Assembly (NCBI GenBank): GCA_015229045.1
Contig: JADGCJ010000015.1
Span: 1-42,542, forward strand
Source: Magnetococcales bacterium
GTDB taxonomy: Bacteria; Pseudomonadota; Magnetococcia; Magnetococcales; DC0425bin3
Direction of reading: 5' to 3'
DNA length: 42,542 nucleotides
A program made the translations under genes and the position numbers. The notes below the pieces were generated by a model. That model searched no databases. It was not told where the DNA came from and saw nothing but the letters and a program-made list of their open reading frames with translations. Positions 1-42,542 of this stretch are shown one piece after another; position 1 is the stretch's first letter; the number at the start of each line of letters is the position of its first letter.

Positions 1-111
1 AAAAACGACGTATTTCAAAATAAACGCGGTTCAAGGTCCGATTTTTCAAGCATGCTAATTTTAAATGCGATTGCCCTGGCTCTGGGCGATGGGAAAGAAG
101 GAGCATCGCGC

Positions 112-366
112 ATGTTACAGGCAGTTGAGGCGGAAATTGGCGAGGATGGGGAGGTTCGGTTGTTGGAACCTCTGGCATTGCAGGGCAGACATCGTGCAGT
201 AGTGACCGTTTTGGGGCCGATCGATGGAGTAGAAACAGGCTTGCTCCCTGGTAGCGGGGCAGCGCTGTTGGCACTGTTGGACAAAAGCCGGTTGCCGTCT
301 GCATCTCGCCTGACCGCTGAAGAGATCGATGCCCAAATCCAGGAGGAGCGCAAGGCATGGGATTGA
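112..366 (+). CDS. Small antitoxin-like protein (84 aa)
   Basis: Short protein opening with a beta-strand pattern, MLQAVEAEIGEDGEVRLLEP, then VVTVLG and an acidic helical tail ending EEIDAQIQEERKAWD. This layout is common among small antitoxin-like proteins that precede toxin or DUF genes; I infer that role from shape only. ATG 112 is preferred over the in-frame ATG at 52 because GGAG lies about 8 nt before it and the product then begins at the conserved-looking strand. A DUF2442 gene follows 46 nt downstream in the same direction, so the two are probably cotranscribed. No recognisable toxin (MazF, PIN, RelE) is next to it, so the toxin-antitoxin assignment is weak. Confidence 0.6.
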   Translation: MLQAVEAEIGEDGEVRLLEPLALQGRHRAVVTVLGPIDGVETGLLPGSGAALLALLDKSRLPSASRLTAEEIDAQIQEERKAWD

Positions 367-369
367 ATC

Positions 370-399
370 ACCTGGTCTGTCTTGACCTGGTCTGTCTTG
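370..399 (+). repeat. 15-bp perfect tandem duplication
   Basis: ACCTGGTCTGTCTTG occurs twice head to tail (370-384 and 385-399) in the short spacer between the antitoxin-like gene and the DUF2442 gene. It ends immediately before the Shine-Dalgarno sequence AAGGAGG of the second gene, so a change in copy number would change the intercistronic distance by 15 nt. Confidence 0.9.
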
Positions 400-412
400 A
401 AAGGAGGATCAA

Positions 413-694
413 GTGATTCCCAGCATCGTTAATATGACTGCTGTTGAACAGGTTGGCCATTTTCGCCTGCACCTGCGTTTTGACGATGACACGGAGCAAA
501 TCATCGATTTCCAGCCCTTTTTGTCTCGTTCACATCACCCCGCCATCAGGGCTTGGCTTGATCCTGCCCGCTTTGGGGATTTTCGCCTCGAATATGGTGA
601 GTTGGTGTGGGGCGATTACGACCTGTGCTTCCCGATTGTGGATTTGTACCACAACCAGATTGAGCGTCCTGCGTGTTTGGAATCGGTGGCTTGA
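413..694 (+). CDS. DUF2442 domain protein
   Basis: A 93-aa protein with the DUF2442 pattern: a sequence of the type FRLHLRFDDDTEQIIDF, then a central aspartate/arginine segment (AWLDPARFGDFRLEYGELVW) and GDYDLCFPIVDLYHN near the end. DUF2442 proteins are small, of unknown biochemistry, and often sit beside small antitoxin-like or DUF4160 genes. The start is GTG at 413, chosen because a strong AAGGAGG stands 5 nt upstream; an internal in-frame ATG lies eight codons further in. It follows the antitoxin-like gene by 46 nt. Confidence 0.75.
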   Translation: MIPSIVNMTAVEQVGHFRLHLRFDDDTEQIIDFQPFLSRSHHPAIRAWLDPARFGDFRLEYGELVWGDYDLCFPIVDLYHNQIERPACLESVA

Positions 695-747
695 AGCCCC
701 GCAGTGACCATGCCGTGTATGCTCCCACCAGCAAAAAAGGTTCAGAT

Positions 748-1338
748 TCACTGACCAAACGCCAGCCAATCCACCTGCGCCTCACGCATGCGGGTCTCGG
801 CGCGGGTCTCGAACACCAGGACGAACTTGTCCACCTCCACCTGCTGGGCGGTGACGCCAAAACGGGGTTGACCCTCGGCCACCTCCAGGCTGGTGATGCC
901 CAAAACGACACGCGGCGGGGTGGTGAAGGGTGCGGCGAAGGTCACCTCGCGCCGAAATTCACGGCGACCGGAGATGAGATCGGCCAGACGCCACTCCATG
1001 TTCTGGATGGAGGTCTGTACGCTGCCACCTTCCAGGCGCACGGCGTGGCCGGAGGATTTTTGCAGGGTGGCGAGGCTCTCCTCGGCTGCGGTCAGACGTT
1101 CGGTCAGTTGGGGCGGGAGCTGTCGTTGGAGCTGTTCAAGGTGGTGTTGCAGGGTGGCGTTGTGGGTTTGCACCGCGCCCAGTTTTTGTTCCAGCAACGC
1201 CATCTGCGATGTGTTCCCCCCCCAATGGGGTAACAAGGCCAGGATCTTTTCCGGCTCCTGGCGCATGAGGAGCAGCCCCCCCACGCCCAGCACGAGGAGC
1301 GCGAGAATGGCGAGCAAAATTTTGTTGACTGGGGCCAT
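748..1338 (-). CDS. Membrane-anchored coiled-coil protein with H-type lectin domain
   Basis: 196 aa. Residues about 6-25 form one hydrophobic N-terminal anchor and 45-95 are helical and Q/L/E-rich, likely coiled coil. Residues 128-195 match the H-type lectin fold: VTFAAPF and PPRVVLGI at the start, KFVLVFETRAETR in the middle and VDWLAFG at the end. H-type lectins (PF09458, as in Helix pomatia agglutinin and discoidins) bind N-acetylgalactosamine-type sugars, usually as trimers. The coiled coil could serve as a trimer stalk placing the lectin in the periplasm. GAGAG sits 8 nt before the ATG. It is the last gene of a minus-strand operon, 27 nt after the spermidine-synthase-like gene. Confidence 0.75.
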   Translation of the reverse strand: MAPVNKILLAILALLVLGVGGLLLMRQEPEKILALLPHWGGNTSQMALLEQKLGAVQTHNATLQHHLEQLQRQLPPQLTERLTAAEESLATLQKSSGHAVRLEGGSVQTSIQNMEWRLADLISGRREFRREVTFAAPFTTPPRVVLGITSLEVAEGQPRFGVTAQQVEVDKFVLVFETRAETRMREAQVDWLAFGQ

Positions 1339-1365
1339 GGCGATGACTCTCGAAAGGGACTTTTC

Positions 1366-2190
1366 TCAGAATTCAAGAATATATTTCCACCAGGGATGGT
1401 GTTGCCGGTGGGCGGGATCCATGAGATCGCTGAGGGCCAGTTCAGCCTGGCTCTTGCGGGTGGCGATGCCGGGCCTGGAGTGGTTCAGGCGCAACGGCTC
1501 TGGCTGGCGAGCGGCGTAGAGAATGACATTGTTGGATCCCGCCGGGCGGAACTGTCGGGTGGAGTCGGCAAAAAGATGGTCGATGGCCGTCATGGCCAGA
1601 GAGAAGACCTCGGTCTTGCTGCGAGAGAGGTTGATGGCCATCACTCCATCGGTCGTCAACAGGGTGTGGCAGTGACGGAAAAAGGCGTCGACGTAAACAC
1701 TCTCTGCCATGCCCAGGGCGTTGTAGGCATCGATCAGGAGCAGGTCGAACCGGGGCGGCGCGTTTCGCGTAGCGAGGTCAGTCAAAAAACGGGCGCCATC
1801 GTCGACATGGAGGCGCAGACGCGATGAGAGCGGCAAACCAAAAAAACGTCGGGCAATACCCGGCATGTCGGGAACGATGTCAACGACATCGATCTGGCAT
1901 GCCGGACAATGATCCAACAAGAAACGCGCCATGGTTCCTCCCCCCAGCCCCACCATGAGTACCCGACGTGGCTGCGGATTGAAGGCCAGCACAGCCAACA
2001 TGTGCCGGGTATAGGGGAGGACCAGACGTTGCGGGTTGGCGCGAAGAATGCAGCTCTGCTTGAGATAGGTACCGAAATGGAGAATACGCAGCGGGCCGTC
2101 GTCGACCACCTCGATGGTCTGCCCCGACCACTGGCTCCGATGCACAACGACCAGATCATGGCGGGTTATGGAGCCGGGAGAGAGGTTCAT
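1366..2190 (-). CDS. Spermidine synthase-like (SpeE-fold) protein
   Basis: 274 aa with the SpeE/spermidine-synthase-like Rossmann fold. The nucleotide-binding glycine loop GLGGG is at 81-85, followed by an acidic residue in IDVVDIVPDM (about 104) and LLLIDAYNALG at 151-160, where polyamine synthases carry their DxYxx motif. It lacks the N-terminal membrane domain of the larger SpeE-like proteins. Many genes of this family are not true spermidine synthases, so the substrate (decarboxylated SAM with putrescine, or another amine) is open. Its ATG overlaps the stop of the upstream membrane-protein gene by 4 nt, implying translational coupling. Confidence 0.75.
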   Translation of the reverse strand: MNLSPGSITRHDLVVVHRSQWSGQTIEVVDDGPLRILHFGTYLKQSCILRANPQRLVLPYTRHMLAVLAFNPQPRRVLMVGLGGGTMARFLLDHCPACQIDVVDIVPDMPGIARRFFGLPLSSRLRLHVDDGARFLTDLATRNAPPRFDLLLIDAYNALGMAESVYVDAFFRHCHTLLTTDGVMAINLSRSKTEVFSLAMTAIDHLFADSTRQFRPAGSNNVILYAARQPEPLRLNHSRPGIATRKSQAELALSDLMDPAHRQHHPWWKYILEF

Positions 2191-2597
2191 TCGGGTTCGC
2201 TGACTTCCATGCGTTCCACATCGGCCAGGGTGACCAGGCGCCCGTCCAGGGTCTGAAAGGTGCGCATGTGGACCTGCTTTTTGTGTGCTTCATAGTGGGT
2301 TATCTGGCCGTTGGAAGCGTTGATAACCCTGATTTGCAGGATTTTTTCGCTGTCCCGCCAAGAGCGGTAGAAAGCACCCAGTGTCAAGGATATGACAACC
2401 ACCCCGACAATCCACGGCAGCCGCGACCCATGGCGCCCGACAAAGCGCGCCGCTGCGGCCCTCTTCAGGCCGGGGAGTGGTGCAGGAGCGAAAAAGGGCG
2501 TTTCCGACAGGGGCGGCAGCCGCCGAATCACATGATAGCGCCCCAGGAGGTAGACGCCAAACATGATCAAGCCTGTCAGGATGATTTTTGAGAACAT
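2187..2597 (-). CDS. Small two-helix membrane protein of unknown function
   Basis: 136 aa. Two hydrophobic segments (about 4-20 and 61-78) separated by a proline- and arginine-rich stretch, then a soluble C-terminal part with DGRLVTLADVERMEVSEPE. I do not recognise a named family. It is the first gene of the minus-strand operon with the SpeE-like and H-lectin genes and overlaps the next gene by 4 nt. The 45-bp gap to the divergent tsaE must hold both promoters. Confidence 0.6.
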   Translation of the reverse strand: MFSKIILTGLIMFGVYLLGRYHVIRRLPPLSETPFFAPAPLPGLKRAAAARFVGRHGSRLPWIVGVVVISLTLGAFYRSWRDSEKILQIRVINASNGQITHYEAHKKQVHMRTFQTLDGRLVTLADVERMEVSEPE

Positions 2598-2642
2598 GAT
2601 TGTATTCTGAGAGAATCCAGTGAATTGGAAGACAACGGTACC

Positions 2643-3203
2643 ATGACCACATCTCCTTGGCTACGGGAAAAGGGGGATCCCTCCCCGGCTCTGGTGCGAT
2701 TCACGAGTCACGCCGAGGAGCAGACCGAGCGATTCGGAGCGGCCTGGGCGCGGGTCGTGGAGGCGGGGGTGGTCATGTTGTTGTTTGGGGATCTGGGGGC
2801 GGGCAAGACGGTCTTTGCACGCGGGCTGGTACGCACCCTGAACGACCAGGAAGAGGATCTTGTCGTCACCAGTCCGACTTTTACCCTGTTGAACCCCTAT
2901 CATGCAGGACGTTTGCCGGTTTTTCATTTTGATCTGTATCGGTTGGCGGAGCCGGAAGAGCTGGAGCTGATCGGGGCCGAAGAGGTTCTCGAAGGCCAGG
3001 GCGTAACGCTCATCGAGTGGCCTGAAAGGGGAGGGGGTTGGCTCCCACAGGACCACCTGGCGGTGCGTATCGGCTTTGCGGCGCTTGCGGAAGCGGGACG
3101 GATGATCCAGGTCTCTGCCACGGGAACCACCAGCGAGAGGGTATGGCATGCCTTTGTCAAACGGTTTGGAACTGACCCCGACGATTCACTCTTTTCTCTC
3201 TGA
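2643..3203 (+). CDS. tsaE: tRNA t6A biosynthesis ATPase TsaE
   Basis: TsaE is the P-loop ATPase that, with TsaB, TsaC and TsaD, makes N6-threonylcarbamoyladenosine at position 37 of ANN-decoding tRNAs. With the ATG at 2643 the protein has 186 aa; the Walker A GDLGAGKT is at 49-56, followed by the family motif TSPTFTLLNPY and, later, HFDLYRL and LIEWPER. An in-frame TTG at 2625 would add six residues. The protein is longer than the usual 150-160 aa, with extra residues at both ends. It overlaps amgK by 56 nt; TsaE and this phosphotransferase are fused into one protein in some alphaproteobacteria, which supports the operon. Confidence 0.92.
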   Translation: MTTSPWLREKGDPSPALVRFTSHAEEQTERFGAAWARVVEAGVVMLLFGDLGAGKTVFARGLVRTLNDQEEDLVVTSPTFTLLNPYHAGRLPVFHFDLYRLAEPEELELIGAEEVLEGQGVTLIEWPERGGGWLPQDHLAVRIGFAALAEAGRMIQVSATGTTSERVWHAFVKRFGTDPDDSLFSL

Positions 3204-4173
3204 GCGTCTGGGCGCTGCATGGCAGAGCGAGAAGGTGGCCGGAGATGCCTCGTTCCGGAATTATTATCGGGTCTCCGGAAATGGGGTGACGCGGATTCTC
3301 ATGGTGGCCCCGCCCGAGAAGGAGGATTCGGCGCCGTTTGTCGATATCTCACGCTTCCTGGATCGTTTTGGCGTTGCCGTTCCCCGGGTACTGGATGGAG
3401 ACAAGGCGGCGGGCCTCTATCTGTTGGATGACTTTGGCGATATGACCTTTTTGCGTGTCCTGGAGGCGCAGGGGATGGGCGTGGCAGAGCGCCTGTATCA
3501 GGGGGCCGTGGAGAGCCTGTTGCAGATCCAGGCCACTCCCGTCGATGGGAGTTGCGTGGCGCACAAGCGGCCTTTTGATCGGAAACTGCTCAGGTTCGAG
3601 CTCTCCCTGTTGACCGACTGGACCATCGAGGGGATCTGGAAGAGGAGGATCTCCCCCGAGGATCGGCAACGCTTCGAGCGGCTCTTCGATCGCCTGCTGG
3701 ATGCCATTCTTGCGCAGCCGGTGGTGTTCGTCCATCGCGATTATCACAGCCGCAACCTGATGTGGATGGCCGGAGAGCGGGTCGGGATACTCGATTTTCA
3801 GGATGCGGTCATGGGGCCGATCACCTACGATCTGGCCAGCCTGCTGCGGGACTGCTACGTGGCCTGGGATGGACCCTTTCGCCGGAAAATGATGATCCTC
3901 TGGCGGGAGGGGGCTGCCCGGCGCCTCGGTTATGCCCCTTCATGGGAGGCCTTCGAGAGGGATTTCGACTGGATGTCCGTGCAGCGCAATCTCAAGGCGG
4001 TAGGCATTTTTGGGCGTCTCTCCCTGCGGGATGGCAAACATGGCTATCTGGGGGATATTCCCCGCACCCTGGGCTATGTGCGGGAGACTCTGGCGCGTTA
4101 TCCGGAGTTGGCGGAGCTGGCCGATCTGCTCGCAACCTGCGCCCCGACCTCCATTTGGGGAGCCAGGACATGA
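3148..4173 (+). CDS. amgK: N-acetylmuramate/N-acetylglucosamine kinase AmgK (aminoglycoside phosphotransferase fold)
   Basis: 341 aa with an aminoglycoside-phosphotransferase fold. GDASFRNYYRV (32-42) matches the N-lobe loop typical of AmgK, LLDDFGD follows at 92-98, the catalytic loop HRDYHSRN is at 196-203, and the metal-binding DFQD is at 216-219. AmgK phosphorylates the anomeric carbon of MurNAc/GlcNAc in the cell-wall recycling pathway that feeds MurU and bypasses fosfomycin-sensitive de novo synthesis. GAGAGG lies 7 nt before ATG 3148, supporting this start despite the 56-nt overlap with tsaE. The stop overlaps the murU ATG by 4 nt. Confidence 0.88.
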   Translation: MPLSNGLELTPTIHSFLSERLGAAWQSEKVAGDASFRNYYRVSGNGVTRILMVAPPEKEDSAPFVDISRFLDRFGVAVPRVLDGDKAAGLYLLDDFGDMTFLRVLEAQGMGVAERLYQGAVESLLQIQATPVDGSCVAHKRPFDRKLLRFELSLLTDWTIEGIWKRRISPEDRQRFERLFDRLLDAILAQPVVFVHRDYHSRNLMWMAGERVGILDFQDAVMGPITYDLASLLRDCYVAWDGPFRRKMMILWREGAARRLGYAPSWEAFERDFDWMSVQRNLKAVGIFGRLSLRDGKHGYLGDIPRTLGYVRETLARYPELAELADLLATCAPTSIWGART

Positions 4174-4853
4174 AGGCGGTGATTCTGGCCGCCGGACGCG
4201 GCACACGCTTGCGCATCTACACCGATCGCATGCCCAAGCCTTTGGTGCCGGTGTGCGGGAGGCCGGTCATCGAGTACACCTTGTTGCAACTGGCGGCTCT
4301 GGGCATTCGCCAAGTGGTGATCAACGCCTGGCATCTGGCAGATATGCTGATCGCCCATATCGGCGATGGCTCGGCCTGGAGGCTTGCGGTCACCTGGTCG
4401 CGGGAAGAGAGCCTGATGGAGACCGGGGGCGGTTTGCGTCTCGCCCTGCCCTTGTTGGGTGATGAACCTGTTCTGGTCATCAATGGCGATATTCTCTGGC
4501 GTCTTGACCTGCTCCCTCTGCTGGCCGGTTTTGATCCTGCCCGCATGGATGGTCTGCTTGCCCTGGTTGACAATCCCCCGGATGGCGAAGGGGATTTTTC
4601 CCTGGCCCCGGAGGGTCGTCTCCGGCGCGACCGGGGTGGTGCCACCGCCTTGACCTATGCCGGGATCCAGGTGATCCATCCGCAAGCCTTGCGCCCCTAT
4701 CCGCTGGAACCCTTCTCCCTGAATCGGTTGTATGATGACAGCATGCAAGCCGGGCGGCTGTTTGGTCTGCACTTGCAGGGTGCCTGGGCTGATATCGGGA
4801 CGCCGGAGCGGCTTGCACGGGCGGAGAGGGGGTGGAAAGAGAGTCGCCCATGA
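4170..4853 (+). CDS. murU: N-acetylmuramate alpha-1-phosphate uridylyltransferase MurU
   Basis: 227-aa nucleotidyltransferase. The signature LAAGRGTR is at 6-13, MPKPL at 21-25, then VINGDI in the metal/sugar-binding region and the C-terminal WADIGTPERL. This small size without an acyltransferase domain matches MurU, which uses UTP to turn MurNAc-1-phosphate into UDP-MurNAc. Position directly after amgK, with an ATGA overlap, is the known amgK-murU arrangement and separates it from general sugar-1-phosphate nucleotidyltransferases. Confidence 0.88.
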   Translation: MKAVILAAGRGTRLRIYTDRMPKPLVPVCGRPVIEYTLLQLAALGIRQVVINAWHLADMLIAHIGDGSAWRLAVTWSREESLMETGGGLRLALPLLGDEPVLVINGDILWRLDLLPLLAGFDPARMDGLLALVDNPPDGEGDFSLAPEGRLRRDRGGATALTYAGIQVIHPQALRPYPLEPFSLNRLYDDSMQAGRLFGLHLQGAWADIGTPERLARAERGWKESRP

Positions 4854-4959
4854 TTGCGACGGCGCGAATCAACCGAGGACAGACAAAGCCTCCCCATCCT
4901 TCATGAAAGGTCTTTCGTTTCCTGACGCAGAAGCTTTTGGGCGAGGATATCCTGCTCAC

Positions 4960-5694
4960 TCATCCGTTGCTTCTCTTGTGTTTTTGGCTGGTGTGCAACA
5001 GTAACTGGTGAACGAGGAAATAAATCAGAACTCCGAAAAGTGTGCCAAAAGATACACCGACGGAAAGCATGCGAATGTTTGATGGTACGACACTCAGCAT
5101 TCCTAATATCATAACTGACATTGATATCGATGCTATGCCTGTCACCGATATTTTCAGGGCTATTTTACTCGTCCTTAGATTCTGTTCTTTCGCGTATTCT
5201 ACCTGTTCTTGATGGAGTGCGGATATTCCGTTGGCCAAAACTTCACGTCTTGCCAGCAACTGTGCGGTTTCCTGCGACTGGTTGTTTGAGAGAAACCGTC
5301 TCTTCTGCTTGAGGAGTGAAACGAGTTTCTGGACTTCTGCATCGGATGTTTCATCTTCTGGTAGAGTAAACACCTGTATATGACGAATCATGAATGGCAA
5401 CTCAGGTTCCGATGTCGATTTTTTCCTGACTATTGGAATAATAAATTTATCCTTGCGGGAAAGAGCAACGGCAATTTCGGACTGAACCCAGTGGCTTGTT
5501 ATGGAATGATCAGAAATAATACACAAAAAAACGTGCGCATCAGATATTGCTTCCAATATCCCTGACGTAATTTCTGACCCTGGCAGAAGTGAATTTTCAT
5601 CCCAAACCGTGATGCCCGCGTCGCGCAAGCGGCCTGCCAAGTGTTCAGCCAACGGTTTGTCCTGGACTGAATGGGAAATAAATACGTCGGCCAT
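4960..5694 (-). CDS. TIR domain protein with two C-terminal transmembrane segments
   Basis: 244 aa. Residues 1-125 are a bacterial TIR domain: VFISHS at the start, GITVWDENSLLPG at 27-39 and SHWVQSEI at 67-74, keeping the WxxxE spacing (W69, E73) in which the glutamate is the NADase residue of active TIRs. Residues 140-175 are helical, probably coiled coil. Two membrane segments follow (about 178-203 and 209-232), then a basic tail. TIR plus membrane helices is the plan of an abortive-infection or membrane-signalling effector, but no ThsA, SLOG or SIR2 partner is adjacent. GGGAG stands 5 nt before the ATG. The gene is AT-richer than its neighbours, suggesting acquisition. Confidence 0.85.
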   Translation of the reverse strand: MADVFISHSVQDKPLAEHLAGRLRDAGITVWDENSLLPGSEITSGILEAISDAHVFLCIISDHSITSHWVQSEIAVALSRKDKFIIPIVRKKSTSEPELPFMIRHIQVFTLPEDETSDAEVQKLVSLLKQKRRFLSNNQSQETAQLLARREVLANGISALHQEQVEYAKEQNLRTSKIALKISVTGIASISMSVMILGMLSVVPSNIRMLSVGVSFGTLFGVLIYFLVHQLLLHTSQKHKRSNG

Positions 5695-5700
5695 GACTAC

Positions 5701-5759
5701 TCCCGAGAAACATCGAATCGTGAGTTGATCTTCCGAGAAACATCAAACTGTGAGTTTAT
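5701..5759 (-). repeat. Imperfect 30-bp-period direct repeat upstream of the TIR gene
   Basis: Two 29-bp units (5701-5729 and 5731-5759) share CCGAGAAACATC and a GTGAGTT core and differ at five or six positions. They lie directly upstream of the TIR gene start, the first unit containing its ribosome-binding site. The spacing of about three helical turns would suit a cooperative operator. Alternatively the upstream unit could be a duplicated start region. Confidence 0.7.
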
Positions 5760-5934
5760 TCCAGGCATTTCATCCCCTCTCATACACACCTTCAGAGATC
5801 ATTTCGGAAGGTGACAACAGTATTAAGGTTATCAGAATCGACTTTGCCAGGCAATGACAAAAACAGCCTGAACGCTTCTTCAAAGTGATGACGCAGGGGT
5901 AGGCAACGGCCCTCGTGGCCAGGAAGAGAACAAG

Positions 5935-6690
5935 TCAGCCAAAAAATTGTCGGTTGAGAGGCAGACCCTCGAACAGCCATTGGGAGAGGGGCAGCGTGTC
6001 GGTGGGGTGACCAGTCAAAAACAGCGAAAGATCCTGCAAGGGTGCGGCAGGGCGTGTCGTCACCCCCTTGGTGGCGCTGATCAGAACCAGAGCGACAGGA
6101 AGAGCGGGGCGGGGATGCACCCTGAAAAGACGCCATGGGGTCAGACCATGTCGGCTCAATACCCCAGGAATCTCCGGCCAACGTTCCGGACGATGCACCA
6201 TATGACAGTGACCTCCTGGCGCCAGCAGATGTTTGGCACAGGCGACAAAATCGATCCAGGTGGCCGCGATTTCAAAACGGGCCATGGCCCGCACCGGATC
6301 CGGAGGCAGGCGTCCGGCATCCGGGCGAAAAAACGGCGGGTTGAAAAATACCTGCTGATAACCTCCGGGTGGCATGTCGGCGGGCGGAGTGCGCACATTG
6401 CCGCACCAGACATGAAGGGTCGCGGTCAGGTTGTTGCGGATCACGTTCTCCTGCGCATGTTGCACGAGGAGGGGTTGCAACTCCAGGGCATCCAGGTGAA
6501 TGCCCGGTGAACGATCCGCCACGATGAGCGATGTGGCAGCACAGCCGGCCCCGAGTTCGGCCAGCCGTTCCCCGGGAGTGGCTTCGATCATGGCGGCCAG
6601 CAGTTGACTTTCGACCGTACCGCCGGTGCGTCGACACACCGGGCCGCTCAAGGTCAGACGTCGGGTCAACGACCAGGACTCCTCGGACAT
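5935..6690 (-). CDS. TrmN6-like N6-adenine tRNA methyltransferase
   Basis: 251 aa class I SAM methyltransferase. The SAM loop ELGAGCAA is at 45-52 and the catalytic motif NPPF at 117-120, the pattern for exocyclic-amine methylation of adenine. The size and N-terminal RRTGGTVESQLLAAMI resemble the YfiC/TrmN6 family, which modifies A37 of tRNA-Val1 in E. coli; the exact target here is inferred. GGGG precedes the ATG by 6 nt. The 3' end lies about 240 bp from the TIR gene start, in a stretch holding only the direct repeat described above. Confidence 0.8.
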   Translation of the reverse strand: MSEESWSLTRRLTLSGPVCRRTGGTVESQLLAAMIEATPGERLAELGAGCAATSLIVADRSPGIHLDALELQPLLVQHAQENVIRNNLTATLHVWCGNVRTPPADMPPGGYQQVFFNPPFFRPDAGRLPPDPVRAMARFEIAATWIDFVACAKHLLAPGGHCHMVHRPERWPEIPGVLSRHGLTPWRLFRVHPRPALPVALVLISATKGVTTRPAAPLQDLSLFLTGHPTDTLPLSQWLFEGLPLNRQFFG

Positions 6691-6819
6691 GTTTTTCCCC
6701 GTTGCCCATGGATGACGGATGACAAAATCCGCGTCGACAGGTAGAGTGACGCTGGTGCGGAGTTGTTCAACCTGTTTTTTCGGCGAGCCAAAGCAAAACC
6801 ATGAATCTGGACTCTACCC

Positions 6820-7641
6820 ATGTCTGTTACTGACACCGAATTGTCGCGCATGGTGGATGCGGTTCGCCAGGCCGGGGCTGCGGCCATGCGTTATTTCCGT
6901 CTGGGTCAGACGGTTGCCAAGGCCGCTGATGTGCGGGAAAAGGGGTTTGACGACCCCTTGACCAATGCCGATCTGGAGGCCAACCGCATTTTGCAGGATC
7001 TGCTCCTGTCAGGGCGGCCCGATTGGGGTTGGCTCTCCGAAGAGAGTGTCGACGATGCTTCCCGGTTGCAGCGAGAGCGGGTCTGGGTGGTGGACCCCAT
7101 CGATGGCACCAAGGAGTTTATCGCCGGTCTGCCCCAGTTTGCCGTGTCGGTTGGTCTTGTCGTCGCGGGTCAGCCGGTTGCGGCTTGTGTCTACAACCCG
7201 GCCGCCGATGAACTCTACACCGCACGCCGGGGGGGGGGAACGTATCTCAATGGGAAGAGCGTTCGTACCAGCGGTCGTGATCAGCTCCTGGGAGCCACCT
7301 GTCTGGCCAGCCGCAGCGAGACTCAGCGCGGCGAGTGGGCACCCTTCGAGACGGAGTTCCAGTTGTCGATCATGGGTTCCATCGCCTACAAGCTCGCCCT
7401 GGTGGCGGCGGGTCGCTATGATGTCACCTTCACCCTGACACCCAAGAATGAATGGGACTTTTGTGCCGGACTTCTGCTGGTGGAAGAGGCCGGGGGGCGG
7501 GTCACCAATCGGGATGGACAACCGTGCCGATTCAATCAGGTCAAGACGCGTGCCGCCTCGTTGCTCGCGAGCAATGGCCCGCTGCATGACCCCCTGCTCG
7601 AACGGTTGTGCCATGTTCCCCTGACGCCGGATTGGCAGTGA
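6820..7641 (+). CDS. cysQ: 3'(2'),5'-bisphosphate nucleotidase / inositol monophosphatase family (CysQ-like)
   Basis: 273 aa, lithium-sensitive phosphatase fold. Metal-binding residues appear as SEES (73-76) and DPIDGTKEFI (92-101), and the C-terminal NEWDFCAGLLLVEEAGG carries the third metal aspartate. The TKEFI extension of the DPIDGT motif is characteristic of CysQ, which removes phosphate from PAP made during sulfate activation; broad inositol-phosphatase activity cannot be excluded. No clear Shine-Dalgarno is visible before ATG 6820. It stands alone between the divergent TrmN6-like gene and the PfkB kinase. Confidence 0.85.
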   Translation: MSVTDTELSRMVDAVRQAGAAAMRYFRLGQTVAKAADVREKGFDDPLTNADLEANRILQDLLLSGRPDWGWLSEESVDDASRLQRERVWVVDPIDGTKEFIAGLPQFAVSVGLVVAGQPVAACVYNPAADELYTARRGGGTYLNGKSVRTSGRDQLLGATCLASRSETQRGEWAPFETEFQLSIMGSIAYKLALVAAGRYDVTFTLTPKNEWDFCAGLLLVEEAGGRVTNRDGQPCRFNQVKTRAASLLASNGPLHDPLLERLCHVPLTPDWQ

Positions 7642-7775
7642 AGCTGAACTGCGTCTGTTCTGGGACACGTCGTTCTTTTGTGATCGGGAACCAGACAGCC
7701 TTCAGCGTCATTGCAGGGATACCATCTGTCCACCATCATTATTTCTGAGACCAGAGTGCCGGAAGGATTGCAATC

Positions 7776-8774
7776 ATGACTCTATACCACGTTTATGGTG
7801 TTGGACACGCCTTGGTGGACATGGAACTGGAAGTGGATGACGCATTTCTGGAACGCATGTGTTTGGAAAAGGGGGCCATGACCCTGGTGGATGAAAAACG
7901 GCAAGAGGAGTTGTTGTCCGCTCTGCCCAAGGCTGCGGCGCGGCGTTCTTGTGGAGGGTCGGCGGCCAATACGGTGATTGCGGTGGCGCAACTGGGTGGT
8001 CGGGCGTTTCACTCCTGCCGGGTGGCTGGCGATGAGGCTGGGGCTTTCTTTGCCCGGGATCTGCGCGCCAACGGGGTGGAGAGTGCCCTGGATCCCGCTG
8101 GTACGGGCGTGACGGGTCGCTGTCTGGTGTTCATCACCCCCGATGCCGAGCGCACCATGTGTACGCACCTGGGTATTTCAGAACGGATCACTCCGGGGGC
8201 CTTGTTGCCGGATGACATGGCAAAGGCAACCTATCTTTATGTCGAGGGTTATTTGATCTCTTCACCAACAGCTTTGGAGACGGCTCTGGAGGCTGTTTCC
8301 CTGGCACGGAAGTTTGGTATTCGCGTTGCCGTGACCTTTTCCGATGTCAGCATGGTACGCTATTTCCGGTCGGGTCTGGAGGCCCTGGTTCAGGGGGGGG
8401 TCGATCTTATTTTTTGCAATGAGAACGAGGCGTTGGAGTTTGCCGGAACCCAGGATGTGGAGCTTGCTGCGCGACGCCTGCGTGACCTGTCTCGTTCCCT
8501 GGTCGTGACCCGTGGGGGACAGGGTGCCCTGATCGATGACGGTTCCGGTATGGTCGCTGTTCCGGGTCGAGTGGTGCAACCCGTAGACACCAACGGTGCC
8601 GGCGACCTGTTTGCCGGTGCCTACCTTTATGGCATAACCCACGGTATGACGGCTTCGGAAGCGGCGCGTCTTGCTTGCCACGCGGCATCGGTGCTTGTGA
8701 CCCGTTTTGGAGCGCGTTTGGAGTCGAGTCAGGCGCGGGAGGTGTTGCGGGTATTTCGGGGGGGAGATGTTTGA
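7776..8774 (+). CDS. PfkB-family carbohydrate/nucleoside kinase (adenosine kinase-like)
   Basis: 332 aa ribokinase-fold protein. The first PfkB signature region has GGSAANTV at 60-67, NENEA is at 215-219, and DTNGAGDLFAGA at 271-282 contains the catalytic aspartate and anion hole. The overall pattern (an N-terminal insertion followed by SCGGSAANT) resembles the adenosine kinase-like branch of alphaproteobacterial PfkB proteins. Substrate is inferred; sugars are possible. GGAAGG precedes the ATG. A rho-independent terminator follows at once. Confidence 0.85.
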   Translation: MTLYHVYGVGHALVDMELEVDDAFLERMCLEKGAMTLVDEKRQEELLSALPKAAARRSCGGSAANTVIAVAQLGGRAFHSCRVAGDEAGAFFARDLRANGVESALDPAGTGVTGRCLVFITPDAERTMCTHLGISERITPGALLPDDMAKATYLYVEGYLISSPTALETALEAVSLARKFGIRVAVTFSDVSMVRYFRSGLEALVQGGVDLIFCNENEALEFAGTQDVELAARRLRDLSRSLVVTRGGQGALIDDGSGMVAVPGRVVQPVDTNGAGDLFAGAYLYGITHGMTASEAARLACHAASVLVTRFGARLESSQAREVLRVFRGGDV

Positions 8775-8776
8775 GC

Positions 8777-8806
8777 GACACCCACTCCGGGATGTGTCAT
8801 TTTTTT
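8777..8806 (+). terminator. Rho-independent terminator after the PfkB kinase gene
   Basis: GACACCC pairs with GGGATGTGTC (bulged) around a short ACTCC loop and is followed by seven T residues, 3 nt after the kinase stop codon. The 3' half belongs to the recurring GGGAYRYGTCRT-T-tract motif seen at three other places in the window. Confidence 0.7.
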
Positions 8807-8832
8807 AACGTTTGAAAGAGTGGGATGTATAT

Positions 8833-8901
8833 CCAGGAGGAGGGGCTGTGCCCTCCCTCCTGGTGGGGTTTGGGGCGAAGCCCCAACGGAGTCTTTCACG
8901 C
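8833..8901 (-). repeat. Partial family A element with two strong hairpins
   Basis: A stem CCAGGAGG...CCTCCTGG is followed by TGGTGGGGTTTGGGGCGAAGCCCCAA, the latter a perfect stem around GAA (about 8870-8886). The GGTGGGGTTTGGGGCGAAGCC stretch matches the inner part of other family A copies in reverse orientation. Both outer ends are missing. It lies in the 180-bp spacer between the kinase terminator and the 3' end of the secreted-protein gene. Confidence 0.6.
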
Positions 8902-8953
8902 CAACTTCTGCCCGATCAGGGCATCTTTGGACGGTCTCTGAGAGATTTGCATT

Positions 8954-9277
8954 TTATTGTTTTGGGTGCCGTTCCTGATAGGCCTTTTCGCGGCTTTGGT
9001 GCCGTTCCGCTTTATCGTTATCGCGACATTTTTTCATATCCGGCATGGAGTTGGCTGCTTTGAAACAGGCGAGCAGTTTTTCCAGCAACGCCACCTGTTT
9101 AGCCTTCCGGGCCTGGAATTTCTCAGGTGACATCTCTTTTTTCTTGGTTTGCTGTTGGTGTTTGCTGGCACCATCCGTCGCTGTGGGTTGTGATTTGTGG
9201 GCGGTGTCTTCAGCCATGGCGGGAGTTGCCAACAACAGTGCAGCTGCCACGGCCAGACAAACGGAAAACTGCTTCAT
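8954..9277 (-). CDS. Small secreted charged protein of unknown function
   Basis: 107 aa with a clear Sec signal peptide (residues 1-22, KQFSVCLAVAAALLLATPAMA, cleavage after AMA). The mature part is very hydrophilic (Q, K, E-rich), with one helix LLEKLLACFKAANSMPDMKKC containing two cysteines (71 and 84) that could form a periplasmic disulfide. ATG at 9277 is chosen because GGAGG lies 7 nt upstream and it gives the signal peptide its start. I recognise no family. It is monocistronic, with repeat elements on both sides. Confidence 0.7.
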   Translation of the reverse strand: MKQFSVCLAVAAALLLATPAMAEDTAHKSQPTATDGASKHQQQTKKKEMSPEKFQARKAKQVALLEKLLACFKAANSMPDMKKCRDNDKAERHQSREKAYQERHPKQ

Positions 9278-9812
9278 GGGGAGACCTCCGGATTGGTTTG
9301 GGGAAGAGACGTGAGTGTAGTCCAAAACCCATAGCAGGTTCCACCTCAAAAGCGACGCAAACCTCGCGGCATCTGCGAATCGAGACGGGATCAGCGGAAG
9401 CAGCACCTTTTGCGTGGCTTGACGAGAGCATGTGTGTTGAAAGCCCAGGTAAATTGTAACTGTCCAGGTACCCCCTCAAGAAAGGCCTGGACATGAAAGC
9501 CTTTGTCAGGGCTTCGTCCCGAACCCCACCAGGACTCTGTCCTGGACCTGTCCGGTCGCCAGCCCCCTGGACCCCGATTCGTTGCCGGGTGCTGAATAGT
9601 TGCGGTAAATTTAAACATCCCAACCCTGCGATATAAACATTTATGTTCGTCATTTCTATACGAAAGCGGTATTCTGACATGGATGTCCGAAAAATTTGCG
9701 GAACAGAATCAGTTGGGTTAACCAATTTTACCGTGAAAGCTGCACAGCGACTCTCATCGGAGGGGGGGGTGGAGATTTTCCCCATCCATGAACGGCAGCG
9801 TGGAGAGATGAC
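9278..9812. other. 535-bp intergenic region with a family A element
   Basis: Divergent spacer between the small secreted protein and the first DUF1640 gene. A full family A element occupies 9456-9603. The remaining sequence (9278-9455 and 9604-9812) has no convincing gene; 9604-9680 is AT-rich and may hold the DUF1640 promoter. Open frames crossing it show no family features. Confidence 0.6.
9456..9603 (-). mobile_element. Family A palindromic element, full-length copy 1 (MITE-like)
   Basis: 148 bp. The right end read in reverse is GCAACTATTCAGCACCC, and the left end GTAACTGTCCAGGTACCC is a diverged inverted copy. The interior contains CTCAAGAAAGGCCTGGACAT and a GGACTCTGTCCTGG hairpin, the same order as the copy at 27919-28064 but inverted. 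It encodes no protein, consistent with a non-autonomous miniature element. No target duplication is obvious. Confidence 0.7.
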
Positions 9813-10046
9813 ATGGGGGCGTTGACTTTTGATACACATGCTTTTGTCAAGCGACTCAAGGATGCAGGTTTCACGGACATCCAGGCTGAGGCCATGACCG
9901 AGGCTGTCAGGACAGCTCAGGAGTCGCGCCTGGACGACTTGGTTACCAAGCGAGATCTGGCCGATGCAAAACTGGAAATCATCAAATGGGTCATCGGTGC
10001 TTCTGGCGCTGTCATCGCGGCCATCAAGCTCATGCCGGGTGGCTGA
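9813..10046 (+). CDS. DUF1640 / CCDC90-like coiled-coil membrane protein, short form
   Basis: 77 aa. The start LTFDTHAFVKRLKDAGF is the family hallmark (FDTxxFVKxLxxAGxxxxQAEA), followed by DLVTKRDLADAKLEI, a short coiled coil, and one C-terminal membrane helix (about 54-73). The family includes mitochondrial MCUR1/CCDC90; bacterial members have no settled function. GGAGAG precedes the ATG by 5 nt. A longer paralogue lies at 13117-13548, so the two bracket the TIR-HD-GYP gene. Confidence 0.8.
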   Translation: MGALTFDTHAFVKRLKDAGFTDIQAEAMTEAVRTAQESRLDDLVTKRDLADAKLEIIKWVIGASGAVIAAIKLMPGG

Positions 10047-10243
10047 TATTGCCATGACATGCGGTCATCCTTCCCTTGCTGTCAGGAGGGACGAGCGTTG
10101 CTGTAATCCTCAGGAGCTTTTTTTTCTGCTGGTTGAGGCCTGTAAATCTGCTCGTGTGTTATAACCGGGCGAAGCGCTGGTTTTGCCATGGATGATCCAG
10201 TCACCCTCTTGCCAGTGCAACAATACACTGCCAAGGTGTTATT

Positions 10244-12721
10244 TTAGTTTGGAGACCAGTGACTTCCGAGGATGATGTTGCTGAGGTCGGGTGGTTTCAG
10301 AGCCTCGCTGAAATCCAGGTCGATGATCTCGATGACTTCATCTTTTTCTGTTTTATGCTCGGCCACGGGGACCAATATGTTTGATCCCTGACATTTAAAA
10401 ACAAATTTGATGTTTTCCTCCTCATCTTCTCGAAAGATGGAAACTTTGGCTGTGAGACTGCCAGGCAGTGCTTTGTAGATTTTGATGTCGTAAAAGATTT
10501 TTTTCTCAGGGTTTATGCCATTTTTTCTTAGTTCATCACTTTTTACATTGAACCCATTCTTTATAAGATAATTTAATGATAGGGCTCTTTTTTCGTATTT
10601 TTCCAGATTATCAATTTTAACTCTGACTTTTTCGTTGACATTGCTCAAGTTGTCAAGAAGGCCCAATTTTTTTAAATCAGCATAACCGAGGCGATTTCCA
10701 TAAACAGGCAGTTCTATCGTGAATTTCTTCCTGGTGCCTGTCGTTACGTGACGAGATTCTTTCTTGAGAACTTCTATCTCACGAATGAGATCTATTTTTC
10801 TGGCTTCAGCGTTATCATAAGACTTGCCTGACTCATTGATTATTCTATTGGCTATAAAATACAGGAGGATGCCTCCATCCATCTGGATGACTTTGTAATC
10901 TGGATTGAAAGGTTCAAGTTTGCTTCTCAGAAAAGGACTTTCTAGATCATCATATTTAAAGCAGTCGACTGCAACGTCAAGTTTGATGTTGTATGCTTTT
11001 CTTGTTAGAGAGTTTTTCTCAAGATTGATTTTATTTTCCTTAAGAAGTTCATCGGTTATGATTGGCTTTAGATTCTTTTTGAAGACAACACTGTCAATGA
11101 TTCTCTTATGGATTCCCCCTCTCCGATCGAACCGTTCCAGGTCCAGACCGAGATCCTCGACTCTTTTGTAAACTCCCATCTGTTTTAATTCGTCAAGAGT
11201 CATGATGGGAAGGGGATCTTGAAGAGGAACCTCTTTCGTGCTTAACTCGAGATTATCTTCTTCCATTTCCCTTGGGAATGAGAACCTGTGCATTTCGCAA
11301 CCCAAAAGCAGATCCATGTCGGTCTTATCGTTAAGTCTGTACCACGCACGGAAATGGTCTGGGTTGAAACGGCCTTTCCTGGCATGATTGATCATGATGA
11401 TCATAACCTGGAGCAGACGCAGTTCCCCTTTATCTGAGTGTGCTTCTTCCAAGACGGATACGGCGTCTGCTAAAACTATGGCTTGCAGTGTATCCAATTG
11501 ATCCTGATTTGCATGTTTCAAGTAATAATCGACATTGATCTTGATTATATCTCCGTCATGATCTCGAATCCCTGAATGACCAGACACTTCGTCTCGGAAC
11601 GTGGTCAATCCGCCGTAACCTCTGTTGCTGTCAGCGTACCACTCGTGGTGGGTCAGAGCAGCCATGGCATCGTCGTTGAGATCTTCCTGGTCTATTTCAA
11701 GGAGAATATTAAATCCCTTTACAGAGTGTCTTTTTACCAGCTCCTGATGTTTTCCATCAAGTTTGTCTTGATTTTTAAGTGCATCTTCATGTATGCTTTT
11801 TTTACCGACGTCGTGCAAAATCGCCGCCAAGGCTCCACGAACGATCTTTTTCTTCTTCCAGTTCAGCTCTTTTCCCAGGTTTATAACGTTAAGTCCAGTT
11901 ATTATACTATGGATTGCTGATTCTTTATGATTTGCACTGAGTTCCTTGAATGCCGTAACGGCTCTTGGATGAAACAAGTCCAGGGATTCGATGATTTTTT
12001 CTTCGATGAGATTCTTTGCTGATCTAAACATATCCTTTTTTTCTTGAGGACTATGTTGTGACCCTGGTGCTGTTATGTCATCGATAACATTAAGCATCTC
12101 TTCCACACGTTGCGCGGATTCGCTGATCTTTTTTCTGAACCCATGGTGTGCTTTTATTTTGTCAACACCATGTTTTTTCATCATGGCAACTATCTCGTCA
12201 GTCAGAGGATGGTCGCGATAATATAAGATTGCATTCCTGGACTGTGGATTGCGGACGTTGACAGATAATAACAGTCCATCCCAGGATTGATTGCTGTCAA
12301 CACCATACCATTCCCCTAACGGGTTGCTTTCGCAAAACGCCAGCAGCTTCTGATATACTTCATCGTCCTTACTTTTATAATCGATGCATGTAGTATATTT
12401 TAAATTGTTTGGGATTGCGCAATCGTCCAGACGGACAGGAACAAAACGTCTTTGTGCATTATCCGGGTCGCGGTCAACAACTATTCTGCGTTCGGCTTCA
12501 GCCCAGTTGCTTCTAAGGGAAGAATGAGACAGAGTGAGAATTGATATTCGTGAACCTTCCAGACCATCCTTGATCTCCTGAGGGAGGAAACCACCAACTT
12601 CGATGGCTCTTTCATCAATCCAGACCCTTAAACCATCATTTTTCAGGCGATTATAAAGCTCATGGACTATGAGCTTGTCTTCATGGCTATAACTCAAGAA
12701 AACATCATATTTGTAGTCCAT
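10244..12721 (-). CDS. TIR domain - HD-GYP-like domain fusion protein
   Basis: 825 aa from ATG 12721 (a TTG seven codons upstream is less likely). Residues 1-130 are a TIR domain: KYDVFLSYSHEDK at 4-16, GLRVWIDE at 30-37 and SNWAEAERR at 71-79, with the WxxxE glutamate at 77. After a helical linker, residues about 255-430 follow the HD-GYP order: ILHDVGK with H303/D304/K307, H332 in RHSVKG, THHE at 357-360, then GYGG at 368-371 where the family has GYP, and LADAVSVLEEA with D419. Metal ligands look intact, so phosphodiesterase activity is plausible; the P-to-G change makes the substrate uncertain. Residues 470-825 are Lys/Glu/Ile-rich with no family I recognise. No membrane segment is seen. 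The gene is strikingly AT-rich against its surroundings, indicating horizontal acquisition. Confidence 0.88.
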   Translation of the reverse strand: MDYKYDVFLSYSHEDKLIVHELYNRLKNDGLRVWIDERAIEVGGFLPQEIKDGLEGSRISILTLSHSSLRSNWAEAERRIVVDRDPDNAQRRFVPVRLDDCAIPNNLKYTTCIDYKSKDDEVYQKLLAFCESNPLGEWYGVDSNQSWDGLLLSVNVRNPQSRNAILYYRDHPLTDEIVAMMKKHGVDKIKAHHGFRKKISESAQRVEEMLNVIDDITAPGSQHSPQEKKDMFRSAKNLIEEKIIESLDLFHPRAVTAFKELSANHKESAIHSIITGLNVINLGKELNWKKKKIVRGALAAILHDVGKKSIHEDALKNQDKLDGKHQELVKRHSVKGFNILLEIDQEDLNDDAMAALTHHEWYADSNRGYGGLTTFRDEVSGHSGIRDHDGDIIKINVDYYLKHANQDQLDTLQAIVLADAVSVLEEAHSDKGELRLLQVMIIMINHARKGRFNPDHFRAWYRLNDKTDMDLLLGCEMHRFSFPREMEEDNLELSTKEVPLQDPLPIMTLDELKQMGVYKRVEDLGLDLERFDRRGGIHKRIIDSVVFKKNLKPIITDELLKENKINLEKNSLTRKAYNIKLDVAVDCFKYDDLESPFLRSKLEPFNPDYKVIQMDGGILLYFIANRIINESGKSYDNAEARKIDLIREIEVLKKESRHVTTGTRKKFTIELPVYGNRLGYADLKKLGLLDNLSNVNEKVRVKIDNLEKYEKRALSLNYLIKNGFNVKSDELRKNGINPEKKIFYDIKIYKALPGSLTAKVSIFREDEEENIKFVFKCQGSNILVPVAEHKTEKDEVIEIIDLDFSEALKPPDLSNIILGSHWSPN

Positions 12722-12991
12722 TTTTCGGCCCAGTAAGTGCAATGTAAATGCCCCAAGTGGAACGGTAGTTCATACAAGCACGGCTTCGCAAAATACAACA
12801 AAAATGGAACCGAGAGCAAGTCATATTTCTCTTTTAACCTGCTGACATGAAAGTAAGTTTTTCTTGTTTCAATCAAACGCCAGACAACATCGACCATGGA
12901 TAGCGCAAGAAACGCGAACCACGGAAAGGCACGTCAGGGGAGTTCTCAAGACGAGGATGCAGGACAGGGGCAGACGAGGCGAGCGATGCTT
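12722..12991. other. Upstream region of the TIR-HD-GYP gene
   Basis: About 270 bp with no supported gene. The AT-rich part next to 12721 probably contains the promoter. An open frame of 67 codons (12694-12897, minus) has no family signature. The block 12890-12990 returns to higher GC and leads into a palindromic element. Confidence 0.5.
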
Positions 12992-13119
12992 TTATTCCAT
13001 TCCAGATCAAGATGGATGCGAGGCGACAACGAATGAGCGACAAGACAGTACGTGTTGGGTACGGCGAGGAGCGAGTGAGGCAGTCAACGAAGCAGACGCT
13101 TGATCTGGGATTGGAATTA
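12992..13119 (-). mobile_element. Family B palindromic element, divergent subtype (copy 1)
   Basis: 128 bp with inverted ends TTATTCCATTCCAGATCAAG and (reverse strand) TAATTCCAATCCCAGATCAA. The interior carries the family B core, read on the minus strand as CGTACCCAACACGTACTGTC, but the ends differ from the ATACCAATTTGCA ends of the other three copies. On the minus strand the terminal TAA is the stop codon of the DUF1640 gene. Confidence 0.7.
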
Positions 13120-13548
13120 CCTGGCAGGTGCAGGCGGGACGGAGGGTGGTTCTGGCCGGACAGGCAGAGGCAGACGCATCTCTTGCGCGGCGTGGGGAGC
13201 CGTGACATATTCCACCTGAATGGGCCAAAGGCGATTGGCGGTGATCATCAGACCGAAGAGGGCGAGCATCATTGTCCCGAGCTTGATGATCATGCGCAGC
13301 TCCAGTTCTTTGAGCTTGGCATCCATCTCCCTGAAGCGGGCATCCATCTTGGCATCGAGTTCCTTGATGTCCCTTTCCAGGCGGATGACATCCCCTTTGG
13401 TTGCCAGCTCATCCTGGCGGGCATCCTCCACCTTTTGCAAAACCTTGGATAAGGCACTGGCCTGCGCCTCGGCCTGGGCGGGTGGCACACCGGCAGTCTC
13501 CAGCTCCTTCACGAAGGCAAGGGTATCGAAAGGGATCGCATAGGCCAT
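13117..13548 (-). CDS. DUF1640 / CCDC90-like coiled-coil membrane protein, long form
   Basis: 143 aa. The N-terminus IPFDTLAFVKELETAGV with QAEAQASALSKVL matches the family start; ELATKGDVIRLERDIKELDA and following residues to about 85 form a strong coiled coil; one membrane helix follows (about 85-107); the C-terminus is proline-rich (PVRPEPPSVPPAPAR). GGGAG lies 8 nt before the ATG. Its TAA stop coincides with the terminal bases of the palindromic element, so the present C-terminus may have been set by that insertion. It is a paralogue of the gene at 9813-10046. Confidence 0.82.
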   Translation of the reverse strand: MAYAIPFDTLAFVKELETAGVPPAQAEAQASALSKVLQKVEDARQDELATKGDVIRLERDIKELDAKMDARFREMDAKLKELELRMIIKLGTMMLALFGLMITANRLWPIQVEYVTAPHAAQEMRLPLPVRPEPPSVPPAPAR

Positions 13549-13636
13549 TTTTCATCTCCCGCTTGTTTTCAATACCCTTCGAGTATACGTCATGACTTCC
13601 AGGTTGTTCCAGTGCAAAAAGGTATGAGACAGCGGG

Positions 13637-15034
13637 CTATTTCTGGCAGCGGGCATAGAAAGACTCAAACTCCTCTTCGCGAAACAGGGGGTTGACCGAT
13701 TGCCCCCAGCGGGTGCGATAGGCCTTGAGGAGCCTCTCCGCCGGGGTGATGCCGCTTTCGGCGACACGAAACAGGGGCTGGAGATAGATCGATTCGTCGC
13801 AGCCTTCGCGGTTTTTGACCGCCTGCCGGTGCAGACTGGCACGGGCTGTCTCCAGAATGCCTATGGCCAGATCCTGCAAGGTGCGCCTCCCCGGAATGGA
13901 GGTGCGCAGGGCAAGGCGCGGCGCCTCGCGATGCACGGCTGCCCGCTCTTCCGGTGTCCAGTCGGCGACGCGCTCCCAGGCCTCGGCCAAGGCCTGGTCG
14001 TCGTAAAGCAGAGCCTTCCAGAAGGCGGGGAGGGCGGATAGATTGGCCGAATTACCGGCATCGGCGCCCCGGGTTTCGAGAAAATGCTTGAGGCGGACAT
14101 CCGGAAAGAGGGTGGTCAGATGCAGGCTCCAGTCGGCAGCGGTGGGGTATTGCCCGGGCAGGGTGGGCAGCCGCCCTTCCAGAAAGGCGCGAAAAGGAGC
14201 AGCACCGGCCTCCTGATAATGCCCGTCCCGGTAATAAAAAAACATGGGGACATCCAGGGCATATTCTACATAATTCCGAAAACCAAACCCCTCGGCAAAG
14301 ACGAAAGGGAGATATCCGCAGCGGTCCGGATCGGTGTGCCGCCAGATCTCCGAACGATAGGAGAGAAAACCGTTCGGACGCCCGTTGGTGAAGGGGGAGT
14401 TGGCAAAAAGAGCCGTCGCCAGAGGCTGCAGGGCCAGGGCCAGACGAAATTTGGCCACCATGTCCGCCTCGCTGGCAAAATCCAGATTGGCCTGCACGGT
14501 GGCGGTACGGGTCATCATGTCCAGGCCGAGGCTTCCCTTGGTGGGGAGATAGGCGCGCATGAAGCGATAGCGCTCCTTGGGCATCCAGGGGATCTCTTCG
14601 CGCGGGCATTTCGGCTGTGCTCCCACCCCGACAAAAGCCACGTCCAGATCGCGGCACACCACGCCCAGTTGATCCAGATGGGTATTGATCTCGGCCTGGG
14701 TCTGGTGAATGGTCTCCTGGGGTGCCCCGGACAACTCCACCTGCCCACCCGGTTCCAGGGTGATGGAGGCTTGCCCCTGAAGCAGGGCGATGGGATTGTC
14801 GCCTTCAAAGACAGGTTGCCAACCAAACTGTGCGGCCATCTTTTCCAGAATGACGCGAACCCCTCCCGGTCCGGCGTAGGGAATGGGGGTCATATCCCTT
14901 TTTCGGAAGCCAAATTTTTCGTGTTCCGTGCCAATGCGCCACTGGGAGCGGGGCTTGCAACCCGCCTCCATGTAGGTGATCAGGTCTGCAACACAGGTAA
15001 CCGGCTGTTGATCGGTGGAGATGAGGGTGGACAT
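13637..15034 (-). CDS. gshA: Glutamate-cysteine ligase (plant/alphaproteobacterial type)
   Basis: 465 aa. It catalyses ATP-dependent joining of glutamate and cysteine, the first step of glutathione synthesis. Family features in order: RIGTEHEKFGF near residue 34, ITLEPGGQVELSGAP near 91, LGLDMMTRTATVQANLDF in the middle, NSPFTNGRPNGFLSYRS, and LPFVFAEGFGFRNYVEYALD. This is the GCS2-like class found in plants and alphaproteobacteria, distinct from E. coli GshA. ATG 15034 is preceded by a TTG codon that could serve instead. No gshB is in the window. Confidence 0.93.
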   Translation of the reverse strand: MSTLISTDQQPVTCVADLITYMEAGCKPRSQWRIGTEHEKFGFRKRDMTPIPYAGPGGVRVILEKMAAQFGWQPVFEGDNPIALLQGQASITLEPGGQVELSGAPQETIHQTQAEINTHLDQLGVVCRDLDVAFVGVGAQPKCPREEIPWMPKERYRFMRAYLPTKGSLGLDMMTRTATVQANLDFASEADMVAKFRLALALQPLATALFANSPFTNGRPNGFLSYRSEIWRHTDPDRCGYLPFVFAEGFGFRNYVEYALDVPMFFYYRDGHYQEAGAAPFRAFLEGRLPTLPGQYPTAADWSLHLTTLFPDVRLKHFLETRGADAGNSANLSALPAFWKALLYDDQALAEAWERVADWTPEERAAVHREAPRLALRTSIPGRRTLQDLAIGILETARASLHRQAVKNREGCDESIYLQPLFRVAESGITPAERLLKAYRTRWGQSVNPLFREEEFESFYARCQK

Positions 15035-15068
15035 CAAGACACGTCCGTTTCTGCAAGGAAGGGGATGG

Positions 15069-15587
15069 TCATGGTTTCTTGTTTTCCAGGCTGACTGGCG
15101 GTGTGGCAGGGAGGGGCTGACCAGGGAGGGGTTGCACGATCAGGGTCGTACCATCGATGGCCATGATCGTGACCCGGGTGTGGATCGGGGCATCCGGACC
15201 GGAAATTTTCCACAGGGAGTCATCCACCTTCAGCCGTCCCGTGCCATGGACAATGGGTGCGGTCAACGTCAAGACCCGCCCGATGTATTGGGCCGTACGC
15301 CGATTGAGATGGGGAAGCTCCGACGACGTGGGTCGGCGACGTAACACCCCGTGCCAAAGCGCGATGCTCACCAGGGAGAGGCCGGAAAACCAGAGCATCT
15401 GTCCCTTCCAGCCCAGCTCCGGAAAGAGCAGGGCCAGGAGTCCGGTCACCCCGGCAGCCACCCCCAGCCACAAAAAGAAAAAGGCAGGCAGGGTCACCTC
15501 CATGATCAACAGGAGTACTGCCGCAATCCACCAGTGCCAGTGGTGCAGGTGGGTCAGGAGGGTTTCAAGAGGGTGCAAGGTGTTCAT
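15069..15587 (-). CDS. NfeD family membrane protein
   Basis: 172 aa. Three hydrophobic segments in residues 19-80 (WIAAVLLLIMEVTLPAFFFLW and following) are followed by a soluble beta-rich OB-fold-like domain with YIGRVLTLTAPIVHGTGRLKVDDSLW, the usual NfeD C-terminus. NfeD proteins partner with SPFH/stomatin proteins in membrane microdomains. The gene starts inside the 3' end of the SPFH gene (23-nt overlap), the standard pairing. Confidence 0.88.
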   Translation of the reverse strand: MNTLHPLETLLTHLHHWHWWIAAVLLLIMEVTLPAFFFLWLGVAAGVTGLLALLFPELGWKGQMLWFSGLSLVSIALWHGVLRRRPTSSELPHLNRRTAQYIGRVLTLTAPIVHGTGRLKVDDSLWKISGPDAPIHTRVTIMAIDGTTLIVQPLPGQPLPATPPVSLENKKP

Positions 15588-16533
15588 CGGTCGATGGGGC
15601 TGCGCGTTTGAGGTGAGTTGGCTGGGCGAAGGCTTGCCGGGTCAATTCGGCGACGCCACCCAGGGCACCCAGGATACCAGAGGCATCCAGGGGCAGGAAC
15701 AGGACTTTTTGATTGTCGGCGGTACCGATCTTGCCCAGGGCCTCCACATATTTCTGGGCGACGAAATAGTTGATCGCCTGAACGTCTCCCTGGGCGATGG
15801 CTTCGGAGACAAGTTGTGTTGCCCGGGCCTCGGCTTCGGCCAGCCGTTCTCTTGCTTCGGCCTGGCGATAGCTCGCTTCCCTCTCCCCTTCGGCCTTGAG
15901 AATGGCTGCCTGCTTTTCCCCTTCGGCGCGCAGGATGTGCGCTTGACGCACACCCTCGGCCTCCAGGATGACCGCCCGTTTTTCCCGTTCGGCCTTCATC
16001 TGGCGACCCATGGACTCCACCAGATCCTTGGGCGGGGTGATGTCCTTGATGTCGATGCGCGTCACCTTGATACCCCAGGGGGAGGTGGCCTCATCCACCA
16101 CGGAAAGGAGCTGGGAGTTGATTTCGTCACGGCGTGAGAGCAGCTCGTCCATGTCCATCGATCCCATCACGGTACGAATGTTGGTGATGGTCAGGTTGAG
16201 AATGGCATTGTGCAGGTTGGAGATTTCGTAGGCCGCTTTGGCTGCCTCCAGGATCTGGAAAAACAGGACGCCATCGACGCGGATCATGGCGTTATCCTTG
16301 GTGATCACCTCCTGTGAGGGAACATCGAGGAGTTGTTCCCGCATGTCCAGTCGGGAACCGATCCGGTCGAAAACAGGGATGATGACATTGAAACCTGGCA
16401 ACAGGGTGCGGGAGTAGCGACCCCAGCGCTCCAGGGTATACTCCATGCCTTGCGGCACGATTCTGACGCTCAATGGTGCCAGGATCAGGGCCAGGATGAC
16501 GATGAACAGGACCAGCGTGGAGACGGCTTCCAT
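15565..16533 (-). CDS. SPFH/band 7 protein (stomatin/paraslipin, QmcA-like)
   Basis: 322 aa. One N-terminal membrane segment (5-25), then the SPFH domain with IVPQGMEYTLERWGRYSRTL, PGFNVIIPVFDRIG and LDVPSQEVITKDNA, then a long Ala/Glu coiled coil with repeated EGE(K/R)QAA units (about 200-265). The order and length match QmcA/paraslipin. Such proteins oligomerise in the membrane and often regulate FtsH-type proteolysis. It is translationally linked to the NfeD gene downstream. Confidence 0.92.
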   Translation of the reverse strand: MEAVSTLVLFIVILALILAPLSVRIVPQGMEYTLERWGRYSRTLLPGFNVIIPVFDRIGSRLDMREQLLDVPSQEVITKDNAMIRVDGVLFFQILEAAKAAYEISNLHNAILNLTITNIRTVMGSMDMDELLSRRDEINSQLLSVVDEATSPWGIKVTRIDIKDITPPKDLVESMGRQMKAEREKRAVILEAEGVRQAHILRAEGEKQAAILKAEGEREASYRQAEARERLAEAEARATQLVSEAIAQGDVQAINYFVAQKYVEALGKIGTADNQKVLFLPLDASGILGALGGVAELTRQAFAQPTHLKRAAPSTDEHLAPS

Positions 16534-16574
16534 GAGGGCTCTCCCGGAGTGGCAGGGATGGATTGGATGGCAGG

Positions 16575-17459
16575 TCAGCGTACCAGGGTACCAATGCCGC
16601 CATCGGTGAAAATTTCCAGCAGCAGGGCGTGTTCGAGGCGGCCATCGATGATATGGGCGGCGGAGACCCCCTCCCGGCAGGCGCGCAGGCAGGTCTCCAC
16701 TTTGGGGATCATGCCGCCGTTGATCACCCCCTTGTCGATGAGCGAGACTCCCTCTGTGGCGCTGAGTTGTTCGATCAGATTGCGGTTGGCGTCGAGGACA
16801 CCGGCCACGTCGGTCAGGAGGATCAATTTTTCGGCCTGCAAGGCGGCGGCAATGTGACCGGCGACGTGATCGGCGTTGATATTGTAGGTTTCTCCGCGTG
16901 TGCCTACCCCGACCGGGGCCACCACTGGGATCATCTCCGAGTTTTTCAGCAGAGTGAGGAGCTGGGGATCGATGTGTTCCACTTCGCCTACCCAGCCGAG
17001 GTCGATGATCTCCGGCACTTTTATGGCGGCGCCGCGCCGTACATGGGCGAGTTTGCGGGCCTGGATGGTGCGGGCATCCTTGCCGGAGAGGCCGACTGCC
17101 CGTCCGCCGTTTTGGTTGATCAGATTGACGATATCCTTGTTGATTTTGCCGGCCAGGACCATTTCGACGACATTGACCGTGGCCTCGTCGGTGACGCGCA
17201 TGCCATCGACGAAATGCGATTTCAGACCCATCTGGTCCATGGTCTTGCCGATTTGCGGGCCGCCGCCATGCACGACGATGGGGTGAATACCTACCTGGCG
17301 CAACAGGATGACATCCTGGGCGAAGGTGTGTTTCAGTTCTTCATCGACCATGGCGTGGCCGCCATATTTGATGACGAAGGTCCGGTTTTCGAAACGGCGC
17401 ATGTAGGGCAGGGCCTCGATGAGGACGCGAGCCTTTCCCACTTGTTCATTCAAAGACAT
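16575..17459 (-). CDS. argB: Acetylglutamate kinase
   Basis: 294 aa. It phosphorylates N-acetylglutamate, the second step of arginine synthesis. [10 protein letters not shown] near residue 28, [10 protein letters not shown] near 62, [28 protein letters not shown] in the ATP domain and [10 protein letters not shown] match the family. The N-terminal helix ([17 protein letters not shown]) is that of hexameric, arginine-feedback-inhibited enzymes. It stands alone on the minus strand, 41 nt before the SPFH start, and may share its transcript. It is divergent from the SH3 gene. Confidence 0.95.
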
Positions 17460-17652
17460 GGCAAACTCTCCAGGTTTTCTGTGAGCGAGGGGTCGGTTTC
17501 CTTGCCGACCGGGTTAGGTTTCCCGTAGACTGCGGGGGTGGTCGGGATTCATCGTCTTTGTCGTGCATCCCCGAGCCGGTTTCCAGGTGCCGTTCCGATC
17601 CGGGGGTGGCTGCCTGTTTTGTCCTGTATTTGCCTGACCAGGTCGAGGTTTC

Positions 17653-18303
17653 ATGAAAGCGTCCGAATTACGTCCAGGGATTGTGCTGTGGCTGGCATGT
17701 CTCGTTTGGGGTGTGGCGTCTCCTGTCCAGGCGGAAACCTGGTATGTGGCCGACGAGTGTACCAGCACGTTGCGTCGCGGCGAGGATATCACATACAAGG
17801 TGATCAAGTCCCTGAGTACCGGCACACGTCTGGAACTTCTTCAGGATGGCGAGAAGGGCTGGAGCCTGGTGCGCACCGAAACCGGCCTGGAGGGGTGGAT
17901 GCTCAAAAACTCTCTCTCCAAACAGGCCCCGGCGCGCTTGCGTGTCGACGAGGCCGAAGAGGCTCGCGCCAAGGCCGACAAGGAGCGCGATGCTTTGCGC
18001 CTGGAGGTCGGGCAGCTCAAGACCCGCCTGCGCTCCCAGGAAAAGCTGGAAGCGGAGCTGGAACGGGTCAAGAGCGTTTCCGAAAATGCCCTGAGTATCG
18101 AAGAGTCCAACAAACGGCTCACCGAGCAGGTCCGTACCCTGGAGGCGCAATCCAAGGAGCTGGCCGAGGAGAAGCAGTTGTTGGAAAAACAGTCGTTGAC
18201 CCAATCTTTTCTGGCCGGGGCCGGGGTTTTGGCGATGGGGTTTATCAGCGGCGGCATTCTGGCCAACCGGCGGCGGCGCAGCTCCTTTGGCTCCCTCTCC
18301 TGA
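17653..18303 (+). CDS. SH3-domain/coiled-coil membrane protein (TIGR04211-like)
   Basis: 216 aa. Signal peptide 1-27 (cleavage before ETWYV), then an SH3b domain (about 29-90) with STLRRGED, LSTGTRLELL and EGWMLKNSL, a long coiled coil (97-185), one membrane helix (188-206) and a short RRRRS tail. This matches the TIGR04211/YgiM layout, a periplasmic SH3 sensor anchored at its C-terminus; the ligand is unknown, with peptidoglycan as an inference from SH3b families. It overlaps the ETF-QO gene by 17 nt. Confidence 0.88.
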   Translation: MKASELRPGIVLWLACLVWGVASPVQAETWYVADECTSTLRRGEDITYKVIKSLSTGTRLELLQDGEKGWSLVRTETGLEGWMLKNSLSKQAPARLRVDEAEEARAKADKERDALRLEVGQLKTRLRSQEKLEAELERVKSVSENALSIEESNKRLTEQVRTLEAQSKELAEEKQLLEKQSLTQSFLAGAGVLAMGFISGGILANRRRRSSFGSLS

Positions 18304-19906
18304 TCCGGCACGGGAAACCCTGCTCTACGATGTGGTGGTGGTGGGAGGCGGTCCGGCGGGGTTGGCTTTTGCCTGGTCTCTCGCCTGGCGGGGTCGTTGG
18401 CGGGTTTGTCTCCTGGAAAAAGCGGCGCGCATCGGTGGGCATGCGCTTTCCGGAGCTTTGCTGGATCCCCGGGTGTTGGCGCCGCTGCTGGATTCCGCAT
18501 CGGGCGGCGTCTCCCCTCCGCCTCTGGGAGATCTGGTCGAGGCCGAATCCCTGCTCTATCTGACGGCACGGAACTCCTGGTCGTTGCCGTTGCCCTCTGT
18601 CTGGAGCCATCGGGGGGAGCGGTATCTCTCTTTGGGAAGGTTGGTCCGCTGGCTGGCCGAACGAGCCGCTGCGGTGGGTGTGGATGTATTTCCCGGATTT
18701 CCGGCGGTGGCTCCGCTTTGGGAGGGGGAGCGCCTGGCCGGGGTGGTGACCGGCGATTTGGGGCGCCATCGTGACCGGCAGCCCAAGCCGGGTTTTCAGC
18801 CGGGAGTGGCGGTGCGGGCGCCGCTGACCATCCTGGCCGAAGGGTGTCGCGGTTCGTTGAGTGAAACCCTGATCCGCCACTTTCAACTGCGGCATGGGCG
18901 CTCTCCGCAGAGTTATGCCCTGGGTTTCAAAGAATTATGGGAGACTCCCCAAGGCTGGAGCGGACCCTTTTTGCACACTTTGGGCTGGCCTCTGCCGGGA
19001 GAGATTCCTGGTGGCGGATTCATCTATCCGGCGGGCGGGAACCGGGTTGCGGTTGGTTTTGCCGTCGCCTTGACCTATGGCAACCCCTGGTTTGAGCCTT
19101 TTCAGGCTTTTCAGCATTGGAAGCGGCACCCCTTGCCACGGAGTATCCTGGAGGGGGGACGTTATCTGGCCGGAGGTGCCCGTACCCTCAGCCTGGGGGG
19201 GTGGCAGAGCCTGCCGGAGCCGGTTTGCGATGGGGGGGTGTTCATCGGCGATGCTTTGGGGTTGTTCGATGCCGTCCGCATGCAGGGCATTGGCCATGCC
19301 ATCGAGTCGGGTCTGCTGGCAGCGGAGGTGGTGCATACGCTTCTGACCCGGGGGGATGTTTCCTGCCAGGCTTTGCGCCTTTGGACGCAGACCCTGCACG
19401 ATTCGGCCTTGCTGGCGCGGTTGCGGCAGGTGCGCAATGTGCGACCCGGTTTTCGCGCCGGGCGGATTCCAGGTCTGTTCGGGGCAGCCTGGGAAGGGGT
19501 GAGCCGGGGTCGTTCACCCTGGACCTGGAGCTGGCGGCGGCGCGACCGGGAGTTTTTTCGACCGGCCAAGGCATCTCCGGTTTTTGCCTGGCCAGCACCG
19601 GATGGCCATCTTGTCCTGGATCGTCCTGCGGCGCTGGCTGGCAGCGGCATCCGGCATGATCCCGACCAGCCAGTGCATTTGCTGCGGCGACAAGAGGAGG
19701 TCCTGGCGATGGATCCCTTTGTCCATCCCGAGACCCGTTATTGTCCTGCCGGTGTCTATCGTCTTCCTGAACGACCCGGCCTGCCGGTGCGCATCCAGGC
19801 GGAGAACTGTTTGCACTGCAAGTGTTGCGACATCAAGGACCCGGCCGATAGCCTGCGTTGGGTTCCCCCCGAGGGTGGGAGTGGTCCGGACTATCGGGAT
19901 TTGTAG
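18287..19906 (+). CDS. Electron transfer flavoprotein-ubiquinone oxidoreductase
   Basis: 539 aa, usual length for ETF-QO. It passes electrons from reduced ETF to ubiquinone at the membrane. The FAD motif VVVVGGGPAGLAFAW is at 16-30. The C-terminal 4Fe-4S site is complete: CPAGVY supplies one cysteine and NCLHCKCCDIKDP the other three, with an extra Cys in place of the usual Thr. The start appears to be TTG 18287, since no ATG or GTG exists upstream of the FAD motif in frame without losing it; CTG codons near 18320 are alternatives. etfBA lies 6.3 kb downstream. Confidence 0.92.
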   Translation: MAPSPDPARETLLYDVVVVGGGPAGLAFAWSLAWRGRWRVCLLEKAARIGGHALSGALLDPRVLAPLLDSASGGVSPPPLGDLVEAESLLYLTARNSWSLPLPSVWSHRGERYLSLGRLVRWLAERAAAVGVDVFPGFPAVAPLWEGERLAGVVTGDLGRHRDRQPKPGFQPGVAVRAPLTILAEGCRGSLSETLIRHFQLRHGRSPQSYALGFKELWETPQGWSGPFLHTLGWPLPGEIPGGGFIYPAGGNRVAVGFAVALTYGNPWFEPFQAFQHWKRHPLPRSILEGGRYLAGGARTLSLGGWQSLPEPVCDGGVFIGDALGLFDAVRMQGIGHAIESGLLAAEVVHTLLTRGDVSCQALRLWTQTLHDSALLARLRQVRNVRPGFRAGRIPGLFGAAWEGVSRGRSPWTWSWRRRDREFFRPAKASPVFAWPAPDGHLVLDRPAALAGSGIRHDPDQPVHLLRRQEEVLAMDPFVHPETRYCPAGVYRLPERPGLPVRIQAENCLHCKCCDIKDPADSLRWVPPEGGSGPDYRDL

Positions 19907-20002
19907 TCAGCGGCGAGTCTGCTATGCTTGTGCTTTCATCGTTATCCGGCGGTTCTGCGCAAAAAAACGAGTCATTAAGCAATATTTATGCCGGACATCC
20001 TG

Positions 20003-21403
20003 TTAACGCACGAGAATGAACAACCCCTGGCCATCGCGTTCAATATTCAAAAGCAGTTGTCGCTGGACACGACCCGAGGCCTTGGCCAGCTCGTCCAGAT
20101 TCTTCACCACCTGACGATTGACCGACAGGATGCGATCTCCCGGACGCAGGCCGATGCGCCAGGCCGGGGAACCCTCCCGAACAGAGGCCACCAGAATACC
20201 CTCTTTCTCCTCGGTTTTGCCGGGTTTGATCTCCAGCAGGGCACCATCCAGGTTCGGGTTGGCCTCCTTGCCATCTCTGCGCAAAAACTCCGGCTGGGTC
20301 ACCACGGCTTTGGCGGCGTGGATCTTGCCGTCACGCATGAACTTGAGCTGGACCTCCTCGCCGGTTCGCACCAAGCCGATCACATTGCGCAGCGCGGCGG
20401 CGTTACGAATCTCCCGGCCATTGGCCTCGATGATCACATCGCCGCGACGCAACCCGGCCCGTTCGGCCCCGGAACCGGCCACCACGTTGCCCACCACCGC
20501 CCCACCAATGCGATCCAAACCGAACGCAGTCGCCAGATCCGCCGTCAAATCCTGGGATTGCACCCCCAACAGGCCCCGGCGTACCTCGCCGTTGTCGACC
20601 AGTTGCGTCATGATCTGGCGCACCATGTTGACGGGGATGGCAAAGCCGATGCCGACGTTACCGCCCCCCTTGGCCAGGATGGCGGTGTTGATGCCGATGA
20701 GTTCTCCGCGCAGATTGACCAGGGCACCGCCGGAGTTGCCCGGATTGATGGAGGCATCGGTCTGGATGAAGTCCTCATATCCCTCGATGCCCAAACCATT
20801 GCGCCCCATGGCACTGACGATGCCGGAGGTCACCGTCGATCCCAGACCAAAGGGATTGCCAATGGCCACGACAAAATCCCCCACCCGCAAGCCATCCGAA
20901 TCGCCGATGGGCAGAGCGGACAGACGCTCCGCCGGAATGCGCACCACGGCGATGTCGGTCTCGGCATCCTCGCCGACTCTTTGTGCCTGAAGATTGCGCC
21001 CGTCCGACAGGGTGATGGTAATCTCCTGGGCGTTCTTGATGACGTGGTTGTTGGTCAGGACATACCCTTTGGCCGCATCCATCAACACCCCGGAACCCAG
21101 ACTGCGCTGGATCTGTTCACGAGGCTGGCTCCGATTGTTGGGCATGTCGAAAAAGTAGCGAAACAGAGGATCGCTCAACAGCGGATGGTCGGCAACCTGG
21201 ATGCGGCTGCTCGTATGAATGTTGACCACGGCCGGCATCACCTTTTCCAGCATGGGGGCCAGGCTCGGCATGGATGATCCGGAGACCTCCGATGGCCAGA
21301 ACCCCGCCCAGGCGAGGATGGGCAGCGCCAACACAATTCCCATCGACAGGAGGAGTCCTGCCAGCCAATGCCCAACACGCTGTCCATGATTCGTTCGTAT
21401 CAT
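20003..21403 (-). CDS. Periplasmic serine protease, Do/DegP (HtrA) family
   Basis: 466 aa. Signal/anchor sequence at 12-33, then a trypsin-like domain with the catalytic triad H120 (LTNNHV), D150 (ETDIAVV) and S224 (GNSGGA), then two PDZ domains (about 255-345 and 370-465). Two PDZ domains mark DegP/DegQ rather than DegS. It degrades or chaperones misfolded envelope proteins. ATG 21403 is chosen because GGGAGG lies 6 nt upstream; a TTG seven codons earlier would include this site. It lacks CxxCH motifs, so it is not a MamE-type protease. Confidence 0.94.
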   Translation of the reverse strand: MIRTNHGQRVGHWLAGLLLSMGIVLALPILAWAGFWPSEVSGSSMPSLAPMLEKVMPAVVNIHTSSRIQVADHPLLSDPLFRYFFDMPNNRSQPREQIQRSLGSGVLMDAAKGYVLTNNHVIKNAQEITITLSDGRNLQAQRVGEDAETDIAVVRIPAERLSALPIGDSDGLRVGDFVVAIGNPFGLGSTVTSGIVSAMGRNGLGIEGYEDFIQTDASINPGNSGGALVNLRGELIGINTAILAKGGGNVGIGFAIPVNMVRQIMTQLVDNGEVRRGLLGVQSQDLTADLATAFGLDRIGGAVVGNVVAGSGAERAGLRRGDVIIEANGREIRNAAALRNVIGLVRTGEEVQLKFMRDGKIHAAKAVVTQPEFLRRDGKEANPNLDGALLEIKPGKTEEKEGILVASVREGSPAWRIGLRPGDRILSVNRQVVKNLDELAKASGRVQRQLLLNIERDGQGLFILVR

Positions 21404-21430
21404 GATGATCCTCCCTTTATTCAAGCCTGG

Positions 21431-21871
21431 TCACCCCTCCCACAAGGGAGCCACCAGGCCGCTCTCACGAAAACGTCGATAATCGGCCAAGATCAAGGCG
21501 TGGTCAAAGGCCAATTCCGTCGGCAGCCTGGCCAGGGAAAAGATACCCACGGCCTTGGCATCGTCGGCGGCCTGAGGTGTTCCCCGACCCTCGCCGACAT
21601 AGACCGGCGTACAGGTGTGCATGCGCGGATCCCGCGCCGGATCCGAGTAGACACCCAACAAGGCCCGCAAACGGACCTGCAAGGAGATCTCCTCTTGAAT
21701 CTCGCGCCGGGCGGCCTGCTCCAGGCGTTCGCCCCGATCGACGAACCCGCCGGGAATGGCCCAGCCATACGGCGGATTGCGCCTCTGAATCAAGACGATG
21801 GGCCGCTCGGGCCGATCGACGAGTTCGACAATGACATCGACGGTCAAAAAGGGGGTCTCGGGCTTGAACAT
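21431..21871 (-). CDS. Nudix hydrolase
   Basis: 146 aa. The Nudix box runs from G41 to about residue 63 (GGFVDRGE, then ARREIQEE), matching GX5EX7REUXEE. VLIQRRNPPYGWAIPGGF before it and the DPRMHT segment after it resemble ADP-ribose/8-oxo-nucleotide pyrophosphatases. The substrate cannot be read from sequence. It ends 27 nt before the DegP start on the same strand. Confidence 0.88.
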   Translation of the reverse strand: MFKPETPFLTVDVIVELVDRPERPIVLIQRRNPPYGWAIPGGFVDRGERLEQAARREIQEEISLQVRLRALLGVYSDPARDPRMHTCTPVYVGEGRGTPQAADDAKAVGIFSLARLPTELAFDHALILADYRRFRESGLVAPLWEG

Positions 21872-21992
21872 GGGTTCAGATCCATCTTTTTCGGGAGAAA
21901 CACCATAACCCCCTCGGCCAGAATTGACTTGGCCAGGGCGCTTGCCGACAGGGGACCATGAAAAAACTCATCCTTGCCGAAGCAGAGGACGG

Positions 21993-22634
21993 TCAATTCT
22001 CTTCCCAATGTACAGAAAAAACCTCTTCGAACACCCGGATGAATACCTCTTCAAGCTCTTCCCGGCGCACCGGGTGACCCAAAGCTGCCAGCGAGGTGAC
22101 AGGTCGGTCGGCAAATCCGCAGGGAATGATACCCGAAAAGTGGCGCAAATCCGGCTCCCGATTCAGGGAGAGACCGTGCGAGGTGACACCGCGCCGAATG
22201 CGCACGCCAAGGGCACCAATCTTGGCCGCTCCCACCCAGATGCCTGGCCCGGCCGGATCCCGATCCGCTGTCACACCCAGGATGGCCAGAGTTTGGATGA
22301 CGCTCTCCTCCAGGCGCCAGACATGCCGACGCACCTCCCGGGCATGGGAAGCAAGATCGAGCAGGACATAAGCCACCATCTGCCCCGGACCATGATAGGT
22401 CACCCGCCCGCCCCGATCCGTTTCCAAGACCGGAATGGCCGCCCCGGCTGGCAAGGTATCCAGGATCTCCGCCTGTCTGCCGGAACGTCCCATGGTATAA
22501 ACCGGCGGATGTTCTGTCAAGATCAACAGGTTGGGCGACTCCCTGGCCAGGATGGCCTCCACGCCCTGACGCTGTTCGGCGAGCGAGTCGGCATACGCCT
22601 GACGCGCATGGCGAATCAGGCGGAAGCAGTTCAT
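21993..22634 (-). CDS. lipB: Lipoyl(octanoyl) transferase LipB
   Basis: 213 aa. It moves octanoyl from acyl carrier protein to lipoyl domains. [12 protein letters not shown] is at 74-85, the catalytic lysine is K138 ([11 protein letters not shown]) and the catalytic cysteine C172 (IIPCGF). ATG 22634 overlaps the lipA stop by 4 nt (ATGA), which fixes the start against longer in-frame options. Confidence 0.95.
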
Positions 22635-23638
22635 CCCTTCTCCCCGGCCTTGATGTCGGTGGTGTCGGCATAGAGCTGCCGCGCCTGGTGCGACGAGCGC
22701 GCCAGCGGATGGCTTGCCACTCCCCGAAAACCCAGGGCCAAAGCCTGTTGGCGCACCACCGCGAACCACTCCGGCGGGCGATAGGTTACCACCGGATGAT
22801 GCTGCAAGGAGGGGCGCAAATATTGGCCGATCGTCAACAGGGAGACTCCCGCCTGGCGCAAATCGACCAGGAGTTGCTCCACCTCGGCGTCATGCTCGCC
22901 CAGACCGACCATGAAGCCCGATTTGACCGCCAGACCCGGCGCAAGCTCCCCGGCCCGCCGCAAAACCGCCAACGAATGGTCATAACTGGAGACCGGCCTG
23001 ACCGTGGCGTACAATCTGGGCACTGTCTCCACGTTGTGGTTGAAGATTGTCGGTTTGGCGGCGATCACCTGCTCCAATCCCCCCGGCTTGCCGCGAAAAT
23101 CCGGCGTCAACACCTCCACCACCGGCGCCGGATCCAGGGTGTGCAATAAATCGATACAGGCGGCAAACTGTCCGGCCCCGCCATCGGCCAGGTCGTCCCG
23201 ATTGACTGAGGTGATCACCACATGGGAGAGCCGCATCTCCCGGGCTGCGGTCTTCAATCGGGCCGGCTCTTCCGGATCCGGCGGGTTCGGACGGGCCGTG
23301 GTCACGTCGCAGAAGGCGCAACGTCGCGTACACAGGTTGCCCAGGATCATGAAGGTGGCGGTCCCGGCATGCCAGCACTCGCCAATATTCGGGCAGGCCG
23401 CCGCCTCGCACACCGTATGCAGCCGGTGCCGCCGCACCACCTCCTGCACCGAACGATAACCCGCCGAGGTGGGAGCACGCACCTTCAGCCAGCGCGGTTT
23501 GCCGGCCAGAGTCTCCGCCACCGTTCCTTGCGGTTCGTCAGCCCGGGATGCCGCCATCCCTTGCGGCTCATCAGCCCGGGATACCACCGCTTCCGAACGG
23601 TCATCGCGTGAAAGGTCATCGCGCCCATCGGCACCCAT
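22631..23638 (-). CDS. lipA: Lipoyl synthase LipA
   Basis: 335 aa radical-SAM enzyme that inserts two sulfurs into the octanoyl group. The auxiliary cluster ligands are C77, C82 and C88 ([12 protein letters not shown]) and the radical-SAM cluster C103, C107 and C110 (CTRRCAFC); the C-terminal serine ligand lies in ARSSH. The N-terminus before KPRWLK (47-52) is an unusual 46-residue extension holding an 11-residue duplication, SRADEPQG twice. The start at ATG 23638 has GGAG about 9 nt upstream and lies 3 nt after the DHH gene stop; an internal ATG at codon 28 would drop one repeat. Confidence 0.95.
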
Positions 23639-23641
23639 GCC

Positions 23642-24769
23642 TCAAGACTCCACACCAATCTTTTGAAAAAATTTATGGCGAATCTTGTTGCTGAAGGCCT
23701 CCCACTTGACCTCGGCCAGGGTCGGGTCGTCATGACCGGAGAGAAAGCCCAACGGAATTTCAAACCCACCGGCACTGCTCTTGCCGCCGCCGTAAAAGTG
23801 TCCCTCTTCGTTCCGGCCCAGGGCATCTTTCAGGAAGGCATCCGGAGCCAGGGTCTGCTTGTTGGTGCGCAGGGAACCCTGGATCACCTCCCGCCCGTCT
23901 CCGTAGGTGATCACGCCATAGACGATGGCGGTATGGACCGTCTCCTCGGTAATCAAAAAATCGGCTGCCTGGGGAATGGCATCCCGGTCATCGGAACGCA
24001 GATAACCAATGCCGGACAGACAAAAATTCTCCCGCATCACCCGATTGGCCAGGGCAATGCGAATCACCTCCATCACCTTGTGATTTCTCTTCTGATGGAG
24101 GATTTCAAACAGCAGGCCCGGATTGACAAAGGGGTGCAAAAAGGCGGCTGCCTGAAAGTCGAAGGGTTTGGCATGGACCAGACACCCTGTATCCGAAATG
24201 ATACCGTGCATCAAGGCGGTGGCCAGTTGCCGATGTTCCGGACGGGAATCCTTGAGATCCATCACGCCGGACTGGAGATAATTCGTAAAAATCGAGGCGC
24301 TCGCCCCGACCATGCGCAAATCCAGAAATTGTGGACGCAACCGCTCCTGATCGACGTGATGATCCACCACCGCCAGGATGGGAACCCCGGCCCGTTCCAG
24401 AAACTCCGTCATGCGGGAGGTGGTTCCCTGGTTGTCCAGGAAGACCGCCCCCTGGTACTGCCCCCTGGGAATCTCCCCTCCTTGCCATTGAATCAGGGTG
24501 ATATCGAGTAAATTGATGAGAGCGAGATTCTCCTGATGACTGATGCGGCCGGCATAGAGCAGATCGGTTTCGATGCCGAGGCTTTCGGCGAGCAGTTTGT
24601 AGCCAAAGGCACAGGAGATGGCATCGGGATCCGGAAAGTCTTGCAGCACCACGGCGTGCCGTTCGCTGCCACGTCCCTGCAACAACCGAAGCAACTCTTC
24701 CGCCTTCTCTTTTTCGCTCGACGCACGGAGCAATTCTGTTACACCTCTCTCTTCGGTGTCATGGGTCAT
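23642..24769 (-). CDS. DHH family phosphoesterase (NrnA/pAp-phosphatase-like)
   Basis: 375 aa. The DHH domain shows DFPDPDA near 44-50, FLDNQG and VDHH at 135-138; the DHHA1 domain near the C-terminus has the GGGKSSAGGFEI substrate loop. This layout fits oligoribonucleases/pAp phosphatases (NrnA type), though RecJ-like and cyclic-dinucleotide phosphodiesterases share the fold. ATG 24769 is preferred: GGGAG lies 8 nt upstream, whereas the longest frame starts 12 codons earlier without such a site. First gene of a dhh-lipA-lipB operon. Confidence 0.82.
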   Translation of the reverse strand: MTHDTEERGVTELLRASSEKEKAEELLRLLQGRGSERHAVVLQDFPDPDAISCAFGYKLLAESLGIETDLLYAGRISHQENLALINLLDITLIQWQGGEIPRGQYQGAVFLDNQGTTSRMTEFLERAGVPILAVVDHHVDQERLRPQFLDLRMVGASASIFTNYLQSGVMDLKDSRPEHRQLATALMHGIISDTGCLVHAKPFDFQAAAFLHPFVNPGLLFEILHQKRNHKVMEVIRIALANRVMRENFCLSGIGYLRSDDRDAIPQAADFLITEETVHTAIVYGVITYGDGREVIQGSLRTNKQTLAPDAFLKDALGRNEEGHFYGGGKSSAGGFEIPLGFLSGHDDPTLAEVKWEAFSNKIRHKFFQKIGVES

Positions 24770-25024
24770 ATCCATTTCTCCCTGTGCCAGCCTGTCGGAG
24801 ATCATGCCAAAAAATCATGTCATCGGTTGTCGGCGTGGATTGTCTCGACAAACCTGCTCCCTTGTCCAGTGAAATGATATAGAATATCCACCTGGGATTT
24901 GATGGACGGGATCGGATTCCCGGTCGGAGATTTCCCTTTCCCTTGCCGGGGCACCTGCGGCATTCTGCACGGCTGCCGGGTGTTTTTCTCATACCAATGC
25001 TGTCAACGTCTCGGGAGGTCTGAC

Positions 25025-25456
25025 ATGGCGGAGATTACCGCGCGCGTCAAACTGATTGAAGGGATCCAAATGGTGGGAGAGTCAGGCTCCGGCCACACGC
25101 TGGTCATGGACGGGGCCGAGAGTGTCGGTGGGCGCGACATGGGGGTGCGTCCCATGGAGCTGCTCCTGATCGGCATGGGTGGTTGCACATCGATCGATGT
25201 CCTGCATATCCTGCGCAAGGGCCGCCATGCTGTCCAGGATCTGGAGGTCGCCATACGCGGTGAACGTGCCGAGGAGGATCCCAAGGTGTTCCTGAAAATC
25301 AAGGTCCATTACAGGATCACGGGCCGCGACATTCCGCTCCAGGCCCTGGAACGGGCCATCAAGCTCTCCGAAGAGAAGTATTGTTCGGCTTCTATCATGC
25401 TGGGCAAGACCGCCAGCATCGAAACCAGTTATGAAGTGGTGGCTCCTCCTTCTTGA
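25025..25456 (+). CDS. OsmC family protein
   Basis: 143 aa. The two conserved peroxidatic-type cysteines are C54 (GMGGCTSIDV) and C120 (EEKYCSAS). OsmC proteins reduce organic hydroperoxides or play less clear roles (YhfA branch). The pattern GVRPMELLLIGMGGC resembles the YhfA-like branch. GGGAGG precedes the ATG by 8 nt. It is divergent from the DHH gene and followed by dsbA 54 nt downstream. Confidence 0.9.
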   Translation: MAEITARVKLIEGIQMVGESGSGHTLVMDGAESVGGRDMGVRPMELLLIGMGGCTSIDVLHILRKGRHAVQDLEVAIRGERAEEDPKVFLKIKVHYRITGRDIPLQALERAIKLSEEKYCSASIMLGKTASIETSYEVVAPPS

Positions 25457-25510
25457 TTTTCACCTGCGGGTCGGTTTTTTTTCTACCCCCTTTGACCAAG
25501 GTTCCCTGCC

Positions 25511-26212
25511 ATGTATCGCGATCGTTTTGTTGTCCTGGGGCTGTTTCTGTTGGCCTGGTTTATGGCCATCTCTCCGGCGCAGGCCGAAGGATCCGCCGTT
25601 GCGAAGGATCCCACCCCCGTTCCAGCCGCAGCCACGGGTTCCCATCCGGCGCTGTTGCGTTTTGAGGATTTGCTGGCGGGCAAACACTATACGCTCATCC
25701 AAAATTCGTCCCCGGCCCCCGGCAATCGGCCCCAGGTGCTGGAAATTTTTAACTTCAAATGCCCGCACTGTTTCAAATTGCATCCGGTGTTTGCGGCCTG
25801 GGCGGAGAAAAATCAGGATCGGTTTGAGATTCGCTCCCTGCCCATTGTCTGGGATAACCAATCCGATCTTCCGGTCCGGGCCTATTTTACCGCTCTGCTT
25901 CTTGGAAAAGGCAAGGAGATGCAACATCTTCTCTTCAAGGCCACTTTTCAGGACAGCATGGAGATTGACAATCCGGATGTCATCGCCTTTCTGGCCGAAG
26001 AGGCTGGTTTGAAGGCAGATCCGTTCAAAAGCCAATTGACCGGCTTCGGTGTCGTTGCCAAGGTTTCCCAGGCCAAGGCCCAGGCGCGAGCTTTTGGTAT
26101 CAGCGGTACTCCTTCCGTGGTCGTCAATGGACGTTACCTTGTGCAGGGTACGCATGCCGAAGGGGATTGGCATCGGTTCATGGCCATCGTCGAGACCCTG
26201 GCCGGACACTGA
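25511..26212 (+). CDS. dsbA: Thiol:disulfide interchange protein DsbA
   Basis: 233 aa. Signal peptide 1-25 (cleavage after AQA), thioredoxin fold with the active site CPHC at 84-87 and the cis-proline loop GTPSVVVN near 200. It introduces disulfides into periplasmic proteins, for example the cysteine pair of the diheme cytochrome region or the small secreted protein nearby. An Ala/Pro-rich linker separates signal and domain. No dsbB is in the window. Confidence 0.92.
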   Translation: MYRDRFVVLGLFLLAWFMAISPAQAEGSAVAKDPTPVPAAATGSHPALLRFEDLLAGKHYTLIQNSSPAPGNRPQVLEIFNFKCPHCFKLHPVFAAWAEKNQDRFEIRSLPIVWDNQSDLPVRAYFTALLLGKGKEMQHLLFKATFQDSMEIDNPDVIAFLAEEAGLKADPFKSQLTGFGVVAKVSQAKAQARAFGISGTPSVVVNGRYLVQGTHAEGDWHRFMAIVETLAGH

Positions 26213-26225
26213 CGCAAGGGGACGC

Positions 26226-26978
26226 ATGAAAATTCTGGTCCCGGTCAAGACTGTTCCCGATCCGGTCCATCCGGTCCGTCTGTGCCCTCCATCCATGGCG
26301 TTGGATCTTGACGACATACGCCCCTGTCTCAACCCCTTCGACGCCATTGCCCTCGAAGAGGCGGTACGGTGCCGGGAAAAAGGCCAGGCCAGCGAGGTCG
26401 TGGCGGTCAGCGTCGGCCCCGCATCCTGGACCGAAGGGTTGCGCACCATCCTGGCCCTGGGTGCCGATCGGGCCATTCTGATCGAGACCGACCATCTTTT
26501 TTTCCCTCTCAACGTTGCCCGCTGTCTTCAGAAAGTGGTGCAAAGGGAGCGACCGGCCCTGGTTTTGACCGGCAAGCAATCCATCGATGGCGATCATGCC
26601 CAAACCGGCCCGATGCTGGCCGGATTGCTGGGCTGGAGCCAGGCCACCTGTGTCGCCAAACTGGAGGTGATCGATCCTGGCGAGGTTCAGGTGATCCGCG
26701 AAGTGGATGGTGGTCAACAACGCCTTGCCCTGTGCCTGCCGGCAGTGATCACGGCGGAGCTGCGGCTCAATGAACCCCGCTATGCCAGTCTGCCGGCCAT
26801 CATGCGGGCGCGCGGCAAGCCCCTCTCCTGCCTGACTCTCGCCGACCTGGGTCTCTCTCCGGTTGCGGACATGGAGAGCCTCGCGCTGACCGAACCTCCC
26901 CAACGTCCTCCCGGTCGGCGCGTTGCCACGACGACCGAACTGGTCGATCACCTGCGCCAGGCCGGATTGTGGCCGTGA
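26226..26978 (+). CDS. etfB: Electron transfer flavoprotein beta subunit
   Basis: 250 aa. MKILVPVKTVPDP at the start and LVLTGKQSIDGDHAQTGPMLAGLLGW (AMP/FAD-binding region) identify EtfB/FixA. With EtfA it carries electrons from dehydrogenases to ETF-QO. The stop overlaps the etfA start. It follows dsbA by 13 nt but is functionally unrelated to it. Confidence 0.94.
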   Translation: MKILVPVKTVPDPVHPVRLCPPSMALDLDDIRPCLNPFDAIALEEAVRCREKGQASEVVAVSVGPASWTEGLRTILALGADRAILIETDHLFFPLNVARCLQKVVQRERPALVLTGKQSIDGDHAQTGPMLAGLLGWSQATCVAKLEVIDPGEVQVIREVDGGQQRLALCLPAVITAELRLNEPRYASLPAIMRARGKPLSCLTLADLGLSPVADMESLALTEPPQRPPGRRVATTTELVDHLRQAGLWP

Positions 26979-27913
26979 AACCCCTGGTCATTGCCGAACT
27001 GGATGCCAGGGGAGAGATGGCCCGAGCGACACGCCATGTCGTCACCGCCGCGACATCTCTGGGATCCCCCACCATCCTGGTGGCGGGTCATGGCTGCGGC
27101 GCGGCGGCCAGGAGAGCCTCCCTGCTGGAGGGGGTTCGGGAGGTTCTTCTGGCCGATCATCCCTCCCTGGAACACCAGCTGGCAGAAAATCTGGCCAACC
27201 TGCTGGCAACCCTGTGCCATGATTTTACGCATCTCCTGGCCCCTGCCAATACCTTTGGCCACGATCTGCTCCCCCGACTGGCTGGTCTGCTCGGCGTGGC
27301 CATGGCAAGCGACGTGGTGGAGATGGTCGCTCCGGATACCTTTGTGCGTCCCATTCATGCCGGCAACATTCGCCAAACGGTTCGCCTGCCTGGTCAACCC
27401 ATCCTGTTGACGACCCGCATGAGTGTTTTTCCGCCAGCCGACGATGGCAAGGAGAGCGCACCTCTCCGCAGCGTTCCGGTCCTGCCAGGAGGCGACTACG
27501 CCCGACATCTGGGCTTTGCCTCCTCGCCCGTCACCCGCCAGGATCTTCTGTCGGCCCGTATCGTGGTGGCTGGAGGGCACGGTCTGGCCTCCGGCAAGAG
27601 CTTCGCGCCGATTCTGGACCTGGCCAGGGATCTGGGAGCCGCTGTCGGCGCCACGCGGGCCGCCGTCGATGCCGGATTGGCTCCCAACGACTGGCAGGTT
27701 GGGCAGACCGGCAAGAGCATTGCACCGGAACTCTATATCGCCATCGGCATATCCGGCACCCTTCAGCATCTGGCGGGCATCAAGGATGCCAAGACCATCG
27801 TCGCCATCAACATCGATCCCGATGCTCCCATATTTTCCGTCGCCGACTACGGATTGCTGGCCGACCTCTACGAGGCCATTCCGGTCCTGATATCACATAT
27901 AAAATCAAAATGA
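26975..27913 (+). CDS. etfA: Electron transfer flavoprotein alpha subunit
   Basis: 312 aa from GTG 26975, which overlaps the etfB stop as GTGA; a GTG two codons upstream (26969) is also possible. The C-terminal FAD-binding segment is intact: GQTGKSIAPELYIAIGISG, then IKDAKTIVAINIDPDAPIF and ADYGLLADLYEAIP. It forms the heterodimeric ETF with EtfB; the electron acceptor is presumably the ETF-QO encoded at 18287-19906. A family A element starts 6 nt after the stop. Confidence 0.94.
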   Translation: MKPLVIAELDARGEMARATRHVVTAATSLGSPTILVAGHGCGAAARRASLLEGVREVLLADHPSLEHQLAENLANLLATLCHDFTHLLAPANTFGHDLLPRLAGLLGVAMASDVVEMVAPDTFVRPIHAGNIRQTVRLPGQPILLTTRMSVFPPADDGKESAPLRSVPVLPGGDYARHLGFASSPVTRQDLLSARIVVAGGHGLASGKSFAPILDLARDLGAAVGATRAAVDAGLAPNDWQVGQTGKSIAPELYIAIGISGTLQHLAGIKDAKTIVAINIDPDAPIFSVADYGLLADLYEAIPVLISHIKSK

Positions 27914-27918
27914 CGAAG

Positions 27919-28064
27919 GTAACTATTCAGCACCCGGCAACGAATCGGGGTCCAGAGGGCTGGCGACCGGACAGGTCCAGGACAGAGTCCTGGCGAGGTT
28001 CGGGGCGAAGCCCTGACAGAGGCTTTCATGTCCAGGCCTTTTTCGAGGGGTACTGAATAGTTAC
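27919..28064 (+). mobile_element. Family A palindromic element, full-length copy 2 (MITE-like)
   Basis: 146 bp. Inverted ends GTAACTATTCAGCACCC (27919) and its complement with one mismatch ending at 28064. The interior has GGTCCAGGACAGAGTCCTGG, a hairpin, and GGGGCGAAGCC. It fills nearly the whole gap between the convergent etfA and PilZ genes and is followed by a GTTTTTTTC tract, so it could end transcription from the etfA side. Confidence 0.8.
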
Positions 28065-28092
28065 GTTTTTTTCTTTATTGCTTCCCCAAAAT

Positions 28093-29841
28093 CTACACTC
28101 CCGGCAGACGATCCGACACCAGATGCCACAAACGCTCCTGGTCTTCTGTCTGAATCACGGTGATCCGGCACCAGACCGAATACCATGTACCCTCTTCGGT
28201 ATCCACGGTGACGGCTGCAACGGTGCCGACACAGGCGAGCCAGTACCAGGGATCTTCGGGAATCGCAAAGTGCAGGCGCAAGATGTCATCGACCACAGGG
28301 GGTGGTGCCGGAACCAGAAAATTGACGACCGCGCCCTCTCCCTGTCCCATCTGGATGGTCACCGGCGTCATGACGTAGCCCAGCAACGTCACCATGTCTT
28401 GCCGGATGACCAGCTTCACCAGGGCATCCAGATCCTCCCCCAGCTTTTGTATCTGTTTGCGTACCTGCACCCTCTCCTTGCGTCGTTGCAGGGCTTGGCA
28501 CGAGGCCATCTCCTTGCGAATCTGCCGCATCTTTTGCTCGACATCCTTGACTCGTGCCTGGCGTCGCGGGTCGAGAATTTGTTGCAACAAGTGGAGGTGA
28601 CTTTGAAAGAGCCTGCAACAGGCGGTCGTCGCCTCCGCATCCTGCCCGACCATGGCCAGTACCAGGGTATCGAGCCGACCGATGATGGACAGGAAAGGAT
28701 CTTCCCCCTCGACGATGACTCCTCGCGCACTGACAGCCTCCATCAGCAGACGCAAGGCCGCCATGAGTCGCGACAAGCGCGTATCGGTCTGGCTCAGAGT
28801 CTTGGCATGGGCTGTAAAAAGTTCCCGTGCCTGGACCCGTGAGGGCAGGGAACGAGCATCTGGAAACCGGCCATCCTGGGCCAGGCACTCCCGTATCCAT
28901 TCCAGAAGGCCCGGAGTGATCCCCTCCCAATAGAAGGGCAGGGTCACTTCGACGCTGTGGGTGTCCGGCGTGAACGACTCTTCGGTGACGCTCTCTTCTC
29001 CCCAGGCGGGTGAATTGGGCAGATTCAAGGGCTGATCGTCACCACCCTCATCCATGTGCCACCCTGGAAGGCGCACCTCTTTGCCAGATATACGCTCGCC
29101 AAAAAAAGAGCCGCGTATGGGCAAGACGCTCTTCACCCGGGTCATTCGCCGCAGAACACCCGCCAATTTTCCTGGCGTCCGCCCGTTTTGCCTTTGACCT
29201 GGCGTTGTCTTTTTCTCCGCCCCGGTACCCTTTTCCGCTGCCAACGCTGTGGCATTCCGGGCATGCTCCCGCGTCGCGCGGGAGGCACGGGTCAGCTCTC
29301 CCCAGGAGATGCGCTTGGAACTTTGGGAGCGGAGCAGGTTGTGTTGCGCCTGTGTGATATATTGAATCAAGTGATCCTGGTCATGGGCCGCGATCGACAT
29401 GAATTCACAAAAAATGTGTTGACGATCCTGCTGCCGGTCCTCCCTTGAAGCCATCCGTACACGCACCACCCGCGCCAGGCACACCAGTTCCGGCAGATGG
29501 GCACCCATGATGACAAAACGCAAGGCCAGAACGGCACCCTTTTGCAGCGCGGCATGCAGCTGAAAAAAAGAGAGACCACCCCCACTGATATCTCCCCGGA
29601 CGTCTTCCACCACTGTGTAGGTTGCCCCGCTCCGCTCCTGCAGCAATGTTTCGGGAAGCGACCCTGACAGGACCGCTCTCTCCAAACCGATCTCCTGCTG
29701 GAAGGGTAACGTACCCGTTTTGGCAAAAAACGCCTCAGCCGTTTGTTGGGCCTGGCCATCCAGCTCCCGCCAACGAATTGACAGCCAACAGGGCATGCGA
29801 AAAAAATTTCTTTGTTGAGAGGTCATCTCACTGGAAGCCAT
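28093..29841 (-). CDS. Long PilZ-domain protein (c-di-GMP receptor-like)
   Basis: 582 aa from ATG 29841 (an ATG 5 codons further in is also possible). The N-terminal PilZ domain has the c-di-GMP motifs: RNFFR (R11, R15) and GDISGGG (D84-S86). A basic, low-complexity linker is followed by a long helical region (about 300-480) containing KEMASCQALQRRKERVQVRKQ, and then a C-terminal beta-rich part ending in RITVIQTEDQERLWHLVSDRL that looks like a second, degenerate PilZ-like domain. It would couple c-di-GMP levels to an unknown output. No flagellar or pilus genes adjoin it. The RBS is weak. Confidence 0.75.
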   Translation of the reverse strand: MASSEMTSQQRNFFRMPCWLSIRWRELDGQAQQTAEAFFAKTGTLPFQQEIGLERAVLSGSLPETLLQERSGATYTVVEDVRGDISGGGLSFFQLHAALQKGAVLALRFVIMGAHLPELVCLARVVRVRMASREDRQQDRQHIFCEFMSIAAHDQDHLIQYITQAQHNLLRSQSSKRISWGELTRASRATREHARNATALAAEKGTGAEKKTTPGQRQNGRTPGKLAGVLRRMTRVKSVLPIRGSFFGERISGKEVRLPGWHMDEGGDDQPLNLPNSPAWGEESVTEESFTPDTHSVEVTLPFYWEGITPGLLEWIRECLAQDGRFPDARSLPSRVQARELFTAHAKTLSQTDTRLSRLMAALRLLMEAVSARGVIVEGEDPFLSIIGRLDTLVLAMVGQDAEATTACCRLFQSHLHLLQQILDPRRQARVKDVEQKMRQIRKEMASCQALQRRKERVQVRKQIQKLGEDLDALVKLVIRQDMVTLLGYVMTPVTIQMGQGEGAVVNFLVPAPPPVVDDILRLHFAIPEDPWYWLACVGTVAAVTVDTEEGTWYSVWCRITVIQTEDQERLWHLVSDRLPGV

Positions 29842-30137
29842 GACGGCAACCCACCCGCAAACATGATGCGACACCCCACCCTGCGCCCGGCCTGTGCAAG
29901 GCACCGGACTTTTCTGTGTCCTACATTTTCCAGGCCAAAAACGGAATCGGTTTCGGGATGCGTCATTTTTTTTAATGTTCGAGTAACTATTCAGTACCCC
30001 CTCAAGAAAGGCCTGGACATGAAAGCCTTTGTCAGGGCTGTGCCCTTCCTGATCGATTTTTTTTGGTTTTTTTCAGTTTTGGTTCAGGTTCCTCCTCCAG
30101 ACTTCTCCCCAACATGAACTCTTCAGGGAGAAAGACG
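29842..30137. other. Divergent intergenic region with truncated family A element
   Basis: About 296 bp between the PilZ gene and the cytochrome operon. It contains the T-tract motif CGGGATGCGTCATTTTTTTT at 29954-29973 and a 57-bp left end of family A at 29983-30039. The stretch 30040-30137 is T-rich, then carries AGGGAG before the cytochrome start; the operon promoter must lie within or just after the element. Confidence 0.55.
29983..30039 (-). repeat. Truncated family A element
   Basis: Starts GTAACTATTCAGTACCCC and continues CTCAAGAAAGGCCTGGACAT and GAAAGCCTTTGTCAGGGCT, matching the left part of the copy at 9456-9603 almost base for base, then diverges. The other end is absent. Confidence 0.75.
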
Positions 30138-31106
30138 ATGCACACACATGAACAGACAGTCTCTGTATGGGATCCTTTGCTGCGCCTCTGTCATTGGGGT
30201 CTGGTGCTGGGTGTGATCCTGGCTTTTGTCACGGAGGACGAGGTCATGTTCCTCCATGTGATGGCAGGATATTGGATACTCGGATTGGTCATTTTTCGCC
30301 TGGTCTGGGGGTTCATGGGGCCAGGCCATGCCCGATTCAGCACATTCGTCCGTGGACCACGACAGATTTTGGCCTATATGCGCTCCATTCTGGGGGGCAG
30401 ACCCGAGCATTACCTTGGCCACAACCCGGCTGGCGGGGGAATGGCGATCGCCATTCTCATGGTTCTGTCGCTGACGGTCATCCTGGGAATGGCTGCCTAC
30501 GATAGCAAAGAATTTTCAGGTTTTTTGTGGCCAATGACCTTTGGCCTGGGCATCGGTACGGTCAAACTTCTCACATTTCTGCACGAAATCTTCGCCACCC
30601 TGTTGCTGTTTCTCGTGGGTTTGCACCTGGTGGGTGTCCTGGTGGCATCGCTGCAGCATCGGGAGAATTTGATCAAGAGCATGTTGACCGGACGCAAACG
30701 CGCCCCGCTTTCCCTCGCGTGGCTTTTGATTCTTGGCATGGGAGTGGCCGCCAGTCCTGTCGACGCAGCACAGGTTGACGAGATTCTGGCAACCTACCGA
30801 TCCCAGAGCGGAACGCCATTCACCGCTCAACGCGGCGCAGAGCTTTTGACCCGCTCCGTCAAAGACCCGGAAGGTGGTCCGGATCGGAGTTGCGCCACCT
30901 GTCACACCCAGAATCCAACCCGGCGCGGCCAACACCCCAAGAGTGGCAAATCCATCGATCCCCTGGCTCCATCAGCCAATCCCGAGCGGCTGACCGATGC
31001 CGCCAAAGTGGAAAAATGGTTCGCCCGCAATTGCGAATGGACCCTGGGGCGCCCCTGCACACCCCAGGAAAAAGGTGATTTTCTGACCTATCTCAAAGAT
31101 CTTTGA
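30138..31106 (+). CDS. Cytochrome b561 fused to DUF1924 (SHP-type) cytochrome c
   Basis: 322 aa. Residues 1-185 are a four-helix cytochrome b561 with likely heme ligands H19, H40, H149 and H163. Residues 190-210 (LSLAWLLILGMGVAASPVDA) look like a signal peptide kept inside the protein. Residues 211-322 are a DUF1924 domain of the sphaeroides heme protein type: CATCH at 252-256, PLAPSANPERLTD and the cysteine pair in RNCEWTLGRPC. These parts are normally separate neighbouring genes. The fusion would pass electrons from quinol-side heme b to a periplasmic heme c. AGGGAG precedes the ATG. Confidence 0.88.
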   Translation: MHTHEQTVSVWDPLLRLCHWGLVLGVILAFVTEDEVMFLHVMAGYWILGLVIFRLVWGFMGPGHARFSTFVRGPRQILAYMRSILGGRPEHYLGHNPAGGGMAIAILMVLSLTVILGMAAYDSKEFSGFLWPMTFGLGIGTVKLLTFLHEIFATLLLFLVGLHLVGVLVASLQHRENLIKSMLTGRKRAPLSLAWLLILGMGVAASPVDAAQVDEILATYRSQSGTPFTAQRGAELLTRSVKDPEGGPDRSCATCHTQNPTRRGQHPKSGKSIDPLAPSANPERLTDAAKVEKWFARNCEWTLGRPCTPQEKGDFLTYLKDL

Positions 31107-31121
31107 AAAAGGAGCATGACC

Positions 31122-31793
31122 ATGAGAACGAAACTTTTGGCTGGCGCTGCCCTGTTGATCGGCTGCGTGGGTGGTTCCTTGCTGCTTGGATTGGATGCGG
31201 TTTCCGGCATGGATGGCACGGAGGGCAACCAGGCGGGTGGTTTGCTCCAGATGGCATCCGCAGACATGGACCGGGGTGGATCGGGTGCCAGTGGAGCCCG
31301 TTTTGGCGACAAGGGCATGGCCCGGGAGCAAAATCAGGCCCGTTCGCGCCACGGCGTCGAACCAGTTACCCACGAACCCTACGTCAAAGAGTGCGGATCG
31401 TGCCACTTTGCCTATCAACCAGGATTGTTGCCAGCACGATCCTGGGAGAAAATGCTCTCCGGCCTGGACAACCACTTTGGCGAAAATGCCATCCTCGATG
31501 CCCCGACCAGGACCGACTTGACCAACTATCTGACCACCAGGGCTGCGGACCGGACAAATGACGCCCGTTCAGTCAAGATCATGCGCTCGATGCGTCCGGA
31601 GGAGACACCCCTGCGCATCACGGAGACCCGCTATTTCACCCGCCAACATCATGAAATTCCCAGGCAGGTCTGGGCCGACAATCCGGAAGTCAAATCCATG
31701 ATCCGGTGCGAGGCCTGTCATCCCGATGCAGCAAAAGGTTCCTATCATGAGCGTGCCGTGCGCATCCCGGGCCATGGACGCTGGAAGGATTAA
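31122..31793 (+). CDS. Diheme cytochrome c
   Basis: 223 aa. An N-terminal hydrophobic segment (4-24) acts as signal or anchor, and two CxxCH heme sites follow: CGSCH at 91-95 and CEACH at 196-200. The spacing and the segment PYVKECGSCHFAYQPGLLPARSW match the diheme cytochrome family found beside DUF1924 and b561 genes. ATG 31122 is chosen because AAGGAGC lies 7 nt upstream; an ATG two codons earlier sits too close to it. It begins 15 nt after the b561-DUF1924 stop. Confidence 0.9.
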   Translation: MRTKLLAGAALLIGCVGGSLLLGLDAVSGMDGTEGNQAGGLLQMASADMDRGGSGASGARFGDKGMAREQNQARSRHGVEPVTHEPYVKECGSCHFAYQPGLLPARSWEKMLSGLDNHFGENAILDAPTRTDLTNYLTTRAADRTNDARSVKIMRSMRPEETPLRITETRYFTRQHHEIPRQVWADNPEVKSMIRCEACHPDAAKGSYHERAVRIPGHGRWKD

Positions 31794-32112
31794 CCTGCGG
31801 CCGACCTTTTTCAGGGGCAGGGGAGTTTTTCTCCTGGTCGCCCTTCTGGCGGGACATCCCATTGCTGGTCAGGCCGATGATGACCATGAAGAGGCCAGAC
31901 GCCTGATGCAGGCGGGGACCATCCTGCCCCTGGAAAAAATAGTGGCAGAGAGTCGAAAAGTGCGACAAGGTCGCCTTTTGGAGGTCACATTGAAGCGGCA
32001 TCATGGCATCTATATCTACAGGCTGGAGGTGGTCACCCAGCAAGGTGTCGTCTGGGAGTTGGAATTTGATGCAGGCAACGGTACCCTTCTCGAACTGGAA
32101 AGGGAGGAGTGA
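31747..32112 (+). CDS. PepSY-domain periplasmic protein
   Basis: 121 aa. A hydrophobic export segment (FLLVALLAGHPIAGQA) is followed by one PepSY-type domain: ARRLMQAGTILPLEKIVA, LEVTLKRHHGIYIYRLEVV and WELEFDAGNGTLLELE. Such proteins commonly accompany this cytochrome/two-component cluster. The start is uncertain: ATG 31747 has AAAGG 8 nt upstream, while ATG 31774 gives a more normal signal peptide; either overlaps the diheme gene. Confidence 0.8.
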   Translation: MSVPCASRAMDAGRINLRPTFFRGRGVFLLVALLAGHPIAGQADDDHEEARRLMQAGTILPLEKIVAESRKVRQGRLLEVTLKRHHGIYIYRLEVVTQQGVVWELEFDAGNGTLLELEREE

Positions 32113-32115
32113 GAT

Positions 32116-32781
32116 TTGCGTCTGCTGCTGGTGGAAGATGATGCTGCCCTTGCCGCCATCGTCAAAGAGGATTTAAGCCGGGCCGGATTTGCGGTGGATC
32201 TGGTACGCAATGGCGTGGAAGCCGAATACATGGGTGAATCGGAACCCTATGACCTGGTGATCCTGGACCTGGGTTTGCCGGATCGACACGGACTGGAGGT
32301 TTTGAAAAACTGGCGGCGACACGGCAACAGTGTGCCGGTACTGATCCTGACCGCCTGGGATGCCTGGCATGAACGGGTGGACGGCTTCAAGGCCGGAGCG
32401 GATGATTATCTGGGAAAGCCTTTTCACGTTCAGGAGCTTATAGCCCGTATCCATGCCCTGCTGCGACGCAGCTGTGTCGCCAGCAAGGGGGCCTTGACCG
32501 TGGCCGACATCACCCTGGATGAAGAGACCCAGGAAGTTCACCTGCCATCGGGAGAGACCCATCCTCTGACTGGCACCGAATTTCGTCTGCTTCGTTATTT
32601 CATGCTCCATGCCGACAAGGTTCTTTCCAAAACCCGGCTGACCGAGCATGTCTATGAATACGACGCCGACAAGGATAGCAATGTGATCGAAGTGTATGTC
32701 AAACGCCTGCGCCGTCTTGTTGGTCATGGACGCATCGAAACCCGTCGCGGTCAGGGCTATGTTTTTCGGCGACAACCATGA
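32116..32781 (+). CDS. OmpR/PhoP-family response regulator
   Basis: 221 aa. Receiver domain 1-115 with the acidic pair in VEDDA (6-10), phosphoacceptor D51 (VILDLGLPD) and KPF at about 101; winged-helix DNA-binding domain in the C-terminal half ending RIETRRGQGYVFR. The start is TTG 32116, 3 nt after the PepSY stop, since MRLLLVEDD is the normal N-terminus. Pairs with the histidine kinase that overlaps its 3' end. Confidence 0.93.
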   Translation: MRLLLVEDDAALAAIVKEDLSRAGFAVDLVRNGVEAEYMGESEPYDLVILDLGLPDRHGLEVLKNWRRHGNSVPVLILTAWDAWHERVDGFKAGADDYLGKPFHVQELIARIHALLRRSCVASKGALTVADITLDEETQEVHLPSGETHPLTGTEFRLLRYFMLHADKVLSKTRLTEHVYEYDADKDSNVIEVYVKRLRRLVGHGRIETRRGQGYVFRRQP

Positions 32782-34118
32782 ACCCCTCCCTGCAAAAACG
32801 ACTGACCTGGCGCCTGGCACTCCTGCTGGTCACCGTCATGGCCGTTCAATGGGGCGTCGTCGAGTGGACCCTCGGTCGGATTGTTGACAGGCAGGTGACC
32901 TCACGCCTCGCGCATGATGCCGATACCCTGCTGACCCGATTGCGTATCACCCCCGGCAATGACGCAGAACTCGTCGCCACCGGGATCGACCCCATTTATC
33001 AACACCCCTGGTCCGGTCATTACTATGTGCTCAGAGTGGGCAACACCCTGGTACGCTCCCGCTCCCTGTGGGATGACACCCTGCCCCTCCCCGAAGTGGC
33101 CATCGGTTCTGAAACCGTGACCGCTCAGACCGGCCCTCACCAGCAACCGTTGCTGGTCCTGACCCGGAGTTTTGCCAAACTCGGACGGACCATCACGATC
33201 AGCGTGGCAGAAGAGATGACCGACATCCATCAAGGCATCACTCTTCTGCAATTCTGGCATGCCACGATCTCGTTACTGGCCATTGGCATACTTCTGATCT
33301 TGCAGCGCTGGACCCTCTGGCGTGGACTGCGACCGTTGAATCATGCCCGGGAAGAGATTCATCGCCTGGAACGTGGCGAGGTGGAAAACCTGCATACGGC
33401 CTCCGTTCCCGTGGAGATTCTTCCCTTTATGACCGAAATCAACCGGCTGGTTGCAACCCTGTTGCGGCGATTGCAGCGCTCCCGTCACGCCACGAGCAAT
33501 CTGGCTCATGCCATCAAGACTCCCCTGACCATTCTTCTTCAACTGGCCAACAAACCCGGTTTTGCTGCGCAGACCGACCTGCAGGCAACCCTGCGTCGGC
33601 AGGTCGAAACCATTCGCCAGTTGACTGACCGCGAATTGAAACGGGTTCGGTTGGCCGGCTCCGGTACGCCGACCCACCAGGTGAATGCGCAGGAAGAGTT
33701 GACAGCGCTGGCTGCCACGCTGAAAATGGCTCACCAAGGCAAAGAGTTGACCATATCTCTGGAGGTTCCGTCAGGCCTCATGCTGCCTATGGATCGGGAG
33801 GATTTTCTGGAGCTGGTCGGCAATCTCCTCGATAACGCCTGCAAATGGGCTATAACAAAGGTTGTTTGTCATGTCGCCGACACCCCCGATACATTGTGCC
33901 TGACTGTCGAAGACGATGGCCCCGGTTGCCCCGATGACCAGCTGCGATACATTCCCGAGCGAGGCTCTCGTGCCGATGCCGCTACGCCGGGTTTTGGTCT
34001 TGGCCTGGATATTGTCCGCGATATCGTCACGGACTACGACGGGCAACTGATCCTGGGAAAAGCGACGCGCCTCGGTGGTTTTTCGGCCCAGGCCAGGCTG
34101 CCTTTGTCAGGCCACTGA
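32778..34118 (+). CDS. Sensor histidine kinase (PhoQ/QseC-like)
   Basis: 446 aa. Membrane helices at 12-32 and 160-177 enclose a periplasmic sensor region; HAMP-like linker, then the phosphoacceptor H244 in HAIKTPL, N-box GNLLDNACKW and G-boxes EDDGPG and GFGLGLDIV. Starts with a 4-nt overlap with the regulator gene. The signal is unknown; the operon context suggests control of the cytochrome genes. The TGA stop lies in the first bases of a family B element, so the last residues (SGH) end exactly at the insertion. Confidence 0.93.
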   Translation: MNPSLQKRLTWRLALLLVTVMAVQWGVVEWTLGRIVDRQVTSRLAHDADTLLTRLRITPGNDAELVATGIDPIYQHPWSGHYYVLRVGNTLVRSRSLWDDTLPLPEVAIGSETVTAQTGPHQQPLLVLTRSFAKLGRTITISVAEEMTDIHQGITLLQFWHATISLLAIGILLILQRWTLWRGLRPLNHAREEIHRLERGEVENLHTASVPVEILPFMTEINRLVATLLRRLQRSRHATSNLAHAIKTPLTILLQLANKPGFAAQTDLQATLRRQVETIRQLTDRELKRVRLAGSGTPTHQVNAQEELTALAATLKMAHQGKELTISLEVPSGLMLPMDREDFLELVGNLLDNACKWAITKVVCHVADTPDTLCLTVEDDGPGCPDDQLRYIPERGSRADAATPGFGLGLDIVRDIVTDYDGQLILGKATRLGGFSAQARLPLSGH

Positions 34119-34242
34119 TACCAATTCGCATTCATCGCGGTCACTTCGTTTAGCTGCGTTGTTGGCTCCCACCGTACCAACACGTACTGTCTCGTCGCCT
34201 CCTCCTTGCTGCCTCGTTCCCGCATCGACTGCAAATTGGCAT
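34118..34242 (+). mobile_element. Family B palindromic element, copy 2
   Basis: About 125 bp. It starts ATACCAATTCGCATTC and ends GCAAATTGGCAT, an imperfect inverted repeat extending about 30 nt inward, with the family core ACACGTACTGTCTCGTCG. It fills the whole gap between the convergent histidine kinase and topA genes: its left end overlaps the kinase stop and its right end is 5 nt from the topA stop. Confidence 0.85.
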
Positions 34243-34247
34243 GAGGG

Positions 34248-36626
34248 TCACTCCGCCTCGGCTTCCGTTTCCGGGCCATCGGCGTTGGGTGGGGCGATGA
34301 CCTCCTTGTAGGTACACCCTTCCGTTGCGCAAACATGTTCGGTGCCCCGGCGTTTGGTCACTTTTTGCATGACGAAAGGGGCCTTGCAGAGGGGACATGG
34401 AGTGGCTACCGGCATATTCCACAGGGCCTTTTTACAATCCGGGTAGCGCGAGCAGGAGTAGAATATCTTGCCGCGCCGGGATTTTTTCTCCAAAAAAGTT
34501 CCCTTGCTGCATTCGGGACAGGGGACACCTGTATCGCGGGGTTTTTCCAGGGGTTGCATGTTGCTGCATTGGGGGTAGCCAGTACACGCCAGAAACTTGC
34601 CAAAGCGCCCATCCTTGATCTGCATGGGGCTGCCGCACTTGTCACACTTGCGATCCGACAAGAGAGGCGCGGACGGGGTCGCCGTTGCATCCGGCTGGTC
34701 ACCGGAGGCCGGTTTTTTGATGTTTTCGGTAAAGCGACACTCCGGATACCCGGAACACGCCTTGAAGCGACCGAAGCGACCCAGCTTGATCATCAGGGGT
34801 TTGCCGCAGGTCGGGCAGGTTTCATCGGTGGCTTCGGAGGTGATTTCGGATCGCTTGGTGGATTGCTCCTTCTCCTGAATCTGGCTGATGAACGGCTGCC
34901 AGAAAGTCTCCAGGAGGGGAACCCAGGCCTTCTCTCCTCGGGAGACGGCATCCAGTTCATCTTCCAGATGGGCCGTGAAGTTGTAATCGACATACTGGGA
35001 GAAGTGCTGCACCAGAAAGGTATTGACGACCAACCCCAGATCTTCCGGATAAAACTGCCGCTTCTCCAGGCGGGCATAGCCCCGCTCCTGGATGGTGGAC
35101 ATGGTGGGGGCATAGGTGGAGGGCCGCCCGATACCATAACTTTCCAGGGCCTTGACCAGACTGGCCTCGGTATAGCGGGGCGGTGGTTCGGTAAAGTGTT
35201 GACGTGGGTCCAGTTTCGTTTGGCGCAAGTTTTCTCCCTTGGCCAATGGCGGCAGCATGGCGGCGTTTTCGTCGTCATCCCGATCCTGGGCCGAAACGGC
35301 ATCGGAACTTTCGTCGTACACCTTGCGAAAACCATCGAAGGCCACCGATGATCCGGTGGCTTTCAAACGATAGGGGGCTTTCGGGTCATCGGCACCCACG
35401 GCGAGAATGGCGCTCACCTGATCGATGCGGGCCGCCTCCATCTGACAGGCAACGGCACGTTTCCAGACCAGCTCGTACAGACGCAACAAATCCTTGGAAA
35501 GCACCCGCGACAACTGCTCCGGTGTGCGTTGCGGATCGGTGGGGCGCACGGCTTCGTGGGCCTCCTGGGCATTTTTGGTCGAAGATTTGAAGCGGCGCTC
35601 TGTTTTGGGCAGGTAGGGGGCGCCGTAACGCTCCTTGATCAGATCGCGCAGGGCGGCCACGGCTTCGGCAGCCAGGTTGACCGAATCGGTTCGCATATAG
35701 GTGATGAGACCGACCACCTCCTGACCGCCGTCCGGGGTGGGAACCTCCACCCCCTCATAGAGCTGCTGGGCGACGGACATCGTCTTGCGGGCGGAAAACC
35801 CCAGTTTGCGCGACGCCTCCTGCTGCAAGGTGGAGGTGATGAAGGGGGGGGCGGGGTTGCGTTTGACCTGTTTCTTCTCCAGCTCGGTGAGAAACAGGGG
35901 CTGACCCTGGATGGCGGCGACCAGCTGGTTGGCCCGCCCGGCATCGGGAATGGAAAACTTGTCGAGCTTTTCCCCCTCGGCAACGACCAGACGTGCCGGA
36001 AAGCGCTGGGGCATGTCATTTTTTTCCACCTCGGCGACAATGCTCCAGTACTCCTGGGGGGTGAAGGCGCGAATCTCGGCTTCGCGTTCACAGACAAGGC
36101 GCAACGCCACCGATTGCACCCGTCCGGCGGAGAGACCCCGACGCACCTTCTTCCACAACAAAGGACTCAGGTTGAACCCCACCAGATAATCCAGGGCACG
36201 CCGTGCCTGTTGGGCGTTGACCATGTCCATGTCCACATCCCGGGCATGGGCGATGGCCTCCTGAATGGCCCGCTGGGTGATTTCATGAAACACCACCCGC
36301 TTGACCGGAACCTTGCCCAGCACCCTCTTTTCCCGCAGGGCCTCCAGCACATGCCAGGAGATGGCCTCCCCTTCGCGATCAGGGTCGGTGGCCAGCAACA
36401 GGCTGTCCGCCTTCTTGACCGCCTTGGCGATGGCATCGACGTGCTTTTGCGAGGTCTTGGGAACCTCATAGCACATCCGAAACCCCTCTTCGGGCAAAAC
36501 CGAGCCATTCTTCTTGGGCAGATCACGAATGTGACCGTAGGAGGCGATCACTTCGTAACCTGCGCCGAGAAACTTGTTGATGGTCCGCGCTTTGGCGGGG
36601 GATTCGACAACGACGATGGCAGTCAT
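34248..36626 (-). CDS. topA: DNA topoisomerase I
   Basis: 792 aa type IA topoisomerase relaxing negative supercoils. The Toprim domain starts TAIVVVESPAKARTI and has the metal triad DPDREG at 81-86; the catalytic tyrosine is Y310 in ITYMRTDS. Four C-terminal zinc ribbons follow, each starting with a CxxC (CPTCGKP, CDKCGSP, CPECSKG, CPLCKAP). ATG 36626 is the normal N-terminus; a TTG seven codons upstream extends the frame. Last gene of plsY-dprA-topA. Confidence 0.96.
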   Translation of the reverse strand: MTAIVVVESPAKARTINKFLGAGYEVIASYGHIRDLPKKNGSVLPEEGFRMCYEVPKTSQKHVDAIAKAVKKADSLLLATDPDREGEAISWHVLEALREKRVLGKVPVKRVVFHEITQRAIQEAIAHARDVDMDMVNAQQARRALDYLVGFNLSPLLWKKVRRGLSAGRVQSVALRLVCEREAEIRAFTPQEYWSIVAEVEKNDMPQRFPARLVVAEGEKLDKFSIPDAGRANQLVAAIQGQPLFLTELEKKQVKRNPAPPFITSTLQQEASRKLGFSARKTMSVAQQLYEGVEVPTPDGGQEVVGLITYMRTDSVNLAAEAVAALRDLIKERYGAPYLPKTERRFKSSTKNAQEAHEAVRPTDPQRTPEQLSRVLSKDLLRLYELVWKRAVACQMEAARIDQVSAILAVGADDPKAPYRLKATGSSVAFDGFRKVYDESSDAVSAQDRDDDENAAMLPPLAKGENLRQTKLDPRQHFTEPPPRYTEASLVKALESYGIGRPSTYAPTMSTIQERGYARLEKRQFYPEDLGLVVNTFLVQHFSQYVDYNFTAHLEDELDAVSRGEKAWVPLLETFWQPFISQIQEKEQSTKRSEITSEATDETCPTCGKPLMIKLGRFGRFKACSGYPECRFTENIKKPASGDQPDATATPSAPLLSDRKCDKCGSPMQIKDGRFGKFLACTGYPQCSNMQPLEKPRDTGVPCPECSKGTFLEKKSRRGKIFYSCSRYPDCKKALWNMPVATPCPLCKAPFVMQKVTKRRGTEHVCATEGCTYKEVIAPPNADGPETEAEAE

Positions 36627-36686
36627 GGGCTTATCATCCGTCAACAATTCCGATGGTATCGGTGCGTCTGTCTCGGCGCATCCGTC

Positions 36687-37889
36687 TCAGCGCATCTCTT
36701 TCAGACCGAAAATATTTCCGGGCATTCGGACCACGACACCGGCCAGCTCCAGGTTGAGTAAAATGCGGGAAAGCTCAGCGGCTGTCAATTGGCAACTCCT
36801 CACCAACGTGTCGGTTTGTGCAGAACCTCCCTTGAGTTGATCCAGAACAAGGGTCTCGGTATGGGAAAATTTCGGCGCGGAGGCAGGAGATGAGCGACGC
36901 GCCGAAGATGCGCGCGGCACGGACGGCATTGGAATGGACGATGCGGGGGGGGCGGAGGCAGCAGTTGGAGCAATATGGGTGCCCAGACTCCATTGCAACT
37001 CTTCCAGGACGTCACCGACATCTTCCACGAGGCGCGCCCCTTCGCGCAGAAGGCGATGACACCCCCGACTGCGCTGATTGGCCACTGAACCTGGCACGGC
37101 AAAAACTTCGCGATTTTGTTCTGTGGCCAGGCGGGCGGTGATCAACGAACCCGATCTGACGGCGGCCTCCACCACCACCACACCCCTGGAGAGTCCACTG
37201 ATGATGCGATTGCGTGGTGGAAACAACGACGGAGCGGGAGGCGTTCCCAAAGAGGCCTCGGTGACCAGACACCCGTGGGCGGCGATCCGTTTGCGCAGGA
37301 TATGGTTGGCGGGGGGATAGTTGACATCCAGGCCGGTGGCCAGGACGGCCACGGTGGAGCCACCCCCCTCCAGGGCGCCCAGGTGGGCGGCACTGTCGAT
37401 CCCCATCGCCATGCCGCTCACGACGACGATCCGATGCGTTGCCATCTCCGTGGCCAGGCGGCGCGCCGTGGCGATGCCCGACGAGGAGGGATCCCGGCTG
37501 CCGACGATCGCCACCAGACAGGCTGCCCGTAAATGCTCCGGATTGCCCTGGACAAACAACATGACCGGGGGATCGGCAATCTCGTTCAGCAGCGCTGGGT
37601 AGTCGGGTTGCCCTCGAACCAGCACCTGTCCCCCGATGGCGTACAGATGTTCCAAATCGCTGGCGGCACGGGCCAAGGCCTCGGGACGGGCCGCCTCCCG
37701 CAAGCCCGACAGGACCGGCTGGGGCAGGGAGGGAATTGTCGCCTTGATGGCGGTGCTCTGTGCAGCCAGTACCTCCCCCGGATGTTGAAAATGCTTTTGC
37801 AACAGGCCAAGGCGGACCGGCCCCAGGCCAGGTATCCGCACCAGACGCAACCAGTCGATCAGCTCAGAGCGTTCCATGGCTGGTCCCAT
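36687..37889 (-). CDS. dprA: DNA processing protein DprA/Smf
   Basis: 400 aa. A helical N-terminal domain (WLRLVRIPGLGP) is followed by the Rossmann-like DprA core with IVGSRDPSSSG near 128, VSGMAMGIDSAAH and LFPPRNRIISGLSRGVVVVEA, then a Ser/Pro/Ala linker (about 310-345) and a C-terminal winged-helix (DTLVRSCQLTAAELSRILLNLELAG). DprA loads RecA on incoming single-stranded DNA. An ATG four codons in is an alternative start. It follows plsY by 15 nt. Confidence 0.94.
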   Translation of the reverse strand: MGPAMERSELIDWLRLVRIPGLGPVRLGLLQKHFQHPGEVLAAQSTAIKATIPSLPQPVLSGLREAARPEALARAASDLEHLYAIGGQVLVRGQPDYPALLNEIADPPVMLFVQGNPEHLRAACLVAIVGSRDPSSSGIATARRLATEMATHRIVVVSGMAMGIDSAAHLGALEGGGSTVAVLATGLDVNYPPANHILRKRIAAHGCLVTEASLGTPPAPSLFPPRNRIISGLSRGVVVVEAAVRSGSLITARLATEQNREVFAVPGSVANQRSRGCHRLLREGARLVEDVGDVLEELQWSLGTHIAPTAASAPPASSIPMPSVPRASSARRSSPASAPKFSHTETLVLDQLKGGSAQTDTLVRSCQLTAAELSRILLNLELAGVVVRMPGNIFGLKEMR

Positions 37890-37904
37890 TCTTTGCGCCG
37901 GGCC

Positions 37905-38543
37905 TCATCGCTTTTGGCCGATCCTGGGTTCCGTGCCATCCAGGATGCGGCGCATGTTGCCCCGATGACGCCAATAAACCAGGGCCGTCAAAATACCCGC
38001 CACATATGCGGGAGGAGCCTCGTGTTGAAAAAACAGAACGAGCGGCAGAACGGCAAAGGCCACCAGGGCGCCCATCGACGAGATGCGCGAGACCCAGACA
38101 CCCAGCAGCCAGGCACCGGCGGTCAGCAAACCGGCCAACGGTGTCCAGACGAAAAAAATGCCCAATCCTGTGGCGACCCCCTTGCCTCCCTTGAAGCGCA
38201 GATAGACCGGAAAGAGATGCCCCAGAAATACAGCCAAGGCGGCTCCAGCCACGAGCATGGAGTCCGGCCCGGCCAGAATCCGGGCGATCAGCACGGCCAC
38301 TGCTCCTTTGGCCATGTCGAGCAGCAGGGCGATGGCCCCGGCGGTACGTCCGGCGGTGCGCAAGACGTTGGTCGCGCCGATATTGCCGCTTCCCTGCCGA
38401 CGGATATCACCGGCACCGCTCAATCGGGCCACCAGCAGGCCAAAAGGAATCGCTCCCAGAAGATAACTCCCCGAAATGACCAGCACGACCGGAAGTTGCA
38501 ACAACGAATCGACGGAGAAGGTTGCATGAAGCGTAGGGTCCAT
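37905..38543 (-). CDS. plsY: Acyl-phosphate:glycerol-3-phosphate acyltransferase PlsY
   Basis: 212 aa polytopic membrane enzyme acylating glycerol-3-phosphate with acyl-phosphate in phospholipid synthesis. The three conserved PlsY loops are visible: GSYLLGAIPFG, then GSGNIGATNVLR, and LRFKGGKGVATGLG. Five to six membrane helices. The plsY-dprA-topA order is common in proteobacteria. Confidence 0.95.
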   Translation of the reverse strand: MDPTLHATFSVDSLLQLPVVLVISGSYLLGAIPFGLLVARLSGAGDIRRQGSGNIGATNVLRTAGRTAGAIALLLDMAKGAVAVLIARILAGPDSMLVAGAALAVFLGHLFPVYLRFKGGKGVATGLGIFFVWTPLAGLLTAGAWLLGVWVSRISSMGALVAFAVLPLVLFFQHEAPPAYVAGILTALVYWRHRGNMRRILDGTEPRIGQKR

Positions 38544-38746
38544 GGCGGCATCGTCCCTGCAGGAAAAGTCGGATTCTCATGAAAATGGTCCAGCTGAACA
38601 AGCCATGAATAGACCAACTGTCATCAACTCGCAATGCCGCATCGACAAGGCAACGCTTGCAATCACCCCTTTTTATCCTTATGGTGCCGGGACATGATCG
38701 GTTTGCTGCATTGTGCGGAACTCTTTTTTTATTCGGGGTGACAACC

Positions 38747-39271
38747 ATGGCTTCCTATTCGCTGAACAAAGTGCAATTGATCGGCAACCTGGGCGCAGAT
38801 CCGGAAGTGCGCTACAGCCAGGCGGGCAAGGCCATCGCCACATTGAACGTTGCCACCTCCGAGTCCTGGAAGGATGCCCAGGGCGAAAGAAAAGAGCGCA
38901 CCGAGTGGCATCGGGTGGTGGCTTTCGGCAAACTGGCCGAGATTGCCCAGCAATACATGCGCAAGGGCAACAAGGTCTATGTCGAGGGGCGTCTGCAAAC
39001 CCGCAAATGGACCGACAAACAAGGTATGGAGCGTTACACCACCGAAGTGGACCTGAGCGATTTCGGCAGCAGGCTCTTCACCCTGGATGGCCGCTCCGGC
39101 GGCATGAGTCAGGCCCCGGTGCCACCCATGGAGGTCTATACCGGAGCGGCTCCCCTCACTTCCGGACCGAACCCCGTGGCAAACGCAGGCAGTGCCGACC
39201 CCAATGCTTCGCGCCCCGCCGGCGGTGATTTTGACCGGGGGGCCAATTTTGACGATGATATCCCCTTTTGA
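38747..39271 (+). CDS. ssb: Single-stranded DNA-binding protein
   Basis: 174 aa. OB-fold N-terminus ([50 protein letters not shown]), a Gly/Pro-rich linker from about 125, and the acidic tail DDDIPF that recruits partner proteins. ATG 38747 is chosen since GGGGTGA lies 7 nt upstream and MASYSLNKV is the usual start. Monocistronic or cotranscribed with the carbonic anhydrase gene 92 nt downstream. Confidence 0.96.
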
Positions 39272-39363
39272 GGCGATTGTTCCGATCGACATGGATTCGG
39301 TTTTCGCCATGGATGGTCAAACCACCTCCCTGCCAAGGGATTGATGTTTCCGGAGAAAAGGGC

Positions 39364-40065
39364 ATGTGTAACTGTTTGATCACACGACGCGGGCTGTTGA
39401 CAGGCATGGCCGCGCTCTCGGTCGCGACGCTGTTGCCGCGTTGGTCTTTGGCATCGGGGGACAATCCCAACAAAACGACGCTGGATCAGGCCATGCGCTA
39501 TCTGCGGGAAGGAAACAAGCGCTTCTCCAAGCGCTCCATGGAGCGTCCCAACCAGACCCTCAACCGGCAGGCGGAGGTCTTCTCCGAGGGTCAACACCCT
39601 TTCGCCACCATCATCTCCTGCTCCGATTCACGAGTTCCGGTGGAGCTGCTCTTTGACCGGGGCATCGGCGACCTCTTCGTGGTCCGGGTGGCCGGAAATG
39701 TGGTCCATACCGATGAAATCGCCACCTGCGAATACGGTGTCGGTCACCTGGGAACCCCGTTGATCGTTGTGCTGGGTCACAGCAAATGTGGTGCAGTCAC
39801 TGCCGTGGTCAAAAAAGATCACCTGGGCGGCAAGATTCCCCAGTTGGTGGACAACATCGTCCCCGCCGTCGAACGCTCCCGGGCCAAGAAAAATTTGATC
39901 GGCATGGACGCCTTGGTCCGCGATGCCATCAAGGAAAACGTTCGCCAATCCATTTCGGACATCTTCAACGGTAGCGAGGAGCTGACCACCCTGGCCCACC
40001 AGGGAAAAATGGCCGCTGTGGGCGGCGTCTACGACCTGGAAAGCGGCGAAGTCGAGTGGTTGTGA
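39364..40065 (+). CDS. Exported beta-carbonic anhydrase
   Basis: 233 aa. An N-terminal Tat signal, TRRGLLTG (7-14) with a hydrophobic core to about 30, marks export. Zinc ligands and the catalytic dyad are C86, D88 and R90 (CSDSRVP), H139 and C142 (GHSKCGAV). It converts CO2 and bicarbonate in the periplasm. GGAG lies 8 nt before ATG 39364. A cysteine-containing MCNC start before the RR is unusual but leaves the Tat motif intact. Confidence 0.92.
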   Translation: MCNCLITRRGLLTGMAALSVATLLPRWSLASGDNPNKTTLDQAMRYLREGNKRFSKRSMERPNQTLNRQAEVFSEGQHPFATIISCSDSRVPVELLFDRGIGDLFVVRVAGNVVHTDEIATCEYGVGHLGTPLIVVLGHSKCGAVTAVVKKDHLGGKIPQLVDNIVPAVERSRAKKNLIGMDALVRDAIKENVRQSISDIFNGSEELTTLAHQGKMAAVGGVYDLESGEVEWL

Positions 40066-40094
40066 GGGAGTGGCGAGCCGGCGCGGTCGTGCCC

Positions 40095-40220
40095 ATACCA
40101 ATTTGCAGTCGATGCGAGAACGAGGCGGCAAGGAGGAGGCGACGAGACAGTACGTGTTGGGTACGGTGAGGAGCCGACGACGCGGCCAACGAAGTTATCG
40201 CGATGAATGCAAATGGGTAT
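40095..40220 (-). mobile_element. Family B palindromic element, copy 3
   Basis: 126 bp. Starts ATACCAATTTGCAGTC and ends GAATGCAAATGGGTAT, with imperfect complementarity about 30 nt inward and the core on the minus strand. It lies between the convergent carbonic anhydrase and zinc-ribbon genes, and its right-hand end overlaps the TGA stop of the latter. Confidence 0.85.
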
Positions 40221-41893
40221 CAGTGCCCGGACTTCTTTCCATGCTCCTCGCCGCCGGACTTTTTCTCGGGATCCTTGCCGTCGGTCGGTTTTTCGGATTT
40301 TTTCTCCTGATTCTTCTCTTCGGCCTGGCCTTTGGCGTTTTTGGCGGCATTTTTGTCCGGCGCCTCTTTGGATGGCTCGTCAATATCCACCTTGAAACGG
40401 ACCGTCTCCTGGGGAGGCTGGAGAAAAATGGCCTGGAAGCCGATATCACTCCCGGCCTTGACGGTGGGAATGGTCTTGACCTGCTGCGTATCTGACTGGA
40501 GGTCAAGCAGGGTGCGCAGCGACTGATCACTGAGGTCAAAGTCGTCGTTTTTCAGGATGCGCCCGGGGACAATCCGTACTGCCCGGAGGAGATTGTTCTC
40601 CTTGTCGAGCAGGGAGACGCGAATGACGCGGGCCCTCTGGCCTGTTTGGGTTGCGTTGTGGAGCTTTCCTTCCAGAAGCAGCATGGGTTCCCCATCCCGG
40701 GTGGTGCGCCAATGGCTCTCCACGAAGGCAAGGTGGATGTCGTTGCGCATGGCGTGAATGCGATACTCGAACCACTCGGTTCTCGATAGCATGCCGAAGA
40801 TCCAGATACCGCCCAGAAACAGGGCGGTCCAGAGAAGGATCTGTCGCATGCGGGGGGTTGCAAAGGGGAGGAGGGCAGGGGGATCCTCCTCTTCTTCCGT
40901 CAAATGGTCGTCGGTTTCGGGTTGCGATTGACGATCGTTGGCTGTGGCCAGCGGTATGCCGACTTTCCCGGCAGGCGCTTCGTCTTTCATGGCCAGCCCG
41001 GCCAGATCGGCATCGTCGTTGGCAAATGCCGCCTGTTTCGACGAGATCGATGTCTCGTCGTCCAGGTTGACCTCTTCGTACTTGCTCAAGTCCGGATTGC
41101 CTCGTGACGTCACCTCGTCATCGCCGATGTCGTTCAGGGGGTCCTCTTCCGGAAAATCATCCAGGACGATCTCCTTGAGATCCTCATCTGTTTGCGCTTC
41201 GGCGGCGAGGTCGTCAAAGACGGGCTCCCGATCTTCTTCGTCTCCTTCTGCGACCACATCATCGCCGGGATTGGCATTGTTGGAGAGTTGACTCAGGACA
41301 GTGGCGGCATCCTCCTCGTTATCCAGCGTCAAATCTTCTGCATTCATCTCATCGAGTAGAGACTCCAGGCTCTTTTCGCCGCTCTCGGTTTGGCCGGGGT
41401 CGGGTTTTGCGTCCGGATTGTCGTCATCCAGGAGAAGGTCATCGACATCGTTGAGGTCCAGGTCATCGGCATCCAGGTCCGGTTTCTCTTCCAGATCGGT
41501 ATCCATGTCCAGGTCGAGCGATGGCTCGGGTTCCGACTTTGCCGGGCCATCCAGGCCATCCTCTTCGGAAAGGTCCAGATCCAGATCGTCATCCTTCAGA
41601 CCCTCTTTCTCCTGGCCGGTCGTTGCAGGCGTGGGGAGATCGTCCAGGCTGGGTTCGGCACGGGGCTCATCTGCCGGGGTGGGGGTTGAGCCGGAGGCGG
41701 ATTTTGCGGCAGTCGGCGCGACCGTGGAGGCATCGGGAGCGGCGTCTGCGGTGGATTTTTGTGTTTCGGGAGTCGGAGGAAGCTGGAAGAATACATGCTT
41801 GCACATCGAGCACTTCAGCTTGCGCCCGGCAGGCAACAAGACCTTGTCTTCGACATCGAAACGGCTGCTGCAGTTTTCACACTGAACAATCAC
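40220..41893 (-). CDS. Zinc-ribbon, Asp-rich membrane protein with DUF3426 domain
   Basis: 557 aa. The N-terminal zinc ribbon has C5, C8, C28 and C31 (CENC, CSMC), as in MJ0042-type domains. Residues 80-340 are extremely acidic and low-complexity, with repeated DLDL/DDLLLDDD runs. A membrane helix (350-369) precedes a beta-rich DUF3426-like domain (380-510: LLLEGKLHNATQTGQRARVIRVSL, RILKNDDFDLSDQ). A Lys/Glu tail ends in KKSGH. Typical DUF3426 proteins are 200-350 aa, so the acidic insert is unusual. Function unknown. The stop lies in a family B element; another copy stands 20 nt upstream of the start. Confidence 0.85.
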   Translation of the reverse strand: MIVQCENCSSRFDVEDKVLLPAGRKLKCSMCKHVFFQLPPTPETQKSTADAAPDASTVAPTAAKSASGSTPTPADEPRAEPSLDDLPTPATTGQEKEGLKDDDLDLDLSEEDGLDGPAKSEPEPSLDLDMDTDLEEKPDLDADDLDLNDVDDLLLDDDNPDAKPDPGQTESGEKSLESLLDEMNAEDLTLDNEEDAATVLSQLSNNANPGDDVVAEGDEEDREPVFDDLAAEAQTDEDLKEIVLDDFPEEDPLNDIGDDEVTSRGNPDLSKYEEVNLDDETSISSKQAAFANDDADLAGLAMKDEAPAGKVGIPLATANDRQSQPETDDHLTEEEEDPPALLPFATPRMRQILLWTALFLGGIWIFGMLSRTEWFEYRIHAMRNDIHLAFVESHWRTTRDGEPMLLLEGKLHNATQTGQRARVIRVSLLDKENNLLRAVRIVPGRILKNDDFDLSDQSLRTLLDLQSDTQQVKTIPTVKAGSDIGFQAIFLQPPQETVRFKVDIDEPSKEAPDKNAAKNAKGQAEEKNQEKKSEKPTDGKDPEKKSGGEEHGKKSGH

Positions 41894-41913
41894 TTCTGAC
41901 TCCCGATCCCGTC

Positions 41914-42040
41914 ATACCAATTTGCATTCATCGCGATAACTTCGTTAGCCGCGTCGTCGGCTCCTCACCGTACCCAACACGTACTGTCTCGTCGCCTCCT
42001 CCTTGCTGCCTCGTTCTCGCATCGACTGCAAATTGGTATC
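41914..42040 (+). mobile_element. Family B palindromic element, copy 4
   Basis: About 127 bp. ATACCAATTTGCATTC at the left and GCAAATTGGTAT at the right are near-perfect inverted ends, and the core CGTACCCAACACGTACTGTC is intact. It is inverted relative to copy 3, so the two flank the zinc-ribbon gene as a pair. It separates that gene from any upstream promoter beyond 20 nt. Confidence 0.85.
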
Positions 42041-42489
42041 AATCCCTGACAAGCCATGAGGGAATGGACAATCCCTTGGTCCTGACCGACAACAATCAAA
42101 AGCCGTGCCAATACTTGAGTAGGCCCTTTTTTCCAACCACCCAGGGCAATCGCATTTAAACCGCGTCTACTTTGGGACACGTCGTTTTTTTGTTCGGAAA
42201 AAAATGTTGACATGAAAGATTTTATCGGGGCTTCGCCCCAAACCCCACCAGGACTCTGTCCTGGACCTGCCAGGGAGCCAGCCCCCTTGTATCTTGGATC
42301 CGATGAAAAATAAACGCTCGTTTGATATGTTTCATACCACTGGGCGAAACGGAAGCAGGCTCTGCTGGGGAGCAACCTGCCGAGGGATAACCCAGTCCAA
42401 ACTCATCGAGACGGTGGGTCAGGGAGTGGGATGGAAAATTCCACTCCCTCCATTCGCCAGGGAGAATACACCGGACGATAGATTTGGCC
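42041..42489. other. Non-coding, repeat-derived right end of the window
   Basis: About 450 bp with no supported gene. It holds a 20-bp match to the left window end (42141-42160), the GGGACACGTCGTTTTTTT motif (42174-42191) and a partial family A element (42207-42289). The rest, 42290-42489, shows no family features in any frame. Confidence 0.5.
42207..42289 (-). repeat. Partial family A element
   Basis: Contains GACATGAAAG, the GGGGCTTCGCCCC hairpin, AACCCCACCAGGACTCTGTC and CTGGACCTG, in the order found in the full copy at 9456-9603. Both terminal repeats are missing. Confidence 0.7.
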
Positions 42490-42542
42490 ATGCCTAAAAA
42501 AACCCAATTCTCTGGCCAAATCGTCCCCCAAAAGCCCCGGCA
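42490..42542 (+). CDS. Possible 5' end of a gene running off the window
   Basis: ATG at 42490 opens a frame that stays open to the window edge: MPKKTQFSGQIVPQKPR, basic and hydrophilic. Only 17 codons are visible and there is no clear ribosome-binding site, so the call is tentative. Confidence 0.3.
   Translation, partial: MPKKTQFSGQIVPQKPR

Follow-up and report, generated by a model that had tools for sequence, protein, structure and literature searches.

A Magnetococcales protein joining a TIR domain to a divergent HD-GYP domain and a C-terminal region of no known family: a candidate TIR effector with an unusual input module

The window, a 42,542-nucleotide stretch of Magnetococcales DNA (GCA_015229045.1, contig JADGCJ010000015.1), encodes an 825-residue protein in which a TIR domain is followed by a divergent HD-GYP-like domain and a C-terminal region of no known family. 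We read it, with a probability of about one half, as a single-protein TIR NADase effector under a repurposed HD-GYP/C-terminal input module, likely serving abortive-infection-type defence. The only relative found, P0002, has these parts the other way round, which makes a joint function of TIR and HD-GYP probable, possibly in phage defence.

The ORF (10244..12721) lies on the minus strand, with its ATG at 12721 and its stop ending at 10244, and frame 1 of the plus strand was riddled with stops over the same stretch. The initial annotation had found this ORF correctly and left the strand unsaid. W73/E77, HDVGK (303–307), RHSVKG (331–336), THHE (357–360), GYGG (368–371), and LADAV (417–421) sit where it placed them or inside the ranges it gave. 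Its architecture of TIR, HD-GYP, and a C-terminal region without assignment agreed with Pfam and with our alignments, in which the core aligned throughout to P0002. The ORF showed a GC content of 42% (third-position GC of 43%), against 59–62% (62–72%) for four neighbours (5935–6690, 6820–7641, 7776–8774, and 13637–15037), which confirms an AT-rich gene amid GC-rich ones. Only this composition suggests horizontal arrival of the gene.

The TIR domain comprised residues 1 to about 133 (12323..12721, minus strand) and matched Pfam TIR_2 at residues 7–127 (E 5.6e-25) and Pfam TIR at residues 4–86 (E 4.3e-10). The marks of bacterial TIR NADases, the TIR fold and the WxxxE catalytic glutamate, were both present. 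The closest solved structures by sequence were 7uxr (BtTir, 1.8e-11) and 7uwg (AbTir, 1.2e-9). In the AbTir alignment, S10, D36, W73, E77, and R84 were identical to S140, D167, W204, E208, and R215 of AbTir, and V193 and R151 were replaced by L62 and H20. Y238 of AbTir fell outside the alignment span and hence out of the residue comparison. According to the available part of PMC11374754, AbTir mutations at these aligned positions (S140, R151, D167, V193, W204, E208, and R215) were inhibitory, and R151 was required for AbTir NADase activity. The P0002 TIR showed the same pattern as the window TIR, with Asn at the R151 position. The R151 change (H20 here, Asn in P0002) counts against the effector reading. 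PADLOC and NCBIfam matched defence proteins only in part, within their TIR portions.

The core opens with a small N-terminal segment, residues about 136–190 (12152..12316, minus strand), which resembled the segment preceding HD-GYP in P0005; this similarity was modest (alignments A3/A5), and alignment A7 put the P0005 segment elsewhere. The divergent HD-GYP domain followed at residues about 255–468 (11318..11959, minus strand), with H271, H303, D304, K307, H332, H358, H359, and D419. Pfam HD_5 (E 4.5e-5, 23.7 bits) and HD (E 4.9e-4, 20.8 bits) scored under their cut-offs of 27.2 and 22 bits, respectively. The HD domain of P0002 passed the HD cut-off (27.5 bits) and failed that of HD_5 (19.2 bits). 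By sequence, the window protein matched PmGH, the c-di-GMP phosphodiesterase of Persephonella marina, with an E-value of 3.6e-7; together with the alignments, this match bears out the HD-GYP relation proposed earlier for residues 250–430.

The metal ligands of PmGH are E185, H189, H221, D222, H250, H276, H277, and D305, and alanine at D183, K225, or D308 did roughly the same harm as alanine at a ligand, D183A abolishing activity (PMC4159591, available part). In alignment A7, the equivalents of the ligands were E267, H271, H303, D304, H332, H358, H359, and D419, and that of K225 was K307. P0002 showed the same residues, save that Gly stood at the E267 position. The HD-GYP fold with its HD diad and metal ligands was present in the window protein, which likely has a metal site in this part. 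Residue by residue, both pockets proposed by the initial annotation kept their residues, the metal ligands in one and most of the TIR catalytic residues in the other.

Other positions departed from the family. At the PmGH D308 position, the window protein and P0002 both had Ser, where all eight comparators had Asp or Glu. At the R314 position they had His and Ser, respectively, against Arg in eight of eight, and the K317 position was Lys in both. The D183 position was His in both proteins, and three of the eight comparators also had a residue other than Asp there (L005, P0007, and P0008 were left out of the comparison as near-copies of L003 and P0006). The GYP motif (HHExxDGxGYP) was absent; the window protein had HHEWYADSNRGYGG, with Pro changed to Gly and the spacing altered (GYGG). 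After GYG, 33 extra residues within 371–408 (27 in P0002) were missing from four comparators (alignment A5). The GYP, R314, and K317 mutants of PmGH lost little activity (PMC4159591, available part), therefore departures at those positions alone leave hydrolysis possible. Mainly because the D308 and D183 equivalents are changed, normal c-di-GMP phosphodiesterase turnover by this part is doubtful. It more probably accepts a different ligand or works as a sensor.

The C-terminal region, residues 488–825 (338 residues; 10244..11260, minus strand), matched no Pfam family at E 1, and its best match among PDB sequences had an E-value of 0.48. We observed no match among phages, plasmids, or viral contigs, the last scanned with two patterns. 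P0002 was the only relative found, with 42% identity. A search with this region alone (7999 candidates scored) returned no relative and missed even P0002, so it carries little weight. An internal duplication, hinted at by two DEL..N/G-IN-EK motifs, was rejected: in four comparisons, 28, 40, 10, and 42 of 500 shuffles equalled the score, and profile comparison of the two halves gave a probability of about 1%. AlphaFold2, given two sequences, modelled the full-length protein at a mean pLDDT of 35.3, and this model was set aside. The fold model used showed middling confidence (mean pLDDT 63.7), and its Foldseek E-values were weak (TIR 1.5e-4, PgpH 1.0e-3, PmGH 1.5e-3).

P0002 is an 833-residue 'TIR domain-containing protein' of Magnetococcus sp. 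DMHC-1 (class Magnetococcia). Its core comes first and its TIR stands at the C-terminus (aligned residues 698–828), whereas the TIR of the window protein is N-terminal. The cores were 44% identical over 99% of residues 135–825, and the TIRs, at 41% over 131 residues, were close to this value. The two TIRs were reciprocal best matches among eight TIRs, with 113 bits against at most 73 (L011, L013, and L014 were left out as near-copies of L010 and L012). The best TIR matches in 72,556 plasmid and 50,697 phage records reached 64 and 63 bits, respectively. The simplest account is a single TIR lineage that remained associated with a single core as their order changed, through fusion of adjacent genes one way or the other, or through circular permutation. 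The TIRs compared are a part of all TIRs, and two cores may have recruited similar TIRs independently; if so, the argument for a functional link would be stronger still.

A whole-core search of 5.8 billion proteins (7992 candidates scored) gave, at E 0.001, the query, P0002, and two HD-domain-only proteins. A profile search (7998 candidates scored) gave six proteins at E 0.01: the query and P0002 again, and four that matched by the HD domain only. More distant family members may lie beyond the scored candidates. Pattern scans of genome_contigs and viral_contigs (2–6 peptide patterns each) found no family member, which is weak evidence of absence. Scans of viral_contigs brought up five HD-GYP and eight TIR loci, and the two domains were joined in none of the 13 ORFs read there. 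Against plasmids, the core matched 21 records at E 0.01, and the 12 listed covered at most 24% of it. No match at E 0.001 was observed among viral predicted structures.

The gene is solitary, set between the genes of a PfkB-family kinase (7776–8774, plus strand) and a GCS2 glutamate-cysteine ligase (13637–15037, minus strand). It is flanked by small CCDC90-like coiled-coil genes on either side (9813–10046, plus strand, Pfam 2.9e-10; 13117–13548, minus strand, Pfam 3.8e-9). The Pfam-matched neighbours were mostly housekeeping genes. A second lone TIR gene (4960–5694, minus strand; 244 residues, TIR_2 8.2e-25), also AT-rich (45% GC), lies 4.5 kb away, and its TIR was 29% identical to that of the window protein over 79 residues. 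Its hydrophobic stretches past the TIR resemble membrane helices by eye.

With Pfam, no integrase, CD-NTase, ThsA-like gene, or known defence partner appeared in 17 other ORFs (748–21424), and PADLOC detected no known defence system in 18 other ORFs of the window. Methyltransferases (5935–6690 and 1366–2190) that matched PADLOC mad2 by a single generic domain, and a trypsin/PDZ protease (20003–21424) that matched models with protease parts by a generic domain, were rejected as defence genes. Nothing in the scanned part of the window looked like a defence island, no tRNA was found in the window, and the island DNA had no match among plasmids. A left repeat (9472–9601) and a right repeat (13019–13092) were considered as the ends of one element and rejected, since they belong to different dispersed families. 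The first family (9472–9601, 27921–28050, 29994–30045, 42197–42287, and 8858–8905) consists of repeats of at most 130 nt, 80–100% alike pairwise and in both orientations. The other family occurs at 40095–40220, 41914–42039, 34177–34243, and 13019–13092; its copies at 40095–40220 and 41914–42039 form a 126-nt inverted repeat, 98% complementary, enclosing a 557-residue ORF. Of the initial annotation's overall interpretation, the architecture stood. Its idea of a mobile defence gene has only the composition in its favour: the window had no tRNA, the 17 ORFs scanned held no integrase, CD-NTase, or ThsA-like gene, and there were no matching flanking repeats. For its suggestion that one polypeptide may make and remove a nucleotide signal, the only support is domain co-occurrence.

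In our preferred reading, the TIR would be the output, a NADase cleaving NAD+ or making a cyclic ADP-ribose isomer, and the core would be the input, made up of the small N-terminal segment, the divergent, metal-binding HD-GYP domain, and the unique C-terminal region. The core would bind, and perhaps slowly hydrolyse, a phosphodiester ligand, probably other than plain c-di-GMP, and in doing so would start or stop the assembly of the TIR. Since the two relatives have the TIR at opposite ends of the core, control by oligomerisation (induced proximity) seems more likely than a fixed channel joining the active sites. The most likely use would be abortive-infection-type defence. Against the effector reading, besides the R151 change, stand the small family (two members among the candidates scored) and a neighbourhood of mostly housekeeping genes with no known defence system and only a second lone TIR gene. 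The C-terminal region without an assigned fold, the middling fold model, and the weak Foldseek E-values also tell against it, as do the mildness of the GYP, R314, and K317 mutants of PmGH and the variation at D183 among the comparators.

The retained residues could also fit a self-limiting or toggle enzyme. Its TIR would make a cyclic ADP-ribose-type signal (or be activated by a cyclic nucleotide), and that signal would be destroyed by the HD-GYP domain on the same chain, acting as a timer or off-switch. Across the domain rearrangement the metal-binding residues and Lys225 were retained, as were most of the catalytic residues of the TIR, the altered residues could suit a new substrate, and jumbo-phage fusions of maker and degrader have been described as possible toggles (PMC7824862, available part). 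Yet the substrate is conjectural, and both proteins have His and Ser where PmGH D183A was inactive and D308A similarly damaging (PMC4159591, available part), so that we consider this unlikely. Slightly more doubtful is its elaboration as a self-timing immune enzyme, in which the HD-GYP domain would have turned from cyclic dinucleotides to a cyclic ADP-ribose isomer made by the TIR, or to the TIR's own activator, the C-terminal region would be a new sensor, and the TIR could stand at either end since only induced proximity matters.

An ordinary c-di-GMP-linked regulator of motility or surface behaviour and not of defence, with an HD-GYP phosphodiesterase and the TIR as a protein-binding domain, would account for the HD-GYP family membership, for a preceding segment like that of plain HD-GYP proteins such as P0005, and for a gene placed among housekeeping genes; GYP and R314 mutants of PmGH do remain active (PMC4159591, available part). 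Such a regulator would not be expected to keep most TIR catalytic residues while altering the Asp308 and Asp183 equivalents, and its rarity in searches and low GC would be atypical for a housekeeping regulator; we regard it as improbable. The departures at Asp308, Asp183, Arg314, and the GYP loop, with the 33 extra residues, could instead mark a dead HD-GYP scaffold, ligand-binding or structural and with a structural metal, the real sensor (of a phage component, for example) being the C-terminal region, which is 42% conserved in P0002 and otherwise without match. That two proteins only 44% identical overall both keep Lys225 and seven of the metal ligands makes this another poorly favoured reading. 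A chance fusion or a decaying gene with no coupled function would fit an AT-rich gene with just two members found. It is already unlikely because P0002 exists, and with both ORFs intact, the cores aligned end to end, and the TIRs close kin at opposite ends, we judge it very improbable.

If the effector reading holds, HD-GYP, known as a destroyer of bacterial second messengers, would become one more input module for TIR NADases, and a single chain would bring together NAD+ signalling and cyclic-dinucleotide chemistry. TIR effectors are already known; what would be new, judging from the domains, is a new type of input domain. The opposite orders in the two relatives provide a natural way of finding out which contacts are important. 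Should the HD-GYP domain remove a signal that the TIR makes or is activated by, it would act as an off-switch within the protein itself, something seen elsewhere only as a prediction and with other domains (PMC7824862, available part).

The earlier statement that no system with this architecture had been described was upheld in the searches made of the open-licence PMC literature: none turned up a fusion of TIR and HD-GYP, and the two papers there that use both 'TIR domain' and 'HD-GYP', PMC7824862 and PMC10667535, have the terms apart. P0002 shares the core and a related TIR, and differs by the TIR at the other end and by Gly in place of E267. AbTir and BtTir share the TIR fold, WxxxE, and most AbTir NADase residues, and differ as solved domains without an HD-GYP core and by the altered R151 equivalent in the window protein. 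PmGH (4mcw, 4mdz, and 4me4) shares the HD-GYP fold; seven of its eight metal ligands and Lys225 occur in both proteins, and the Glu185 equivalent in the window protein only. It has GYP where the window protein has GYGG with altered Asp308, Arg314, and Asp183 equivalents, and it carries a GAF domain and no TIR in the available part of PMC4159591. The ThsB models of Thoeris matched only partially, to the TIR part, and its ThsA partner was absent from the ORFs scanned with PADLOC. Jumbo phages fuse NAD+-signal makers to predicted signal-degrading Macro, NADAR, or Nudix domains as possible toggles, according to the available part of PMC7824862; they share the idea of maker and remover on one chain, and differ in their domains, in being phage-encoded, and in being predictions only. 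Bacterial TIR-STING, a CBASS effector, likewise joins a TIR to a domain of the cyclic-dinucleotide-handling kind, with STING as its sensor where the window protein has HD-GYP (no STING family at E 1 in Pfam, NCBIfam, or PADLOC). It is part of CBASS operons, which include a nucleotide synthase; no such synthase was seen among the scanned neighbours of the window gene. In TIR-STING, c-di-GMP binding forms filaments that pack the TIRs into active NADases for phage defence (PMC9402430, available part), and it serves here as the working precedent for control of a TIR by assembly, which the finding of the TIR at opposite core ends would fit.
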